A stretch of 64,000 bases of DNA from Pseudomonas sp. B33.4 (GTDB taxonomy: Bacteria; Pseudomonadota; Gammaproteobacteria; Pseudomonadales; Pseudomonadaceae), in contig NZ_CP140706.1 of NCBI RefSeq assembly GCF_034555375.1, positions 2,967,001 through 3,031,000 on the forward strand, in the 5' to 3' direction. Numbering within the stretch: position 1 is the stretch's first letter; each line of letters opens with the position of its first letter. Of the stretch, positions 1 through 64,000 are shown in pieces. The notes beneath the pieces were generated by a model. It saw only the letters and a list, made by a program, of their open reading frames with translations. It searched no databases and was not told the DNA's origin. The translations under genes were made by a program, and so were the position numbers.

Positions 1-203
1 TACTTGTACTCGCCGCGACCGAAACCGTGGCGGGCCATGATGACCTGCGAACGAAACGGTTCGGTCTGCGGATACAGCGCACTCAAGTGATCACAGGTTT
101 CGGCTTGCAGCAGCGAACGGATGATCGCGCAGCCGTCCTGATCCAGTTGCCGCTCAAGGCTTGCCCAGTCGAGCGAATCCAGCCGGGAAGGTGACATCGA
201 CAT
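1..203 (-). CDS. 2OG-Fe(II) oxygenase family protein (N-terminal part, cut by window edge)
   Basis: The leftward reading frame starts ATG TCG ATG at 203 and runs off the window after about 67 codons. The visible start (MSMSPSRLDSLDW, then LDQDGCAIIRSLL and a MARHGFGRGEYK segment) resembles the N-terminus of Pseudomonas proline-hydroxylase-like 2-oxoglutarate/Fe(II) oxygenases. These use iron, O2 and 2-oxoglutarate to hydroxylate a substrate. The iron-binding HxD...H residues would lie outside the window, so function is inferred from the N-terminus only. Two ATGs lie two codons apart and either could start the protein. The 57-residue gene upstream on the same strand is 92 bases away. Confidence 0.6.
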   Translation of the reverse strand, partial: MSMSPSRLDSLDWASLERQLDQDGCAIIRSLLQAETCDHLSALYPQTEPFRSQVIMARHGFGRGEYK

Positions 204-295
204 ACTGACTCCTAGACTCATGGTCGAAGAACGTCAGTCTGGGCAGGGCCTTGCGGCAGAACACTCCGGCGCTTGCGGTCAAACTCCTTCGTTGC

Positions 296-469
296 TTAAA
301 GCGCTTTGCTGACGGCGATGTCGCTGATCTCGTCTTCCTGGCCATGAAGCTTGGCCAGTTCAACCTTGGCTTCTTCTTCAGTGCCGTTTACCAGCTGCGC
401 GAACTCGAAGCGGCGTTCACCGTTGAGTTTGTACTTGATGACGTATTTGGTCGTTTGGGCCACGGTCAT
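296..469 (-). CDS. Small conserved Pseudomonas protein (57 aa), unknown function
   Basis: A 57-codon frame starts at 469 (MTVAQTTKYVIKYKLNGERR...) and ends in TAA at 296. A good ribosome site, AAGGA, lies seven bases before the ATG. The product is small, soluble and acidic at its end, with a beta-rich start (TKYVIKYKLNGERRFEF) followed by an acidic helix (EEEAKVELAKLHGQEDE). No catalytic motif, signal peptide or membrane segment is visible. It lies 28 bases downstream of the DUF1883 gene on the same strand, so the two may share a transcript. Function is unknown. Confidence 0.65.
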   Translation of the reverse strand: MTVAQTTKYVIKYKLNGERRFEFAQLVNGTEEEAKVELAKLHGQEDEISDIAVSKAL

Positions 470-497
470 GCATTCCTTCCTGGTTGAACGGCGTGTC

Positions 498-800
498 TCA
501 GCTGAGTTTGGTGCTGGAGCGACGGATGATCTTGATCGAGTGAGTCAGCGTCGGCTTGCGCGTCACGCTGATCGGACGGCGGTTGACGGTGTCGATGGTG
601 ATGTTCCAGAAACCGGTGCTTGGCGCGGTGATACGGGCCGGAAAGGTGTCGAAGGCGCCGCCGTGATAGGTGTGACGGCCGCCATTCTTGAAGCTGCGGA
701 AGTTGGCGTCGTTCATCAGACGGATGTTGCACATTTGCGAGCATTGAATGACGACGATGTCGTCTTCGTTGAGGTGTTCGCGCTGGTGAATGAATTTCAT
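498..800 (-). CDS. DUF1883 domain protein
   Basis: This 100-residue protein starts MKFIHQREHLNEDDIVVIQCS and matches my recollection of the DUF1883 family, short beta-sandwich-like proteins found alone or joined to TIR domains in bacteria. The start at 800 is favoured over longer frames because GGAGG sits five bases before this ATG and the family begins with MKFIHQ. The body has the typical NxxFxSFKNGGRHTYHGG and FPARITAPSTGFWNITIDT stretches. No signal peptide or membrane helix is seen. The role is unknown; the 57-residue gene follows at 469. Confidence 0.75.
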   Translation of the reverse strand: MKFIHQREHLNEDDIVVIQCSQMCNIRLMNDANFRSFKNGGRHTYHGGAFDTFPARITAPSTGFWNITIDTVNRRPISVTRKPTLTHSIKIIRRSSTKLS

Positions 801-1011
801 GGGCGCCTCCAGAAGGGCTTTTTCTACAAAATCAAAACGATAGCTTGTCGATTGGGCGCAGTTTATCAGCCCGCACGGGTTATTATCTGGCCGTCGGGCG
901 TTGGTTTGACAATTTTGAACAGATATTCGCAATCGGATGCGGGTTAAATGCAGAAGACACCGGAGAAAAACGGCATTTGTGCTGTCGGACGGTCTTTAAC
1001 GGAGGTTTTGT

Positions 1012-1368
1012 ATGAAGTGGGGTGTGGTGTGTCTGCCGTTGGTTCTGGCTGTGAGTGGTTGCGCGAGTGTTTCCGAAATCAATGAAACGCTGCCGACCAT
1101 GAGCGTAATCTCCGGCAAGAAACCCCATGAATATGCCCAATGTCTGGCCGAAAAGCTGGCAGACAGCCGTGGCGCGCTGCAAATGCAGCCGCACAAGGAT
1201 GGGGTTCGGGTGATCGTGCCAGGGAAACTTTCCACCGGCGCGGCGGCAGTGTTTGATATCGAAGATCGCTCGGGTGGCAGCAGCATCAAGCTGCATGAGC
1301 GCATGTCGAATGTGCCGGTTCGTCCGCGTGATGTGCAACGCGCCGCCAATGCGTGTATTTCCGGCTGA
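1012..1368 (+). CDS. Small lipoprotein (118 aa), unknown function
   Basis: The N-terminus MKWGVVCLPLVLAVSGC is a lipoprotein signal peptide with lipobox AVSGC, so the mature protein should be lipid-anchored at Cys17. The frame starts at 1012, with GGAGG eight bases upstream. The mature part contains KPHEYAQCLAEKLADSRG and a late RPRDVQRAANACISG segment, with two further cysteines that may pair. It stands alone between oppositely oriented small genes and is followed by a hairpin terminator at 1391. No enzyme motif is visible; an envelope structural or stress role would be a guess. Confidence 0.75.
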   Translation: MKWGVVCLPLVLAVSGCASVSEINETLPTMSVISGKKPHEYAQCLAEKLADSRGALQMQPHKDGVRVIVPGKLSTGAAAVFDIEDRSGGSSIKLHERMSNVPVRPRDVQRAANACISG

Positions 1369-1390
1369 TAGACTGATCGTCATCAGCACC

Positions 1391-1424
1391 AATGCCGTCG
1401 CAGCGATGCTGTGACGGCATTTTT
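1391..1424 (+). terminator. Intrinsic terminator after the small lipoprotein gene
   Basis: A 9-bp perfect stem AATGCCGTC / GACGGCATT (1391-1399 with 1413-1421) is followed by TTTATTT. It lies 23 bases after the lipoprotein stop and just before the next start at 1440. Confidence 0.75.
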
Positions 1425-1439
1425 ATTTCTGGAGTCGCG

Positions 1440-1670
1440 ATGAAGCGAGAGCAAGTACGGGAGCGCCATGCAGAGGGCCTTATCTCTGCCACCCATGTCA
1501 TCCAGAACCCGGCGAATCCGGGGGAGTGGATCGTGTTTTTCAAGAAGAGCGCCGGACGCAGTTATTTCCTGGTGGACGATAACGATGAAGTCGAGTCGTT
1601 CGGTCGCCTCGACGATCTGATCGAAGTCGTGCGCGGACTCGGTATCAAATTCGCCGAAATTCACATGTAA
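1440..1670 (+). CDS. Small conserved protein (76 aa), ParC-partition-associated-like
   Basis: The frame starts at ATG 1440, preceded by TGGAG; longer upstream extensions would run through the terminator hairpin. The 76-residue product (MKREQVRERHAEGLISATHV...) contains a beta-hairpin-like GEWIVFFKKSAGRSYFLVDDNDE stretch and an end helix LDDLIEVVRGLGIKFAEIHM. Similar small Pseudomonas proteins are sometimes named plasmid-partition ParC-like, but nothing here proves a DNA-partition role. It is cytosolic by appearance. A KfrA-like gene lies 3.4 kb away; KfrA is another plasmid-maintenance family, but this is not an operon link. Confidence 0.65.
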   Translation: MKREQVRERHAEGLISATHVIQNPANPGEWIVFFKKSAGRSYFLVDDNDEVESFGRLDDLIEVVRGLGIKFAEIHM

Positions 1671-1673
1671 GGT

Positions 1674-1967
1674 TTACTTGCAGACGACGACTACGCTGCG
1701 ATTCTTGTAGTTGCCGACATCGACGCCAAGGGTTTTGTCGCTTTCTTTGGGCTGAGGCGTGCCGTCTGTGCCAACGATGCGATAACCGGTGCCTGCGCAG
1801 GACGCATCAGCTTTTTCATAGCAGCTCGCCCAGGAGTTGGCTTCGCCGGAGCAATCGATGGCCAGGCCCTGTTCGCCGTTTTTCAGGTAAGTAGGCTGAG
1901 ACGTGGCACAGCCGGCCAGTGCCAATACCGCAATCAGTGGCAGCAATTTTTTCATGGTCATGTTCAT
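1674..1967 (-). CDS. Small cysteine-rich lipoprotein
   Basis: The protein has a lipoprotein signal, MKKLLPLIAVLALAGC, with lipobox LAGC. Three in-frame ATGs (1967, 1961 and 1955) precede or begin it; the third (MKKLL...) is the more usual signal-peptide start. The mature domain of about 75 residues carries four further cysteines (IDCSGEANSWASCYEKADASC and a terminal VVVVCK), suggesting two disulfides in the periplasm. The GTGYRIVGTDG core resembles small Pseudomonas envelope lipoproteins of unknown function. It is convergent with the 76-residue gene, with only three bases between their stops. Confidence 0.7.
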   Translation of the reverse strand: MNMTMKKLLPLIAVLALAGCATSQPTYLKNGEQGLAIDCSGEANSWASCYEKADASCAGTGYRIVGTDGTPQPKESDKTLGVDVGNYKNRSVVVVCK

Positions 1968-2052
1968 GGTCTTCAGCGAGGGGGACTAGACGCTGTGACA
2001 GCGCCGATGGGAAAAGGTTATAGCGTTTGGCCACTTGTTTGTAAGTGGGCAC

Positions 2053-2079
2053 AAAAAAGCCCTGCTCAAGGGCAGGGCT
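2053..2079 (-). terminator. Leftward intrinsic terminator
   Basis: Read leftward, an 8-bp stem AGCCCTGC / GCAGGGCT (2072-2079 with 2059-2066) is followed by six T residues. It ends transcription of the 61-residue gene at 2098-2283. Confidence 0.8.
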
Positions 2080-2097
2080 CGGGCGTATCGCAGCTGA

Positions 2098-2283
2098 TCA
2101 GTCTTGATCTTTGCCACGGCGTTTCGCCGATGCCGGCGTGTCCGTGAACACGGAAGCTACATCGGTCGCCATTTGTTCGCTGTCGAAAGGCCCGGCGATG
2201 TGTTCGCCATTGGTGGTGGTCAGCGTCCACTTGCCGTCTTTCTTGTCGATCACATACCCATTGATGATTTTTACCGCGGCCAT
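2098..2283 (-). CDS. Small conserved Pseudomonas protein (61 aa)
   Basis: The 61-codon frame MAAVKIINGYVIDKKDGKWT... lies between a leftward terminator and the divergent galU promoter region. The sequence looks like a short beta-sheet domain (KWTLTTTNGEHIAGPF) followed by a helix (DSEQMATDVASVFTD) and a charged lysine-rich tail. No export signal or metal site is visible. The function is unknown; the clean terminator and the open frame support a real gene. Confidence 0.65.
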   Translation of the reverse strand: MAAVKIINGYVIDKKDGKWTLTTTNGEHIAGPFDSEQMATDVASVFTDTPASAKRRGKDQD

Positions 2284-2541
2284 CTATCTGTCTCGTTCGC
2301 TGGTTCAAAGGCGCCATGATACCGGCAAATGCTCGCATTGGGGGATGATCAGCGTATGGTGATCCGGTTTGTCGACCGCTTTGAGCTACGCTGATCTGGT
2401 TGCGCCAGGATGTCGATGGAACTATCGGCGAGAATATTTCTCTATGTTGGCATCGGTTAGCCAGTGCGGGGCATTGTAAGGTGCACGCCGCCTGATTAGA
2501 CTGCGCCGAAACTCGTACACACAGCCCTTTCAAGGACTTAT

Positions 2542-3381
2542 ATGATCAAGAAATGCTTGTTCCCAGCAGCCGGTTACGGTACTCGCTTCCTGCCAGCGAC
2601 TAAAGCCATGCCTAAAGAAATGCTGCCGGTGGTAAACAAGCCACTGATCCAGTACGGCGTTGAAGAAGCTCTGGATGCTGGCCTGACGGAAATCTCCATC
2701 GTCACCGGTCGTGGCAAGCGTGCTCTGGAAGACCACTTCGACATCAGCTACGAGCTGGAAAACCAGATCAAAGGCACCGACAAAGAGAAATACCTGGTCG
2801 GCATCCGCAAACTGCTCGACGAGTGCTCGTTCTCTTACACCCGTCAGACCGAAATGAAAGGTCTGGGCCACGCGATCCTGACCGGTCGCCCGCTGATCGG
2901 TGACGAACCGTTCGCCGTGGTGCTGGCGGACGACCTGTGCGTCAACCTCGAAGGCGACGGCGTACTGACCCAGATGGTCAAACTGTACAAGCAGTTCCGC
3001 TGCTCGATCATCGCTATTCAGGAAGTCGATCCGCAGGAAACCAGCAAGTACGGCGTGATCGCCGGCGAGATGATCCGCGACGACATCTACCGCGTGCACA
3101 GCATGGTCGAGAAGCCAAAGCCGGAAGACGCGCCGTCGAACCTGGCGATCATCGGTCGTTATATTCTGACCCCGGACATCTTCGACCTGATCGAACAAAC
3201 CGAGCCAGGCAAGGGCGGCGAAATCCAGATCACCGACGCCCTCATGAAACAAGCCCAGAACGGCTGCGTCATGGCCTACAAGTTCAAAGGCAAGCGTTTC
3301 GACTGCGGTGGCGCTGAAGGCTACATCGAAGCGACCAACTTCTGCTTCGAGAACTTCTACAAGACTGGCAAGGCTTACTAA
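2542..3381 (+). CDS. galU: UTP-glucose-1-phosphate uridylyltransferase
   Basis: GalU makes UDP-glucose from glucose-1-phosphate and UTP for lipopolysaccharide core, exopolysaccharide and trehalose pathways in the cytosol. The 279-residue length is that of Pseudomonas GalU. The N-terminal nucleotide-binding loop AAGYGTRFLPATKAMPKE (about residues 8-25), the MVEKPKPEDAPSNLAIIGRY stretch and the late KGKRFDCGGAEGYIEA motif are diagnostic. AAGGA lies seven bases before the ATG. It is a single gene with its own terminator at 3404. Nothing is missing or unusual. Confidence 0.97.
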   Translation: MIKKCLFPAAGYGTRFLPATKAMPKEMLPVVNKPLIQYGVEEALDAGLTEISIVTGRGKRALEDHFDISYELENQIKGTDKEKYLVGIRKLLDECSFSYTRQTEMKGLGHAILTGRPLIGDEPFAVVLADDLCVNLEGDGVLTQMVKLYKQFRCSIIAIQEVDPQETSKYGVIAGEMIRDDIYRVHSMVEKPKPEDAPSNLAIIGRYILTPDIFDLIEQTEPGKGGEIQITDALMKQAQNGCVMAYKFKGKRFDCGGAEGYIEATNFCFENFYKTGKAY

Positions 3382-3403
3382 GAGCGCTTGATTGGTTTGT
3401 AAG

Positions 3404-3427
3404 AAAAACCCGCTTCGGCGGGTTTTT
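3404..3427 (+). terminator. galU terminator
   Basis: A short GC stem CCCGC/GCGGG flanked by A- and T-runs (AAAAACCCGC TTCG GCGGGTTTTTT) lies 22 bases after the galU stop. Its symmetric A/T tracts could work in both directions. Confidence 0.85.
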
Positions 3428-3510
3428 TCATTTTACGCCCCCCATATGATTGGCAGCGCTTGCCCAATGGGTGGCTGCAGGTATGCTGATCCCCTGCCGA
3501 GGAGATAGAA

Positions 3511-4869
3511 ATGGCCTACGATTTTGACCTTTATGTGATTGGTGCCGGTTCCGGCGGTGTGCGCGCTGCGCGTTTTGCGGCCGGTTTCGGTGCGAAAGTG
3601 GCGGTGGCGGAGAGCCGTTATCTGGGCGGGACCTGCGTCAATGTCGGCTGCGTGCCGAAAAAACTGCTGGTGTACGGCGCGCATTTCGCCGAAGACTTCG
3701 AGCAGGCGTCCGGTTTTGGCTGGAGCCTGGGTGAGGCAAATTTCGACTGGGCGACCCTGATCGCCAACAAGGATCGCGAGATCAATCGCCTCAACGGCAT
3801 TTATCGCAATCTGCTGGTCAACAGCGGCGTGACCTTGCATGAAGCGCACGCGAAGATCGTTGGCCCGCATGAAGTCGAAGTGAATGGCGAGCGTTTTACA
3901 GCGAAGAACATTCTGATCGCTACCGGTGGCTGGCCGCAGATTCCGGAAATTCCGGGGCGCGAGCACGCGATCGGTTCCAATGAAGCGTTCTTCCTGAAAG
4001 AGCTGCCAAAGCGTGTGCTGGTGGTTGGCGGCGGTTACATCGCGGTCGAATTCGCCGGAATTTTCCACGGCCTCGGTGCGAACACCACGCTGCTGTATCG
4101 CGGCGATCTGTTCCTGCGCGGTTTTGACGGTTCGGTGCGCAAGCATTTGCAGGAAGAGCTGACCAAGCGTGGTCTGGATCTGCAATTCAACGCCGACATC
4201 GCGCGTATCGACAAGCAGGCTGACGGCAGCTTGAAAGCTACCCTCAAGGATGGCCGTGTGCTGGAAGCGGATTGCGTGTTCTACGCCACGGGCCGGCGTC
4301 CGATGCTCGATAATCTGGGCCTGGAAAACACCGATGTGCAGCTCACCGACAAGGGTTTCATTAAAGTCGACGAGCAATATCAGACCAGCGAGCCTTCAAT
4401 TCTGGCGCTGGGCGATGTTATCGGCCGGGTGCAACTGACGCCGGTGGCGCTGGCCGAAGGCATGGCAGTGGCGCGGCGTTTGTTCAAGCCTGAGCAATAC
4501 CGTCCGGTGGATTACAAGATGATCCCGACGGCGGTATTCAGTTTGCCGAACATCGGCACGGTCGGTTTGACCGAAGAGGAAGCGCGCGAGGCCGGCCACG
4601 ATGTGGTGATCTTCGAAAGCCGTTTCCGCCCGATGAAGCTGACCCTGACCGAGTGCCAGGAAAAGACCCTGATGAAGCTGGTGGTCGACGCCAAGACCGA
4701 CAAAGTCCTCGGCTGCCACATGGTCGGTCCGGACGCTGGCGAGATCGTTCAGGGTCTGGCGATTGCGTTGAAGGCTGGCGCAACCAAGCGTGACTTCGAC
4801 GACACGATCGGGGTGCACCCGACGGCCGCCGAAGAATTCGTCACCATGCGTACGCCGGTCGGCGCTTAA
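3511..4869 (+). CDS. gor: Glutathione-disulfide reductase
   Basis: This 452-residue flavoenzyme reduces glutathione disulfide with NADPH in the cytosol and supports peroxide defence and the nearby glyoxalase. An FAD-binding GAGSGG lies at residues 11-16. The redox pair is Cys42/Cys47 in [13 protein letters not shown]. The NADPH site is [11 protein letters not shown] followed by arginines expected to bind the 2'-phosphate, and the C-terminal [10 protein letters not shown] carries the catalytic histidine-glutamate pair. GAGG precedes the ATG. Its stop overlaps the stop of the convergent kfrA-like gene by 4 bases. Confidence 0.96.
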
Positions 4870-5882
4870 GCGTCCTTCGGTTTGGCCGAGTCTGGCGCTG
4901 CCGCAACGGTAGTCGCCAGACGCTGGCTTTCTTCCAGGCTTGCTTGAGCCTTGTTCAATTCTTTTTCCAGTGACTGGTTGAGTAGCGTCTGCTCCTCAAT
5001 GCTCTGTTTGAGTGTCTGGCTTTCCAGTGTGGCAACGCGCAAACGTTCCTGGAGGAGGGTGCGCTCACTGTCGACGCGGGTCGCTTGTTCGAGCAGTTGA
5101 TCCTGACGCTGATTGCTTTGTTTGAGTTGATCCTGCATCAGGCTCAGTTCGCGTTGGGTGCCACGGTTCTCGGTAAGCAGGCGCTCGTTGTCGCGGTGCA
5201 GTTGCGTAATCTCGTCCTGACGAACCAGTGCGCTTTGCTGCGCCTGACGCAATTCCGCCTGAATCTGCTGCACTTGTGCTTCGTGACGGCTCTGTTCCTG
5301 CTCGCGCTGCTCTTTGCTGGCGTTGCGGTAGTGCTCCAGTGCGTCACGGGCGTGCAGGTGTTTTTCTTCCAGTGAGCGGATCTGCTCGTCTTTGTCCTGC
5401 AAGCGCAATTCAAAGTCGGCCAATGCCTGATTCAGGCCGGCGTTACGCGTTTGTTCGGTCTGCAGCATTGAACGGGTGTTGTTCAGGGCTTCGGACTCGC
5501 GCTCCAGCGCTGCGCCTTGAATGTCGTGCTCCTGTTCGAGCTTTTCCAGTGCCTGGCGCGTTTGTTTCAGCTCCGACTCCAGTGCTTCGCGCTGCTCTTC
5601 AAACTGCTCGCGGGCCTGCTCGATGGGCTCTTGCGCCTGCTCTTTGAGGCGTTGCGCGAGGCGCGAGACAAGGGCGGACAACTCATCATCGATCGGCTCT
5701 GCCGAAGCCTCAATCGGCTGCGCGCCGTCATCCAGTTCTTTCAGGTAACGATGGATCGTGGTTTTCGAGCCGGTGTTGCCCATTTCAATGCGTACAGCAT
5801 CGATGCTCGGGTGTTCGCCACGAGCGAGGATCGCGGTGCGCGCGATCTGCACCAGGGCTTTGGTAATGCCGCCACGGGCCAT
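4866..5882 (-). CDS. KfrA-like DNA-binding coiled-coil protein
   Basis: The first 60 residues ([22 protein letters not shown]...) match the KfrA N-terminal DNA-binding domain, which in plasmid KfrA binds operator repeats and represses its own gene. Residues from about 85 to 320 are one long coiled coil rich in Q, E, L and R ([20 protein letters not shown] and similar), as in KfrA and KfrA-like nucleoid-organising proteins. It lies back to back with a tyrosine recombinase gene, and the 178 bases between them contain inverted repeats (5906-5939) that could be its operator. A chromosomal copy beside gor suggests domestication rather than plasmid maintenance. Confidence 0.85.
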
Positions 5883-5900
5883 GTGAACTCCTACGGTTAC

Positions 5901-5939
5901 GTACTGTGGTACATGCCACTAAAGTACGTAGTGTACCAC
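5901..5939. promoter_or_regulatory. Inverted-repeat cluster between kfrA-like and recombinase genes
   Basis: GTGGTACA at 5906-5913 is exactly inverted as TGTACCAC at 5932-5939. Related TACGTA/GTAC motifs lie between and just before them (5898-5904, 5923-5930). The repeats sit 19-57 bases before the kfrA-like start, where an autorepressor would bind. KfrA is known to bind repeats next to its own promoter; assigning this cluster to KfrA is inference. Confidence 0.5.
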
Positions 5940-6060
5940 CTCAAAAATAAAGATAAATCTTTGATAATAAAGACACGGGATATACTGGTATTACCCAGTG
6001 TCAGACGGCAAAATGCTCATCCCCATCCTTGTATCAGTACACCAGCGAGAAAACAGCCCA

Positions 6061-6999
6061 ATGAGCGATCTGGATCGCTATCTGCAAGCCGCCACCCGCG
6101 ATAACACCCGCCGCAGCTATCGCGCGGCCATCGAGCATTTCGAAGTGAAGTGGGGCGGGTTCTTGCCGGCCACAGCCGATAGCGTCGCGCGGTATCTGGT
6201 GGCGCACGCCGAAGAGCTGTCGATCAATACGTTGAAGCTGCGTCTGTCGGCGCTGGCGCAATGGCACAACAGCCAAGGGTTTGCCGATCCGACCAAGGCG
6301 CCGGTGGTGCGCAAAGTCTTCAAAGGCATACGTGCGTTGCACCCGGCGCAGGAGAAACAGGCCGAGCCGTTGCAATTACAGGATCTGCAGCGCGTCATCG
6401 ATTGGCTTGAGCATGAAGTACAAACCGCGAGAGAACAGCAGGACCGCCCGTTACTCCTCAAGGCTTACCGTGATCGCGCATTGATTCTGCTGGGGTTCTG
6501 GCGCGGCTTTCGCAGCGATGAATTGTGTCGTTTGCAGATCGAACACGTGCAGGCACACGCAGGCAAAGGCATCACCTTGTATTTGCCGCGCAGCAAGGGC
6601 GATCGGGAAAACCTCGGGCAGACCTATCAAGCCCCGGCGCTGCTCAAGCTCTGTCCGGTGCAGGCCTATATCGACTGGATCACCGAAGCGGCGCTGGTGC
6701 GTGGCCCGGTTTTCCGCAGCATCGACCGCTGGGGCAATCTGAACGAGGAGGGGCTGCACGCCAACAGCATCATCCCGCTGCTGCGCCAGGCTTTGCAGCG
6801 CGCCGGCATTGCTGCCGAAAACTACACCAGCCATTCCCTGCGTCGAGGCTTCGCAACCTGGGCCCATCAAAGCGGCTGGGATCTGAAATCCCTGATGAGT
6901 TACGTCGGCTGGAAGGATATGAAGTCCGCAATGCGCTATGTTGAAGCCAGCCCATTCCAGGGGATGGCTCGGATTACGGATAACCCGGCTTCGTCGTAG
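6061..6999 (+). CDS. Tyrosine recombinase / site-specific integrase
   Basis: This protein of about 312 residues has a SAM-like N-terminal core-binding domain (LDRYLQAATRDNTRRSYRAAI) and a C-terminal catalytic domain. Visible active-site residues are Arg in FWRGFRSDELCRL, Lys in LPRSKGDRENLG, HSLRRGFATWAH with the His-x-x-Arg pair, Trp in YVGWKDMKSAMRY (replacing the second His, as in many integrases), and the final Tyr in MRYVEAS. A GTG at 5998 could add 21 residues; ATG 6061 (MSDLDRYL) fits the family start better. No phage or island genes or att repeats are nearby, so it may be a stable chromosomal recombinase paired with the divergent KfrA-like protein. Confidence 0.85.
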   Translation: MSDLDRYLQAATRDNTRRSYRAAIEHFEVKWGGFLPATADSVARYLVAHAEELSINTLKLRLSALAQWHNSQGFADPTKAPVVRKVFKGIRALHPAQEKQAEPLQLQDLQRVIDWLEHEVQTAREQQDRPLLLKAYRDRALILLGFWRGFRSDELCRLQIEHVQAHAGKGITLYLPRSKGDRENLGQTYQAPALLKLCPVQAYIDWITEAALVRGPVFRSIDRWGNLNEEGLHANSIIPLLRQALQRAGIAAENYTSHSLRRGFATWAHQSGWDLKSLMSYVGWKDMKSAMRYVEASPFQGMARITDNPASS

Positions 7000-7136
7000 A
7001 TATCGTTTTCTTCTATTAATACAGTCGGCTAATAGCGAAAACAAATCAGCAGCATCAGGTTTGCCAATGAGCCATCCGTCGAGTGAGTGGGTAGGATTCA
7101 CCCATCGAATTCACAACCACTGACGGAGAGTCATCA

Positions 7137-7700
7137 ATGCCTATCATCAACAGCCAAGTAAAACCGTTCAAAGCTACCGCGTTCAAAAACGGCGACTTCG
7201 TTCAAGTCTCGGACGCTGACCTGAAAGGCAAGTGGTCGGTCGTGTTCTTCTACCCAGCCGACTTCACCTTCGTTTGCCCAACCGAGCTGGAAGACCTGGC
7301 TGACAACTACGCTGCCTTCCAGAAACTCGGCGTAGAGATCTACAGCGTTTCCACCGACACACACTTTGCCCACGCTGCCTGGCACAACACTTCGCCAGCC
7401 ATCGGCAAAATCGAATACACCATGATCGGCGACCCGACCCACGCCATCTCCCGCAACTTCGACGTGCTGATCGAAGAAGTTGGCCTGGCTGACCGTGGCA
7501 CCTTCGTGATCAACCCTGAAGGCCAGATCAAAATCGTTGAACTGAACGATGGCGGCGTTGGCCGTGACGCTTCCGAGCTGCTGCGCAAGATCAAGGCTGC
7601 TCAGTACGTTGCTGCTCACCCAGGCGAAGTTTGCCCAGCCAAGTGGAAAGAAGGCGAGGCCACTCTGGCGCCGTCCCTGGACCTGGTCGGCAAGATCTAA
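7137..7700 (+). CDS. ahpC: Alkyl hydroperoxide reductase subunit C (2-Cys peroxiredoxin)
   Basis: AhpC reduces H2O2, organic peroxides and peroxynitrite in the cytosol. The 187-residue protein has the peroxidatic Cys47 in DFTFVCPTE and the resolving Cys166 in [10 protein letters not shown], the normal AhpC arrangement. The start has a strong site (GGAGAG) before [11 protein letters not shown]. ahpF follows after 124 bases with a terminator-like hairpin between, so AhpC can be made in excess of AhpF. OxyR control is usual for this pair, but I could not identify a convincing full OxyR site upstream. Confidence 0.97.
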
Positions 7701-7768
7701 GTCTGTGACACGCAACTCAGGGCGGTACGCCGCACCTTCTTAAGTACGCTGCACCGCCCAATAAAAAT

Positions 7769-7799
7769 GCCCGGGCGAGATTCGCTCGGGCTTTTTTTT
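7769..7799 (+). terminator. Terminator/attenuator between ahpC and ahpF
   Basis: A 10-bp stem GCCCGGGCGA / TCGCTCGGGC (7769-7778 with 7782-7791, one mismatch) is followed by eight T residues. It lies 68 bases after ahpC and 25 before the ahpF start. Just upstream, GGGCGGT (7721) pairs with ACCGCCC (7753) in another hairpin without a T-run. Partial read-through would give less ahpF than ahpC transcript. Confidence 0.8.
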
Positions 7800-7824
7800 G
7801 CCTCAAATAAAGGAAATCGCCCGT

Positions 7825-9387
7825 ATGTTGGACGCCAATCTTAAAGCCCAGTTGAAATCGTACCTGGAACGGGTCACCCAGCCGATCGAGATCGTTGCTT
7901 CCCTCGACGACGGTGCGAAATCCCGTGAAATGCTGGAACTGCTGAAAGATGTTGCCAGTCTTTCGAGCCAAATTACCTTGATCGACAGCGGTGACGATGC
8001 TCGCAAGCCATCGTTCTCGATCAACCGCCCGGGCGCCGACATCAGTCTGCGTTTCGCCGGCATCCCGATGGGTCACGAATTCACTTCGCTGGTACTGGCC
8101 TTGCTGCAAGTCGGCGGCCACCCATCAAAAGCCAGTGTTGAAGTGATCGAGCAGATCCGCGCGCTGAAAGGCGAGTTCAGCTTCGAGACGTACTTCTCGC
8201 TGTCCTGCCAGAACTGCCCGGACGTGGTCCAGGCGCTGAACCTGATGGCAGTGCTTAACCCGAATATCCGCCACGTCGCTATCGACGGTGCGTTGTTCCA
8301 GGACGAAGTCAACGATCGCAAGATCATGGCCGTGCCGAGCATCTACCTCAATGGTGAAAACTTCGGTCAGGGCCGCATGGGTCTGGAGGAGATTCTCGCC
8401 AAACTCGACACCGGCGCCATCGAACGTCAGGCCGAGAAAATCAGCGCCAAGGACGCCTTTGATGTGCTGGTTGTCGGCGGTGGCCCGGCCGGTGCGTCGG
8501 CAGCGATTTACGCTGCACGTAAAGGCATTCGCACTGGCGTCGCCGCTGAACGTTTTGGCGGTCAGGTGCTCGACACCATGGCCATCGAGAACTTCATTTC
8601 CGTGCAGGAAACCGAAGGCCCGAAACTGGCCACGGCGCTGGAAGAACACGTCAAACAGTACGACGTCGACATCATGAACCTGCAACGTGCTGACAAACTG
8701 ATCCCGGGCAAGAATGGCCAACTGCATGAAGTCCGTTTCGCCAGCGGCGCGACCCTGAAAGCCAAAAGCGTGATTCTGGCGACTGGCGCGCGCTGGCGCG
8801 AGATGAACGTGCCGGGTGAGCAGGAATACCGCAACAAAGGCGTGGCGTACTGCCCGCACTGCGATGGTCCGCTGTTCAAAGGCAAGCGTGTCGCGGTCAT
8901 CGGCGGCGGTAACTCCGGCGTTGAAGCGGCCATCGATCTGGCCGGTATTGTGTCGCACGTGACGCTGTTGGAGTTCGACGTACAACTACGCGCTGACGCC
9001 GTACTGCAACGCAAGCTGCACAGCCTGCCGAACGTCACCGTGATCACCAGTGCGCAAACCACGGAAGTCACCGGCAATGGCGAGAAGGTCAATGGCCTGC
9101 GTTACAAGGATCGCAACACTGATGAGCTGCGCACTGTCGAGCTGGAAGGGATTTTCGTGCAGATCGGTTTGCTGCCGAACACTGACTGGCTGAAGGGCAC
9201 CATCGAGCTGTCGCCGCGTGGCGAGATCATTGTCGATAACCGTGGTGAAACATCGATCCCGGGTATCTTCGCTGCGGGCGACGTGACCACTGTGCCGTAC
9301 AAGCAGATCGTGATTGCGGTGGGTGAGGGCGCAAAGGCTTCGTTGAGTGCATTTGATCACTTGATCCGCACGTCGGCGCCGGCTTGA
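7825..9387 (+). CDS. ahpF: Alkyl hydroperoxide reductase subunit F
   Basis: AhpF is the NADH-dependent flavin disulfide reductase that recycles AhpC. From ATG 7825 ([17 protein letters not shown]) it has 520 residues. An N-terminal double-thioredoxin domain carries SCQNCPD (about residue 130), followed by a thioredoxin-reductase-like part with FAD site [10 protein letters not shown], the CPHCD redox pair (about residue 345) and NAD site [15 protein letters not shown]. The longer frame from 7798 would start inside the terminator hairpin region and is not preferred. AAAGGA precedes the start. Confidence 0.96.
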
Positions 9388-9403
9388 ACGTCCGGCCAGA
9401 AAT

Positions 9404-9435
9404 GAAAAAACCCGTGAGCGATCACGGGTTTTTTT
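9404..9435 (+). terminator. ahpF terminator
   Basis: An 8-bp stem ACCCGTGA / TCACGGGT (9410-9417 with 9422-9429) is flanked by A6 and T-rich tracts 17 bases after the ahpF stop. Confidence 0.85.
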
Positions 9436-9453
9436 ATTGTGCGTCAAAAGCGG

Positions 9454-9631
9454 CCCCTCACCCCAGCCCTCTCCCGAAGGAGAGGGAGCCGACCGAGGTG
9501 TCTGGCGTTTTCCATCGACCTGAAAGCGCCAGTCGATTATGGATTCAACGCCAATCGTTCAAGTCGGCGTATCTCTCCAATATCCCCCAATCAGTTCCCT
9601 CTCCCTCTGGGAGAGGGTTAGGGTGAGGGGC
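9454..9631. repeat. Paired CCCTCACCC...CTCTCCC intergenic repeats
   Basis: Two head-to-head copies (9454-9488 and 9595-9631) of a Pseudomonas intergenic repeat with core CCCTCACCC(T/C)A(A/G)CCCTCTCCC are separated by about 105 bases. Each copy has its own small GAGAGGG hairpin. The same family occurs at 20966-21125. Confidence 0.8.
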
Positions 9632-9641
9632 TTTTCAGCCT

Positions 9642-10163
9642 TTACAGCGGCGCTGGCTGAATGATCTCGACCCAGTAACCATCCGGATCCTTGATGAACG
9701 CCAGGCTTTTCATGCGACCATCGGTCAGGCGCTTCTGGAAGTCGCAGCCCAGCTCTTCAAAACGTGCACACGCTGCAACGATATCCGGCACCGAAATGCA
9801 GATATGGCCAAAACCACGCGGGTCAGTGTTGCCATTGTGATAGGCGAAATCCGCGTCGTTCTCGGTGCCATGGTTATGGGTCAGTTCGAGGATGCCCGGA
9901 ATGGACTTCATCCATTCGGTGCGAGCAGCTGCGTCGGCCGGAATCTGCGATTGATCGACCAGCGCAAGGAAGTACAGGCTGAACTCGGCTTCCGGGAAGT
10001 CACGCTTTTCAACCAGCGAGAAACCCAGTACGCGGGTGTAGAAGTCCAGAGATTGGGTGATGTCTTTGACACGCAACATGGTGTGGTTGAAGACGAAGTT
10101 GCGGGTTGCGCTGTCTGGGGTAGCGGTGACGCCGGGGAAAGTGTTGAGTTCGTGCAGGCTCAT
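9642..10163 (-). CDS. gloA: Lactoylglutathione lyase (glyoxalase I)
   Basis: GloA converts the hemithioacetal of methylglyoxal and glutathione to S-lactoylglutathione in the cytosol. The 173-residue form starts MSLHELNTFPGVT at 10163, with GGAGG five bases upstream. Vicinal-oxygen-chelate metal ligands are visible as His in FNHTMLRVKD, Glu in GILELTHNHG, His in GFGHICISV and Glu in GYWVEIIQP. Length and the RNFVFNHTM start are typical of the longer Pseudomonas form. It is transcribed leftward towards the repeats after ahpF. Confidence 0.95.
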   Translation of the reverse strand: MSLHELNTFPGVTATPDSATRNFVFNHTMLRVKDITQSLDFYTRVLGFSLVEKRDFPEAEFSLYFLALVDQSQIPADAAARTEWMKSIPGILELTHNHGTENDADFAYHNGNTDPRGFGHICISVPDIVAACARFEELGCDFQKRLTDGRMKSLAFIKDPDGYWVEIIQPAPL

Positions 10164-10302
10164 GGGCCCTCCAATAACTATGGGCGAGTGAATGGGCGCA
10201 ATGATACGCATGCCTGCCGGCATCGCCAAATGAAAGGGCAGGCTTGCCCTGCGCGTGGGCGAGGCTCAGACTTTACGGCTCAATCTGCGAGTGCGTCCGG
10301 CA

Positions 10303-10821
10303 ATGATCCGACTGTTCAAATCCCTGTTTGTGTTTTTCGCGTGTTCTCTCGGCGCTGTCGGTGCATCAGCAAGTGAGCCGAGCATTACCTGGCCGGCCGG
10401 TTGGCAAGTCGAGGTGCTACCTGAAGCGACTGCCCGGGTTTCCCGTCAGCGTGCGGTCAAAAACGACGCTGATGGCAATCAGGTGATGGTCATGGAGTTG
10501 ACCATGACGCAGGTAGAAACCGGGCATCAGGTCAACTTGCAAGGCGTGCTGCTGGAAATGCGCAAGTCGATCCAGAAGGACTTCTTCCAGAGCGGCTACC
10601 AAAGTGTCTGCAACAAAGTGCATGCGGCCACGCTGGGTACGTTATCGGCGCTGGAAACCACTTGCACGATCACCGAAAACGGGCGACATGTGTTGTCGCA
10701 AACCCTGGTCGCAGCGGTCGAGGCGGACAAGGCTTATGTGCTTTCCTATGCCGGGCAGGCTGAGGTTTATAAGGCGAGCGCCGACGAGATAGTGGCGGTG
10801 AGAAACAGCTTGAAACTTTAA
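10303..10821 (+). CDS. Periplasmic DUF4946-like protein
   Basis: From ATG 10303 the 172-residue product begins MIRLFKSLFVFFACSLGAVGASASEP, a Sec signal peptide with likely cleavage after ASA. The mature part holds ITWPAGWQVEVLP, a MVMELTMTQV strand and two cysteines (SVCNKVH, ETTCTIT) that may form a disulfide. The pattern fits a Pseudomonas exported family I associate with DUF4946, function unknown. It is divergent from gloA and has no operon partner. Confidence 0.75.
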   Translation: MIRLFKSLFVFFACSLGAVGASASEPSITWPAGWQVEVLPEATARVSRQRAVKNDADGNQVMVMELTMTQVETGHQVNLQGVLLEMRKSIQKDFFQSGYQSVCNKVHAATLGTLSALETTCTITENGRHVLSQTLVAAVEADKAYVLSYAGQAEVYKASADEIVAVRNSLKL

Positions 10822-10846
10822 GCGGCTGTACTCTCGCAGGGTGGTT

Positions 10847-10925
10847 AGATACCCAAAGGCATTAAGCACAAAGTTTAACGCTGACCCTGACTCGCAACAT
10901 TGCGCATCAAAATGTTTGGGTATCT
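10847..10925. repeat. 11-bp inverted repeat in intergenic region
   Basis: AGATACCCAAA (10847-10857) is exactly inverted as TTTGGGTATCT (10915-10925), with 57 bases between. It lies between the DUF4946-like gene and the terminator of the MvaT-type gene. No open frame lies inside. Confidence 0.55.
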
Positions 10926-10996
10926 GGCTCAGTAACGTTACAGAAAAGTCGCAACTTGTTCGATGAAAATCATTTCATTTGTTAGATATTGTCAAT

Positions 10997-11027
10997 AAAA
11001 AAGCCCTGCATGATGCAGGGCTTTTTT
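10997..11027. terminator. Bidirectional terminator after the MvaT-type gene
   Basis: AAAAAAGCCCTGCA TGA TGCAGGGCTTTTTT gives a 9-bp GC stem with an A-run on one side and a T-run on the other. It ends the leftward MvaT-type gene (stop 11040) and could also stop rightward transcripts from 10303. Confidence 0.88.
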
Positions 11028-11039
11028 GTTGGCGCTGGA

Positions 11040-11405
11040 TTAACCGCGCAACCAGGAATCAACGGTGGCTGCACCGTATTGTTCCTTCCACGCTTTCAGG
11101 CCGCGGTGGTTGCCGCCCTTGGTTTCGATCAGTTCACCGGTGTGCGGGTTCTGATAGACCTTGACCACGCGGGCGCGGCGGGTTTTAGGTGCTGCAGAGG
11201 TCTGCAGACCGGATTTTGCCGGGTTCGGATCGAGAATGGCGATGATCTCTTTCAGGCCTTTGCCGTAGTGTTTCATCAGCCCCTGGAGCTTTTCTTCGAA
11301 TTCGATTTCTTTCTTGAGCCCGGCATCGTTCTTCAGCGATTCCAGCTGCTTGAGCTGTTCCTGAAGGGCCTTTTCAGCTGCACGAAATTCAGCGAGTCTG
11401 GACAA
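11040..11405 (-). CDS. mvaU: MvaT/MvaU-family H-NS-like nucleoid protein
   Basis: The 121-residue protein silences AT-rich DNA as a functional analogue of H-NS in Pseudomonas. The start is a TTG at 11405 with GGAG upstream, giving MSRLAEFRAAEKALQEQL, the usual start of this MvaT paralogue. Residues 1-60 are the coiled-coil oligomerisation part. The C-terminal domain holds KVYQNPHTGELIETKGGNHRG (about residues 81-101), where the AT-hook-like GGNH loop enters the minor groove. MvaU or MvaV naming depends on species. The AT-rich cassettes at 34-40 and 55-60 kb are plausible targets, by inference. Confidence 0.92.
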   Translation of the reverse strand: MSRLAEFRAAEKALQEQLKQLESLKNDAGLKKEIEFEEKLQGLMKHYGKGLKEIIAILDPNPAKSGLQTSAAPKTRRARVVKVYQNPHTGELIETKGGNHRGLKAWKEQYGAATVDSWLRG

Positions 11406-11639
11406 TATCTTTACTCCAATAGTGTGTTTGGCTGATACCAACCGCAAACAAAGCTATAAGCCAAGAGCCTTGAAGCGACTCGGTGATAAATGGCTCACCT
11501 GCCAATTTTGCTCAGGTTGAAAAAATTGTAGTAGTTAATGCGCCAAGAGTAAATCCTGATGTTGTCTTCATGTAACAACAGCGGTCTTTTGTATCAATTT
11601 GGTGCGCCTGATCGGTACGCTCGTCTTAATCAGGCTTAG

Positions 11640-13175
11640 TTAATGGTGAGTTAATGCGCTGATGAAGTCCGCTGCCGGCATCGGTTTGCCGAACAGGTAG
11701 CCTTGCAGGAAGTTGACGTTATGCGCAGTCAGATAATCGGCTTGCGCCTGAGTTTCGACACCTTCGGCAACAATACCCAAATCAAGCTTGGCCGACAGTT
11801 CGATAATGGTGTCGAGAATGTGCCGGGACAGCGCGTCGATGCCGATCATGGCGACAAAACTCTGATCGATCTTGAGAAAGTCGACATTGAATTTGCGCAA
11901 GTAGCCAAGGCTCGAGTGCCCGGTGCCGAAGTCGTCAATCGCGATCTTCACGCCCAGTGCATGCAATTGCTCGAACAGTTGCCGGGTGATGTCGGTCGGT
12001 TCGATCAACTCGCGCTCGGTCAGCTCCAGCACCAGGCTGATGCTGTCGGGCACGAACGCGGCGAGAAACGCCCGGCAGTCCTCAACCAGTTCGAGGTCCT
12101 TGCAATGGCTCGCAGTAATATTGATGCCGATATGAAACGGCGGGGTGAAGGTTGCTGACAGCGGCCCCAGCAGCGCCGCGGTCTGTTGCATCAGGGCGCG
12201 GGTCATCGGCACGATCAGGCCTGAATGCTCGGCGAATGGAATAAACAGATCCGGGCGCACCAGCCCTTCTTTGGGGTGCGTCCAGCGCATCAAGACTTCG
12301 GCTCCCGACCATTTCTTGCTGTCGCCATGCACTACGGGCTGGAAGTAAGGAATGAACTCGCCGGCCTCGAGCGCGCGGAGCATCTCGTGGCTCGGCGACG
12401 TAGAGCGTTTTTGCAAAACATGTCCGATGGCACCGGCCACCACGCCAAAAAAGATCAACAGACTGAACAGCGGCGGATATTCATCGGCCATGTAGCGCCA
12501 GGTTTCGCCCTCGGGAAAACCGGCGGAGACACTGAACGCGTAACGCGAAGAATCCAGTGTGTGTTGTGCTATCGGCAGCGCGGGCAGGGCGCCAGTGTGT
12601 ACTTTGCCGTCAGCCGACAGCCAGTTATCGCCCACTCGCAGCACCAGCAACATGTGCCGGCCGATCAGACGCAACATGTTGCTCAGGTGGTAACCGTCGA
12701 GTGTCGTCAGTGCGCCGCCGCGACCTTCGCTGAGCCGATAGACCAGCAGAGCGGTGTCGGGTGTGACCGGGTTGCCGTTCATCAGCCACAACTTGCCCTG
12801 GTTGTAGTCGCCCGCGTTGACGGCTTCCTTGAAGTCGCCAAACAACGAGCTGCAATAGAGGTTGTCGTCCCACACCAGATTGGTCGAGCGCACGAACGGG
12901 CGTCGGGTCACCTGCTCGCGCAGGGCGAGTTTGACGTTCTCGCAGGTCTGGCCGGCCAGCGGCAGCAATTCACGGGCTGCCTGGGCGGTGTTGTCGAGCA
13001 TCAGCTCGAACTGGCGCAGCGCCTCTTCGGCGGTTTGCCGTGAACCTTGTTCCAGTGTGCGGCCAGCCTGCATGTAAAGAATCGCGCTGCCCAGCAGCAC
13101 CGGAAGCAAACCGCTGAGCAGTGTGACGAGAATGCGTGTGCTGCGTTTGCGGCGGGGTCTGACGGTCAACGGCAT
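11640..13175 (-). CDS. CSS-motif sensor EAL phosphodiesterase
   Basis: This 511-residue inner-membrane enzyme should degrade cyclic-di-GMP. Two membrane helices (about residues 16-34 and 236-258) flank a periplasmic CSS-motif sensor with a disulfide-capable cysteine pair (TCENVKLAL, LYCSSLFG). The EAL domain follows: AEVLMRW (the EVL form usual in this family), metal and active-site stretches INITASH, LELTERELI, AIDDFGTGHSSLGYL, KIDQSF and EGVETQAQ. No GGDEF domain is present. DsbA-type redox control of the CSS disulfide is known for related E. coli proteins; its use here is inference. Confidence 0.93.
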   Translation of the reverse strand: MPLTVRPRRKRSTRILVTLLSGLLPVLLGSAILYMQAGRTLEQGSRQTAEEALRQFELMLDNTAQAARELLPLAGQTCENVKLALREQVTRRPFVRSTNLVWDDNLYCSSLFGDFKEAVNAGDYNQGKLWLMNGNPVTPDTALLVYRLSEGRGGALTTLDGYHLSNMLRLIGRHMLLVLRVGDNWLSADGKVHTGALPALPIAQHTLDSSRYAFSVSAGFPEGETWRYMADEYPPLFSLLIFFGVVAGAIGHVLQKRSTSPSHEMLRALEAGEFIPYFQPVVHGDSKKWSGAEVLMRWTHPKEGLVRPDLFIPFAEHSGLIVPMTRALMQQTAALLGPLSATFTPPFHIGINITASHCKDLELVEDCRAFLAAFVPDSISLVLELTERELIEPTDITRQLFEQLHALGVKIAIDDFGTGHSSLGYLRKFNVDFLKIDQSFVAMIGIDALSRHILDTIIELSAKLDLGIVAEGVETQAQADYLTAHNVNFLQGYLFGKPMPAADFISALTHH

Positions 13176-13293
13176 GGGCGCATCCTGTCGCGGTGGAATG
13201 GAACTATCGAATGCAGGCCGGATAACGGCGCGCCGCTGAAAAAAACTTCAGCCAGAGGGGAGGATAGATGGCAGAAGGCGCTTGCGCCGCTCA

Positions 13294-14163
13294 TCAGTGC
13301 TTCATTCGCGTCGCCAGCTCGATAAAGGCCAGAGCGGCGGGAGACGCCTGGCGCCGATCAAGAACGGCGAGCCCGACCTGACGTTGTACGGCGGGCAGCA
13401 ATGGCCTCTTTACGTAGCGAGGTGTTGCCTCTTGCGGCAAAGAGCCTTCGGCGACAATCGTGATGGCGTCGCCACGGCCAACCGTGTCGAGCGTGCTGAG
13501 CAACTGCGAGCAGCGATAGCGAATGTTCGGTTGCAAACGCGCGGCCATGAACAGTCGCGACACCAGCTCCGCAGAACCCGCTTCGGTCAGGACGAACGGT
13601 ACATCGCACAAATCCTTGAGGCTCAACGCGGTTCGGGCTGCCAGCACATGGCCCACCGGGAGCAGCGCAACCATCTGGTCTTCGATCAAGGCGAAGGTGT
13701 CGAAGCGCTCCTCAGGCAGCACCACGAAACCGATATCGATCCGTCGTTCTTCCAGCCACTGCGTCACTTGTCGATCCGGCCCTTCATCGATATGCACTTC
13801 GATGCCCGGATGCGCCTCGCGATATTGCCGCAGAATGTTGGGTAGCAACTTGATCGACGAAGTCGGGCCGAACGAGCCGATGCGCAAGGTGCCGCTTTTC
13901 ATGCCGCGCGCATCAGCGGCTTCCTGGCGCAAGGTGTTGGCCAGCCCGAGCATGGCGCGGGCGCGCAGCAGCAATTGCTCACCGATGTCACTGAGCTCCA
14001 CGGACGACTGATGCCGGCGCAGCAGTTCGACACCCAATTCCTGCTCCAGCGACTTCATCGCGTGGGACACCGCCGACTGCGAGATCCCCAGGCGATGGGC
14101 CGCGAGGGTGAAACCGCGCAGTTCGGCGACCAGCGAGAAGATTTCCAGTTGCGTGAAGGTCAT
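13294..14163 (-). CDS. LysR-family transcriptional regulator
   Basis: The 289-residue protein has a LysR N-terminal winged helix (MTFTQLEIFSLVAELRGFTL...SAVSHAMKSLEQELG) and a substrate-binding domain starting at about residue 90 (SGTLRIGSFGPTSSIKLLP). It is divergent from the EamA exporter gene, with 78 bases between the starts, the usual layout for a LysR protein that controls its neighbour. The ligand is unknown. CAAACACTCATGACC precedes the start without a strong ribosome site. Confidence 0.92.
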   Translation of the reverse strand: MTFTQLEIFSLVAELRGFTLAAHRLGISQSAVSHAMKSLEQELGVELLRRHQSSVELSDIGEQLLLRARAMLGLANTLRQEAADARGMKSGTLRIGSFGPTSSIKLLPNILRQYREAHPGIEVHIDEGPDRQVTQWLEERRIDIGFVVLPEERFDTFALIEDQMVALLPVGHVLAARTALSLKDLCDVPFVLTEAGSAELVSRLFMAARLQPNIRYRCSQLLSTLDTVGRGDAITIVAEGSLPQEATPRYVKRPLLPAVQRQVGLAVLDRRQASPAALAFIELATRMKH

Positions 14164-14241
14164 GAGTGTTTGCTCATTTTACGATTATGTGGAATGAGGT
14201 GAATGATACGGCATTCCTCAAAAGCTTTGGTCTGGAGCCTC

Positions 14242-15189
14242 ATGCGCAACGTCGAGCAGCTGCACACAACATCATCCGACATCGCGGTTTACCTGACACT
14301 CGCGATGGTGACCATGGTTTGGGGCGGCACCTTTGTCGCTGGACGTTTTCTTGCCGGTAGTCTGAGTCCGGTGTTCGCCGCCAGCTTGCGCTTCTTGCTC
14401 GCCAGTGCGGCGTTGCTCGGCTTCCTGTGGCTGGCGCGCATCCCTTTGGCGCGGCCAACGCCACGGCAATGGCTGCACCTGGCGCTGCTGGGGTTCTTCG
14501 GGATCTTCTTCTACAACCTGTGTTTTTTTTACGGCCTGCAATACATCAACGCGTCGCGGGCTTCGTTGATTGTGGCGTTGAACCCGGCGGTGATTGGCCT
14601 TGTCTCGTGGTGGTTATTCAAAGAGCGTCTGGGAATAATTAAAACCGCTGGTATCGCGATCTGTATTGGCGGAGCTGGCCTGGTGATCGTCAGCCGAAAT
14701 CCGCAATTGCTGGCCGCAACGCCGCAGGCATGGATCGGCGATGTGTTGATTCTCGGCTGTGTGCTGGGGTGGGGCGTTTATTCGCTGTTTTCCCGCGATC
14801 TGAATCGGACGTTAGGGCCGGTGCAGACCGTGACGTACTCGATCCTGATCGGCACCGTCATGTTGTGGGCTCTGGGGGCGGCGCGCGGCGAGCTGAGCTG
14901 GCAGGCGCTGAATAATCTGGGCGTGGCGCAATGGCTGAGCCTGCTGTACCTCGGCGTCCTGGGCTCGGCGCTGGCCTACATCGGCTATTACGACGGCATC
15001 CGTAAAATCGGCGCGACGCGCAGCGGGGTGTTTATCGCGCTTAATCCGTTGACGGCGGTCATCCTTGGCGCGCTGCTGCTGGGCGAGCAATTGACAGCGG
15101 CCATGTACCTCGGTGGCGCGCTGATCCTGACTGGCATTTACCTGTGCAACAAACCCCTTGCGCCGGTCGCAAAAAAGCGGATTTTATAG
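14242..15189 (+). CDS. EamA/DMT-family metabolite exporter
   Basis: From ATG 14242 (GGAG five bases upstream) the product is 315 residues with about ten hydrophobic helices in two EamA repeats (first near VYLTLAMVTMVWGGTFVAG, second near WIGDVLILGCVLGWGVYSLF). These drug/metabolite transporters export amino acids or metabolites across the inner membrane. A start at 14203 would add 13 residues without a better ribosome site. Control by the divergent LysR protein is likely. The substrate cannot be told from sequence. Confidence 0.9.
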   Translation: MRNVEQLHTTSSDIAVYLTLAMVTMVWGGTFVAGRFLAGSLSPVFAASLRFLLASAALLGFLWLARIPLARPTPRQWLHLALLGFFGIFFYNLCFFYGLQYINASRASLIVALNPAVIGLVSWWLFKERLGIIKTAGIAICIGGAGLVIVSRNPQLLAATPQAWIGDVLILGCVLGWGVYSLFSRDLNRTLGPVQTVTYSILIGTVMLWALGAARGELSWQALNNLGVAQWLSLLYLGVLGSALAYIGYYDGIRKIGATRSGVFIALNPLTAVILGALLLGEQLTAAMYLGGALILTGIYLCNKPLAPVAKKRIL

Positions 15190-15433
15190 GGAGGGCAGAC
15201 AAGCCTATTTACGCTGTGTAGAATCGGGTTACGCATACAATAATAATCGTCTTCTGGCAGCAGAAGCCTCGCCCGCAAGAGCCTTGGGTCGACAATGAAG
15301 ATATTCGGGTTTCAACTGATCTACGGTGACTTCCTCGCCCGCAGTGTGCGTGGCATCTCCTGTGCGCCACCCACCGACCTCGCAGACTGACAAATAACCC
15401 TGGTTAATTTGATAAGAATGATGAGGCGTCACC

Positions 15434-16510
15434 ATGACAGATTTATACGAAAACCCAATGGGCCTGATGGGCTTTGAATTCATCGAGCTCGCATCGCCGG
15501 TGCCGGGCACCCTGGAGCCGATCTTCGAGATCATGGGCTTCACCAAAGTCGCCACCCACCGCTCCAAGAACGTGCACCTGTACCGTCAGGGCGCGATCAA
15601 TCTGATCCTCAACAACGAACCCAACAGCGTCGCTTCGTACTTTGCTGCCGAGCACGGCCCGTCGGTGTGCGGCATGGCGTTCCGCGTCAAGGATTCGCAA
15701 AAAGCCTACAACCGCGCACTGGAACTCGGCGCCCAGCCGATCCACATTGAAACCGGCCCGATGGAGCTGAACCTGCCGGCGATCAAGGGCATTGGCGGCG
15801 CGCCGCTGTACCTGATCGACCGTTTCGGCGAAGGCAGCTCGATCTACGACATCGACTTCGTGTTTATCGAAGGCGTTGATCGCAATCCGGTCGGTGCCGG
15901 CCTGAAGATCATCGACCACCTGACGCACAACGTGTATCGCGGTCGCATGGCCTACTGGGCGAACTTCTACGAGAAGCTGTTCAACTTCCGCGAGATCCGT
16001 TACTTCGATATCAAAGGCGAATACACCGGCCTGACCTCGAAAGCGATGACCGCACCGGACGGCATGATCCGCATCCCGCTGAACGAAGAATCGTCCAAGG
16101 GCGCGGGCCAGATCGAAGAGTTCCTGATGCAGTTCAACGGCGAGGGCATCCAGCACGTCGCGTTCCTCACTGACGACCTGATCAAGACCTGGGATCAACT
16201 GAAGAAGATCGGCATGCGCTTCATGACCGCGCCGCCGGACACCTACTATGAAATGCTCGAAGGTCGTCTGCCGAACCATGGCGAGCCGGTGGATCAGCTG
16301 CAATCGCGCGGCATCCTGCTCGATGGCGCCTCGGAGCAGGGCGACAAGCGTCTGTTGCTGCAGATCTTCTCGGAAACCCTGATGGGGCCGGTGTTCTTCG
16401 AGTTCATCCAGCGTAAAGGCGACGATGGTTTCGGCGAAGGCAACTTCAAGGCGCTGTTCGAGTCGATCGAGCGTGATCAGGTGCGTCGCGGTGTACTCGC
16501 AACCGAGTAA
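15434..16510 (+). CDS. hpd: 4-hydroxyphenylpyruvate dioxygenase
   Basis: Hpd converts 4-hydroxyphenylpyruvate to homogentisate in tyrosine breakdown. The 358-residue length is typical of Pseudomonas. The iron ligands are visible as His in IIDHLTHNV, His in [11 protein letters not shown] and Glu in [12 protein letters not shown]. The start [18 protein letters not shown] is that of the family. It stands alone: the downstream homogentisate genes are not in this window. No PhhR or other operator was convincingly seen in the 244 bases upstream. Confidence 0.96.
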
Positions 16511-16530
16511 TCCGCTACACCGCTAAACAC

Positions 16531-16620
16531 TGTAGGAGTGAGCCTGCTCGCGATAGCGTTTTCAGATCCGGCAATGCTGGTGACTGAATGAACGCAATCG
16601 CGAGCAGGCTCACTCCTACA
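16531..16620. repeat. REP pair (REPIN-like), TGTAGGAGTGAGCCTGCTCGCGA type
   Basis: Two inverted copies of the 24-base repeat (16531-16554 and 16597-16620) enclose about 42 bases. It lies between hpd and rarD and could form a long hairpin in transcripts from either side. Confidence 0.9.
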
Positions 16621-16635
16621 TTTTTTTTGTTGGGC

Positions 16636-17517
16636 TTAGGGGCGGCGTTGGCGCATCAAGTGTTTGAAGCCTTCGAAGATCAACACAAGCACGGCCAGCC
16701 AGATCGGAATATACGTCAGCCATTCCCCGGACTTGATGCTCTCTCCAAGCAGCAACGCCACACCGAGCAGCAACACCGGCTCAACGTAACTCAACAAGCC
16801 AAACAAGCTGAACGGCAGCAAACGACTGGCAATGATGTACACCACCAGCGCCGACGCACTGATCAACCCCAGCAGCGGGATCAGCCACATCAGCCCCGGG
16901 TACTGGTCAAACACGCCAAAGCCTTGCTCGCCACCCTGCACGAACCAGTAGGCGACCGGCAGCATCAGCGTCATATCCACCCACAATCCGCCGAGATTGT
17001 CGGTCTTCAGGTATTTGCGCAGGACGAAGTACAGCGGATAGCCGACGACCACCACCAGTGTCGCCCAGGAAAACCCGCCAACCTGATACAGCTCGTTCAA
17101 CACACCGAGGGTGGCGAAGAACACCGCCACTTTCTGCAGGTACGACAGGCTCTCGCCGTAGGCAATCCGCCCGGTCAGGACCATCGCCAGCGGCAGCAGG
17201 AAGTAGCCCAGCGACACATCGAGGCTGTAGCCGTTGAGCGGCGCCCACATGAACAGCCACAGCTGCACGCCGAGCAGGGCGGCCGAGATGATCAGGCCGG
17301 CGACCAGTTTTGGTTGTGCCACGACCATCCGAATCAGCTCCAGCACCCGCCGCCATTCCCCGGACACCAGCATGAACACGGTCATGCACGGTACGGTCAG
17401 CAGCATCCGCCAGCCGAAAATTTCCACGCCACTCAACGGTGTGAGCAACGAGGTGTAGTAATACATGACGGCAAACAGCACCGAAGCTGAAACCGATAGA
17501 GCGATACCTTTAGACAA
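16636..17517 (-). CDS. rarD: RarD-type EamA permease
   Basis: This 293-residue inner-membrane protein has about ten helices and the RarD start MSKGIALSVSASVLFAVMYYY. RarD belongs to the drug/metabolite transporter superfamily and was named from chloramphenicol resistance predictions; its true substrate is not settled. The late LLPFSLFGLLSYVEPVLLL motif is typical. It is the only gene of its transcript, between a REP pair and the acyltransferase gene. Confidence 0.85.
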   Translation of the reverse strand: MSKGIALSVSASVLFAVMYYYTSLLTPLSGVEIFGWRMLLTVPCMTVFMLVSGEWRRVLELIRMVVAQPKLVAGLIISAALLGVQLWLFMWAPLNGYSLDVSLGYFLLPLAMVLTGRIAYGESLSYLQKVAVFFATLGVLNELYQVGGFSWATLVVVVGYPLYFVLRKYLKTDNLGGLWVDMTLMLPVAYWFVQGGEQGFGVFDQYPGLMWLIPLLGLISASALVVYIIASRLLPFSLFGLLSYVEPVLLLGVALLLGESIKSGEWLTYIPIWLAVLVLIFEGFKHLMRQRRP

Positions 17518-17646
17518 GCTGTCCTCGCGGGTTGATGGTCAAACGGGGCGCGAAGGATACGTGGTTTTTGTGCTGAATATTGGCCGGTTGCTCAATATTT
17601 CCCACATCCACGCACCTACAAAAGCGTAGTCAGTGTGAGTGAATCT

Positions 17647-19758
17647 TCACTGCGCAACCTTCAACGGATTGCCGAAGCGCATGAGGTACATCTCGCCGAA
17701 CTTGTAAGAGGCGTAATCGGTGATGTGCCCAATATCACGATAGACCGGCAAACCGTCGACGGTGGTCATGCACGCGGCGTCCTTGCACTGCACGATTTTC
17801 GGGTCAATGACGATCAAACCGGGGTACTCGGTCTTCAGGTCATTGAACAGCTGTTCGAGTACCGGCTCTTTTGCGCCTGACCATGGCGCCGTAGCGCAGA
17901 GGCTGCTTTGCTCGGCACTGCCCATCAAGCCGCGCAGCTTGACCTGTTGCAGCAGGCAAGTGTTGATCCCCGCAGGCATGGGCAGCGTGTTTTCCAGAAA
18001 AACCGGCGTAGCACCGGATTCGACAATGATATCCAGCGCCTTGCGGATGGCGACTCCGATGCGTTGTTGCGTCAGTTCCGGGCTGCGCGGGTCATCCAGT
18101 CTGGTGACGATGTCATCGTCGAGATAAGCCTCCCAGAACTGACCCACGATTACATACTTGAAATGCCGCTTCGCAATCATGTCGTAATAGCGTTGAGTGG
18201 CGTCGTGGCATTTTTTATACAGCCCGTTCGTGTATTTATTCACGTCGTAGATATAGATCCCGGGCAACGCGAGGCACGCCGGGTAGCCCTGTGTCAGTAC
18301 TGCAAGATTGGCATCCCTGGCCAGTGTTTCGACAAAGCCCCAGTAGTGATTCGAAAACGAATCGCCCATCAGCAATATTTGTGGTGCGGCCTGCGCGGCA
18401 CCCGCTATGCAGCCCGGATCGGCGCCATCACTGACACCAAGACATCCCTCCCGATTGGCCGGAACAGATGCTTTCAAGCCATTGAACACGTTGTTGTAGC
18501 CTTGGTTGAAGCGGTTCGGCCAGCCTTCCTGTCTGACGCTGGCCGCGTGGAGCAGCGACAGGCCGATTGCGGGCAGGATCATCAGCACGACCAGGGTTTT
18601 GGCAAAGTCGAGCCTGGCCTTTCGAAAGCGGTTTTCGATCAACACATAGCAGAGCCAGGCCATGACGAACGTGGAGGCGAAATAAACGATCGTCATCGGC
18701 GGGGTGAGCGCGATGCCCATGTAACTCATCACCGCCAGGATCGGCCAGTGCCACAAGTACAAGGAGTACGAGAGCGTGCCGATAAACACCAGGGGTTTGA
18801 ACGCCAGCAGTTTCGACGTAATGCTCGCATCGCCGACCCCCTGAAACAGTAGGGCTGCCGTGGCGAGGCACACGGCAATCGCGTGGAATCGCGGAAAGCC
18901 CGGCAGGATATCTTCCAGGGTGGCGCAGAAGATGATCGTCGCCAGCGAAAGCGCGCAGACCAGCGTGGCGCCCAGGCGATTGAGCCTGAATGTGTCCGTG
19001 CTGAAGATCACCGCACAGGAGCCGATCATCAATTCGAAAATTCGCGCAGTGAAGAAGTAGTAGTTTTTGTCAGGAACCGAGTAAGACCAGTACAGCGCGA
19101 GCGCCATTGCCGCCAGGGTCAAGCCGAGTACCACCGCTTTGAACAGGCTTTTCGCCAGGTAGCGGTAGAGCAACCAGAGGCCCAGCGGCAGGGCCAGATA
19201 CCACTGCCATTCGATGGCCAGTGACCAGGTGTGCAACAGCGGCAGGCTGGCCGCATCAGGTGTGGCATAGCCGGTTGTGACTTTGGAAAAGTACTGATTG
19301 GAGATGATTAGTGACGTGTACTTTTCGCTTTTCAGAAAGTCGACGTAGTCATCGGGCAGGTACAGCAGCGTTGTGACCATCAGGGTCACGACCAGCAACG
19401 CAAGCACCGCTGGCTGCAAGCGCCAGATTCGCCGCGTATAGAACCCCGAGAACGTGAACCTGCCGTTGTTCAGCGATTTCATGATGATCGCGGTGGTCAG
19501 ATAACCCGAGATCACGAAGAAGATATCGACGCCAATAAACCCGGACGGGAAAAACGCCAGACCGCCGTGGAAAATCAACACCAGCAGCACCGCGATTGCG
19601 CGTAATCCGTCGATATCAGCACGGTATTTGATCGTTGGTTTGCGGTCACCGGCAGTCGCTGCCGGTGAAGGAGACTCGCGCCGCTGTTTATCGCCAAATA
19701 TTTTAAACAGCAGCCCTCGCAAAGGCTTTCCGGCTACCTCAACGGGGCGATTGAGCAT
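17647..19758 (-). CDS. OafA/OatA-type acyltransferase with C-terminal SGNH domain
   Basis: The 703-residue protein begins with a 45-residue cytosolic stretch, then an acyltransferase-3 membrane domain (YRADIDGLRAIAVLLVLIFHGG at about residue 46, with the conserved R and H) of about ten helices. A periplasmic SGNH-hydrolase-like domain starts near QILLMGDSFSNHYWGF, where GDS carries the nucleophile serine. Proteins of this build move acetyl groups across the inner membrane onto lipopolysaccharide O-antigen or other surface sugars. No glycosyltransferase cluster lies nearby, so the acceptor is unknown. Confidence 0.93.
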   Translation of the reverse strand: MLNRPVEVAGKPLRGLLFKIFGDKQRRESPSPAATAGDRKPTIKYRADIDGLRAIAVLLVLIFHGGLAFFPSGFIGVDIFFVISGYLTTAIIMKSLNNGRFTFSGFYTRRIWRLQPAVLALLVVTLMVTTLLYLPDDYVDFLKSEKYTSLIISNQYFSKVTTGYATPDAASLPLLHTWSLAIEWQWYLALPLGLWLLYRYLAKSLFKAVVLGLTLAAMALALYWSYSVPDKNYYFFTARIFELMIGSCAVIFSTDTFRLNRLGATLVCALSLATIIFCATLEDILPGFPRFHAIAVCLATAALLFQGVGDASITSKLLAFKPLVFIGTLSYSLYLWHWPILAVMSYMGIALTPPMTIVYFASTFVMAWLCYVLIENRFRKARLDFAKTLVVLMILPAIGLSLLHAASVRQEGWPNRFNQGYNNVFNGLKASVPANREGCLGVSDGADPGCIAGAAQAAPQILLMGDSFSNHYWGFVETLARDANLAVLTQGYPACLALPGIYIYDVNKYTNGLYKKCHDATQRYYDMIAKRHFKYVIVGQFWEAYLDDDIVTRLDDPRSPELTQQRIGVAIRKALDIIVESGATPVFLENTLPMPAGINTCLLQQVKLRGLMGSAEQSSLCATAPWSGAKEPVLEQLFNDLKTEYPGLIVIDPKIVQCKDAACMTTVDGLPVYRDIGHITDYASYKFGEMYLMRFGNPLKVAQ

Positions 19759-19825
19759 TTATTAATCCCTGACTGGTTCAGAACCAACAATCAATTCATT
19801 CCGTTTGATCGCGTTTGTTTCAATG

Positions 19826-19850
19826 AAAAACAGCCGAGTGTATCGGCTGT
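19826..19850 (-). terminator. Leftward terminator of the aldo/keto reductase gene
   Basis: Read leftward, the stem ACAGCCGA / TCGGCTGT (19843-19850 with 19830-19837) is followed by a T5 run, 16 bases after the stop of the gene at 19867. Confidence 0.8.
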
Positions 19851-19866
19851 TGAAAGGACGGGGAAT

Positions 19867-20880
19867 CTAAGCCTGATGTGGTTTACGCCCAGACACAAAA
19901 TGACTGACATCGTTGAATCCCGGAGTCGACGCGTGACCCGGCGTGACCAGCGAATCGATAAACGCCTCATCCTGCGCTGTGATCTGCACAGCCTGCGCCT
20001 TGGTATAGGCATCCCACTGTTCTTCAGTTCGCGGCCCGACAATCGCCGACGTCACCGCACTGTTGTTCAACACCCAGGCAATCGCAAACTCGACCATGCC
20101 GACCCCGCGCTGCTCGGTGTACTGCTGAATCTCTTGAGCGATACGCAGCGACTCTACGCGCCACTCGGTTTCCAGAATGCGCTTGTCCTGACGTCCGGCG
20201 CGGCTGTTGGCGTCCGGTTTCACATCGGGTGCGTACTTGCCGCTGAGCACGCCCCGGGCCAGTGGACTGTAAGGCACTACGCCAAGGCCGTAGGTTTGTG
20301 CAGCAGTGATCTGCTCGGTCTCGGCCTGGCGGTTGACGATGTTGTACAACGGCTGACTGATCACCGGGCGATCAACGCCTAGTTTGTCGGCGACGCGAAT
20401 CACCTCGGCAATCCGCCAGCCACGATAGTTGGACAGCCCCCAATAACGAATCTTGCCCTGACGAATAAGGTCGCCAATCGCCGACACGCTCACATCCAGT
20501 GGCGTGTTGTGGTCTTCGCGGTGCAGGTAGTAAATGTCGAGATAGTCCGTGCCGAGCCGGGTCAGGCTGGCATCGATGCCATTGAAGATATGTTTGCGGC
20601 TCAAGCCGCTACGATTCGGCACACCGTCCACCGGGCCGAAACCGACCTTGGTCGCCAGCACCCACTCATGCCGATGACGGGCAATCGCTTCACCGACGAT
20701 CTCTTCGGAGCGACCGTTGGTGTAGACATCAGCGGTGTCGATGAAATTGATGCCCTGATCCCTGGCCTTGTCGATGATACGCAGCGAATCCTCAGCGCTG
20801 GTCTGCTCGCCAAACATCATCGTGCCGAGGGTGAGGGTGGACACCTGCAAGCCCGAGTGACCGAGTGTGCGATAGCTCAT
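19867..20880 (-). CDS. Aldo/keto reductase
   Basis: This 337-residue NADPH-dependent (beta/alpha)8 reductase has the catalytic tetrad visible as Asp in FIDTADVYTNG with the Tyr four residues on, Lys in VLATKVGFG and His in YYLHREDHNT. The late SAIVGPRTEEQW motif binds the cofactor phosphate. It resembles the YajO/Tas-like group acting on small aldehydes. The start MSYRTLGHSGLQVS is typical. Its substrate is unknown. Confidence 0.92.
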   Translation of the reverse strand: MSYRTLGHSGLQVSTLTLGTMMFGEQTSAEDSLRIIDKARDQGINFIDTADVYTNGRSEEIVGEAIARHRHEWVLATKVGFGPVDGVPNRSGLSRKHIFNGIDASLTRLGTDYLDIYYLHREDHNTPLDVSVSAIGDLIRQGKIRYWGLSNYRGWRIAEVIRVADKLGVDRPVISQPLYNIVNRQAETEQITAAQTYGLGVVPYSPLARGVLSGKYAPDVKPDANSRAGRQDKRILETEWRVESLRIAQEIQQYTEQRGVGMVEFAIAWVLNNSAVTSAIVGPRTEEQWDAYTKAQAVQITAQDEAFIDSLVTPGHASTPGFNDVSHFVSGRKPHQA

Positions 20881-20965
20881 GCCGAAATCCTTTTGTCGGT
20901 GGGAAAGGGTTAATCAAATACCAGAAGCGTGCGATGCGGCAAAGTGAATTATTGGCTAAACACAG

Positions 20966-21125
20966 CCCTCACCCTAACCCTCTCCCGGAGGGAGAGGGTT
21001 AGGGTGAGGTGTTTGAGCGAGCAAAACCGACGTGCAATACCGAGTCGAACTCAAGTCTTGAAAAGCCCACAGATCGGCTCCCTTTCCCCCTCGCCCCCTT
21101 GGGGGAGAGGGCTGGGGTGAGGGGG
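20966..21125. repeat. CCCTCACCC-type intergenic repeats, two copies
   Basis: A palindromic copy at 20966-21009 (CCCTCACCCTAACCCTC... and its inverse) is followed by a second, diverged copy at 21086-21125. It is the same family as 9454-9631 and lies between the aldo/keto reductase and MFS genes. Confidence 0.8.
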
Positions 21126-21170
21126 AAAAGATCTCCAGAACACCACAAAAGCCCAGCCGAAACCCAAATA

Positions 21171-21196
21171 AAAAACGGCCCTGAAAAGGGCCGTTC
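21171..21196 (-). terminator. Leftward terminator of the MFS transporter gene
   Basis: Read leftward, AACGGCCCT TTTC AGGGCCGTT is a 9-bp stem (21188-21196 with 21175-21183) followed by TTTATTT. It lies 18 bases beyond the MFS stop at 21214. Confidence 0.85.
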
Positions 21197-21213
21197 TTCC
21201 ATCCATCAAAACC

Positions 21214-22524
21214 TCAAGCGCGCAACGTCCGCGTCATACGCAACGCCAGCAAACTCCCACCGACAATCACCCCCGCGAGCAGATACAACGCCGCATCGGT
21301 CGAGCCGGTGCTGTCCTTGACCCAACCCACCAGATACGGGCTAAGGAAGCCAGCCATCTGCCCCATCGAGTTGATCAACGCCAGGCCACCGGCCGCAGCG
21401 CCCGCGCTCAACATCGCGGTCGGCACCGGCCAGAACATCGGCAGACCCGTCAACGCGCCCATGGTGGCAATGGTCAGACCCAGAATCGCAATCGCCGGGT
21501 TTGCCGCAAAGTTAACGGCAATCACCAGACCGATCGCGCCCATCAGCATTGGCACCACCAAATGCCAGCGGCGCTCTTTGCGCAAGTCCGCCGAACGCCC
21601 GACCACCAGCATGAATACCGCCGCCAGCAGATACGGAATCGCGCTCAGCCAGCCGATCACCAGGTTATCGCTGAAACCGAGGTTCTTGATGATCGACGGC
21701 AGCCAGAAGTTGATCGCGTACACGCCGCTCTGGATGCAGAAGTAGATCAGGCCAAACGCCCAGATTGCCGGGTTCTTGAACACCGCCAGCAGCGAGTCGG
21801 ACGTAGTCTTCGGCTTGTTCGCCAGGTCTTCGGCCTGATCCGCTTCGAGCACTGCGCGTTCGTGTGGAGTCAGCCACTTGGCGTTGGCGAAGCTGTCGCT
21901 CAGGAGGAAATAGGCGAGGGCGCCGAGGATCACCGTCGGAATGCCTTGCAGCAGAAACATCCATTGCCAGCCGGCCAGACCGCCCTGGCCTGCCGCGAAG
22001 TGATTGAGAATCCAGCCAGAGAACGGGCTGCCAAGCAAACCGGACACCGGGATCGCCGACATGAACAGCGCCATGATCCGGCCACGGCGGAAGGTTGGGA
22101 ACCACTGCGAAAGGTACAGCACGACGCCCGGGAAGAACCCTGCTTCGGCCGCACCGGTGAACAGGCGCAGGGTGTAGAACTCGGTCGGGGTGGTGACGAA
22201 CAACAGGCAAGTCGACAGCGTGCCCCAGGTGATCATCATCACCGCAATCCAGCGCCGAGGGCCGAATTTGGTTAATGCCAGGTTGCTCGGCACGCCGCAC
22301 AGCACGTAGCCGATGAAGAAGATACCGGCACCGAGGCCGTACACGGTTTCGCTGAATTTCAGTGCGTCGAGCATCTGCAGTTTGGCAAATCCAACGTTGA
22401 CCCGGTCGAGGTAGTTGAACAAGTAGCAGATGAAAATGAAGGGGATCAAACGCAGGGTGATGCGTTTGTAGACGGCGTTTTTATCGTCATCGATGGTCTG
22501 GGTAGCTGCGGCGCTCTGCGACAT
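21214..22524 (-). CDS. MFS transporter, anion:cation symporter family
   Basis: From ATG 22524 (AGAGAGAG upstream) the product is 436 residues with 12 predicted helices. The motif YLFNYLDRVNVGFAKLQM near residue 35 is the hallmark of the anion:cation symporter family, which imports sugar acids such as glucarate, galactarate, tartrate or glycerate. A longer in-frame extension to 22674 overlaps the divergent regulator's promoter and is unlikely. Its neighbours are a CdaR-type regulator and a glycerate kinase, which suggests uptake of glycerate or a sugar diacid. Confidence 0.92.
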   Translation of the reverse strand: MSQSAAATQTIDDDKNAVYKRITLRLIPFIFICYLFNYLDRVNVGFAKLQMLDALKFSETVYGLGAGIFFIGYVLCGVPSNLALTKFGPRRWIAVMMITWGTLSTCLLFVTTPTEFYTLRLFTGAAEAGFFPGVVLYLSQWFPTFRRGRIMALFMSAIPVSGLLGSPFSGWILNHFAAGQGGLAGWQWMFLLQGIPTVILGALAYFLLSDSFANAKWLTPHERAVLEADQAEDLANKPKTTSDSLLAVFKNPAIWAFGLIYFCIQSGVYAINFWLPSIIKNLGFSDNLVIGWLSAIPYLLAAVFMLVVGRSADLRKERRWHLVVPMLMGAIGLVIAVNFAANPAIAILGLTIATMGALTGLPMFWPVPTAMLSAGAAAGGLALINSMGQMAGFLSPYLVGWVKDSTGSTDAALYLLAGVIVGGSLLALRMTRTLRA

Positions 22525-22695
22525 AGCGGCTCTCTCTTTATTATGATTTTTTGCGATGCAAAGGGTAACGTTGATCGCCCCGAGAGTCTCGGTCACCTTT
22601 GGCCGGATTGTCTTTGTGCCTGAGCACAGGGTTTGCCGCCAGACCCTGTGCGGGTGAACAACCGCCAGCGCCATAAATCAAGGATTGCCGCCGTT

Positions 22696-23814
22696 ATGTT
22701 CGAACTCGATCACGACCTCGCCCAGGACATCGTCGACCGGGCCATGGCCATTTTGCCTTACAACGTCAACGTCATGGACAGCCAGGGGCTGATCCTCGGC
22801 AGCGGCGAACCGGAACGCATCAACACCCGTCACGAAGGCGCGCAACTGGTGCTGGCCAATGGTCGCGTGGTCGAAATCGACGCGCAAACCGCTGTGCATC
22901 TCAAAGGCGTGCAACCGGGTATCAACCTGCCGCTGTTGCTCGACCAGCGCTTGATCGGAGTGCTCGGCATCACTGGCGAACCGGAGCAGTTGCGCACCTA
23001 TGCCGAACTGGTGCGCATGACCGCCGAGATGCTCGTCGGCCAGCGCAATCAACAGGCTGAGCAGCAATGGCGGCGCCAGCGTTGCGATGATCTGCTGGCG
23101 TTGCTGTTGAGCGAGGCGGGGGACTCGCCGCGTCTGGTCGATGAAGCGCAGCAACTCGGGCTCAAACCGCAACTGACGCGGGTGCCGTATCTATTCGAAC
23201 TGGGCCTTGAACACGGGCCGGGGCAAACCGTTGAGGCGCTGAGTGCCTGGCTGACCTCGCGTTATCCGGACAGTTGGTGCGCGAGTTCGGCGAAGTCGTC
23301 GCTGTTGTGGTGCCGGCCGGCGAGTCAAAACGTCGAGCATGATCGCCTGCTGGAAAAACTCGATGGTCTGGGCTGGAAGGTTCTGCGCATCGCCGTGGGC
23401 GGGCAAGCCGATGGACTGGCCGGGCTGCGCCGGTGTTATCGACGGGTCGGTGATTTGCTCGCCTATGGTCGCGAAGTGTTGCCGCACTCGCGTTTGCTGA
23501 CGCTGAACCGCTATCGATTGCCGGTGATGTTGTGGCGGCATCGCAACGACGATGCGCTGGACGAATTGCTCAAACCGTTGCGCAAAGTGATCGCCAAGGA
23601 CGCCAACGGCCAGTTGTTGGCGACGTTGCGCAGTTGGTGCGAGCACGATGGCCAGAGTCAGGCGTGCGCCGATGCGTTGGGGATTCATCGCAACAGCCTG
23701 CGCTATCGGATGGAGCGGATTGCCGAATTGAGTGGGGTTGATCCGTTAAGGCTGGACGGGATGTTGGCGCTGTATCTTGGGGTGCAGTTGCTGCCGCAGA
23801 CTGATCCGGGTTGA
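22696..23814 (+). CDS. cdaR: CdaR/SdaR-type sugar diacid regulator
   Basis: The 372-residue activator has an N-terminal diacid-recognition domain (MFELDHDLAQDIVDRAMAIL, then IMDSQG-like VNVMDSQGLILGSGEPERIN) and a C-terminal PucR-type helix-turn-helix (CADALGIHRNSLRYRMERI). E. coli CdaR responds to glycerate and activates glucarate and galactarate genes. Starting at 22696 rather than 22633 keeps the family start. It is divergent from the MFS gene (171 bases) and 217 bases upstream of the glycerate kinase gene, so it likely controls both. Confidence 0.92.
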   Translation: MFELDHDLAQDIVDRAMAILPYNVNVMDSQGLILGSGEPERINTRHEGAQLVLANGRVVEIDAQTAVHLKGVQPGINLPLLLDQRLIGVLGITGEPEQLRTYAELVRMTAEMLVGQRNQQAEQQWRRQRCDDLLALLLSEAGDSPRLVDEAQQLGLKPQLTRVPYLFELGLEHGPGQTVEALSAWLTSRYPDSWCASSAKSSLLWCRPASQNVEHDRLLEKLDGLGWKVLRIAVGGQADGLAGLRRCYRRVGDLLAYGREVLPHSRLLTLNRYRLPVMLWRHRNDDALDELLKPLRKVIAKDANGQLLATLRSWCEHDGQSQACADALGIHRNSLRYRMERIAELSGVDPLRLDGMLALYLGVQLLPQTDPG

Positions 23815-23832
23815 TTGGGCGCCTTCAAAGAC

Positions 23833-23903
23833 GCCATCGCGAGCAGGCTCACTCCTACATTTGGAACGCATTCCCCTGTAGGAGTGAGCCTGCTCGCGAT
23901 GGC
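23833..23903. repeat. REP pair between cdaR and glycerate kinase genes
   Basis: GCCATCGCGAGCAGGCTCAC... (23833-23859) is inverted at 23878-23903, enclosing 18 bases. A strong hairpin here could uncouple the two genes' transcript levels. Confidence 0.9.
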
Positions 23904-24031
23904 GGCGGTACATTCACCGCAGAGCCTTTTGTGAAAATGAACAATAAACGCCCCCGCCACTTGTGCAGCGGACAGGCGTCAATGCGCAGGCCGACTGGCA
24001 GCATGAGGGGCATTGCCACCGGAGAATCAGC

Positions 24032-25171
24032 ATGAAGATCGTCATCGCCCCCGACTCGTTCAAGGACAGCCTGAGTGCCCAAGGCGTCGCCGAAGCCATC
24101 GCCCTCGGCTTGGCGCAGGTCTGGCCGCAGGCCACGTTGGTCAAATGTCCAATGGCCGACGGCGGCGAAGGCACGGTCGAATCAATTCTCGCCGCGTGCG
24201 AAGGCGAACTGCGCCGCACCCGCGTGCGTGGGCCGTTGGGCGCGCCGGTCGACGCCGCGTGGGGCTGGCTGCCTCACAACCACACCGCGATCATCGAAAT
24301 GGCCGAGGCCAGCGGTTTGCAATTGGTGCCGCTCGGCCAACGCGACGCCTGCATCAGCAGCACCTTCGGTACCGGCGAATTGATTCGTGCCGCGCTGGAC
24401 GCCGGCGCGCAACGGGTGATTCTGGCCATTGGCGGTAGCGCGACCAACGATGGCGGCGCCGGCGCAATGCAGGCGCTGGGCGTGAAGTTGCTCGATGCAC
24501 AACATCAGTCGCTGGTGCCCGGCGGCTTGGCATTGGCACAACTGGCAAAGTTGGACTTGAGCGAACTCGACCCACGTCTGGCGCAAGTGCGCTTCGATAT
24601 CGCCGCTGACGTCAACAACCCGCTGTGCGGCCCGCACGGTGCCTCGGCGATTTTCGGTCCGCAAAAAGGTGCGTCACCGGCGCAGGTGCAGCAACTCGAT
24701 CAGGCCTTGGGCCACTTCGCCGAACTCTGCGCGCAAGCGCTGGGCAAAGATGTTCGCGACGAACCTGGCAGTGGTGCGGCGGGTGGTTTGGGCTTTGCCG
24801 CCAAGGCTTTTCTCGGCGCGCAGTTTCAGGCCGGGGTTGAAGTGGTCGCCGAACTGGTCGGCCTCGCCGAAGCGGTCAAAGGTGCCGATCTGGTGATCAC
24901 CGGCGAAGGGCGCTTCGATGCCCAGACCTTGCGCGGCAAGACGCCGTTCGGTGTCGCGCGGATTGCCAAACAGCACGCCGTGCCGGTGATCGTCATCGCC
25001 GGAACGTTGGGCGAGGGTTACCAGGAACTCTACGGTCACGGCATCGATGCAGCATTCGCCGTGACCAGCGGGCCGATGCCCTTGGAACAGGCCTGCGCCG
25101 AAGCACCGCGCCTGTTGCGTGAGCGCGCAACTGACATTGCCCGCGTCTGGCACATGGCCGCGAAATCCTGA
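24032..25171 (+). CDS. Glycerate kinase (type I)
   Basis: The 379-residue enzyme phosphorylates D-glycerate to 2-phosphoglycerate, linking sugar-diacid and glyoxylate products to glycolysis. The start MKIVIAPDSFKDSLSAQGVAEAI and the motifs CPMADGGEGTVE and ILAIGGSATNDGGAGAMQAL are diagnostic of the GarK/GlxK family. The ATG at 24032 has GGAG upstream. Context with CdaR and the diacid-type MFS permease makes one catabolic unit. Whether it serves glucarate/galactarate or free glycerate is not decided here, as no dehydratase or aldolase lies alongside. Confidence 0.94.
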   Translation: MKIVIAPDSFKDSLSAQGVAEAIALGLAQVWPQATLVKCPMADGGEGTVESILAACEGELRRTRVRGPLGAPVDAAWGWLPHNHTAIIEMAEASGLQLVPLGQRDACISSTFGTGELIRAALDAGAQRVILAIGGSATNDGGAGAMQALGVKLLDAQHQSLVPGGLALAQLAKLDLSELDPRLAQVRFDIAADVNNPLCGPHGASAIFGPQKGASPAQVQQLDQALGHFAELCAQALGKDVRDEPGSGAAGGLGFAAKAFLGAQFQAGVEVVAELVGLAEAVKGADLVITGEGRFDAQTLRGKTPFGVARIAKQHAVPVIVIAGTLGEGYQELYGHGIDAAFAVTSGPMPLEQACAEAPRLLRERATDIARVWHMAAKS

Positions 25172-25179
25172 GCAATTCC

Positions 25180-25278
25180 TGTAGGAGCTGCCGAAGGCTG
25201 CGATCTTTTGATTTTGCTTTTAAAAGCTCAGATCAAAAGATCGTCCGATCGCGGCCCGAGCCTTCGGCAGCTCCTACA
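25180..25278. repeat. TGTAGGAGCTGCCGAAGGCTGCGATC hairpin repeat
   Basis: One copy at 25180-25209 is inverted at 25236-25278, with AAGATCG/CGATCTT inner arms. It is the second repeat family of this genome (also at 40922, 47589 and 51283). The rest of the 308-base gap up to 25479 holds no gene that I can see. Confidence 0.88.
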
Positions 25279-25479
25279 CAAAGAGATTAACGGTGTTTCA
25301 TTGCTGTAACACCCTGAAAAATAGTTGCTCTTGACCCGCAATCTTCCTAAAGCCTGGCCGATACAGCTAACAGGCGCGCACATAACTTTCTAAAACAGTG
25401 ACGCCGGACTGAGCCCGCCCCCCTCGGGCCAGTGATGACGCATGGACGCTCGTAGTTTCTATCTTTCGAGAGCTCAACT

Positions 25480-27105
25480 ATGTCCCTGCGTAACCTCAAT
25501 ATCGCGCCCCGTGCCTTCCTCGGTTTTGCCTTTATCGCCTTGCTGGTGATCGTGCTCGGCGTGTTCGCCGTTAACCGCATGTCGATCATTCGTCAGGCGT
25601 CCGTCGAGATGGATTCGACGCAACTTCCCAGCGTGACCCAGCTCAGCGTGGTGACTGAAAACGTCCTGCGTCTGCGCATTCTGTCGTTCCGTGTGCTCGT
25701 CAACCGTGAAGCCGCCGGGTTGCAGGAAGCGCAGACCCGCATTGGCGTTCTGGTCGACAAGGTTCGCGCCGCGCAGGCCAGTTACGCCGCGCTGCCGGCC
25801 GGCCCGGAAGAGCGGGCGTTGTACCAGAGCTTCGCGACCACGCTGGACAACTACCTGCAAGCGCAGAACCAGATGATGGAGCTGTCGCGTCAGGACAAAC
25901 TCGACGAAATGCGCACCCTGATCAATACGCGCATCAAGGACGGCACCGACCAGATGGGCGAGCAGCTCAACAAGCTGATCGCCATGAATGCTTCCGACGC
26001 GAAAACCGCGTCGATTCAGGCCGGCGAGTATTACGACAGCGCCATCACCGGCATCATTATCGTCGCTGTTTTTGCCGCCGTAGCGACCGTGCTACTGGCC
26101 TGGTTGCTGACCCGCAGCATCGTCACCCCGTTGAACCGCGCCGTGCAGGCTGCGCAAACCATCGCCAGCGGCAACCTGACCAAAACAATCGAAGTCGATG
26201 GCAAGGACGAACCGGCGCGCCTGCTCGAAGCACTGGCCGCGATGCAGAGCAACCTGCGCAAAACCATCGAACAGATCGCCGGTTCCGCCACGCAACTGGG
26301 CGCCGCCGCCGAAGAACTCAGCGCGGTGACCGAAGAAGCTTCCCGTGGCCTGCAGCAGCAGCACAACGAAATCGAACAAGCCGCCACGGCCGTCAACGAG
26401 ATGACTGCTGCCGTTGAGGAAGTCGCGCGCAACGCCGTGTCGACCTCTGAAGCCTCAAACCAGTCGACCCACGCCGCCCGCGAAGGTCGCGATCAAGTGG
26501 TAAAAACCGTCGACGCGATCCAGACCATGACCCACGACGTGCAGAACACCGCGCAAATGATCGAAGGCCTGGCCGCACAGGGCCGTGACATCGGCAAAGT
26601 CCTCGACGTGATCCGCGCCATCGCCGAACAGACCAACCTGCTGGCGCTTAACGCCGCCATCGAAGCGGCACGCGCCGGTGAGGCCGGACGCGGCTTCGCC
26701 GTGGTCGCGGACGAGGTGCGCGCCTTGGCCCACCGCACCGCGCAGTCGACCCAGGAAATCGAAAAAATGGTCGCCGGCATCCAGAACGGCACCGGTGAAG
26801 CGGTTTCGTCGATGCAGCAAAGCAACCAGCGCACCCAGTCGACCCTGGAAATGGCCCGCGCCGCTGGCGTCGCGCTGGAGCAGATCACCCAGTCGATTCA
26901 CCAGATCAACGAACGCAATCTGGTCATCGCCAGTGCTTCGGAAGAGCAGGCGCAGGTCTCGCGTGAAGTCGACCGCAACCTGGTCAACATCCGCGATCTG
27001 GCCACGCAATCGGCCGCCGGGGCTAACCAGACCAGCGCCGCGACCCATGAACTTTCGCGTCTGGCGGTGGATTTGAACGCGATGGTGGCGCGTTTCGTGA
27101 TTTGA
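25480..27105 (+). CDS. Methyl-accepting chemotaxis protein with four-helix-bundle sensor
   Basis: The 541-residue chemoreceptor has a first membrane helix (about residues 11-32), a periplasmic four-helix-bundle domain, a second helix (about 190-210), HAMP ([22 protein letters not shown]) and a long signalling domain with the invariant hairpin tip [19 protein letters not shown] and [15 protein letters not shown]. It would pass ligand signals to CheA/CheW. The AruH gene follows after 41 bases and may share the transcript, hinting at an amino-acid ligand; that is inference. Confidence 0.95.
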
Positions 27106-27146
27106 GATACGGTGAAGGCTGGAGACCGCGCAATCAGGAGACGTAC

Positions 27147-28334
27147 ATGCGCTATTCAGCCTTGACCCAACGAATCGCCGGCGAAGGAGCCGCCGCCTGG
27201 CAGATTCACGACCGAGCGCTGGAGTTGCGCGCCGAGGGTGTCGATATCCTGCTGCTGAGCGTGGGCGATCCGGATTTCGATACACCGCTGCCCATTGTCC
27301 ACGGCGCGATCGACAGCTTGCTGGCCGGCGATACCCATTATTCCGAAGTGCGTGGTCGTTTGGCGTTACGCAAGCTGATTGCCGAGCGCCATCGTCGACA
27401 CAGCGGGCAAGCGGTCGATGCCGACCATGTGATCGTCATGCCTGGCGCGCAATGCGCGGTGTATTCGGTGGCGCAATGTCTGCTGGATCCGGGCGATGAG
27501 GTGATCGTCGCCGAACCGATGTATGTCACCTACGAAGGCGTGTTTGGCGCTTGCGGGGCGACAGTGGTGCCGGTGCCGGTGCGCCCGGAAAACGGTTTTC
27601 GTGTCGATCCGGGCGATGTTGCTGCGCGCATCACACGGAAAACCCGCGCCATGCTGCTTAACAGTCCAAACAACCCCAGCGGCGCGAGCCTGTCACTGCT
27701 GATCTGGCAGGAACTGGCGGCGCTGTGCGTACGGCATGACTTGTGGCTGATCAGCGACGAGGTCTACAGCGAGCTGCTCTACGAAGGTCAGCACGTCAGT
27801 CCGGCGAGTTTGCCGGGTATGGCCGAACGCACGGCGACGATCAACAGCCTGTCGAAATCCCACGCCATGACCGGCTGGCGTATCGGCTGGATGATCGGGC
27901 CGAAATCGCTGGCCGAGCATTTGGTCAATTTGTCGTTGAGCATGTTGTTCGGGTTGCCGGATTTTGTGCAGAAAGCTGCGCAGATTGCGTTGGAAAGCGA
28001 TTTGCCGGAAGTGACGCAGATGCGCGAGGAGTATCGCCTGCGTCGGGATCTGGTTTGCGAACGTCTAAACGGTTGTCCGGGGTTGTACCCGATTCGCCCG
28101 GACGGCGGCATGTTCGTGATGGTCGATGTGCGCCAGACCGGGCTCGGTGCCCAGGCATTTGCCGAGCAGTTACTGGAGGGCTATGGCGTGTCGGTGCTGG
28201 CCGGTGAAGCGTTCGGGCCGAGTGCGGCGGGGCATATTCGCATTGGTTTGGTGCTGGACCGGGTGAAACTGGCGGATGCCTGTGCGCGGATTGCCTTGTG
28301 TGCGGCGCAGCTTTTACAGGCGCGTAGTGCCTGA
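27147..28334 (+). CDS. aruH: Arginine:pyruvate transaminase AruH
   Basis: AruH moves the amino group of L-arginine to pyruvate, giving 2-ketoarginine, the first step of the arginine transaminase route. The 395-residue sequence matches my recollection of P. aeruginosa AruH closely: start MRYS.. TQRIAG.GAAAW, LLLSVGDPDFDTP, HYSEVRG and the end AGHIRIGLVL. The fold-type I lysine for pyridoxal phosphate is in INSLSKSHAMTGWRIGW. GGAG lies seven bases before ATG 27147. The partner decarboxylase gene aruI is not alongside; a REP pair follows instead. Confidence 0.88.
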   Translation: MRYSALTQRIAGEGAAAWQIHDRALELRAEGVDILLLSVGDPDFDTPLPIVHGAIDSLLAGDTHYSEVRGRLALRKLIAERHRRHSGQAVDADHVIVMPGAQCAVYSVAQCLLDPGDEVIVAEPMYVTYEGVFGACGATVVPVPVRPENGFRVDPGDVAARITRKTRAMLLNSPNNPSGASLSLLIWQELAALCVRHDLWLISDEVYSELLYEGQHVSPASLPGMAERTATINSLSKSHAMTGWRIGWMIGPKSLAEHLVNLSLSMLFGLPDFVQKAAQIALESDLPEVTQMREEYRLRRDLVCERLNGCPGLYPIRPDGGMFVMVDVRQTGLGAQAFAEQLLEGYGVSVLAGEAFGPSAAGHIRIGLVLDRVKLADACARIALCAAQLLQARSA

Positions 28335-28357
28335 TGGTTTTGTGTTGCCTGTCCCGG

Positions 28358-28438
28358 CCTCTTCGCGAGCAGGCTCGCTCCCACATTGGTTTTGTGAGCA
28401 CTGAAGATCCAGTGTGGGAGCGAGCCTGCTCGCGAAGG
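28358..28438. repeat. REP pair after aruH
   Basis: CTTCGCGAGCAGGCTCGCTC... at 28358-28385 is inverted at 28413-28438 (TGTGGGAGCGAGCCTGCTCG...). It lies between the convergent aruH and kguD genes. Confidence 0.9.
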
Positions 28439-28461
28439 CGGCATTACAGCCACCGATTAAT

Positions 28462-29439
28462 TCAGCCCTGCCAGGCCGATGGATTCACCAGATTCGCCGG
28501 CTTCTCTCCCTTCAGCGCCGCCAACAGATTCTCCACCGCACAGCGCGCCATCGCCTCACGCGTCTCATGCGTCGCCGAACCCATATGCGGCGTCGCCACC
28601 ACATTGTTCAGCTGCAACAGCGGCGAATCATGATTCAGCGGTTCACGCTCAAACACATCCAGCCCCGCCGCACGAATCCGCTGATGACGCAGCGCATCGA
28701 TCATCGCCGCCTCATCGACTACTTTGCCCCGTGAGATATTGATGAAGATGCTTTCCGGGCGCATCAGCGCGAACTGCTCGGCGCCGATCAAGCCTTCGGT
28801 CTGCGCCGTCAACGGCAAGGTCAGGCAAATGAAATCGGCCTGCTTTAGCAGTTCTTCGAGGCTTTGGTATTGCGCATCGAATCGCGCCTCGACCGCCGGT
28901 TTGCGCGACTGGCTGTGATAGATCACGGGCATGCCGAAACCGAAATGCCCACGCTGCGCCAACGCTTCGCCGATGCGGCCCATACCGATAATCCCTAGCG
29001 TCTTGCCATGCACATCGGTGCCGAAATGCGCTGGGCCGATGTTGCGGCTCCATTGGCCGCTGCGCACCATTTTCGCCAGTTCGACCACACGCCGGGCAGC
29101 GGCGAGGATCAGCGCGAAACCGGTGTCAGCGGTGGTTTCGGTGAGTACGTCCGGGGTGTTGCTGAGCAGGATCTGGCGTTGGCTCAGGTAATCGATGTCG
29201 TAGTTGTCGACCCCCACCGAAACGCTGGCGATGGCTTCGAGTTGCGGCGCCAGATCGAGCAGCGCCGCGTCGAGTTTCAGGCTGGCGCCAAGCAAGCCGT
29301 GGGCACGGGGCAGGGCGTCGCGCAGTTGCATCAGACCGTCGGCGTCGAGGCTGTCGATCAGTGTCACCTCGCACTGTTCTTGCAAACGCGTCATCAGCGC
29401 GGGCGAAAGTTTCTTGTACAACACGACCTGTTTTTTCAT
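28462..29439 (-). CDS. kguD: 2-ketogluconate-6-phosphate reductase
   Basis: KguD reduces 2-keto-6-phosphogluconate to 6-phosphogluconate, completing the 2-ketogluconate route. The 325-residue protein from ATG 29439 (MKKQVVLYKKL) is a D-2-hydroxyacid dehydrogenase: NAD(P) site GIIGMGRIGEALAQRG, catalytic Arg in INISRGKVVDE, Glu in VFEREPLN and His in TPHMGSATHE. It is the last gene of kguE-K-T-D; the stop of kguT lies 13 bases upstream. Alone it could be called glyoxylate/hydroxypyruvate reductase, but the context decides. Confidence 0.92.
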   Translation of the reverse strand: MKKQVVLYKKLSPALMTRLQEQCEVTLIDSLDADGLMQLRDALPRAHGLLGASLKLDAALLDLAPQLEAIASVSVGVDNYDIDYLSQRQILLSNTPDVLTETTADTGFALILAAARRVVELAKMVRSGQWSRNIGPAHFGTDVHGKTLGIIGMGRIGEALAQRGHFGFGMPVIYHSQSRKPAVEARFDAQYQSLEELLKQADFICLTLPLTAQTEGLIGAEQFALMRPESIFINISRGKVVDEAAMIDALRHQRIRAAGLDVFEREPLNHDSPLLQLNNVVATPHMGSATHETREAMARCAVENLLAALKGEKPANLVNPSAWQG

Positions 29440-29452
29440 GGCAAAAGTCTCT

Positions 29453-30751
29453 TCAGGAATGCGCCGGCACGGTACGCGTGGCGACGGCTTTGGCGACGAC
29501 GCGATCACTGGCGCCGGGCTTGAGAAAAATCGTCAGCACCACTGATAGCAGCAACGCGCCACTCATCAGCAGATACGAAGCGCCGGGCGAACCGGTGGAG
29601 CTGTTCAAATAACCGACCAGATACGAGCCGCCGAACGAGCCGAGTGCTCCCATGCTGTTGATCAGCGCCATCGCGCCACCGGCAACGTTGGCCGGGAGAA
29701 TTTCCGGGACGATGGCAAAAAACGGCCCGTAAGGTGCGTACATGCAGGCGCCGGCAATCACCAGCAATGTGTACGACCACCAGAAGTGCTCGGCGCCCAG
29801 TGCGTAAGAGCCGTAGAACGCAATGGACGCGATCAGCAGCGGTGGCCAGACGAAGCGTTTGCGCTTCTGCAACTTGTCCGAACCCCACGACACCGCGAGC
29901 ATGCCGATCACCGCCGCCAGGTACGGCAGCGCCGACAGCCAACCGGCTTCGATCATGTCCATTTGCGCACCGGCCTTGAGAATCGACGGCAGCCACAGCA
30001 CAAAGCCGTAAACGCCGATGCTCCAGCAAAAAAACTGCAGCGCCAGAATGATTACCTTCGGCGAACGGAACGCCTCGGCGTAGTTCTTAACCGCTTTGAT
30101 GCCGACCTGTTCGGCGGCCAGTGCGCTTTCCAGATCCTGCTTCTCCTGAACACTCAGCCACTTGGCCTGGGCCGGACGATCGTCGGCCAGACGCCACCAG
30201 ATAAACGCCCACAGCACCGCCGGCAAGCCTTCGATGATGAACATCCAGCGCCAGCTGAAATGCTGCACCAGATACCCTGAAACCACTGACATCCACAGCA
30301 TCGTCACCGGGTTGCCGAGGATCAGAAACGTGTTCGCCCGCGAGCGTTCGGCGCGGGTGAACCAGTGGCACAGATACACCAGCATCGCCGGCATCACCGC
30401 GGCTTCGACCACGCCGAGCATGAAGCGGATGACGATCAGCCAATAGGCGTTGGAGACCACGCCGGTCAATGTAGCGAGGCCGCCCCAGAGAATCAGGCTG
30501 ACAAAAATCAGCTTCTTCACACTGTGCTTTTGCGCGTAGATCGCGCCGGGTACCTGGAAGAAAAAGTAACCGAGAAAGAACAGCGCGCCGAGCAGTGATG
30601 ACAGGCCCGGGGTGATCATCAGGTCGGCGGCCATGCCCGATGCGGCGGCGAAGCCGTAGTTGGCGCGATCGAGATACGCCAGGCTGTAGGTGATGAACAC
30701 AATCGGCATGATGTACCACCAGCGGCGGGTGGCGAGGGTTGCGGTTTTCAT
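29453..30751 (-). CDS. kguT: 2-ketogluconate MFS transporter
   Basis: The 432-residue inner-membrane symporter has 12 predicted helices and the ACS-family motif YSLAYLDRANYGFAAASGM. It should import 2-ketogluconate from the periplasm, where glucose is oxidised by Gcd and Gad. It lies between kguK and kguD in the order known from Pseudomonas. The start at 30751 gives MKTATLATRRWW with GGAGCAACACCC upstream. Regulation by PtxS through the operon promoter at 32643 is expected. Confidence 0.92.
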   Translation of the reverse strand: MKTATLATRRWWYIMPIVFITYSLAYLDRANYGFAAASGMAADLMITPGLSSLLGALFFLGYFFFQVPGAIYAQKHSVKKLIFVSLILWGGLATLTGVVSNAYWLIVIRFMLGVVEAAVMPAMLVYLCHWFTRAERSRANTFLILGNPVTMLWMSVVSGYLVQHFSWRWMFIIEGLPAVLWAFIWWRLADDRPAQAKWLSVQEKQDLESALAAEQVGIKAVKNYAEAFRSPKVIILALQFFCWSIGVYGFVLWLPSILKAGAQMDMIEAGWLSALPYLAAVIGMLAVSWGSDKLQKRKRFVWPPLLIASIAFYGSYALGAEHFWWSYTLLVIAGACMYAPYGPFFAIVPEILPANVAGGAMALINSMGALGSFGGSYLVGYLNSSTGSPGASYLLMSGALLLSVVLTIFLKPGASDRVVAKAVATRTVPAHS

Positions 30752-30810
30752 GGGTGTTGCTCCTGAGCTTGTTGTTTTTGTCGCAGCAGGTTCAATGAAT
30801 CGGTTGCCTG

Positions 30811-31854
30811 TCAGGGCCTCATCGCTGGCAAGCCAGCTCCCACAGGGATCTCGGGTATGTCAAAGATTGCATTGCCACCACCAACCCTTGTGGGAGCTGG
30901 CTTGCCAGCGATGGCGGCCTCAAATTCGCTGAAAAGTTCGGCCCGGGTCGGAAGGCCTTCCATATCCCCGCGACTCTGCACCGCCCGACTGCCAATCCAG
31001 TTCGCCCGCTGCACCGCCTCGGCAAAACTCTGCTGCTCCAGCAGGGCACTGATCATCCCCACCGCAAAACCATCACCGGCACCGACCGTATCGACGACAT
31101 TGGCCACCGGCACGCCGGCGACGAATCCCGACGCCAGATGCGTGCGGTAATAAGCCCCCTCCGGCCCCAGCTTGATCGCCACAGCTTCGGCACCTTGATC
31201 GAGATAAAACGCCGCAATGTCCGCCGGGTCTTCGAAACCGGTGAGCAAGCGGCCTTCACTCAACCCCGGCAACACCCAATGCGCGAGGGCGGCGAGGCGG
31301 TTGATCTCGCGGATCATTTCGCCCTCGCTGGTCCACAGGCTCGGGCGCAGATTGGGGTCGAACGACACACTGCGCCCGGCATTGCGCATGCGCGTCATCA
31401 GTTCAAAGGACATCTCCCGCGCCGAGGCCGAGAGCGCCGGAGGAATGCCAGTCGCATGCAGATGACGGGCGCTCAACAGGCTGGCCGTGATCGACTGCGG
31501 CGACAGAAAACTGGCCGCCGAACCGCGACGGAAATACTCGACCTGCGGGTCGCTGCCATCGTCATTGCGCGATTTGAACTGAAAACCGGTCGGGTGCTGC
31601 TTATCGACGTCGACGTGGCTGCAATCCAGACCTTCCTTGATCAAGGTCTCGACCACAAAACGCCCGAGCGAATCGTTGCCGACCCGGCTCAGCCACGCGA
31701 CATTGAAACCCAGACGCGACAGCCCGATCGCGACATTGCTGTCCGCGCCAGCAATGCGTTTGTGGAAGTGTTCGACCGCCGCCAGATCACCGGTCTGCTC
31801 GGCGACCAGCATCGCCATGGTTTCGCCGAACGAGAGAATATCGATCTCAGACAT
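30811..31854 (-). CDS. kguK: 2-ketogluconate kinase with REP-encoded C-terminal tail
   Basis: KguK phosphorylates 2-ketogluconate to 2-keto-6-phosphogluconate. The PfkB-family body starts [19 protein letters not shown] at 31854, with [15 protein letters not shown] [15 protein letters not shown] and the catalytic motif [13 protein letters not shown] near residue 260. The frame starts inside the end of kguE (8-base overlap), so translation is coupled. Oddity: from about residue 313 the coding sequence runs straight through a REP pair (30821-30912), giving a tail [15 protein letters not shown]... to [11 protein letters not shown] of about 33 residues that the family does not need. Confidence 0.92.
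30821..30912. repeat. REP pair inside the 3' end of kguK
   Basis: ATCGCTGGCAAGCCAGCTCC (30821-30840, then CACA) is inverted at 30889-30912. It is a sequence variant of the REP family (core GGAGCTGGCTTGCCAGCGAT). It lies wholly within the last part of the kguK frame. Confidence 0.88.
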
Positions 31855-32629
31855 GAGCGGGCTCCAGACGGGATTGGCCGAGGCGGGCGAGGGCGGCGAC
31901 ATGCTCGGTGGTCAGTTGCACCAGGTCATCGCCCTGCAATGGGTATTCGGCCGCGCGCATAACGCCTTGGGCCATGTGCCGCAACAGTTGTTCCCACAGA
32001 TGCAGGTCACTGACGGCCGGCGGTACCGCGACCAGTTTGCCGTCGGCGCGACGGGCCACGGCTTTGCAGTGCACATAGCCGACATGCCGGCCGAGCAAGC
32101 GCGCGGCGCTGGTGGCAGACTGGTCCTGCCACTGCCAGTTGCCGATGTCGAAGGTCATCCTGATCGGCAGGTTGTGCTGCTCGACGGCTGCGAAGAAACG
32201 CTGAAATGGCTCGATGCGCCCGCCGTGCAAGGTCTGGTCGTTTTCCACCAGCAACTGCACCGGGCTGTGTTTCAAGCGCTCGGCCAGGGCCTGCAGATCA
32301 TTGTTGTCGGTGAAGTAGCCGAGGGAGACTTTCAGCCATTTCGAACCGAACGCTTCGGCCTGTAGCAGCGCTGTGATCAATTCGGGATTCGGTTGTGGCT
32401 GACCGGCCAGCCACAGTTCGGTGGGCGAGGAATAGATGCTGAGCAGGCCCTGCGCCTGGGTGGCCTGAGCCAATTGCGCAGGGTCTTCACGCGTCAGCAG
32501 CTCTTCGCGCCACTCAATGCGGTTGGCCCCGGCCGCAGCCAGAACATCGATGAAAGCATCCTGCCCGCGCTGGCGCACAAGCTCGGCGCCGTAGCTGGAC
32601 AAACTGATGGAAACGGCGGGTTTATTCAT
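31847..32629 (-). CDS. kguE: KguE, sugar-phosphate isomerase/epimerase-like protein
   Basis: The 260-residue TIM-barrel protein is the first gene of the 2-ketogluconate operon. The AP-endonuclease-2/xylose-isomerase-like fold is suggested by [21 protein letters not shown] and [11 protein letters not shown], with Glu, Asp and His residues placed as in metal-dependent sugar isomerases. Its exact reaction in 2-ketogluconate use is not settled. The start at 32629 lies 14 bases from a PtxS operator at 32643-32656. Confidence 0.9.
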
Positions 32630-32642
32630 TGTTATTGACCTC

Positions 32643-32656
32643 TGAAACCGGTTTCA
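32643..32656. promoter_or_regulatory. PtxS operator of the kgu operon
   Basis: The perfect 14-bp palindrome TGAAACCGGTTTCA is the published PtxS recognition sequence. It sits directly upstream of kguE, where bound PtxS would block transcription until 2-ketogluconate releases it. Confidence 0.93.
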
Positions 32657-32700
32657 TTTTTGTTCAAAAAAATATCAGATGTTTCTGTTTTGTCCTTCCG

Positions 32701-32777
32701 GACGCCTTCGCGAGCAGGCTCGCTCCCACATTTGGAACGCGGTCACCTGTGGGAGCGAGCCTGCTCGCGAAGGCGTC
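32701..32777. repeat. REP pair between kguE and ptxS
   Basis: GACGCCTTCGCGAGCAGGCT (start 32701) is inverted up to 32777, with an 18-base centre. It lies directly behind the ptxS stop. Confidence 0.9.
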
Positions 32778-32780
32778 AGA

Positions 32781-33809
32781 TCAGACACCGCCAACCTTGC
32801 GGGTCGACCCACGCTCCACGAGCACCGGCGCAAAATCCATCACCCGCGCCACCTCATCATCCCCACGCAAGCGCTTGAGCAGACACTCAAACGCCCGCGC
32901 ACCTATCTCTTGCGTCGGCTGGGCCAGCGCAGTAATCCCGCTACCCACCAACGGATACCAATCCAGATCATCCAGGGCAATCAGCCCGACATCCTCAAAC
33001 AACCGGCAGCCAATCTGGCGCAACGCAGTCGTAGCGGCGAGCGCCGCCACACCGTTGGCGCAAAACAACGCTTTTGGCCCGACACCGGGCGTGTTTAAAA
33101 AGGTTTGCAGTTGCGCGCGCAGATCATCGCCGGTTTCCAGCACCGTCCCAGTCAGCGCCGAACGCTGGGCAATCTGTGCCTGAAAACTGCTGACTCGCTC
33201 GATCCGCGAACTGGTGCCGTCATACGGTTCAGTCACCAGCACCAGATCCCGATAACCGCGCTGCTCCAGATGCGTGATCGCCATCTCCACGGCTTGCGGG
33301 TTATTCAGCCCGACCATGTCGCTGTCGAGACCGTCGACCTTGCGATCCACCAGCACCAGCGGCATCTCGCGGCGCAGCTCGTGCAGTTCGTCAAGGTGAT
33401 GGCCCAGCGTATTCACGATAAGCCCTTCGATATTGTACGAGCGCAATAGCGCAAGGTGCTGGCGTTCCTGCTCGTCATCGCGGTCGGTGTTGCACACCAC
33501 CAGGCTGTAACCGTGCGCACGGCAGGCGGTTTCCACCCCGTGCATTACAGCAATCGAATAAGGATTGCGAATATCGGCCACCAGCATGCCGATCAGGCGC
33601 GTACGCCCGCGTTTCAGACCTCGGGCCATTTGGTTAGGGCGATAGCCGAGTTCGGCAATGGCTTGCTCGATGCGCAGGGCAATGGCATCGGAGAGCAGAG
33701 CGCGGTCATCGCCGATGAAGCGCGAGACGCTGGCCTTGGACACGCCGGCGCGCTCGGCGACGTCGAGCATGGTCACGCGGCTGCGCTGGGCGGTTAAGAA
33801 GTCGTTCAT
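32781..33809 (-). CDS. ptxS: PtxS, LacI-family repressor of 2-ketogluconate genes
   Basis: The 342-residue repressor has the LacI helix-turn-helix at its start (RVTMLDVAERAGVSKASVSRFI) and a periplasmic-binding-protein-like effector domain (LIGMLVADIRNPYSIAVMHGVE). PtxS binds 2-ketogluconate and leaves its operator. Two exact operators flank the gene: 33839-33852 before its own start and 32643-32656 before kguE. It therefore represses itself and the operon. The gene sits directly upstream of kguE in the same orientation, as in other pseudomonads. Confidence 0.95.
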   Translation of the reverse strand: MNDFLTAQRSRVTMLDVAERAGVSKASVSRFIGDDRALLSDAIALRIEQAIAELGYRPNQMARGLKRGRTRLIGMLVADIRNPYSIAVMHGVETACRAHGYSLVVCNTDRDDEQERQHLALLRSYNIEGLIVNTLGHHLDELHELRREMPLVLVDRKVDGLDSDMVGLNNPQAVEMAITHLEQRGYRDLVLVTEPYDGTSSRIERVSSFQAQIAQRSALTGTVLETGDDLRAQLQTFLNTPGVGPKALFCANGVAALAATTALRQIGCRLFEDVGLIALDDLDWYPLVGSGITALAQPTQEIGARAFECLLKRLRGDDEVARVMDFAPVLVERGSTRKVGGV

Positions 33810-33838
33810 TAATGAACCTTGTTGTTATAGAAATGCGC

Positions 33839-33852
33839 TGAAACCGGTTTCA
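33839..33852. promoter_or_regulatory. PtxS operator before ptxS
   Basis: A second exact copy of TGAAACCGGTTTCA lies 30 bases upstream of the ptxS start, indicating autoregulation. Confidence 0.93.
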
Positions 33853-33928
33853 GGAGATCCGATTTGCAGGAAAGTCGTCAAGCGATTTTATTTGCAGATA
33901 GGGCGATATTCCGACCGGCGGTCGAAAT

Positions 33929-33974
33929 ACCTGTCAGATATGACAGTAGGCAAGAAGTCTGACAAGACGTTTAA
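33929..33974 (+). promoter_or_regulatory. lux-box-like dyad and -10 element before the accessory cassette
   Basis: CTGTCA GATA TGACAG (33931-33946) is a perfect 6+6 dyad with the CT-N12-AG layout of LuxR-family binding sites. Counting a 20-base box (33929-33948), a good -10 element TTTAAT (33969-33974) follows after exactly 20 bases, placing the box near -42 as in LuxR-activated promoters. The first cassette gene starts at 34026. The same dyad is at 40053-40068. Which regulator binds is inference; no luxR gene is in the window. Confidence 0.55.
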
Positions 33975-34025
33975 TCGGACCGAGGCTTTTCATCAATTCC
34001 AATAGGCATCAAGGGGCTTTGACGT

Positions 34026-34829
34026 ATGTCTAACCGAGGGCCGCAAAACTTTAATCCACCGAGAGTCATCGGTGTAGAAGATGCCGATATTGACCCGGAC
34101 GGATATATCCCGCTGGATTTGTTACTGGCAGGAATCGACGTGGTCATTCCCCTGTGGCCCAGTTACGCAACGCTGCCTGATGATAGGGATATTTTAACGG
34201 TTTACTTTGATCAGCCAGGGCAGCCGCTGGTCAAGATCGAAAATACCTACACAGCAGCGGACATCCAGCCAGAATTTATTATTCCTATCGATGCGAGCTT
34301 TCTGAAGGTTAACGGCGTTGGTCAGTTGCGCTATGAGGTTTTGGATACTGCGGATCAACTCTCACGGTCAGATCCTCGCAATCTAACAATTGATCACACC
34401 CCCATTCCACGTGATCTCGATGAGCCGGATTGCCCCGATAAAGATTTCCATGGATATCTGAACTGCCACACAGATCCGCCTATATGGGAGGGCGTTAGAG
34501 TGTCTGTTCCTCCCTTGTCGGGATTCAAGGTTGGAGATCGAGTTGAGTTGCTTTGGCGAGGTTATCCAAGTTTGAACGGAAGTGATGTGGAGTACGTGAG
34601 GGCTCGTAAGAAAAGTATCCGTTCTCCACTGAGCGAGAATGATATAAAAGACGGATACTCGCTGGTGATCGAGCCTTATGACGTTCATATAAAACCCATG
34701 GTGAAGAATGCTTCAGCGGTCGTTCAGTATCGAATTTTTCGTGGCCGGAGACTTGTTGGGGTCTCCAAAGTCACAGTGGTTAAAATCGATCGAATAGTTG
34801 TTGGCGAGGAACTTCCATGCGGGCCGTAA
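34026..34829 (+). CDS. Uncharacterised beta-rich protein (267 aa), first cassette gene
   Basis: I do not recognise this protein by name. It is acidic, lacks a signal peptide or membrane helix, and looks built of Ig-like beta-sandwich modules: DRDILTVYFDQPGQPLVKIENTY, QLRYEVLDTADQLSRSDPRNL, then a second module (GVRVSVPPLSGFKVGDRVEL...VVQYRIFRGRRLVG). Similar patterns recur in the next gene. AAGGGG precedes the ATG. Base composition is more AT-rich than the flanks and codon use is less GC-ending, suggesting transfer. Expression is probably from the lux-box-like promoter at 33929. Confidence 0.8.
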   Translation: MSNRGPQNFNPPRVIGVEDADIDPDGYIPLDLLLAGIDVVIPLWPSYATLPDDRDILTVYFDQPGQPLVKIENTYTAADIQPEFIIPIDASFLKVNGVGQLRYEVLDTADQLSRSDPRNLTIDHTPIPRDLDEPDCPDKDFHGYLNCHTDPPIWEGVRVSVPPLSGFKVGDRVELLWRGYPSLNGSDVEYVRARKKSIRSPLSENDIKDGYSLVIEPYDVHIKPMVKNASAVVQYRIFRGRRLVGVSKVTVVKIDRIVVGEELPCGP

Positions 34830-34916
34830 AGTATGGAATGGCAGTGGTCAGTAATAAGCGCGTGATAACCAAGTGACTAGGAAATTTTCCTGATATGCAA
34901 ACGTATGGAGAGAATC

Positions 34917-36959
34917 ATGAACGCTATCGTTAAAAGGGCACAGCTGTCCAGGCTGGCGGCGCTGAAAGCAAGGTCCACCGTGCATAACGCTATTGATGAT
35001 GATCCGCCACCAGCTGTTACATTCCCTGCGCAAACACTACTTCCTGATTTGCGCATCCCGATTGCTTCTCTTAACGGTGATTTGGAATATGTGGTACCAA
35101 AGCCGGCAGCTGAGCACGACGAAGATTCATTTATACCACAGATTCGAGTAGCAGGTACGACGTGGCTGGACGTTGTTGATCCAGCCGATCCAGACTATCC
35201 GTATATTATTCCCGGTGAGATCGATGATCGAGACTGGACGGTGCCTTACAAGATTCGACGCAGCTTGCTTAGAGAGGAACTTACGCCCGAAGCGCCGACC
35301 CGATGGGAGTTTCGATATATTTTCTTTTCTGGCGGTATTAATGATGTCGCATCCATTACCACTACCTTCGCCATCGATCTTACACCGCCCTACAAAGTAA
35401 AAAATCCGCCCTCCGACAGAACCCCCGGAGCGCCTACATGGCCTGCCGATTTAGGGCCGAATGTTCCCATTGATGATGCCTACCTCGAGGGCAAAACCCA
35501 TATCATCGTCAAGCCCGCGATTCCCGCAAATTACGAGGCAACTGACGTTTACAGATTTTTCTTCGGGCCCGCGCCGGATCCCGGCCGCGATACTCCCGTG
35601 TTTAATGATGTACTGTCGCCGGCTCGGGAAGCTGCAATTGAAGTCAAAGTGTTTGTCGATGCCGCTGATGGTTCCAATCAGCTTATCTATGTGTCCAAAG
35701 ATCTGCCGGGAAATGAAGGGCGCCGATCAAACTTCAGTCAGCGCACCGTTCAACATGCCAAGGATCCCGATCCCGATACGGTGGTACCACCGATTGTCAC
35801 GCTGGCAAATGGTACCGATGGCGACAACTTGGTCGATCTTGCAGACACTCAGTTTGATCCTCAAGGTGTGGAGTTCAAGGTCAAAGTCCCCACTCCCAAT
35901 GCTCCAACGGATACGATTGCCGGCTTCTGGGGGGGCGAACAGGCAGGCCCCGAACAGCGCGTGGGTACCAAGACCGAACTGACGTTTTACGCACCCTATG
36001 ATCTGGTCAAACGGGTGTACGGCGATACCGATGGCATAGTTAAAACCAATGTTAGTTTCAATATGTTTCGTGGTACCCGTCCGTTGGCTGACTCAAACGT
36101 TGAAATCGATGTTGATATTTCATATATCGGTCCGGATCCAATAACCATTGGTCTGGACGCGCCAACGCTGAAGACAACGGCGGGTACTGACAACGCAATC
36201 GAGGAGGGTGATTACGGAGATGACGCCATTACTGCGACTATCAAACTTTTTGCTGCCCCCCCGACAGAAGAAGGTTGGCTGATCGATCTGTTTTATGACG
36301 ACATCCAGATTGGCGACCCCATTGCGTTAACAACAGGTCAAGAGGGCACCGACATAACTCGTGTTATTCCGTGGTCTGTTATTCAACAGCAGGAAAGTGG
36401 GCCCAACAAGGTTCTACGGTATACCCTCTACACTCCGGGCTCGAACAACCCAACTCCGTCGTCACCGAGGGGTATCCGGGTCGAGCCATTCCCGATTGAA
36501 ATGGCTGCGCCGATAATTTTGGGCCTGGCGGGGTCGGTAAGAAGGATTGGATGCTCCACCTTGAACTTCCCTACGGAGACTATCCCAAATGATGGCACCG
36601 AGAGACGAAATCTGCTCGTTCGTGTGATGCCCAATACGTATACGGTCGATGGTGAAACCATTACTTTGAAGTATCAGGCATTTGAACAGGCGGACCCGAC
36701 GAAACCTATTCCCGATACTGATGCAACGGTGACTTACCCAATCTCGGGGACATTTCCAGCCGATGGTGTGATTATCAATATTGGTGATTACGAGGAAGAT
36801 TTCAAGCCGGCTCATATGCAAATTGGCACGGTGACTTATTCCATTTCCCGCGGGGGAAGTTCCGGTACTCCGACACCGGACTCGCTGCCTGCTGTGAACA
36901 CACTGGATCTGGATGACAGTCAAGGTCGTTTTTGTGAGGAGTTTATTCCCGTTCCATGA
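34917..36959 (+). CDS. Uncharacterised multi-module beta-rich protein (680 aa)
   Basis: From ATG 34917 (GGAG seven bases upstream; an ATG at 34905 would add four residues) the product has about 680 residues without a signal peptide. It appears to hold four or more beta-sandwich modules, each with an aromatic strand and a closing ID-x-TPP or VEP-type linker: FRYIFFSGGINDVASITTTFAIDLTPP, DVYRFFFGPAPD, VKTNVSFNMFRGTRPL, VLRYTLYTPGSNN, VTYSISRGGSSGTP. The 267-residue upstream gene has the same style, so they are likely paralogues in one operon. Cargo, surface or phage-tail-like roles are all possible; none is shown. Confidence 0.8.
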   Translation: MNAIVKRAQLSRLAALKARSTVHNAIDDDPPPAVTFPAQTLLPDLRIPIASLNGDLEYVVPKPAAEHDEDSFIPQIRVAGTTWLDVVDPADPDYPYIIPGEIDDRDWTVPYKIRRSLLREELTPEAPTRWEFRYIFFSGGINDVASITTTFAIDLTPPYKVKNPPSDRTPGAPTWPADLGPNVPIDDAYLEGKTHIIVKPAIPANYEATDVYRFFFGPAPDPGRDTPVFNDVLSPAREAAIEVKVFVDAADGSNQLIYVSKDLPGNEGRRSNFSQRTVQHAKDPDPDTVVPPIVTLANGTDGDNLVDLADTQFDPQGVEFKVKVPTPNAPTDTIAGFWGGEQAGPEQRVGTKTELTFYAPYDLVKRVYGDTDGIVKTNVSFNMFRGTRPLADSNVEIDVDISYIGPDPITIGLDAPTLKTTAGTDNAIEEGDYGDDAITATIKLFAAPPTEEGWLIDLFYDDIQIGDPIALTTGQEGTDITRVIPWSVIQQQESGPNKVLRYTLYTPGSNNPTPSSPRGIRVEPFPIEMAAPIILGLAGSVRRIGCSTLNFPTETIPNDGTERRNLLVRVMPNTYTVDGETITLKYQAFEQADPTKPIPDTDATVTYPISGTFPADGVIINIGDYEEDFKPAHMQIGTVTYSISRGGSSGTPTPDSLPAVNTLDLDDSQGRFCEEFIPVP

Positions 36960-37122
36960 TGGGTGATTGTGGGGGGCGCGATCGCAAAGTTTGTGACCGC
37001 CTCCCCCGGTTACTGACATCTGGTATTCAATCTTCTAGCCCAAAAGAGTTTTCGCCAACTAACTGAGGATAAGTCCTACATAAATTTATGAGTCTTCTCT
37101 ATAGCCTTACGCCCCTCCACGA

Positions 37123-39417
37123 ATGGCTACGACTGCCATTTCACCAGTCAGACAGCAGGTATTCACTATGCGGGGTAAGTTATTGTCGGGTCCAGGCCGT
37201 ACGCGGCGTTACATAGTTTTGAGCCCTTCGTTGTTGGCAATTTTGAGTGCCTGCGCAAGCGCGGCACCGGTCGTGGGCCGCGAGGAAACGGTAAACGGCG
37301 GCACGCCGGAACGATGGGACCTTTCCCAGAACGCCACGCTGACGGTCAACGGCGCGCAAACGCTGGTCATCAACTCTGAAAATTCCACATTGATTGTGAA
37401 TCCTGGCAGCACAACGCAACAGATATCGGCTCGCGAAGGGTCAACGGTCAATCTGAGCGGTGCGACCGTTTCAGCTACCGGGGGCTTGGCGGCGGTCTTT
37501 TTAAGTAGCTCGCAAGCGACGATCGACAGCAGTTCTATTAGCGGAAATCGTGTAGGACTCCAAGTGGTTCGCGATGCCAATACACAGGACGGCTCCCGTG
37601 TTTCTGTCACCAATGGCACGAAGATCACTGGTGTGACCGGGGGAGCGTTGGTCAGTGCCTTCAGCGTCCTGAACCTCAGCGATTCCGACCTTCTCGGGAC
37701 CGGAGCCAGCAGCTACGGACTTCGGCTGAATAGCGGTCAAGCGACGGCCCGAAACAGCTCTATCATTGGTGGTCGGGAAGGCGTCGTCATCGATTCCGAT
37801 CTCAACCAGGTTCAACCGGCGACGTTGAATCTTGAGAACACTACAGTGCAAGGCAAAACCGGCGCTGCCATTCTGGTCGACTTGGCTAACACCACGGATT
37901 CCACAGCGGCCATTACGTTGACCAACTCGCGCTTGCTCGCTGGCAACGGCACCTTACTGGATGTCCGAGGTGGGGCGGATGCTTCGCTGGTAGTCAACGA
38001 CAGTACGCTCAATGGTGACATCGTCACGGAGCAGGGCAGCACCACAAACTTGACTCTGCAAAACAACTCGAAGCTGACGGGCCAACTGCAAAATGTGGCC
38101 AGCGCCACGATCAATGACAGTTCCCAGTGGGTACTGACGGGTAATAGCAGTATCGACCAGTTGAGCCTGAACAACGGTGGCTCGGTGGTCTTCGGGGCTA
38201 CCGACGCCTTTTATCAACTCAACGTAACGTCCTTGTCTGGCAATGGCCGTTTTGTGATGGGCACCAACTTCACCACGGGTGAAACGGACGTGTTGAATAT
38301 CACGGGCACCGCCCAAGGGACACACGAACTGCTGATTGCCAGCAGTGGTCTTGATCCTGCTAGCGGACAACCTGTCCGCGTGGTGCAAACCGCAGGCGGC
38401 GACGCTCGGTTTTTCATGAGCCGTGATGTCGATTTGGGGACGTATTCCTATGGTCTGGCGAAAAGTGGCAACGACTGGATACTCGATCCCACTACGCGGA
38501 CCATCAGTCCTGGGGCTCGCTCTGTGCTCGCTCTGTTCAACACGGCCTCAACGGTATGGCTGGGCGAATTGACTTCATTGCGCACGCGTATGGGCGAATT
38601 GCGCTTCAATGGTGGTCAATCCGGCGCGTGGGGGCGTACTTACACCAACAAGTACAACATCGCCGATGGCTCGGGTGTCGGCTATCAGCAACGCCAGAGC
38701 GGGTTTACTTTAGGGGCGGATGCGCCGCTGCCGGTGGGTGACGGGCAGTGGCTGGTCGGGGTGATGGCGGGTCAGAGTCAATCCGACCTCGATCTTGACG
38801 CAGGCACCTCCGGGAGCGTGGACAGCTACTATGTGGGTGGCTATGTGACCTGGCTGGATGCGCAAACCGGTTATTACTTTGACGGAGTATTGAAGGCCAA
38901 CCGCTTCAATAATGATGCCAAGGTAGGGCTGAGTGATGGAACGCGGGCCAAGGGTGATTACGACAATTCCGGGGTCGGTGGTTCGGTGGAAATCGGTAAA
39001 CACATCAGTCTTGCTGACGGAAACTTCCTGGAGCCCTACACGCAATGGTCTGCAGTGGTCATTGAGGGCAAGGATTATTCCTTGAGTAATGACCTGCAGG
39101 CAGAAGGTGATCGAACTCGTTCATTTATCGGTAAAGTGGGTGTCACTGCCGGTCGAAATATCGAACTGGATCAGGGGCGGACTGTACAGCCTTATATTCG
39201 ACTTGCCTGGGCACATGAGTTTGCAAAGAACAATGAAGCCCAAGTGAATAACAATGTGTTCAACAATGACCTGTCCGGCTCTCGTGGGGAACTGGGTGCT
39301 GGCGTCGCTGTAGCGATAGCCAGAAGTTTCAGCGTGCATGCCGATTTCGAGTACAGCAACGGCCGGTACTTTGAGCAGCCCTTGGGTGCCAACATCGGGA
39401 TTCGCTATATTTGGTGA
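37123..39417 (+). CDS. Pertactin-type autotransporter (type Va secretion)
   Basis: The 764-residue protein has an extended N-terminal signal (charged stretch RGKLLSGPGRTRRYIV, then LSPSLLAILSACASA and likely cleavage before APVVG). A passenger domain of about 400 residues follows with repeating N-G/S-T beta-helix rungs (NATLTVNGAQTLVINSENST, TINDSSQWVLTG). An autotransporter beta-barrel occupies the last 270 residues (ELRFNGGQSGAWGRTYTNKYN to the terminal GANIGIRYIW). The start at 37123 lacks a ribosome site; ATG 37168 with CAGG upstream is an alternative. It would display or release an adhesin-like passenger at the cell surface. Confidence 0.93.
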   Translation: MATTAISPVRQQVFTMRGKLLSGPGRTRRYIVLSPSLLAILSACASAAPVVGREETVNGGTPERWDLSQNATLTVNGAQTLVINSENSTLIVNPGSTTQQISAREGSTVNLSGATVSATGGLAAVFLSSSQATIDSSSISGNRVGLQVVRDANTQDGSRVSVTNGTKITGVTGGALVSAFSVLNLSDSDLLGTGASSYGLRLNSGQATARNSSIIGGREGVVIDSDLNQVQPATLNLENTTVQGKTGAAILVDLANTTDSTAAITLTNSRLLAGNGTLLDVRGGADASLVVNDSTLNGDIVTEQGSTTNLTLQNNSKLTGQLQNVASATINDSSQWVLTGNSSIDQLSLNNGGSVVFGATDAFYQLNVTSLSGNGRFVMGTNFTTGETDVLNITGTAQGTHELLIASSGLDPASGQPVRVVQTAGGDARFFMSRDVDLGTYSYGLAKSGNDWILDPTTRTISPGARSVLALFNTASTVWLGELTSLRTRMGELRFNGGQSGAWGRTYTNKYNIADGSGVGYQQRQSGFTLGADAPLPVGDGQWLVGVMAGQSQSDLDLDAGTSGSVDSYYVGGYVTWLDAQTGYYFDGVLKANRFNNDAKVGLSDGTRAKGDYDNSGVGGSVEIGKHISLADGNFLEPYTQWSAVVIEGKDYSLSNDLQAEGDRTRSFIGKVGVTAGRNIELDQGRTVQPYIRLAWAHEFAKNNEAQVNNNVFNNDLSGSRGELGAGVAVAIARSFSVHADFEYSNGRYFEQPLGANIGIRYIW

Positions 39418-39426
39418 ACGAGGCAA

Positions 39427-39459
39427 TAAAAAAGGAAGCGAAAGCTTCCTTTTTTTTGT
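39427..39459. terminator. Bidirectional terminator after the autotransporter
   Basis: AAAAAAGGAAGC GAAA GCTTCCTTTTTTTT forms an 8-bp stem (39432-39439 with 39444-39451), with A and T runs. It serves both the autotransporter and the convergent gene ending at 39475. Confidence 0.88.
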
Positions 39460-39474
39460 TTGCCGGCATTATGG

Positions 39475-39963
39475 TTATGCGGCGATCGACCGATATCCCC
39501 GCAATTTCACGATGTCTCCCTTTGCTGAAAATCTGACATCCAAGGTTAGTTCTTTCTCCTCATCGTCGTCTCGATTCTCCACCACGACGCTGTTCAAGTT
39601 CCCGGAAAGAGTAGCTGAGTCAGGATCATAAGCGATGATGGCTGTCCCCGAACGCTGAGTGTAAGTCACAGGCTTGGCTGGATCGCTGTTGTCGACAAAT
39701 GTCAGGCGAACCTCATGGGATGTCGGTGTGAGTTCGTAGCTGTCATTCGGCAGGTTTTTGGAGAAGGACAGGGTGATTTCTTTGGTCGTGAAGTCCGTTT
39801 TACGTTGACGGGCAAACATTACGTAGGCCTTACCATGCGGCAGCGGGAAGGTTTGCTCGGAGAGCTCAACCAGGCTTGCTTTAAACTGTTCTACGGTGTT
39901 GATTGTCCCTACACACTCACCTGTGCCGATCGCATTTCTACGTTTGAGAATTTTATTGATCAT
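39475..39963 (-). CDS. Uncharacterised protein (162 aa), convergent cassette gene
   Basis: From ATG 39963 (GGAG eight bases upstream; an in-frame ATG at 39978 is possible) the product is about 162 residues. It is not recognised. It is basic at the start (MINKILKRRNAIGTGECVG) and then acidic, with beta-strand patterning (AYVMFARQRKTDF, EVRLTFVDNSDPAKPVTYTQ, EKELTLDVRFSAKG). No export signal is evident. It runs toward the autotransporter, and its upstream region contains the 18-bp inverted repeat with the lux-box-like core. It belongs to the AT-richer cassette. Confidence 0.7.
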   Translation of the reverse strand: MINKILKRRNAIGTGECVGTINTVEQFKASLVELSEQTFPLPHGKAYVMFARQRKTDFTTKEITLSFSKNLPNDSYELTPTSHEVRLTFVDNSDPAKPVTYTQRSGTAIIAYDPDSATLSGNLNSVVVENRDDDEEKELTLDVRFSAKGDIVKLRGYRSIAA

Positions 39964-40040
39964 TTTTGCGGTCTCCATGTCATGACGAGATATCCCGTTA
40001 TCAGGAAACTTTCGGGATGAGCTATCAGAACGCTAATGAG

Positions 40041-40080
40041 GCCAACTGTAAACTGTCAGACTTGACAGTTTACAGTTGGC
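40041..40080. promoter_or_regulatory. Perfect 18-bp inverted repeat with lux-box-like core
   Basis: GCCAACTGTAAACTGTCA (40041-40058) is exactly inverted at 40063-40080 around the centre GACT. The core CTGTCA-N4-TGACAG repeats the dyad at 33931-33946. On the left-going strand a weak -10 (TCTGAT) lies 21 bases past the box, 97 bases upstream of the gene starting at 39963. The sequence just right of it (GGCAGGAAGTGTGA) also resembles the one right of the first dyad (GGCAAGAAGTCTGA). Confidence 0.6.
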
Positions 40081-40127
40081 AGGAAGTGTGATTTCCGAAT
40101 TGGGTTATTGGCGAAGGTTAGTTCTTC

Positions 40128-40220
40128 ATGGGGAAAGTGTTTAAAACGGTTCAGGCTCCCGATCATCAGGTTAGCGGATCTGCGCCGCCCGATTGGAAGG
40201 ACGGTCTTGGTGGACAATAA
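40128..40220 (+). CDS. Candidate 30-residue peptide gene next to the inverted repeat
   Basis: A short frame starts at ATG 40128 (MGKVFKTVQAPDHQ...) and ends in TAA at 40218-40220. GAAGG lies about nine bases before the start. It is the first frame downstream (rightward) of the 18-bp inverted repeat. Its end is six bases from the stop of the convergent DUF1345 gene. Coding is not proven; the length allows chance occurrence. Confidence 0.25.
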   Translation: MGKVFKTVQAPDHQVSGSAPPDWKDGLGGQ

Positions 40221-40225
40221 AATAA

Positions 40226-40867
40226 TCAGCCAAACAGTCCCGCCGCGATATTGATTGAAAATCCCAAAATAGCCGTGTTGAACACAAACCCGATCAATGA
40301 CTGCGCGAGCACGATTTTCCGAATATCCCGCGTCGCCACCCCCACATCGGCTGTCTGCACCGCGACACCAATGGTGAACGAGAAGTACAAAAAGTCCCAA
40401 TAGTTAGGCGTGGTCAGCCCTTCGGCAAAGCGCAGCGCCGGCTCCTTGCCATCCCAGGTGTAATACAACCTCGCGTAGTGCACGCAGAAAATCACTCCGA
40501 TCAGCAGCCATGAACCGATCACCGTCAGCGCGGTGAAACCGTAATGCATGAGCTTGCGCGTAGTTTCCAGGTCCTTGCTGCCGGCCAGTTCGAAGGTGAT
40601 GGTCGCCAGACTCGCCAGCGCAGCGATGCAGACCACGAAGAGCACCAGCCCGGCATTTTCGTCTTCGACTTCAGCGATGCGTTTGACGTCCGGAGCCTTG
40701 GCGCGCACGGTCAGCCAGAACATCAGGATCAGGTAAGTCCAGACGCCAGCGTTCCAGCCGATGAGGATTTTACTGACGATGGAGTCGGCGGGGACCAGGA
40801 GACCGGTGGCAAGGCCGAGGAGGGCGGCGGCAGACAGGCGAGGGTGAGTGCGGGCGAGGAAGCGCAT
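40226..40867 (-). CDS. DUF1345 inner-membrane protein
   Basis: The 213-residue protein has about five to six membrane helices ([72 protein letters not shown], and a last pair). The conserved [20 protein letters not shown] segment marks the DUF1345 family, whose function is unknown. It resembles part of a cation-channel fold, but no selectivity filter is obvious. It stands alone beyond the right edge of the accessory cassette. Confidence 0.9.
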
Positions 40868-40921
40868 GGGGAATCACGTTGGTGAAATGTCTCTGCACCA
40901 TAGCGCACGCCACCTGGCTTT

Positions 40922-41001
40922 TGTAGGAGCTGCCGCAGGCTGCGATCTTTTGATCTTCTAAAAGCAAAGTCAAAAGATCGCAGCCTTTGGCAGCTCCTAC
41001 A
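40922..41001. repeat. TGTAGGAGCTGCCGCAGGCTGCGATC hairpin repeat
   Basis: Inverted copies at 40922-40952 and 40970-41001 form a hairpin of about 30 bp (TTGTAGGAGCTGCCGCAGGC...), belonging to the family of 25180, 47589 and 51283. It ends seven bases before the RND permease stop. Confidence 0.88.
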
Positions 41002-41008
41002 GTCTGGA

Positions 41009-44000
41009 TCAGTGGGGTTTGGTGAAACGTTGTACGAGCTTCATGACGACGACGAAAAACACGGGGACGAAGATGACTGCCAGCGTGGCAGTGATCATTC
41101 CGCCGATCACCCCGGTACCGATCGCTTGCTGACTCGCCGAGCTTGCGCCTGTTGCAATGGCCAATGGCACCACGCCGAGAATAAACGCCAGCGAAGTCAT
41201 CACGATCGGCCGCAGGCGCAACCGCGCCGCCTGCAACGTCGCGTCGATCAGGTCGTGACCTTCGTCATACAGACTCTTGGCGAACTCGATGATCAGGATC
41301 GCGTTCTTCGCCGACAGACCGATGATAGTGATCAGGCCGACTTTGAAAAACACATCGTTGGGCATCCCGCGTAACGTTACCGCCAGCACCGCGCCGAGTA
41401 CGCCCAGCGGCACTACCAGCAACACCGAGGTCGGAATCGACCAGCTCTCGTACAGCGCCGCCAGACACAGGAACACCACCAATAGCGACAAACCGAGCAG
41501 GATCGGCGCCTGGTTGCCGGACAAGCGTTCCTGCAACGACAACCCGGTCCATTCCTGGCCAAGGCCTTTCGGCCCCTGCGCAACCAGGCGTTCGATTTCC
41601 GCCATGGCTTCACCGGTACTGTGCCCCGCTGACGGTTCGCCGGAAATCGCAATCGCCGGATAACCGTTGTAACGGGTCAACTGCGCCGGACCCTGAATCC
41701 AGTTGGCCTGCACGAACGCCGAGAGCGGCACCATGTGCCCGGCGTTGTTACGCACATGCATTTTCAGCAGATCGGCGACCTGGCTGCGTTGATCACCTTC
41801 GGCCTGCACGACAACCCGCTGCATGCGCCCCTGATTGGGGAAATCGTTGATGTAGCTGGAACCGACGGCAGTGGACAGCACATTGCCGATGTCAGCAAAC
41901 GACACGCCCAAGGCATTCGCCTGTTTGCGGTCAACGATCAATTGCACTTGCGGCGCTTCGGCCAGCGCGCTTTCACGTACGTTCATCAACACCGGACTTT
42001 TTTCGGCCGCCGCGAGCAGTTCGCTGCGCGCCTGCATCAAGGTCGCATGGCCGAGGCCGCCGCGATCCTGCAAGCGGAACTCGAAACCGCTGGACGTGCC
42101 GAGGCCATCCACGGGCGGTGGCAGTACCGAGAACGCCATGGCGTCCTTGATCTCGCTCAGCGCAATGTTGGCGCGATCGGCAATCGAGCTGGCGGAGTCA
42201 TCACTGCTGCGCTGCGACCAGTCCTTCAACGTCGAGAACGCCAAGGCTGCGTTCTGGCCGCTGCCGGAGAAGCTGAAACCGAGAATCACCACACTGTCGC
42301 TGATCCCCGGCTCGCCGGCGTTATGCGCTTCAAGCTGTTCAGCCACGGCCACCGTACGATTCTTGGTCGCACCGGGCGGCAGTTGAATGTCGGTGATGGT
42401 GTAACCCTGATCTTCCACTGGCAGGAAAGAGGAGGGCAGACGCGCGAAGCACAGGCCCAGGCCCACCAGCAGCACAACGTAGATCAGCAGATAACGGCCA
42501 CTGCGTTTCAGCGCATAGCCGACCCAGCCCTGATAACGATCAGTCAGGTGCTCGAAGCGGCGGTTGAACCAGCCGAAGAACCCGGACTTTTCATGATGCT
42601 CGCCCTTGGCAATCGGCTTGAGCAGCGTCGCGCACAGTGCCGGCGTCAGGGTCAGGGCGAGAAACGCCGAGAACAGGATCGACGTCGCCATCGACAGCGA
42701 GAACTGCTGGTAAATCACCCCGACCGAGCCCTGCATGAACGCCATCGGAATAAACACCGCCACCAGCACCAGGGTGATGCCGATGATCGCGCCGGTGATC
42801 TGTGTCATCGCCTTGCGCGTGGCTTCCTTGGGCGACAGGCCCTCGGTGGCCATGATCCGTTCGACGTTCTCCACCACCACGATGGCGTCATCCACCAGAA
42901 TGCCGATGGCCAGCACCATGCCGAACATGGTCAGCACGTTGATCGAGAAACCCAGCGCCAGCATGGTCGCGAACGTGCCCATCAGTGCCACCGGCACCAC
43001 CAGCGTCGGGATCAGCGTGTAGCGCACGTTCTGCAGGAACAGGAACATCACCGCGAACACCAACAGCATCGCCTCGCCCAAGGTGTAAACCACTTTGGTG
43101 ATCGAGACTTTGACGAACGGCGAGGTATCGTACGGGATCTTGTATTCCACCCCTGCCGGGAAGTAGCGCGACAGCTCATCCATCTTCGCCCGCACCAGCG
43201 TCGCGGTGTTCAGCGCGTTGGCGCCCGGCGACAGTTGCACGCCAACGGCGGTGGACGGCTTGCCGTTGAGGCGCGTGCCGAACTGGTATTCCTGACTGCC
43301 GATCTCGACCCGCGCCACGTCACCGATGCGCACGGTTGAACCGTCGCGATTGGCCTTGAGGACAATGTCGGCGAATTCTTGCGGCGTCGATAACTGGCCT
43401 TTCACCAGAATGGTCGCGGTGATTTCCTGGCTCGACGGATTGGGCAGATCGCCGATGCTGCCGGCGGACACCTGGGCGTTCTGCGCGACGATGGCGGCGT
43501 TGACATCGGCCGGCGTCAGGTTGAAGGCGATCAGCTTTTGCGGATCGATCCAGATGCGCATCGCCCGTTCAGCGCCATATAGCTGCGCCTTGCCGACACC
43601 GTCCAGACGCTTGATCTCGTTCATCACGTTGCGCGCCAGATAATCACTGAGCGCGACGTCATCGAGTTTGCCGTCGCTGGAAGTCAGGGTGATCAGCAAC
43701 AGGAAGCCGGACGAAACCTTTTCGACCTGCAAACCTTGCTGATTGACCGCTTGCGGCAGCCGCGATTCAACAACCTTGAGGCGGTTTTGCACGTCGACCT
43801 GCGCCAGTTCCGGGTTGGTGCCCGGCTGGAACGTGGCTTTGATCGTCGCGCTGCCGAGGCTGCTCTGCGATTCGAAGTACAGCAAGTGATCAGCGCCGTT
43901 AAGTTCCTCCTCTATCAGGCTGACCACGCTTTCATCGACGGTCTGCGCCGAGGCGCCGGGATACACCGCGTAGATTTCGATCTGCGGCGGGGCGACGTCG

Positions 44001-44107
44001 GGGTATTGCGCCACGGGCAACTGCGGGATGGCCAGCGCACCGGCCAACAGGATGAACAACGCGACGACCCAGGCAAACACCGGGCGGTCGATAAAGAACT
44101 GCGGCAT
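41009..44107 (-). CDS. RND multidrug efflux permease, HAE1 family (MexD-like)
   Basis: This 1032-residue inner-membrane pump is driven by protons. It starts MPQFFIDRPVFAWVVALFIL. The proton-relay residues are visible as the Asp pair in GILVDDAIVVVENV (about residues 405-408) and Lys in GLSAKNAILIIEFAK (about 940). By eye it is closer to MexD (LLYFES, LAQVDVQNRLK, QGLQVE, MFLFLQNVRYTLIP) than to MexB or MexF. It forms an operon with the adaptor gene 15 bases upstream. No outer-membrane channel gene follows, so it must borrow an OprM/TolC-like channel. Confidence 0.94.
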   Translation of the reverse strand: MPQFFIDRPVFAWVVALFILLAGALAIPQLPVAQYPDVAPPQIEIYAVYPGASAQTVDESVVSLIEEELNGADHLLYFESQSSLGSATIKATFQPGTNPELAQVDVQNRLKVVESRLPQAVNQQGLQVEKVSSGFLLLITLTSSDGKLDDVALSDYLARNVMNEIKRLDGVGKAQLYGAERAMRIWIDPQKLIAFNLTPADVNAAIVAQNAQVSAGSIGDLPNPSSQEITATILVKGQLSTPQEFADIVLKANRDGSTVRIGDVARVEIGSQEYQFGTRLNGKPSTAVGVQLSPGANALNTATLVRAKMDELSRYFPAGVEYKIPYDTSPFVKVSITKVVYTLGEAMLLVFAVMFLFLQNVRYTLIPTLVVPVALMGTFATMLALGFSINVLTMFGMVLAIGILVDDAIVVVENVERIMATEGLSPKEATRKAMTQITGAIIGITLVLVAVFIPMAFMQGSVGVIYQQFSLSMATSILFSAFLALTLTPALCATLLKPIAKGEHHEKSGFFGWFNRRFEHLTDRYQGWVGYALKRSGRYLLIYVVLLVGLGLCFARLPSSFLPVEDQGYTITDIQLPPGATKNRTVAVAEQLEAHNAGEPGISDSVVILGFSFSGSGQNAALAFSTLKDWSQRSSDDSASSIADRANIALSEIKDAMAFSVLPPPVDGLGTSSGFEFRLQDRGGLGHATLMQARSELLAAAEKSPVLMNVRESALAEAPQVQLIVDRKQANALGVSFADIGNVLSTAVGSSYINDFPNQGRMQRVVVQAEGDQRSQVADLLKMHVRNNAGHMVPLSAFVQANWIQGPAQLTRYNGYPAIAISGEPSAGHSTGEAMAEIERLVAQGPKGLGQEWTGLSLQERLSGNQAPILLGLSLLVVFLCLAALYESWSIPTSVLLVVPLGVLGAVLAVTLRGMPNDVFFKVGLITIIGLSAKNAILIIEFAKSLYDEGHDLIDATLQAARLRLRPIVMTSLAFILGVVPLAIATGASSASQQAIGTGVIGGMITATLAVIFVPVFFVVVMKLVQRFTKPH

Positions 44108-44122
44108 AGAAAAGCGTCCTGC

Positions 44123-45280
44123 TTACTGACCAGAGGTCTGGGCAAGTGGAAGAGGGGTGTCGTCGATCTGTACTTTTTCGCCGGGACGGGCGTGTTGCAG
44201 GCCTTCGATGACGATGCGGTCGCCGGGCTTGAGGCCGCCAGTGACGATCCAGCGATCGTTCTGCACCGCGCCCACTTGCACCGGTTGCTGGGCCACGCGC
44301 ATTTGCTCGTCAACCGTCAGCACTTGCGCGATACCGGCGCTGTCACGCTGCACCGCGCGTTGCGGCACGGTGATGCCGTTCTGGATCGTTGCCTGCTCCA
44401 GACGCACGCGGATGAAACTGCCCGGCAGCAAGTCGAGATCCGGGTTAGGGAATTCACTGCGCAGGATGATCTGGCCGGTGCCCGGGTCGACGGTGATGTC
44501 GCTGAAGAGCAATTTGCCCGGCAGCGGATACAGGCTGCCGTCATCCTGAATCAGTGTGGCTTTGACCTGATCCTGGCCGACTTCCTGCAACTGCCCGGAG
44601 CGGAAAGCGCGGCGCAGTTCGTTGAGTTCACGGGTCGACTGAGTGAGGTCGGCGTGGATCGGGTTGAGTTGCTGAATCAGGGCTAGCGGCGTGGTTTCGT
44701 TCTGCCCGACCAGGGCGCCTTCGGTCACCAGTGCACGACCGACACGCCCGGAAATCGGCGCGGTGACGGTGGCGTAACCGAGGTTCAGTTTTGCGCGTTC
44801 GACGGCAGCCTTGTTGGCCGCAACGTCAGCGGCGGTTTGCCGGGCATTGGCGCGGGCGTTGTCGTAGTCCTGGCCGCTAATGGCTTGGTCGTCGATCAAC
44901 TGGGCATAGCGCTGCTCTTGCAGTTTGGCCTGGAACGCATTGGCCTCGGCCTTGCGCAGCGCGGCTTCGGCGCTGTCGAGGTCAGCCTTGAACGGTGCCG
45001 GGTCGATGCGGAACAGCACGTCGCCCTTTTTCACGTCGCTGCCTTCGCGGAAGGTGCGCTGCAAGACCACTCCGGCCACCCGTGCGCGCACTTCGGCAAT
45101 TCGCGGCGCGGCGATGCGGCCGCTGAGTTCGCTGCTGAGCGTCAGGGGATGCGCTTCGATCGTCTCGATGCGCACCGTGGCCGGTGGCGTCTGATCCTCT
45201 GCCTTCGAGGACGAATCACAGGCGCTCAGTGTCAGCGCCATCGCGATCAGGCCGAGCCCGGCCAGCAGTTTGTTCGACAT
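44123..45280 (-). CDS. RND efflux periplasmic adaptor (membrane fusion protein)
   Basis: The 385-residue lipoprotein (MSNKLLAGLGLIAMALTLSAC, lipobox LSAC) bridges the RND pump to an outer-membrane channel. It shows the paired half-lipoyl motifs (RIAEVRARVAGVVLQRTFREG and APISGRVGRALVTEGALVG), an alpha-hairpin between them (residues about 95-165) and a beta-barrel/membrane-proximal end. It is the first gene of the pump operon and is divergent from the two-component regulator gene at 45546 across a REP pair. Confidence 0.94.
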   Translation of the reverse strand: MSNKLLAGLGLIAMALTLSACDSSSKAEDQTPPATVRIETIEAHPLTLSSELSGRIAAPRIAEVRARVAGVVLQRTFREGSDVKKGDVLFRIDPAPFKADLDSAEAALRKAEANAFQAKLQEQRYAQLIDDQAISGQDYDNARANARQTAADVAANKAAVERAKLNLGYATVTAPISGRVGRALVTEGALVGQNETTPLALIQQLNPIHADLTQSTRELNELRRAFRSGQLQEVGQDQVKATLIQDDGSLYPLPGKLLFSDITVDPGTGQIILRSEFPNPDLDLLPGSFIRVRLEQATIQNGITVPQRAVQRDSAGIAQVLTVDEQMRVAQQPVQVGAVQNDRWIVTGGLKPGDRIVIEGLQHARPGEKVQIDDTPLPLAQTSGQ

Positions 45281-45441
45281 GTAGAACCCCCAATATTGAT
45301 GTCCGCATCCTACGGGCAGACGCCGAGATTAGCGGTGAAGCTTTGTAGGCGCTGTGTGAAATTGTGTAAGGGTTTTGCTCAGGGATGGGCGAGGGCGTAT
45401 ATCCTTCAGGTCTTGAAATTTATTGCGACAGATAGATAGCT

Positions 45442-45507
45442 TTCGCGAGCAGGCTCGCTCCCACAAGGAATCGCATTCCAAGTGTGGGAGCGAGCCTGCT
45501 CGCGAAT
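45442..45507. repeat. REP pair in the pump/regulator divergent region
   Basis: TTCGCGAGCAGGCTCGCTCC (45442 onward) is inverted at 45483-45507. It lies between the divergent adaptor and response-regulator genes. Confidence 0.88.
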
Positions 45508-45545
45508 GGGCCTTATCAGTCGCCACAGCACTTTCTGGATCACCC

Positions 45546-46247
45546 ATGCCCAACATCCTCCTGGTCGAAGACGACACCGCCCTCGCCGAACTGATTTCCA
45601 GCTACCTGGAGCGCAACGGTTATTCCGTCAGCGTGATCGGCCGTGGTGACCACGTGCGCGAACGGGCGCGGGTCAATCCGCCGGATCTGGTGATTCTCGA
45701 CCTGATGCTGCCCGGCCTCGACGGCCTTCAAGTCTGCCGTTTACTGCGTGCCGATTCAGCGACATTGCCGATCCTGATGCTCACCGCCCGCGACGACAGC
45801 CACGATCAGGTTCTGGGCCTGGAAATGGGCGCCGACGATTACGTCACCAAACCTTGCGAACCGCGCGTGTTGCTGGCACGGGTGCGCACCCTGTTGCGCC
45901 GCAGCAGCCTCGGCGAACCGCTGACCGCCAATGACCGCATCCTCATGGGCAATCTGTGCATCGACCTGTCCGAGCGCACCGTCACTTGGCGCGATCAACC
46001 GGTCGAACTGTCCAGCGGCGAATACAATCTGCTCGTAGTCCTGGCCCGCCACGCCGGCGAAGTGTTGAGCCGCGACCAGATCCTGCAACGTCTGCGTGGA
46101 ATCGAATTCAACGGCACCGACCGTTCGGTGGACGTGGCGATTTCCAAGCTGCGCCGCAAGTTCGACGACCACGCCGGCGAGGCACGCAAGATCAAGACCG
46201 TGTGGGGCAAGGGCTATCTGTTCAGCCGTTCCGAGTGGGAATGCTGA
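45546..46247 (+). CDS. OmpR-family response regulator (RstA-like)
   Basis: The 233-residue protein starts MPNILLVEDDTALAELISS at 45546; longer frames would translate the REP pair. The receiver domain has acidic EDD, phospho-Asp in LVILDLMLPG (about residue 51), Thr in MLTARDD and Lys in YVTKPCEP. The C-terminal winged helix (LSSGEYNLLVVLARHAGEVLSRDQIL, RSVDVAISKLRRKF) is OmpR-type. The sensor gene follows after four bases. Control of the divergent efflux operon is a reasonable inference. Confidence 0.94.
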   Translation: MPNILLVEDDTALAELISSYLERNGYSVSVIGRGDHVRERARVNPPDLVILDLMLPGLDGLQVCRLLRADSATLPILMLTARDDSHDQVLGLEMGADDYVTKPCEPRVLLARVRTLLRRSSLGEPLTANDRILMGNLCIDLSERTVTWRDQPVELSSGEYNLLVVLARHAGEVLSRDQILQRLRGIEFNGTDRSVDVAISKLRRKFDDHAGEARKIKTVWGKGYLFSRSEWEC

Positions 46248-46251
46248 GCTG

Positions 46252-47553
46252 ATGTTTCGCATCCTGTTTCGCCTGTATCTGGTGACGATCGTCTCGTACA
46301 GCGCGGCGATTTATCTGGTGCCGGATCTGGTGGTCATGGCGTTCCGGGATCGCTTCGTCACCTATAACCTCGACTATTCGCGCGGCCTGCAATCGCTGAT
46401 CACCCGCCAGTTTCATGCCGTGCCGCACGATCAATGGCCGGCGCTGGCGGCGTCGATGGACAAGGATTTCCAGCCGCTGCACATCGTCCTCGCGCGAATC
46501 GATGATGCTCAGTTCACCGCCATCGAGCAGCAGCGACTGCGGCGTGGTGAAAACGTCGTGCGTATCGGCGATTGGGGCTGGCGCACGCTGGCGGTGACGC
46601 CGCTGGATGACACCACAGCGGTGCAAATGGTCGTGCCGCCGGACCCGCTGGACGTCAATCTGTTGTACTGGAGCATCAATGTGCTGATCGGCGCGAGCCT
46701 GCTCGCCTGCCTGCTGATGTGGCTGCGCCCGCACTGGCGCGATCTGGAACGCCTCAAAGGCACAGCCGAACGCTTCGGCAAAGGCCATTTGAGCGAACGC
46801 ACGAAAATCGCTCAAAGCTCTAACATTGGCAGCCTCGCCAACGTTTTCGACACCATGGCCGGCGACATCGAAAACCTGCTCAACCAACAACGCGATTTGC
46901 TCAACGCCGTGTCCCACGAACTGCGCACGCCGCTGACGCGTCTGGATTTCGGTCTGGCCCTGGCTTTGTCCGATGACTTGCCGACGGCCAGTCGTGAACG
47001 TCTGCTGGGACTGGTCGCACACATTCGCGAGCTGGATGAATTGGTGCTGGAGCTACTTTCCTACAGCCGTTTGCAGAACCCGGCGCAGTTGCCGGAGCAG
47101 GTCGAGGTGTCGCTGGATGAGTTCATCGACAGCATTCTGGGCAGCGTCGATGAAGAACTGGAATCGCCGGAAATCGTCATCGACGTGTTGCTGCACGGTC
47201 AGCTCGAACGCTTCTCGCTTGATCCACGCCTGACCGCGCGCGCGATCCAGAACCTGCTGCGCAACGCCATGCGCTATTGCGAGAAACGTATTCAGATTGG
47301 CGTGCAGGTCAATGCCGCGGGTTGTGAAATCTGGGTCGACGATGACGGCATCGGGATTCCCGATGACGAGCGCGAGCGGATTTTCGAGCCGTTCTATCGG
47401 CTCGATCGCAGCCGGGATCGGGCCACAGGTGGTTTTGGGCTTGGCCTGGCGATCAGCCGTCGAGCACTGGAAGCGCAGGGCGGCACGTTGACGGTTGAGT
47501 CTTCGCCGTTGGGCGGGGCACGGTTCCGGTTGTGGTTGCCCACTACCGCATAA
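46252..47553 (+). CDS. Sensor histidine kinase (RstB-like)
   Basis: The 433-residue kinase has two membrane helices (about residues 7-27 and 140-160) around a periplasmic domain of about 110 residues. A HAMP segment, the phospho-His in NAVSHELRTPLTRLDFGL and ATP-binding boxes (RNAMRY for N, VDDDGIGIPDD for G1, GGFGLGLAISRR for G2) follow. The start at 46252 overlaps nothing and lies four bases after the response-regulator stop, so the two are translationally coupled. The periplasmic part (TRQFHAVPHDQWPAL) recalls RstB. Confidence 0.94.
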   Translation: MFRILFRLYLVTIVSYSAAIYLVPDLVVMAFRDRFVTYNLDYSRGLQSLITRQFHAVPHDQWPALAASMDKDFQPLHIVLARIDDAQFTAIEQQRLRRGENVVRIGDWGWRTLAVTPLDDTTAVQMVVPPDPLDVNLLYWSINVLIGASLLACLLMWLRPHWRDLERLKGTAERFGKGHLSERTKIAQSSNIGSLANVFDTMAGDIENLLNQQRDLLNAVSHELRTPLTRLDFGLALALSDDLPTASRERLLGLVAHIRELDELVLELLSYSRLQNPAQLPEQVEVSLDEFIDSILGSVDEELESPEIVIDVLLHGQLERFSLDPRLTARAIQNLLRNAMRYCEKRIQIGVQVNAAGCEIWVDDDGIGIPDDERERIFEPFYRLDRSRDRATGGFGLGLAISRRALEAQGGTLTVESSPLGGARFRLWLPTTA

Positions 47554-47588
47554 AGTCGAACGCTGTATCTGTTATCGCGCAATATCCT

Positions 47589-47737
47589 TGTAGGAGCTGC
47601 GGCACGCTGCGATCTTTTGATTTTGATTTTCGAGATCAAAGTCAAAAGATCGCAGCGTGCCGCAGCTACAGGTTTGGATGTACATAGAGTGTATGAATAC
47701 CCGAAGTCTCTGTGGGAGCGGGCTTGCCCGCGAAAGC
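47589..47737. repeat. Hairpin repeat plus a single REP half
   Basis: A TGTAGGAGCTGCGGCACGCT-type hairpin occupies 47589-47670. A lone REP half (TGTGGGAGCGGGCTTGCCCGCGA) follows at 47712-47735 without an inverted partner. They fill most of the gap between the kinase and anti-sigma genes. Confidence 0.85.
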
Positions 47738-47805
47738 GCTGGATCAGTCGCCAACTTCAGTGCTGGTTGTCCGCGATTTAGAAATGGCGAAGGTCTACAG
47801 CGTTC

Positions 47806-48567
47806 TTACACTTTCAGCAGTTGCGCGCGCAGCCGTCCCGCATGCTGCTCCAGCTCCGCCGACGAATTACGGCCAATCAACATCCACGCTTGCTCGCGCT
47901 CTGTCCAGTACACCACATTCATCTCATGCCGACGCTCATGGGCCAACGGCTGACTGCCGCTATTTGAGCGTGTCACGCACAGCGCCACTGGCCCATGCTG
48001 CGGATCCAGATAAACGATCTGCGCAATGGGTACGCCGTCGTACTCAAGCATTTGTGCCCGTTTGAATTCGGCACCAGGCAACTTCAAATTAGCTGGCGAA
48101 AGGTTCAGGCCCAGGCGCGCATCGATCGTGCGTAGTTGCGCGCGCTGGGACGCTTCGTCGGTGGGCAGATGATCGAGCGTCTGCGGCACATACAGCGCCA
48201 TGTAATCGCCGACCAGTGCGCGCCAATTGTTTGATTGCGCGGCATGCCAGCCAAGGAACAAACGGTCAGCCAACACACCGCCTGTCACCAACGCGGCGGC
48301 GGCGCCAGCGATAAACCAGCGGCGACTCAGCCCCGGCCTTTCTGGCGAAGGAATGGCATCCAGCCGCGCTTGCAGGCGATCCAGCGGCGCCTGCTGCGCC
48401 AGTTCGTCATAGGCTTTCCGGTACGGCAGATTGCTGCGGCTGAGCCATTGCACGCGCAGACTGAGCAGCGGGTCTTCGGCAATGGCGCTGTCGAGTTGAT
48501 GGCGATATTCCTGCTCGAGTTCTCCGTCGAGGTAGGCGACCAGTTGCTCATCCGAAGGTGTGTTCAT
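47806..48567 (-). CDS. Anti-sigma factor (membrane-bound)
   Basis: The 253-residue protein has a cytosolic sigma-binding start (MNTPSDEQLVAYLDGELEQEYR, then about residues 10-80), one membrane helix (RRWFIAGAAAALVTGGVLADRLF) and a periplasmic domain of about 150 residues. It should hold the adjacent ECF sigma factor at the membrane until a signal arrives. Its ATG shares the A of the sigma stop codon (TGATG), showing translational coupling. A TTG one codon upstream is not preferred. There is no zinc-binding HxxxCxxC. Confidence 0.9.
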   Translation of the reverse strand: MNTPSDEQLVAYLDGELEQEYRHQLDSAIAEDPLLSLRVQWLSRSNLPYRKAYDELAQQAPLDRLQARLDAIPSPERPGLSRRWFIAGAAAALVTGGVLADRLFLGWHAAQSNNWRALVGDYMALYVPQTLDHLPTDEASQRAQLRTIDARLGLNLSPANLKLPGAEFKRAQMLEYDGVPIAQIVYLDPQHGPVALCVTRSNSGSQPLAHERRHEMNVVYWTEREQAWMLIGRNSSAELEQHAGRLRAQLLKV

Positions 48568-49181
48568 CAACGGTCTCCTTCGGTGGATTTCGGCACCGCT
48601 TGCAGTGGCGGGTATTCGGCGAGTTTGAGGCGGGCGGTGGCCAGACGACTCATCACCGTGCCGATCGGTACTTGCAGGATTTCAGCAACTTCGCGGTAGG
48701 ACAGGCCTTCGACATAAGCCAGATACACGGTTTCGCGCTGGGTTTCCGGCAGCGCATCGACGCGGCGAATCACTTGTGCGGCCATGACGTGAGTCTGCGC
48801 CGCGTATTCACCATCGAACGCCAGTTGCCCATCGGCATCGACCTGACCCGTACCCTGACGCACGCGTCGTGCGCGCACTTCGTTGAGCCAGATCGAATGC
48901 AAAATACTCAGCAACCAGCGATCCATACGCGTGCCGGCCACGTACTGAGCCGCACGTTCTAACGCGCGCACACAGGTGGCCTGCACCAGATCCTCGGCCA
49001 CATGCCGATTGCGCGACAGCAGCAAACCGTAGCGCCACAGTCGCGCCAGATGCTGTCCGAGTTCTGCTCTGAATGCCTGATCGCTGACGATGATGGCTGC
49101 CCTTATGAAAATGCTCAGGTTTTCGCTGAATCGTTGATGGCTTCGGCCAGGTCCTGGTACTCCTCGCACGAGGTGCCGCAA
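48567..49181 (-). CDS. ECF-type RNA polymerase sigma factor
   Basis: The sigma-2 region starts at about SDQAFRAELGQHLARLWRYG and includes AEDLVQATCVRALERA; sigma-4 is at YLAYVEGLSYREVAEILQVPIGTVMSRLATARLKL. The only conventional start upstream of sigma-2 is a TTG at 49181, which would add about 31 residues and overlap the TPR gene by 67 bases. A ribosome site AAGGG at 49101-49105 instead points to the ATC codons at 49094/49091. The true start is therefore open. The anti-sigma gene follows directly. Confidence 0.88.
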   Translation of the reverse strand: MRHLVRGVPGPGRSHQRFSENLSIFIRAAIIVSDQAFRAELGQHLARLWRYGLLLSRNRHVAEDLVQATCVRALERAAQYVAGTRMDRWLLSILHSIWLNEVRARRVRQGTGQVDADGQLAFDGEYAAQTHVMAAQVIRRVDALPETQRETVYLAYVEGLSYREVAEILQVPIGTVMSRLATARLKLAEYPPLQAVPKSTEGDR

Positions 49182-49648
49182 ATCGATTTGATCTGCTGCA
49201 ACTGCTCCTGCGCCAGATCGACGCGACCTTTGATCACATAGGCCTCGCCGAGGTATTCGCGCACTTGCGCGTACTGCGGATCAAGTTTCACCGATTGCAG
49301 GTAATAACCGATGCCTTCGTCTGTTCTTCCCAGCTTGCGCGTTGCATAACCGCGATAGTTGAGAGCCTTGGCGGTGTTCGGTTGTTTCAGCGTGTCCAAC
49401 AGCGCCAGCGCTTCTTCGTAGCGACCAACCTTGGCGAGGCGATAGGCATAGTCGGTGCGGTCGGCATCCGGCAACAGGCTGCTGGTTTGCAGCACGCACT
49501 TCTGCGTTTTGCTGTCCCAGACCTGGCCTTTGGGGCACTCGGGTTTCTGCACTGGCGCTTCTTCATCACCATTGGCGAAAGCCAACTGGCTGGACATCGC
49601 GGCGACCAGCAGCAACGGGGCGGCGAACATAACGGAACGGATAGTCAT
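49115..49648 (-). CDS. Exported TPR-repeat protein of the sigma operon
   Basis: From ATG 49648 (GGAG eight bases upstream) the 177-residue product starts MTIRSVMFAAPLLLVAAMSSQLAFANG, a Sec signal peptide. A short Cys pair region (KPECPKGQVWDSKTQKCVLQ) precedes two to three TPR-like repeats (YAYRLAKVGRYEEALALLD, ALNYRGYATRKLGRTDEGIGYYL, QVREYLGEAYVIKGRVDLA). It acts in the periplasm, perhaps as part of the signal sensing for the sigma/anti-sigma pair it is cotranscribed with; that role is inference. Confidence 0.85.
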   Translation of the reverse strand: MTIRSVMFAAPLLLVAAMSSQLAFANGDEEAPVQKPECPKGQVWDSKTQKCVLQTSSLLPDADRTDYAYRLAKVGRYEEALALLDTLKQPNTAKALNYRGYATRKLGRTDEGIGYYLQSVKLDPQYAQVREYLGEAYVIKGRVDLAQEQLQQIKSICGTSCEEYQDLAEAINDSAKT

Positions 49649-49807
49649 GGGCAAGGCTCCACAGAGGGTTATGTTTCACTTTGAACACCACAGGGTGAAT
49701 TTTTATTCATTGCTTTATCAGTGACTGTTCAAGTTCAGCGTAAATTCAAGCGCTATGCTCGTCAGCGTCTGCCGTCGATCCGATGTTTTGCCGTAAGGAG
49801 CGTTGCC

Positions 49808-50581
49808 ATGACCGACCATGTCCATCACTCAGCCGCTGCCGGCTACAAAACTGCCGCCGACACCTACGTCAAAGGGCGGCCGGACTATCCGCCGCAGGTT
49901 AGTCAGTGGCTGACCGCGACGCTGGGCCTGGATGGGCATAAAACGGTGATTGATCTGGGCGCCGGCACCGGCAAGTTCACCGGGCGTCTGGTGGCGACCG
50001 GCGCGCAAGTGATCGCCGTTGAACCGGTGGCGCAAATGCTGGAAAAGCTCTCGGACGCCTGGCCTGAAGTGCTGGCGGTGAGCGGCACGGCGACTGATCT
50101 GCCGTTGCCGGATGCTTCCGTGGATGTGGTGATTTGCGCGCAGGCGTTTCACTGGTTCGCCAGTACCGAGGCGCTGAGCGAAATCGCTCGAGTACTCAAG
50201 CCGGGTGGCAAGTTGGGGCTGATCTGGAACTTGCGTGATATCGCAGTCCGTTGGGTGCCGAAACTGGATGCCATCGTCAACGCACTGGAAGGGGACACGC
50301 CGCGCTATTACACCGGCGCCTGGCGCACAGCATTTCCGCACCCGGCATTTGAGAAATTGCAGGTTGAACAGTTTCATCATGGTCATACCGGCTCACCGGA
50401 AGATGTGATCTTCAACCGCGTGCGCTCCACCAGTTTCATCGCCGCGCTGCCGGAAGCGCAGCGGGCGCAGGTCGATGAGCAGATACGTGCGTTGATCGCC
50501 GCAGAGCCTGAATTGCGTGGCAGGGATGTGCTGACGGTGCCTTACGAAACCGCCGCGTTCGTCGCCGTAAAAAAGGGCTGA
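49808..50581 (+). CDS. Class I SAM-dependent methyltransferase
   Basis: The 257-residue protein begins MTDHVHHSAAAGYKTAADTYVKGRPDYP at 49808, with AAGGAG upstream. The AdoMet site is VIDLGAGTGKFTGRL (motif I, about residue 47), followed by VIAVEPVAQML and the post-motif VVICAQAFHWF. It resembles the UbiE/yeast Crg1-like methyltransferase group; the substrate is not evident. It stands alone, followed by a REPIN with unusually perfect arms. Confidence 0.9.
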   Translation: MTDHVHHSAAAGYKTAADTYVKGRPDYPPQVSQWLTATLGLDGHKTVIDLGAGTGKFTGRLVATGAQVIAVEPVAQMLEKLSDAWPEVLAVSGTATDLPLPDASVDVVICAQAFHWFASTEALSEIARVLKPGGKLGLIWNLRDIAVRWVPKLDAIVNALEGDTPRYYTGAWRTAFPHPAFEKLQVEQFHHGHTGSPEDVIFNRVRSTSFIAALPEAQRAQVDEQIRALIAAEPELRGRDVLTVPYETAAFVAVKKG

Positions 50582-50598
50582 ATCCCACGGCATTCCAG

Positions 50599-50687
50599 TG
50601 TAGGAGTGAGCCTGCTCGCGATAGCGGAGTGTCAGTCACCTCATCTTTGGCTGACACTCCGCTATCGCGAGCAGGCTCACTCCTACA
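50599..50687. repeat. REPIN with perfect 37-bp arms
   Basis: Arms 50599-50635 and 50651-50687 are exact inverses, starting TGTAGGAGTGAGCCTGCTCG and ending with GTGTCAG, around a 15-base centre. Most other REP pairs in the window match only over 24-27 bases. Confidence 0.92.
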
Positions 50688-50701
50688 GGGGTTTCAGGTG
50701 T

Positions 50702-51040
50702 TCATAGTATCTGGCTGCACTTTGCCACCGCCTTCCGGCGCTCGCGAACCCCACGCACCACCAGATACAACAACGGCCCGATCGACACGAAAACCGCCGT
50801 CAACAACAAATAAGGCATCACCGACCAGACCGATTGCCCCCGCGACCGGGCATCCTTGACCATCCACACGCCGGCCAGCGTGGCCAGCAGATACAGATCA
50901 ATCACCACCTGCGCGGTATCAGGCCGCGACATCAGGCTGATGCCAAAATCGATCAACGACTGTTCAGCCTGCAGCATCACCGAAACGGTGTAGCCGGTAA
51001 AAGCGAGCAAAGCCGTGAGGGGCAGGGCGATAGGCATCAT
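50702..51040 (-). CDS. Small inner-membrane protein (DUF2834-like)
   Basis: The 112-residue protein has three predicted membrane helices ([63 protein letters not shown]) and a basic tail. The layout and [16 protein letters not shown] pattern resemble DUF2834 proteins; function unknown. ATG ATG at 51040/51037 leaves a one-codon ambiguity. Confidence 0.78.
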
Positions 51041-51089
51041 GCATTCCTTCCGTGGTGTGATGAGAGAGTCGCCAGACTAACGTCACCAC

Positions 51090-51248
51090 GGAAAATTGGC
51101 CATTGACTTGCCATTAGCGCGCAGGCTAATTTCCAGTCCATGACTTCGACTGTATCGCGCTGCCAGCCAATGATTATTACCGCCATTCCTCATTTGGCGG
51201 GCTAGCTCACGACTGCAGCACCCAACCCGCCCTAGAGGCGGGTTTTTA
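51090..51248 (+). ncRNA. Candidate small RNA or leader ending in an intrinsic terminator
   Basis: The stretch has no credible open frame but ends in a strong terminator (AACCCGCC CTAGA GGCGGGTT then TTT, 51224-51246). A second hairpin lies just before it (CCGCCA...TGGCGG, 51180-51200). No rightward gene lies upstream: the gene at 51040 reads left. The terminated transcript must therefore begin in this gap. It could be a small RNA or a prematurely ended leader of the dehydratase gene. The 5' end is a guess. Confidence 0.4.
51224..51248 (+). terminator. Orphan rightward intrinsic terminator
   Basis: An 8-bp GC-rich stem AACCCGCC/GGCGGGTT with a 5-base loop is followed by TTTACTTT. No upstream rightward coding gene is present. 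Confidence 0.82.
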
Positions 51249-51282
51249 CTTTCTGTCTCCGGGGTTTTTGAAATGTGGCTCA

Positions 51283-51357
51283 TGTAGGAGCTGCCGAAGG
51301 CTGCGATCTTTTGACTTTTATTTTTCTAAAGATCGCAGCCTTCGGCAGCTCCTACAG
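51283..51357. repeat. TGTAGGAGCTGCCGAAGGCTGCGATC hairpin repeat
   Basis: Copies at 51283-51313 and 51330-51357 are inverse, giving a hairpin 33 bases before the dehydratase start. It is the fourth copy of this family in the window. Confidence 0.88.
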
Positions 51358-51389
51358 GGACCGTGTGAAATTCTGCCAAGGAGATGTTC

Positions 51390-52403
51390 ATGAGCTACAC
51401 ATACGATCAGCAAACCCTGCTTGAGCACTACGTGAAAAAGATCCTCGCCGCGCCGGTGTACGACCTCGCGGTGCGCACGCCTTTGCAAGCGGCGCCGGCG
51501 CTGTCGGAGGCGCTGGGCAACCGGATTCTGCTCAAGCGCGAAGACCTGCAACCGACGTTCTCCTTCAAGATCCGTGGCGCCTACAACAAGCTGGTGCAGC
51601 TCAGTGACGAGCAAAAGGCGTGCGGAGTGATCACCGCATCGGCCGGCAATCACGCGCAAGGCGTGGCGCTGGCAGCGCGCGAACTGGGGATCGCGGCGAC
51701 CATCGTCATGCCGGCGACGACGCCGGAGCTGAAAGTGCTGGGTGTGCGCAGTCGCGGTGCTGAAGCGTTCCTGCACGGCGAGAGTTTCCCGTTCGCGCTG
51801 GCCCATGCGCTGCAACTGGCGGAACAGACCGGGCGCACCTTCGTGTCACCGTTCGATGACCCAGAGGTGATCGCCGGGCAAGGCACCGTGGCAATGGAAA
51901 TCCTTCGTCAGCATCAAGGCACACTGGATGCGATCTTTATCCCGGTGGGCGGTGGCGGTCTGATCGCCGGCATCGCGGCCTACGTCAAATACCTGCGCCC
52001 GGAAGTGCGGATCATCGGCGTCGAATCGGAACATTCAGCGTGCCTGAAGGCCGCGCTGGAAGCGGACCAGCGTGTGGTGCTGCCGAGCGTCGGCACCTTC
52101 GCCGATGGCGTGGCGGTCGCGCAGATTGGCGCGTTCGGCTTTGAGGTTTGCCGCTTTTGCGTCGACGAGGTAATCACCGTCAGCAACGACGATCTCTGTG
52201 CGGCGATCAAGAATATCTACGACGATACCCGCTCGATCACCGAACCTTCCGGCGCCCTGGCCGTGGCTGGGATCAAGCAGTATGTAGCGCGAACCGGGGT
52301 GCGCGAGCAGACATTCGTGGCGATCGACTCGGGCGCCAATATCAACTTCGACAGCCTGCGCCATGTCGCCGAGCGCGCCGCAGTGTGCGGCATCTCGGCA
52401 TGA
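51390..52403 (+). CDS. Threonine dehydratase, catalytic domain only
   Basis: From ATG 51390 (AAGGAG nine bases upstream) the 337-residue enzyme converts threonine (and perhaps serine) to 2-ketobutyrate and ammonia using pyridoxal phosphate. The lysine is in FSFKIRGAYNKL and the phosphate loop is VGGGGLIAGI. It follows biosynthetic IlvA closely to SGANINFDSLRHVAERA and then stops. The two C-terminal ACT-type regulatory domains of IlvA (about 170 residues) are absent, so isoleucine feedback control is likely lost. It may be a catabolic second copy. Confidence 0.92.
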   Translation: MSYTYDQQTLLEHYVKKILAAPVYDLAVRTPLQAAPALSEALGNRILLKREDLQPTFSFKIRGAYNKLVQLSDEQKACGVITASAGNHAQGVALAARELGIAATIVMPATTPELKVLGVRSRGAEAFLHGESFPFALAHALQLAEQTGRTFVSPFDDPEVIAGQGTVAMEILRQHQGTLDAIFIPVGGGGLIAGIAAYVKYLRPEVRIIGVESEHSACLKAALEADQRVVLPSVGTFADGVAVAQIGAFGFEVCRFCVDEVITVSNDDLCAAIKNIYDDTRSITEPSGALAVAGIKQYVARTGVREQTFVAIDSGANINFDSLRHVAERAAVCGISA

Positions 52404-52409
52404 TGAGGC

Positions 52410-52715
52410 TTAGGGCAGCAAGGGGCGCAGGAAGCTGCGCTCGTAGCTGACGATAAACTTCTTCTCGACCAGGCTGGCCACCAGTGCGGTGCTTTCCGGG
52501 TCAGTCATCGCGATGTGCCGATAGCTCTCGTAATCCGCCAGTGACGGAAAACTGAACAGGCAATAAGCGATGTTGCTCGCGCCCTCGGACGGCAAAAAGT
52601 AGCCGTGATGCGTGCCGCCCAAGCGCTCGACGATGCCGATCCAGGCCTTGGCGTAGGCCTCGAACTCGGGCAATTGGTACGGATCAATGACATATCGGAC
52701 GTGGCAGGTAATCAA
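52410..52715 (-). CDS. NIPSNAP-family protein
   Basis: The product of about 101 residues has the ferredoxin-like NIPSNAP pattern (CHVRYVIDPYQLPEFEAYAKAW, LGGTHHGYFLPSEGASNIAYCLFSFP, YESYRH). The start is most likely the TTG at 52715 (LITCHVRY...), with AAGGAG eight bases upstream; the GTG at 52724 lies too close to that site. Function is unknown; relatives are small dimeric monooxygenase-like folds. It is convergent with the dehydratase gene, six bases apart. Confidence 0.82.
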   Translation of the reverse strand: MITCHVRYVIDPYQLPEFEAYAKAWIGIVERLGGTHHGYFLPSEGASNIAYCLFSFPSLADYESYRHIAMTDPESTALVASLVEKKFIVSYERSFLRPLLP

Positions 52716-52735
52716 GCAACGCACTCCTTGTTCGG

Positions 52736-53221
52736 TTATTCCTGCAGGGCTGTACCGACTTTGTCCGACGCCGACCAGATGCGATAACGCACTTCGACGT
52801 CCGACGGCGCATACACCACGACCGGCAACTTGCTGTTGTACCGCAGCATGAAGCCGTCACCGACGACCGGCACGAACGCACGTTTCTTCTGGCTGCCAGG
52901 TGGGCAGGCCATCATCGTACTCATCGGCCCAATGACCTTTTCCAGTCGATAGAACGGATAACCCCAACCTTCAAGATTCTTCTCATCGAGAACGCCGCCC
53001 AAACGCTGGCGGTTGCAGTCCACTTCAAGGGTTTTGCCAGCGAGGATTTCAACCTGGAAGTTCTCTTCCTGCTCTTGCTTGGGCAAGTGAATGACCTGGC
53101 GGGTGAACCCTGCTTCAGCCTTCGGGAACGGCGCGACGTCTTCAAGTTTGGCAGCGTGGGCGAGGGTGGACAGGCTGGCGATGAACAAGCCGGTGGTCGC
53201 GTAGACGCGTAAAGAACCCAT
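52736..53221 (-). CDS. eco: Ecotin, periplasmic serine-protease inhibitor
   Basis: The 161-residue protein starts [23 protein letters not shown] (Sec signal) and matches ecotin throughout: [25 protein letters not shown], the reactive-loop stretch PMSTMMACP with Met at the P1 position and a disulfide pair, and [15 protein letters not shown]. Ecotin dimers block trypsin-, chymotrypsin- and elastase-type proteases in the periplasm, protecting against host or competitor enzymes. The start at 53221 has GGAGG upstream. A NIPSNAP gene follows 20 bases after the stop. Confidence 0.95.
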
Positions 53222-53588
53222 GGAAGCCTCCGTGCGGGTGTAGGGTGGATAACGGGCATTCTTACCGTCATGGGCCGTGATTGCAAACCAGCGTCGAGTT
53301 GCAAATTGCAGTATCCGCCGAGGCCATTCTTGCAATTTGCAAGTAGCCTAATACTGGCACCGCCGCCAAGTGCTTGATTTCATGAGGGTGAAAATGAACC
53401 GATGAAAGGCACGCTTTATGCGTCTTTTCAGTGCGGCGCACCGGACTTGGGCGCCTACACTCCAATGAGCATTTCGCAGTACCACCGCTTGTCGCACCAT
53501 GGAAACAGCGGGGACACACCCGTGCAGGAGCCGCAACGGTCAGCGTGAATACTTGATTGGCATCTCACAGTAAGGAGAGGGTTTCGCC
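53222..53588. other. Divergent promoter region without a gene
   Basis: This 367-base gap between ecotin and DUF1652 genes holds no convincing open frame or hairpin. AAGGAG just before 53589 is the DUF1652 ribosome site. Both genes' promoters must lie here, but I could not fix them. Confidence 0.5.
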
Positions 53589-53858
53589 ATGTTTCTGTCT
53601 GCCTTGGAACTACGCAATATCATTGAAAGCAGTTTTCTGCCGAAACGCTGCCAGTGCACGCTGTCGCCGGACTTGTCGATGACCGTCAAGGTTTTCGGCG
53701 ATCACCAGACCGATCAGGTCGATCTGCTGGTCAGTGGCATCGACGCCAGCCATCTCAATGGCTGTCGTGAAATCAACGAACTGATCGCCGGGCTGCGCTC
53801 GGATCTGAACCAGCAAACCGTGCAACATCACTACAGCCCACGCTCCAGAGTCGTCTAA
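53589..53858 (+). CDS. DUF1652 protein
   Basis: The 89-residue protein (MFLSALELRNIIESSFLPKRCQCTLS...) has the DUF1652 pattern: LRxIIExSFLPxxCxC at the start, then LSMTVKVFGD and ISELIA-like REINELIAGLRSDL. This short family is nearly limited to Pseudomonas; function unknown. A strong ribosome site lies before it (AAGGAGAGG). Its stop overlaps the stop of the convergent membrane-protein gene by 4 bases. Confidence 0.88.
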   Translation: MFLSALELRNIIESSFLPKRCQCTLSPDLSMTVKVFGDHQTDQVDLLVSGIDASHLNGCREINELIAGLRSDLNQQTVQHHYSPRSRVV

Positions 53859-54253
53859 CGCACCGTTTCACCCAGTTCGACCGTCACGCGCCGGGCCTGC
53901 ACAAAACCAAGGCCCAGCGCGAACTCGACCAGCACCGCGAGCAAAATCCCGGGGCCGGCATGGCCGTTGAGCCATTCCGCAAAACCCAGCACCGCCAAAC
54001 CAAAACAACCGACGATAAACCCGTTGCTCAGCGCATTGCGCCCCAGCGACGGCGGCGCATTGCGCACCAGATAAAACATCACCCCCAACGCCGCAAACAG
54101 CACCGCACTGCGCCGCGCGACAAACCCGGCACCTTCGGAATATTCAATACTCCAGATCGCCAGGAGCATGTCTGGGACAAAGCCCCAGGCCAGCGCCAGC
54201 AAAAAACACAACGAACAAGTGAAGCCCGACAACGTGCGAAACGACAACTGCAT
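53855..54253 (-). CDS. Small inner-membrane protein (132 aa)
   Basis: From ATG 54253 (AAGGA seven bases upstream) the product has four predicted membrane helices (FTCSLCFLLALAWGFVPDM, RSAVLFAALGVMFYLVR, GFIVGCFGLAVLGFAEWL, ILLAVLVEFALGLGFV). It is not recognised beyond a general resemblance to small DUF-type membrane proteins. The longer frame from 54361 overlaps the next gene and is rejected. No neighbours give a functional hint. Confidence 0.8.
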   Translation of the reverse strand: MQLSFRTLSGFTCSLCFLLALAWGFVPDMLLAIWSIEYSEGAGFVARRSAVLFAALGVMFYLVRNAPPSLGRNALSNGFIVGCFGLAVLGFAEWLNGHAGPGILLAVLVEFALGLGFVQARRVTVELGETVR

Positions 54254-54342
54254 GGCGAATCCTTGCGGCAGTGAGGAGGGCTCCGAGCATAACCGCCGAA
54301 ACACCCCACGCCTACCGCAAACCCGCAAATCAGACGTTTCTG

Positions 54343-54612
54343 TCAGTTCTGGAAGTTGCACGCGTCAGACAATTTCCGATAGCTGATTTCCTCAGGCTTA
54401 CCGGCGTTGTCGATGTACTTCATGTCGGCCGTGACCACTTTGCACGTTTGTGTTTGCGGCTCGGTCAACGACACCACTTTGGCCACATGCAGCGGCATGC
54501 CGTACTGATACGGCACGGCTTTGGACGTGGCAGAGGTGTCATTGGCCTGGGCCAGCCCGGCAAACGCGGTGCAGGCGAGGGCGGCGGTGAGCAATAAAGG
54601 ACGAATGTTCAT
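54343..54612 (-). CDS. DUF2790 periplasmic protein
   Basis: The 89-residue protein has a Sec signal (MNIRPLLLTAALACTAFAGLAQA) and a short DUF2790 domain: YQYGMPLHVAKVVSLTEPQT, then CKVVTADMKYIDNAGKPEEI and YRKLSDAC with two cysteines that may pair. DUF2790 proteins are common, often multi-copy, in Pseudomonas and sometimes induced by copper or other metals; function here is unknown. GGAG-like CGGGAGTCC precedes ATG 54612. Confidence 0.9.
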   Translation of the reverse strand: MNIRPLLLTAALACTAFAGLAQANDTSATSKAVPYQYGMPLHVAKVVSLTEPQTQTCKVVTADMKYIDNAGKPEEISYRKLSDACNFQN

Positions 54613-55107
54613 GAAAGGACTCCCGAGTGGCGGTTCTAGAGTTCGGCGTGATTCACCCGAACCTGCCGCACTGGGCAACAGCCAGAATGGCTGAGGGCGT
54701 GCGGTTCAGTAGAGTTTTTGACCACGGCGTTAAGGGATGGTTAACCAAGCTGAACGCCGGCTGTCAGGGAGTGCGGCGGTTTTCTTTGGAAGGTTTGGCG
54801 AATTCCTACAAAGGCTGGTGCCTTGTCTGCTTTCGGCGGTTGGAGCAGGGCGGTTATTGTCGGTTGCCGCTGCAAAATCAGTGGTTCGGGTTTGGTCACC
54901 TGACAACTTCCTCATTGCAGATGTGCCATCATTTGCGCTGCGGACATCTATGTCCGTGCGGTGCATAGCTGTGGCGGCTGTGTGCAGGACGCCTTCGGGC
55001 GAGCTGAGTTGGGGTTGTTCTCGGTTGACCAAGCCTGCACACAGTCCGCCTCCCACTGTTTGGTCACAGTGCTGGCGGTTACTTTCGCCCCAATTGAGTA
55101 ATCACCT
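54613..55107 (+). other. Long leader/intergenic stretch before the 98-residue gene
   Basis: This 495-base gap has no firm gene. An open frame of 126 codons (54737-55117, MVNQAERRL...) crosses it and runs 10 bases into the next gene. Its AAGGG abuts the ATG with no spacing, so translation is doubtful. The last 150 bases (around CACTGTTTGGTCACAGTGCTGG, 55050-55075) contain a CACTGTTTGGTCACAGTG dyad just before the start at 55108. It may be a structured 5' leader. Confidence 0.4.
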
Positions 55108-55404
55108 ATGCCGATAATCAAACTGCTACAAAACCGCTATCTCCCCCTCAGCAGCAACGTCACCGAAACCCCGACGCTGCTCATCGACACCCAAGCCAAC
55201 CCGAAAGACATCCTCGAAGCCGCCGTCCAGCGCATCCGCGCCGCCGCCGACCTGCTCGAGACCTTGCATTGCCTGTGCTTCAAACACGCCGACGTGCAAG
55301 ACATTCCACACATCACCCATGCGCTGTACCTGCTGACGCAAGATGGCAATGATTTGCTGCAGGTGGCGCAGCAGCAGATGTTGAGTTGGACCGCGCCGGT
55401 TTGA
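55108..55404 (+). CDS. Small helical protein (98 aa), DUF3077/DUF6124-like in style
   Basis: The protein begins MPIIKLLQNRYLPLSSNVTE and is mainly helical (KDILEAAVQRIRAAADLLETLH, HITHALYLLTQDGNDLLQVAQQQML). Its size and two-helix pattern recall small Pseudomonas DUF3077/DUF6124 proteins, but I cannot assign it firmly. No export signal is seen. The long leader upstream is unusual for so small a gene. Function is unknown. Confidence 0.65.
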   Translation: MPIIKLLQNRYLPLSSNVTETPTLLIDTQANPKDILEAAVQRIRAAADLLETLHCLCFKHADVQDIPHITHALYLLTQDGNDLLQVAQQQMLSWTAPV

Positions 55405-55489
55405 TGAGAAATTGAAAGGACGCAACCACGGGACGGAGTGAGAAACGACCCGTGTTTCAGTGTGGCAAGGATCCAGCATCGTCGATGCC

Positions 55490-55905
55490 CACATCAACTC
55501 GATACGATTGTTTGGCAGGTTCAAATGGGCTAAATAAGTCTGGACTCCACTTCAACTTAACAATATTCCCGGGTAGAAACGTACGTGTAGATAAGATCAG
55601 TACGCTTTTGCAGGGGTAAAGGCATTGTCAGCTCATACTCTTCTTGTCTTATTCTTTGCTTAAACTGATCTTCTGTAGTGCTACCGATCCACGAGAAGAG
55701 CCATCGCCCCCTCAATACTCTGGCAGGGCGCTGGATGAAGTGCAGGTCGGATTCGTTGTACTGCACGCAGTATTCGCGCTGCGGGTATTCGGCGCTGAGC
55801 TGGAAGCTGTAGGCGTCGGCGAGGATGCCGCGATCCTCCAGCACCCGGGCGATGATCTTAGGCATGGTCAGTTACTGGAAGATCTGCTGATCACGGTTTG
55901 TACTG
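55490..55905 (-). pseudogene. Degraded vgrG/DUF3304 chimera
   Basis: Read leftward from about 55900, the DNA matches vgrG (counterpart about 62985-63150): NRDQQIFQ, an in-frame stop TAA, LTMPKIIARVLEDRG... to DLHFIQR. At about 55725 it switches to DUF3304 sequence (FSWIGSTTEDQFKQRIRQEEYELTMPLPLQKRTD). A one-base loss near 55594 then shifts the frame; in the restored frame it reads YLHVRF-like then NIVKLKWSPDLFSPFE to about 55500. The open piece 55557-55865 (102 codons) is thus not a real gene. It is a scar of vgrG-mediated effector/immunity exchange. Confidence 0.85.
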
Positions 55906-55917
55906 TTTTTTCAAAAC

Positions 55918-57003
55918 TTAGAAGCCAAATTCAGGTGCAAAATAGGAAAGAGGGGGGTGGGAAGATTTCCAGTCCTGAACAATTTTTTTTGCATGATTGA
56001 TTTCGTCGCTCGACATGCTGCTAGCTAGGATCGAAGTCTGCTTTTGTGCTAAGTCGCCTGGGCTGCTGTCTCCCAGTTCAGAAAGCAGACTGAATAGAGC
56101 GTAGGATTTTGCCTTGTTCAGCTCTATTTCATATTTTTTGCTGTGATCCTCAGAAGATAGAGCTGCCGCGTACTCAAATACAGCGTCTACATATCCAGTT
56201 TCTGCCGAACTTATCAGCGCATTTTTGGCTGCTTCTGCGCTCCCTTCTTTCGCTAACTCTAAGGCCCATTCGAGCATGGCTGGCGGATATCCCGCATCAG
56301 ACGAAGCCTTCGCCCATTTCATAACAGCATGTTGGCGTTGAGAAGGAAGTAAAAACCATCCCTCACCCTCCTCAAAACGATGCGCAAGAAGATTTTGCGC
56401 GAGAGAATCGCCGGCTTCAGCAGATTTCTTAAGCCATTCAATTTCTGCTGTGGCGTTGTACATCATGAGAAGGCATTTTTTTTGACCGGTGTCCGCGCAT
56501 TCCTTTGTTATTTTACGCGCAGTATTTATCCAATACTTTTCATCCTGTTTGCATTCTTCAGTGAGAGTGCAAAGCTCTTTGTTCTCACTGAGCCTTAACA
56601 TTGCATATACGTGACCTTTGGCCGCAGCCTCCTCGTACCAATGCTGCGCTTCTTCCGTCATAAACAATTTTTGGTGGCGTAGGGTTTCTGCCAAAAAATA
56701 CTGTGATTCAGTATCACCCGCTTCGGCTGAAATCTTCAAATATGGTTCTAATTTAAGCCATTGATTTTGATTGTAAAGTTCAATGCCTTTACGTTTGGCT
56801 TGCGACTGATCGGGTGTGAGTGCGCCGAGCGATAGCCCTGGCATTAATATCAAAAAAAGCAAAACTGCAGTTAGGGACTTAATTTTGTCCTGAGTAAGCT
56901 GTAGTAGTTTTGTTATAAGCGCCTGAGATAAGCCGAGCGGGCTGGATTCAGTCCGATTGCACGTGGGGGGCTGACTGAACCGCATATTCTTACTGCGCCT
57001 CAC
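55918..57003 (-). CDS. Sel1-repeat protein of the T6SS island (possible immunity)
   Basis: The 361-residue protein has a membrane or signal helix at about residues 43-60 (SLTAVLLFLILMPGLSLGA) after a long hydrophilic start, then about five Sel1/TPR-like repeats (SAEAGDTESQYFLAETL, EAAAKGHVYAMLRLSE, SAEAGDSLAQNLLAHRF, SSDAGYPPAMLEWALELA, SAETGYVDAVFEYAAAL). Sel1-repeat proteins act as immunity partners of P. aeruginosa PldB, so an immunity role against the nearby lipase-type effector is plausible. A later start is possible. It overlaps the end of the upstream DUF3304 gene by 14 bases. Confidence 0.82.
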   Translation of the reverse strand: MRRSKNMRFSQPPTCNRTESSPLGLSQALITKLLQLTQDKIKSLTAVLLFLILMPGLSLGALTPDQSQAKRKGIELYNQNQWLKLEPYLKISAEAGDTESQYFLAETLRHQKLFMTEEAQHWYEEAAAKGHVYAMLRLSENKELCTLTEECKQDEKYWINTARKITKECADTGQKKCLLMMYNATAEIEWLKKSAEAGDSLAQNLLAHRFEEGEGWFLLPSQRQHAVMKWAKASSDAGYPPAMLEWALELAKEGSAEAAKNALISSAETGYVDAVFEYAAALSSEDHSKKYEIELNKAKSYALFSLLSELGDSSPGDLAQKQTSILASSMSSDEINHAKKIVQDWKSSHPPLSYFAPEFGF

Positions 57004-57487
57004 TGCTTAGCGAAACAGCCTTGGTTGGGCGGGATTCAAAGGGGCTGAAGAGGTCAGTACTCCATCCGAGCCGTACTTTATTACCCGGATCAAAGCGCAC
57101 ATGCAGGTACTGATCGTGTGGGCCACGCTGGGGAAGCGAAAGCTGAACTTCATGGTGCTCTTCTACCGCGCCCTGTATTTGCTGCTGTTTGGTCATGTCC
57201 AATATCCAGGTGACTTTGGCTGTGTCTCCCTCAAATTTGGAGCAGCACATTATTCCACCGCCGCCCATTGCGAACAGATTGCCGCCCCAAAAGTCATTTA
57301 TCCAAAAGCTGAAAATTGGGCGATCTGTGTAATTTTCTGATGTCAGCATGGCGCCGGACGTACGAAATAGATCAATAATTTTTGGGGTGGCGTAGCTAAG
57401 CAGCAAAGCCAGAACGCCAAGGACAATGCGTCTTCGCCGCCACGTTCGCTTTCGGTGCGCATCCGCAGAAATACTGATCACACGCAT
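56990..57487 (-). CDS. DUF3304 protein, copy 3 (putative immunity)
   Basis: The 165-residue protein has a basic start (RKRTWRRRR), one membrane helix (IVLGVLALLLSYATPKIIDLF) and an extracytoplasmic DUF3304 domain: MLTSENYTDRPIFSFWINDFWGGNLF, GGGGIMCC and a closing VRLGWSTDLFSPFES. The NYT...I..FWIN and GGGGxxCC signatures define the family. DUF3304 proteins are often beside DUF2235 (Tle1) effectors as periplasmic immunity proteins. The start ATG at 57487 follows AGGA. It is closely similar to the copies at 57563 and 59934. Confidence 0.85.
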   Translation of the reverse strand: MRVISISADAHRKRTWRRRRIVLGVLALLLSYATPKIIDLFRTSGAMLTSENYTDRPIFSFWINDFWGGNLFAMGGGGIMCCSKFEGDTAKVTWILDMTKQQQIQGAVEEHHEVQLSLPQRGPHDQYLHVRFDPGNKVRLGWSTDLFSPFESRPTKAVSLSSEAQ

Positions 57488-57562
57488 CAAATCCTAGGTC
57501 TGAGGTTCAATCCTCGCGTGATGCCAGGACGGAATTTTTTTCTCTTCGATTACGAAATTCGA

Positions 57563-58054
57563 TCACTTAAGAAATGCTGTATTCGGTTCGGAATCAAACG
57601 GACTATCCAAGCTCGGACTCCATTTCAACTCAACAATATTTTTGGGCAGAAAACGCACATGTAGATAACGATCAGTGCGTTTTTGGAGGGGCAGAGGCAA
57701 TGTCACCTCATGCTCTTCTTGCCTCATTCCTTGCCTGAACTGATCTTCTGTAATGCTAACGATCCACGAGACACGAACCGCTTCCCCCTCAACTCTCCGG
57801 CAGCACATGATTCCGCCATCGCCCAATGCGGCCATATTGCCGCCCCAAAAATCATTTACCCAAAAACTGAAAATTGGGCGGTCTGTGTGATTTTCTGACG
57901 TCAGCATGGCGCCGGGTGTACGAAATAGATCAATGATTTTTGGGGTGGCGTAGCTAATCAGCAAAGCTAGTAAAGCAACGGCTATTCGCCTTCTTCGCCT
58001 TCTTCGCCATGTTCGTTTTCGACGTGCGTCCGCAGCAATATCTATCAAACGCAT
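57563..58054 (-). CDS. DUF3304 protein, copy 2 (putative immunity)
   Basis: The 163-residue protein (start ATG 58054 with TGGA upstream; GTG 58063 is an alternative) has a very basic start with RRRRRRR, one membrane helix (IAVALLALLISYATPKIIDLF) and the DUF3304 domain (SENHTDRPIFSFWVNDFWGGN, DGGIMCC). It is the closest relative of the DUF3304 part of the pseudogene at 55490 (WIVSITEDQFRQ versus WIGSTTEDQFKQ). It lies 59 bases downstream of the effector gene, the common place for a cognate immunity gene. Confidence 0.86.
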   Translation of the reverse strand: MRLIDIAADARRKRTWRRRRRRRIAVALLALLISYATPKIIDLFRTPGAMLTSENHTDRPIFSFWVNDFWGGNMAALGDGGIMCCRRVEGEAVRVSWIVSITEDQFRQGMRQEEHEVTLPLPLQKRTDRYLHVRFLPKNIVELKWSPSLDSPFDSEPNTAFLK

Positions 58055-58113
58055 GAAATCCACACTAGAAAAGCAATATTCAGTCTTTGAGACTGAAATG
58101 AATCTGCCTGAGT

Positions 58114-59937
58114 TTAGGTTGATGCACCGGGAGCCTCTGCTGAAGGTTTCCGCATCATCTGTTCCAGATAGTCGGGGGCCATCCCTTTGGTTTTATTCAG
58201 GCTCGGCATGTCGAACTCTCGAACGCGAAAGTATTTAGGTATCGGAATACCTGTGCCCCGAGGTATCTGTTGGATCATGTATTGATCGTTTACGTAAAAT
58301 TCGAGTAGATCTTCAACGTCGAAACTAAGACCTTTGGCAACTGGAGCAAACCACTCGTCCAACAGCGCTTTTACGGGGGCAGAGGGAAAGCTGGTTTTCA
58401 ACCTCCAGGCTTCGCGGTCTACGTCCTCAAGCCAACTTAGCTCGGCGCGAAGGGCAGCCTTGCCTTGCTGAGTTTGCTTGAGAGCCTGATCGCGTTTCGC
58501 AGCTTGAGCGGCGCTTTCGCTGCTCATCCCTAGCGCTCGTGCGATTGAGCCTTGTTTGCTAAAAATAGGACGTTGTAGGCGCTCTTCTTGGTCGTCATAT
58601 GCTTGATGCTGCCCACGATACAGTTCCCAAAGACCGCGTAATCGTTGGATATACAACCGTCGGTGAGCCAGAAAGCTTTCAGCGGATACTTTTTTGTTAC
58701 CTGCCTTGCCCATGTAATTTTTGCTCGCACCAATGGCACTAGTGCCGCTGATGTGATCGTTGAGAACGAAGTACTCGGCCGCATCCGCATCGGCTTCATG
58801 CAGTTTGTCGAGTGGTAGGAGAGGCACTCCAGCACGGCACGCAGCCTGATACATCTCGTGCAAGCTCGCCAGATGAAGTTCAGTGCTATGAAGTACGTCT
58901 TCTTTTCTTAAGCCGCCTCCCACGTCATAGCTTGTGCCTGGTACTAGCCGCTCCTCCCACCTAGGAGTGGAGGTGCCTGTACCGATAAGTCTAGAGCGGC
59001 GGTCCCCTTGGCATTCATGTGCAGCCACTAGATGAAGAGCAGATTTAACCGGGCCTGCAAGACACTCTCCGTCATCTACCGTGTTTACGAACGGGATCAG
59101 ATACTCCAAAACAATCGAGCTCTCGTCGCTCCGATCAACAGAGTCGAATAAGCCCGCGAAAATAACATCCAGCTTTACCCCTTTAAGAATGGTAGTGGCG
59201 GGATCACACTCTTCAAACAATTTATGAATAAACGCTCGGGCAAGACTAGCGCCAAAGTCAAAACCAAAAACAGAAATCGCCACACGTTTTACCGGTACTC
59301 CATTTTTTGCTTTCACTGACTCGAGAGTATCTTCTACAACTTTAAATGCCGCTTCGAGACGCGTGTTTACCCCGGTCTTTAAGACCGTTGCTGTTATCGG
59401 GTTGTCGCGGGTAATGCCAAAGATATCAAATGCTGCCGGAGCAGCCGCTTTAACTGCACCCATAATGACGTTGCCGACTTTAAGATTGTTGAGCAGTGAT
59501 TCCCACCATTTCTTACCTGTCAGAACATCTTTAATAGCGTCTAATGGACTGTTATTTATTGTCCCTTCCGGTGATTTTACAGCGCTATCCATCGCCTTAC
59601 TGACTGCGCCATCCATACCTGCGCTGGTTAGTTGAGTACCGCCACCCAATGTTGCGTCAAAATCGGTCGCTAAACCGGATATATAGAATTTTTTAACGGT
59701 ATCCGCTGTCTCGGTATTTTTATTTTTATCATCAGGATGAGAAATGAATAAGCGGGCAACGTTACTTAGTCGGTTTTCCTTGAGATCGCTAATAAGGTTT
59801 CGACCAAATCCATCAAAAAAAAAGCTTAGATGTAATGTCGTCTCGCAAGGTAAAACCGATTTTTTTTCCTTTCCAGCACATGTGCTTGCCCTCGTGCTTA
59901 CTGATTGAGCACGATCCAAGTTTTTGGTCTCAGTCAT
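58114..59937 (-). CDS. DUF2235 (Tle1-like) T6SS effector with altered nucleophile motif
   Basis: The 607-residue protein has the DUF2235 alpha/beta-hydrolase start LHLSFFFDGFGRN (about residue 35) and the effector-family aspartate and histidine regions (FAGLFDSVDRS, SALHLVAAHECQGD). Tle1 enzymes are phospholipases delivered by VgrG into rival periplasm. The expected nucleophile elbow G-x-S-x-G reads SVFGFDFGASLARAF here, with Asp227 where serine should be. Either the enzyme works differently, is inactive, or belongs to a non-lipase branch. Its ATG overlaps the upstream DUF3304 stop by 4 bases. A C-terminal helical part holds YFRVREF and a proline-rich tail. Confidence 0.88.
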   Translation of the reverse strand: MTETKNLDRAQSVSTRASTCAGKEKKSVLPCETTLHLSFFFDGFGRNLISDLKENRLSNVARLFISHPDDKNKNTETADTVKKFYISGLATDFDATLGGGTQLTSAGMDGAVSKAMDSAVKSPEGTINNSPLDAIKDVLTGKKWWESLLNNLKVGNVIMGAVKAAAPAAFDIFGITRDNPITATVLKTGVNTRLEAAFKVVEDTLESVKAKNGVPVKRVAISVFGFDFGASLARAFIHKLFEECDPATTILKGVKLDVIFAGLFDSVDRSDESSIVLEYLIPFVNTVDDGECLAGPVKSALHLVAAHECQGDRRSRLIGTGTSTPRWEERLVPGTSYDVGGGLRKEDVLHSTELHLASLHEMYQAACRAGVPLLPLDKLHEADADAAEYFVLNDHISGTSAIGASKNYMGKAGNKKVSAESFLAHRRLYIQRLRGLWELYRGQHQAYDDQEERLQRPIFSKQGSIARALGMSSESAAQAAKRDQALKQTQQGKAALRAELSWLEDVDREAWRLKTSFPSAPVKALLDEWFAPVAKGLSFDVEDLLEFYVNDQYMIQQIPRGTGIPIPKYFRVREFDMPSLNKTKGMAPDYLEQMMRKPSAEAPGAST

Positions 59938-60425
59938 TTTTCGCGTCCTTGCACTGTACTGTTCTGTGAATTGGGAACCTCATCAAATGGGCTGATAAGA
60001 TTTGGGCTCCACTTCAGTTCTACAATGTTTCCAGGGAGAAATCTAACATGAAGATAAACGTCATTTTTCGTGCGTTCAGGTAGAGGTAACGTCCGTTCAT
60101 GTTCTTCTTTTTTCACTCCTTGTCGAAGCTGTTCTCCGGTGCGACTCAGGATCCAGGTGACTTTAACCGTTGGCCCACTGATGCGCTGGCAGCACATCAC
60201 TCCACCGCCCCCCATCGCAAAGAGATTCCCTCCCCAGAAGTCATTTATCCAAAAACTTAGAATAGGCCGATCCATATAGTTTTCAGACGTCAACATCGCG
60301 CCCGGCGTGCGAAACTGATTATAAAGATACGATCCAATGAAAGGCAGCAGTAAAACGAATACCCCGATGACAAGGTTGCGGCGACGCCAGATTTTTTGCC
60401 GCTTAGTATTCATGGCCACGGTCAT
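59934..60425 (-). CDS. DUF3304 protein, copy 1 (upstream of the effector)
   Basis: The 163-residue protein has a basic start, one membrane helix (LVIGVFVLLLPFIGSYLYNQF) and the DUF3304 domain (SENYMDRPILSFWINDFWGGN, GGGGVMCC, NIVELKWSPNLISPFDE). AAGGA lies ten bases before ATG 60425; ATG 60413 is possible. It directly precedes and overlaps the effector gene, so immunity would be made before toxin. It is one of three intact copies plus one pseudogene copy. Confidence 0.86.
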   Translation of the reverse strand: MTVAMNTKRQKIWRRRNLVIGVFVLLLPFIGSYLYNQFRTPGAMLTSENYMDRPILSFWINDFWGGNLFAMGGGGVMCCQRISGPTVKVTWILSRTGEQLRQGVKKEEHERTLPLPERTKNDVYLHVRFLPGNIVELKWSPNLISPFDEVPNSQNSTVQGREK

Positions 60426-60509
60426 TTACGTAAATTCCTTATCCAGCAATGCATCTTGAATATCCAGAAAACTTTGAGACAGACAGAAAGTGCTGATCAA
60501 CATGCTCAT
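60426..60509 (-). CDS. Candidate 27-residue leader frame in the effector operon
   Basis: Between the DUF4123 stop (60518) and DUF3304 copy 1, a frame reads MSMLISTFCLSQ... to KEFT and ends in TAA immediately before the ATG at 60425. CGGAG lies about ten bases upstream. The tight packing suggests translational coupling, but it may be chance. Confidence 0.25.
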   Translation of the reverse strand: MSMLISTFCLSQSFLDIQDALLDKEFT

Positions 60510-60517
60510 CACGACAC

Positions 60518-61357
60518 TCACTCCGACAACTCTCGCATCACCACACCAAGCGGCAACTTCTCTCCAATTGCCCGTTCTTTCGCCTTTTCCCACATCGGCC
60601 AGTTCGCCGGAAATTCGCGATCCATCAATTGCAGGCTGGCAAAGAGAGTGACGTCTTCCGCGTCTGTTAAGCCTTCACTGCGGCCAGCGTCCAGCGCTTC
60701 TTTCACTTGCTTCAACCGTGCACCGTGGCAGGTGCTGGTAAACACTTCCGGCGCTTCTTTTTCCAGTTCAGTGGTGAGGCTGTAGGGCAGGGGATCGATC
60801 TCCATGTCCGTCCACAGCTTTGCGTCTAGAAAAATAGGCTCGTATCTTCCGGGCTTTTCAAGGTTGAGGCCCTTCAGAGAGTGCCATTGATCTTCTTCTG
60901 TGGGCACCCACCATTCTTGCAGCGGGCCAAACAGCCAAGCATGCCAAGACAGATCATCGCGTGCGTACAGCATCGGCAGCACTTCTGGCGCGTAGCTACG
61001 GATCATCAGAACTTCGCCAGCTTCATTTTTTGCCAGCAACGCATCACTCAGGTGAGCGGCGAGCTTGTCGGCCGGGCAGTCGGTACGAATCCAACAGGCC
61101 ATCGCGGTGCAGCCGGTGAAGTGTTCGTGAGCGAGAAAGGCCTCGAATTCCATGTGGCTAACGTCGACCAGCCATGGGCCGTAGTTGCGCAGTTCGGCGA
61201 ATTCCGGTTGCACCATCAACGGTCGTCGCGACGGGTCCGCACTGACGAACTGCAATCGAGCGGGGTCCGGCAACAGACCGGTTTCAACAATCGCGAATAT
61301 CGACTGAGCGTTCTTTTGCGCTTCGCTCCAGGCTTTCGCCGCGTCACTCTTTGTCAT
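60518..61357 (-). CDS. DUF4123 T6SS effector adaptor/chaperone
   Basis: The 279-residue protein from ATG 61357 (MTKSDAAKAWSEAQKN) matches the DUF4123 (Tap/Tec) family, which loads a specific effector onto its VgrG tip in the cytosol. Typical pieces are IFAIVETGLLPD, YGPWLVDVSH, FEAFLAHEHFTGCTAMACWI and the VLPMLYARDDL(S/A)WHAWLFGPL core. The start codon shares its A with the vgrG stop (TGATG), so adaptor and spike are coupled. The presumed client is the DUF2235 protein two genes downstream. Confidence 0.93.
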   Translation of the reverse strand: MTKSDAAKAWSEAQKNAQSIFAIVETGLLPDPARLQFVSADPSRRPLMVQPEFAELRNYGPWLVDVSHMEFEAFLAHEHFTGCTAMACWIRTDCPADKLAAHLSDALLAKNEAGEVLMIRSYAPEVLPMLYARDDLSWHAWLFGPLQEWWVPTEEDQWHSLKGLNLEKPGRYEPIFLDAKLWTDMEIDPLPYSLTTELEKEAPEVFTSTCHGARLKQVKEALDAGRSEGLTDAEDVTLFASLQLMDREFPANWPMWEKAKERAIGEKLPLGVVMRELSE

Positions 61358-63450
61358 CAATTGGCCCCCGATTGCAGGGCAAGTTTTTCGCGCATGGCTT
61401 TTTTCAGGCATTCGACGCAGATGCCGGTAGGTGCTTTGAGTTTCGGCGTCACGGCGAGGGACTCCGCTTGCATCATCTGGTTGGCGCGGGTTTGCATCAG
61501 GCGTCCGGCGTTATCAATGGCTGCGAGCCCCGGGATGAATGGGGCGAGGATCTGAATGCCGGTGCCGGCTCCCGGCCCACCACCCGAATTCACCTTCACT
61601 TCAGCGCCGCTAATGGTCACACCACCGGCGTCGACCTTGACGAAACTCCCGCCAGCCTTGGCGGTAAGCTCCATGCCACCTTCAACCACCACCTTGTCAC
61701 CGGCGTGGTAGTGAATCTCCGTCCCAGTCTCAACAAACTGCGCAGTCCCCACTTTCAGGTGCTGGGTGACACCGACGGTCAGGTGATCATCCGCACGCAT
61801 TTCGCTAATCCGATCCAGATGCGTAATCCGATGCTCTTCAACCTTGAACTCACTCAGCGTGTTGGCTTCGACAGTGTCGTGCCGTTCGTTGCCGACGCGA
61901 ATCTTCTGGTCGTGCTCGATGTTCTCGTCCCAGTCGCGTTGGGCGTGGATGTAGATCTGCTCGGCGCCTTTCTTGTCTTCGATGCGGAATTCGTTGTAGC
62001 CCTTGCCGCCCGGTGAGCTCAGGGTTTTGAAGGTGCTGCGGGTCTTGTTTGCCGGCAGGTCGTAGGGGACGACGTTTTCCTTGTGGTACAGGCAACCGGT
62101 GACCAGTGGCTGATCGGGATCGCCTTCAAGGAAGGTGACGAGGACTTCCATGCCGATGCGCGGGATGGCGATGCCGCCGTACGCGGCGCCGGCCCAGCCG
62201 CTGGCGACGCGCATCCAGCAGGTGGTTTTGTCGTTGGACTGACCGTCGCGGTCCCAGTGGAATTGCACTTTGATGCGGCCGTATTGGTCGCAGTGGATTT
62301 CTTCGCCTGCGGGGCCGGTGACGACGGCGGTCTGGCTGCCGAGGACTTTTGGTTTCGGGTGTTCAAGGGCAGGGCGGTAGTGCGCGTCCCACGGGGTGGC
62401 GAGGAAGCTGTTGCGGTAGCCCTGGTGGAAATCGCTTTTGTTATCGGTGACGTCGCTGGTGACGTTTTCGCCGAGCACTTGCGGTTGTTTGCCTTCGTGG
62501 AAGACTTCCAGCAGCAGCCACAGGTCGTTCCACTCGGCGCGCGGGTGTTCGGCCAGCGTCAGGAAATGGCCGCTGGTGAGGGTCGGCTCGTCACCTTTGC
62601 CTTCGGCGAGTTTGTAGTCGCTGCGATGGCGTTCGAGGGCGCGGGTGGAAAGGAACTTGCCGCGCTCGCGGGTGGTGAAGCGGCCGGGGTAGTCGTAGTC
62701 CTCGAGGTCCGGGGCGAACTCGGTTTTGACCGCGCCTTCGGGGAGGATCTTTGGTTTCTCAAAGTCGTAGTCGCGGCGGCTGACGCGGGTGGTGCGGGTT
62801 TCCAGGCGCAGGTTGAAGCGTTTGATCACCGGTTTGTCGGCGGCCATGCCGGAGTCTTGCTGGTAGCTCACCGGTTTCAGCTTGCGGAACACGGTCTGGT
62901 CGTCGCCAAACACCAGTTTGTGGCCGCTGCTGCTGTGCTGGAAGTGGAAGTGAATACCTTCTTCCTCGCACAGGCGCTGGATGAAATGCAGGTCGGATTC
63001 GTCGTACTGCACGCAGTATTCGCGTTCCGGGTACTCGGCGCCGAGCTGGAAGCTGTAGGCGTCGGCGAGGATGCCGCGATCTTCCAGGACCTGAGCGATG
63101 ATCTTCGGTACGGTCAGTTGCTGGAAAATCTGCTGATCATGGTTGTGCCGCAGGTAGGCCAGTTGTGGCACCAGGCTGAGGCTGTAACGGGTCAGGGTCT
63201 TGCCGGAGTCGCCTTGCTCGATGCGATAGACCAGACCGTGGATCTTGCCTTCGCCGGTCGGGCCGAAAGTCAGGACGCCGGGCTTGTGCAACAGCTCTTC
63301 GAGTTTGAGGTCGGGGCGGGCGCTGACGAGTTCGAGGTCGAAACGGAACGGTTGGTTGAGGGCTTCGCGACCGGTGAAGCTGAGGACTTGCAGGTCGGCG
63401 TTGGCGCCTTCAAGCGTGAGGGTGATGTGGGTTGCGTTGGCGTCCAGCAT
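61357..63450 (-). CDS. vgrG: T6SS spike protein VgrG
   Basis: From ATG 63450 (MLDANATHITLTLEGANADLQVLSF) the product is 697 residues. The order is the gp27-like part (residues 1-380, with SDLHFIQRLCEEEGIHFHFQH), gp5 OB-fold (EEIHCDQYGRIKVQFHWDRDG), the beta-helix repeat region (GNERHDTVEANTLSEFKVEEH) and a DUF2345-like end. A short C-terminal extension (residues about 640-697, with CVECLKKAMREKL) may be the adaptor docking site. A frame extending to 63627 lacks family similarity and is not used. No other T6SS core genes are in the window, so this is an orphan vgrG island. Confidence 0.95.
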   Translation of the reverse strand: MLDANATHITLTLEGANADLQVLSFTGREALNQPFRFDLELVSARPDLKLEELLHKPGVLTFGPTGEGKIHGLVYRIEQGDSGKTLTRYSLSLVPQLAYLRHNHDQQIFQQLTVPKIIAQVLEDRGILADAYSFQLGAEYPEREYCVQYDESDLHFIQRLCEEEGIHFHFQHSSSGHKLVFGDDQTVFRKLKPVSYQQDSGMAADKPVIKRFNLRLETRTTRVSRRDYDFEKPKILPEGAVKTEFAPDLEDYDYPGRFTTRERGKFLSTRALERHRSDYKLAEGKGDEPTLTSGHFLTLAEHPRAEWNDLWLLLEVFHEGKQPQVLGENVTSDVTDNKSDFHQGYRNSFLATPWDAHYRPALEHPKPKVLGSQTAVVTGPAGEEIHCDQYGRIKVQFHWDRDGQSNDKTTCWMRVASGWAGAAYGGIAIPRIGMEVLVTFLEGDPDQPLVTGCLYHKENVVPYDLPANKTRSTFKTLSSPGGKGYNEFRIEDKKGAEQIYIHAQRDWDENIEHDQKIRVGNERHDTVEANTLSEFKVEEHRITHLDRISEMRADDHLTVGVTQHLKVGTAQFVETGTEIHYHAGDKVVVEGGMELTAKAGGSFVKVDAGGVTISGAEVKVNSGGGPGAGTGIQILAPFIPGLAAIDNAGRLMQTRANQMMQAESLAVTPKLKAPTGICVECLKKAMREKLALQSGAN

Positions 63451-63824
63451 GCCTTGAATTCCGTCCGTTGAATAAGCAGGGGACGGATGATGGAGGATTA
63501 AGCGGCCTCGTTCAAGGCACAAAAGCCGTAGGTCTGGCAGGTTTGCGGTATAGGGAAAACCCTTAGATGGGGTGTTTGGCCCAATGAAACCGGGCGGTTT
63601 GTGCGAATCGGTGCTCACTGCCGGCAACTTTTCCCACGACCCTGAGTAGAAGAATCATCAGTCAGATTCAGACTAAAGTCGCCTGTAGCACGTCAAAGCC
63701 ATCTGCCATCATTGCCGTTCACCCCTGCGTGTTCACTTTCTCCTGGCTCAATCTGACCCGGGACGGGAGCTATTTTTCTGGCTTGTTGCGCGCTTGCGCA
63801 AACGCTGCATTGTTGGAGTTTTTC
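63451..63824. other. Divergent intergenic region between vgrG and the porin gene
   Basis: This 374-base stretch holds no firm gene or strong hairpin. It must carry the promoters of the leftward vgrG operon and the rightward porin. A GG-N10-GC pattern near 63779 is too weak to call a sigma-54 site. Confidence 0.5.
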
Positions 63825-64000
63825 ATGCGTCCCCCATTTCCCCTCATCACCCCGCGCCAGTCGTTTGGCTTCGGAGCCTTTGTGCTGTGCGCAGGTTTTA
63901 CCGCACAGGTTCAGGCCAGCGGATTTTTTGAAGACACCACGGCGAAAATCGAATCGCGCACGGTGTACTTCAACCGCGATTTCCGTGATGGGAGCACCTC
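63825..64000 (+). CDS. OprD-family outer-membrane porin (start only, cut by window edge)
   Basis: The frame starts MRPPFPLITPRQSFGFGAFV at ATG 63825, with TGGAG upstream. A signal peptide ending in VQASG is followed by FFEDTTAKIESRTVYFNRDFRDG, the classic mature start of OprD-type porins (…LRNRDF/YFNRDFRDG). These 18-strand barrels take up amino acids, dipeptides or aromatic acids. Only 58 codons are inside the window, so the substrate class cannot be told. Confidence 0.9.
   Translation, partial: MRPPFPLITPRQSFGFGAFVLCAGFTAQVQASGFFEDTTAKIESRTVYFNRDFRDGST

Follow-up and report, generated by a model that had tools for sequence, protein, structure and literature searches.

We report that the 20-base lux-type box at positions 33929-33948 of the window, i.e. 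the whole 64,000-nucleotide stretch of Pseudomonas sp. B33.4 DNA that was analysed, is very probably the operator for the single AHL-type LuxR protein detected in the source genome (G000; 6.6 Mb, one contig, containing the window), and that this LuxR solo would activate ORF1, ORF2 and an autotransporter gene behind the box together with about 30 other promoters. The computations described below directly show the motif with its spacing and conservation, the presence of a single solo and the link to regulator type. The box, the promoter geometry and some 30 promoters in one genome make the targets of the fpr-rlmG solo directly testable. At the dyad we find the following features:

33929..33948, plus strand: lux-type box of 20 bases, ACCTGTCAGATATGACAGTA, from the flanked-pattern search and the flank preferences over 89 sites
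33931..33946, plus strand: core dyad CTGTCA-GATA-TGACAG, CTGTCAGATATGACAG, perfect 6+6, proposed LuxR-solo operator
33970..33975, plus strand: -10 hexamer TTTAAT, offset 23 behind the 16-mer, kept in AL03

The initial annotation had described a perfect dyad with the CT-N12-AG layout, and this is present at 33931-33946; the 20 bases at 33929-33948 have the length and the CT-N12-AG form of a lux box. It had also placed the -10 exactly 20 bases after the box, which needs correction since 21 bases separate 33929-33948 from TTTAAT at 33970-33975. This hexamer lies at the class-II distance, at the offset-23 peak seen over many sites (below). The transcript would start near 33981, which would put the dyad centre at approximately -42.5, and the start codon is 79 bases from the box (median 80 over the oriented sites). 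Our best reading is that the dyad at 33931-33946 would act as a class-II activation site of the LuxR solo.

To describe the promoters, sites were drawn from G000, G019, G016, G005 and G018 (20 of the 22 listed G019 sites were used, and one G005 site was dropped because it was too close to the end of the stretch). Among 91 distinct sites, 89 could be oriented towards a downstream ORF (29 of these from G000), and these include orthologous promoters and are thus not independent cases. The window site was oriented by hand, the automatic rule pointing the opposite way. Towards the gene, similarity to TATAAT is highest at an offset of 23 bases past the 16-mer, with a mean of 2.82 out of 6 compared to 1.44 elsewhere (z 8.3, 89 sites), and the peak is seen for G000 alone (29 sites; z 7.1) as well as for the relatives alone (z 7.8). 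At this offset 25/89 sites match at least four of the six -10 places, the mean at other offsets being 2.3 sites, and the sixth place is T in 65/89. The earlier suggestion that the -10 sits at LuxR-activation geometry is supported by this preferred position. On the side away from the gene the mean at offset 23 is 1.91 and seven of the 89 sites are strong (approximately two expected), perhaps due to wrongly turned or two-way sites.

The same sites revealed a second upstream element, ACCNNTCGTCG, which in gene direction and with at most one mismatch is present in 23/89 of the upstream 45-base stretches and in 0/89 of the downstream controls. It lies at -26 (12 sites), -25 (3) and -14 (8) only, positions roughly one helical turn apart, and within 100 bases upstream there are 25 matches vs 0.8 expected from shuffles. 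The reversed form was found at two sites at -19, with no enrichment upstream (2) over downstream (4). In G000 the element precedes boxes at e.g. L058, L060 and L007. We know of no factor for it. In the window there is one candidate:

33912..33922, minus strand: possible weak copy of the second element, CGACCGGCGGT, with two mismatches to CGACGANNGGT (the reverse of ACCNNTCGTCG), starting at -19

This stretch is partly conserved in the cassette orthologues, and the evidence that it is a copy of the second upstream element is weak. Class-II promoters of LuxR, LasR and TraR are known to have a 20-base CT-N12-AG dyad near -42.5 with the -10 behind it, and the window promoter has the same dyad layout, predicted centre and single -10. 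It differs from them in its half-site, CTGTCA, and its promoter class in the additional ACCNNTCGTCG at phased positions at about a quarter of the sites.

The initial annotation had proposed to search the genome for CTGTCA-N4-TGACAG and for luxR solos. We found 18 perfect sites in G000 and 0 with the reversed-pattern control; CTGTMA-N4-TKACAG gave 35 vs 2, and the flanked pattern ACCTGTCA-N4-TGACAGGT with up to three mismatches 45 vs 15. This genome-wide enrichment over controls argues for a LuxR-type site. Within the window alone the dyad with up to two mismatches occurs four times where 2.16 are expected, and 18 of 100 shuffles reach four, which is not striking. The most frequent box centre is the spacer GATC (6/18 perfect G000 sites), and such a centre resembles that of known lux-type boxes. 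Three perfect 16-mers are also present in G031, which belongs to another family and lacks a relative of the solo (C104:581, C282:9385 and C283:20917).

For the regulator, one AHL-type LuxR was found in G000:

L032:4712-5485: LuxR solo, 257 aa, PF03472 autoinducer domain and PF00196 LuxR HTH

It is the single PF03472 protein found in the genome and is encoded approximately 2.7 Mb from the window. The search with the PF00765 (LuxI) profile gave no match in G000, and the control genomes gave no match either. The statement in the initial annotation that neither luxI nor luxR is nearby agrees with these searches, and its suggestion that a solo receptor could act gains from the one AHL-type LuxR, the lack of a LuxI match and the dependence of the sites on the type of fpr-rlmG regulator among 75 selected genomes. 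The neighbours of the solo gene we take to be mscL, fpr and rlmG, as judged from their sequences. The solo thus has the fpr-rlmG flanks of the subgroup A/PpoR group, and its relatives have the same neighbours; it also has the two domains, autoinducer domain and LuxR HTH. Aligned to QscR and RhlR it has the AHL-pocket residues W, Y, D, P, W and G, and its closest PDB match is QscR (3szt, E 3.6e-33, residues 33-254 of 257). Since the pocket residues are kept and no LuxI was found, the solo probably listens to the AHLs of neighbours. A plant-signal solo (PAB, OryR-type) was considered and rejected, as the pocket residues are kept and the neighbours were read as fpr/rlmG and not pip. A plant signal, which had been suggested earlier, is accordingly disfavoured by the retained AHL-receptor pocket. 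No box of its own was found at the solo gene, where the best candidate has four mismatches.

The number of sites was compared with the regulator in 249 Pseudomonas genomes, where relatedness confounds the numbers. In total there are 2037 sites vs 81 control matches, and site number correlates with similarity to the solo (rank correlation 0.80). At least three sites are present in 144/202 genomes with a PF03472 protein vs 2/47 without (G213 and G235), and in 73/73 genomes where the best solo match has an E value of ~1e-60 or lower. Seven genomes with a solo match of ~1e-40 to 1e-50 have fewer than three sites, and these are Ser226 types (see below). Conversely, 15 genomes have at least three sites and no close full-length solo, and in 14 of these an HTH like that of the solo is encoded between fpr and rlmG; in the fifteenth, G235 (73% complete, 3 sites), no such regulator was found.

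We then used 75 loci with fpr, regulator and rlmG (G000 included), which were picked so as to differ in site number and not randomly; G038 (1 site, Asn) was left out for want of the fpr-rlmG setting. Position 226 of the solo, just before TV of the recognition helix, is Arg in 55 and Ser in 20 of them. At least three sites are present in 50/55 of the Arg226 genomes vs 0/20 of the Ser226 genomes (range 0-1; Fisher p 7e-14, ignoring relatedness and the selection of loci). Among the Arg226 types these are 37/37 of those classed as full (including the split gene of G213) and 13/18 of those reduced to the HTH, and the five Arg226 types with only 1-2 sites are G039, G167, G193, G204 and G247. In a tree of RlmG and Fpr the Ser types group in a single clade, as do the HTH-only types in a second one, so the split between Arg and Ser and the reduction to the HTH are probably one event each; this and the choice of loci for contrast mean that the 75 genomes are not independent trials. 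The Arg226/Ser226 difference suggests that this residue may determine DNA specificity.

The alternative that survives best, very unlikely as it is, has the boxes bound by a NarL/FixJ-type response regulator such as that of L009, which has its own gene behind a box. Among the box targets there is indeed, at C1:2179 kb, a response regulator that carries a LuxR-type HTH (PF00072, PF00196) and could regulate itself. However, site number tracks the regulator at fpr-rlmG and, within its recognition helix, a single residue, and genomes where this regulator is reduced to its HTH mostly keep the sites (at least three in the 13/18 mentioned). Both points favour the solo as the protein at the box.

The HTH-only ORFs are 77-112 aa according to the start rule of the script, while that of G138 (L072) is intermediate with 155 aa and part of the N-terminal domain. 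A GGAG-type sequence lies a few bases before the start in most of them, the start rule preferring such starts. HTH-only LuxR genes were seen at L070, L073, L075, L076, L078, L080, L085, L086, L088-L090 and L119-L124. In G213 (L125) a stop codon splits the solo gene, and five boxes are still present in the genome. In size (77-112 aa, and 155 aa in G138) the HTH-only fpr-rlmG genes resemble GerE-type regulators that consist of an HTH alone, but they take the place of a two-domain LuxR solo, the boxes of which most of their genomes keep.

We infer binding, activation and ligand at the box from the sequences as follows. The solo, probably with the AHL of a neighbour bound, would sit on the box as a dimer near -42.5, contact RNA polymerase and recruit it to the -10 at 33970-33975 (class-II activation). 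Transcription from there would run into ORF1, ORF2 and the autotransporter gene, and the solo would serve about 30 further promoters of uncharacterised, Ig-like, beta-propeller, Tc-type and enzyme genes. The genes behind the window box are:

34026..34829, plus strand: ORF1, 267 aa, no Pfam family, all-beta model, tandem Ig/FnIII-like
34905..36959, plus strand: ORF2, 684 aa, no Pfam family
37123..39417, plus strand: pertactin-type autotransporter, 764 aa, PF03797 and PF03212
39428..39455, plus strand: terminator-like hairpin after the ORF1-ORF2-autotransporter unit

The hairpin scan listed none between ORF2 and the autotransporter gene, and the total of hairpins in the stretch is not above that of shuffles. 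With a hairpin after the autotransporter gene and none before it, the three genes likely form a single transcript. The initial annotation had called the genes unrecognised, which holds for ORF1 and ORF2 (no Pfam match) and not for the third gene, a pertactin-type autotransporter; its description of the products as of secreted type fits that third gene and not ORF1 and ORF2, which by eye are without an obvious signal peptide. The ORF1 model (pLDDT 92.6) consists largely of beta strands and looks like Ig/FnIII domains in tandem, no structural match being telling, and all named ones among the 53 ORF1 relatives found are from Pseudomonas, nearly all annotated as hypothetical. The N-terminal part of ORF2 weakly resembles the 113-aa product of a gene behind a different box (E 0.002).

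A scan of genome contigs gave 92 pattern matches, four of which encode an ORF1 relative: P. fluorescens PS655, P. viridiflava p11.F9, Pseudomonas sp. Irchel 3H7 and AL03. In 4/4 of these cassette copies the box is unchanged and GTTTAAT follows at equal distance; the absence of the dyad upstream of orthologous cassettes, which the initial annotation would have taken as evidence against its proposal, was therefore not observed. The order LacI-type gene, ORF1, ORF2, autotransporter, 162-aa gene and DUF1345 gene is likewise kept in 4/4, with piecewise matches only for the LacI-type and 162-aa genes of AL03. In AL03 ORF1 is 57% and ORF2 46% identical and the surroundings have diverged, yet ATACCTGTCAGATATGACAGTAG is intact. 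In G019 and G016 a box lies between a LacI-type gene and a relative of ORF1 (37% and 64%), and the -10 at offset 23 is CTTAAT.

Slightly less probable again than a response regulator is a repressor from one of the other families that bind dyads (TetR, GntR, MarR or LacI, e.g. the product of the LacI-type gene at 32781-33809). The length of the dyad suits many families, and this LacI-type gene adjoins the dyad and is conserved beside it. Against this, the box tends to lie at a fixed distance upstream of the -10 (89 sites), which is the place of an activator, site presence tracks PF03472 and HTH type, and no LacI product was recognised among the first genes behind the other boxes, where neighbours are partly annotated. 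Repression from the box at 33929-33948 does not suit its position, and since the box lies upstream of the -10, simple repression by TetR, GntR or MarR is disfavoured and binding by these proteins unlikely. The solo as activator remains the reading that we prefer.

Downstream of the autotransporter gene the window contains a second box, which is absent from the list of the initial annotation:

40053..40068, minus strand: second perfect box, CTGTCA-AGTC-TGACAG (minus-strand reading)
40024..40029, minus strand: -10 hexamer TCTGAT of the second promoter, offset 23
39475..39963, minus strand: convergent gene for a 162-aa protein, behind a box of its own
40041..40080: long inverted repeat that encloses the second box, 18-base arms, overlapping half-sites CTGTAA and CTGTCA

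The second box is present within the locus in 3/4 cassette copies, and the 162-aa protein weakly resembles a 154-aa product behind another box (E 2.4e-4). With respect to the inverted repeat, two arm pairs are changed on both sides in G016 (L156), and L128 has a change in one arm alone.

Among the 35 CTGTMA-N4-TKACAG sites of G000, 31 were inspected (the 18 perfect and 13 more); the first gene behind each box was judged by eye and script, and 27 of the 31 products were scanned against Pfam. A family was found for 11/27 and none for 16/27. Those with a family comprise a terpene synthase, the response regulator, a thioredoxin, a trypsin-like protease, VRP1 (Tc A-type), SpvB/TcdB (Tc B-type), a SET domain, a DUF5122 beta-propeller, a Big_6 Ig domain, a GtrA-type membrane protein and a tyrosinase. 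Two giant products without a Pfam family (each at least 978 aa, as the stretch used ends within them) are 85% alike. Similarity to their repeat was found in a 99-aa product (43%, E 1e-14) and in one of 309 aa (E 3e-9), both encoded behind other boxes. The Pfam scan and the repeat similarities suggest a common theme of uncharacterised, repeat-built, interaction-type proteins. Eight near-identical ACCTGTAATTTCTGACAGT boxes precede different genes (L053, L056, L057 and L059-L063), as if a promoter had spread. That the boxes are nothing but spreading repeats or hairpins, to which these eight copies and the long inverted repeat around the second box might point, is the least probable alternative given the preferred -10 distance, the conservation in the diverged AL03, the differing flanks and the link to regulator type.

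Taken more widely, we lean towards the view that the Arg226 fpr-rlmG solo might be the master switch of a new regulon in the P. fluorescens group, with about 3-45 promoters of contact and interaction genes and a second factor at ACCNNTCGTCG at some of them, and that in one clade a bare HTH (about 77 residues) might run the regulon ligand-free after loss of the sensor. Its proposed members would be the giant Ig-like proteins, the autotransporter cassette, beta-propellers, Tc-type proteins, terpene synthase and tyrosinase. The target list suggests that eavesdropping on the signals of neighbours controls surface and insect-active proteins, and the HTH-only clade would offer a natural example of quorum receptors that have lost their ear and kept their regulon.

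As in the subgroup A/PpoR solos (fpr-luxR-rlmG), we see a common locus, a two-domain LuxR, no LuxI found and the AHL-pocket residues retained; in contrast to the Ser226 members of the PpoR group, with 0-1 sites, the DNA specificity read here is that of the Arg226 type (among the sampled loci). In the excerpts available, such solos are reported from almost all fluorescent pseudomonads studied, with the mechanism described as not known. PpoR is listed between fprB and rlmG in the accessible parts of PMC10134790 and PMC4338825, the latter also mentioning truncated LuxRs that retain only the autoinducer domain. P. putida PpoR reportedly binds 3-oxo-C6-HSL and, when overexpressed, alters 62 genes directly or indirectly; the sections available do not name target boxes, and 'lux box' is absent from the main text (PMC2703642). 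For Ppu16R of P. putida 16A the available excerpt describes unresponsive flanking promoters and reports that no direct target evidence was obtained, and other LuxR solos, of P. chlororaphis, are treated in PMC7683790 as far as its accessible part goes. A literature search, mostly of journals open without subscription, found no occurrence of six literal box sequences and, among the matches listed and as judged by title or opening of the abstract, no account of the regulon or of the HTH-only form. QscR of P. aeruginosa, like the solo, has Arg before TV in the recognition helix; according to the excerpts available it responds to the AHLs of its own cell, whereas for the solo no LuxI was found.

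Finally, two weaker boxes outside the 31 (L054 and L058) precede further genes of beta-propeller type, and a stretch of Tc-type insecticidal genes at C1:5131485-5144960 of G000 carries three boxes (L018, L051 and L019).
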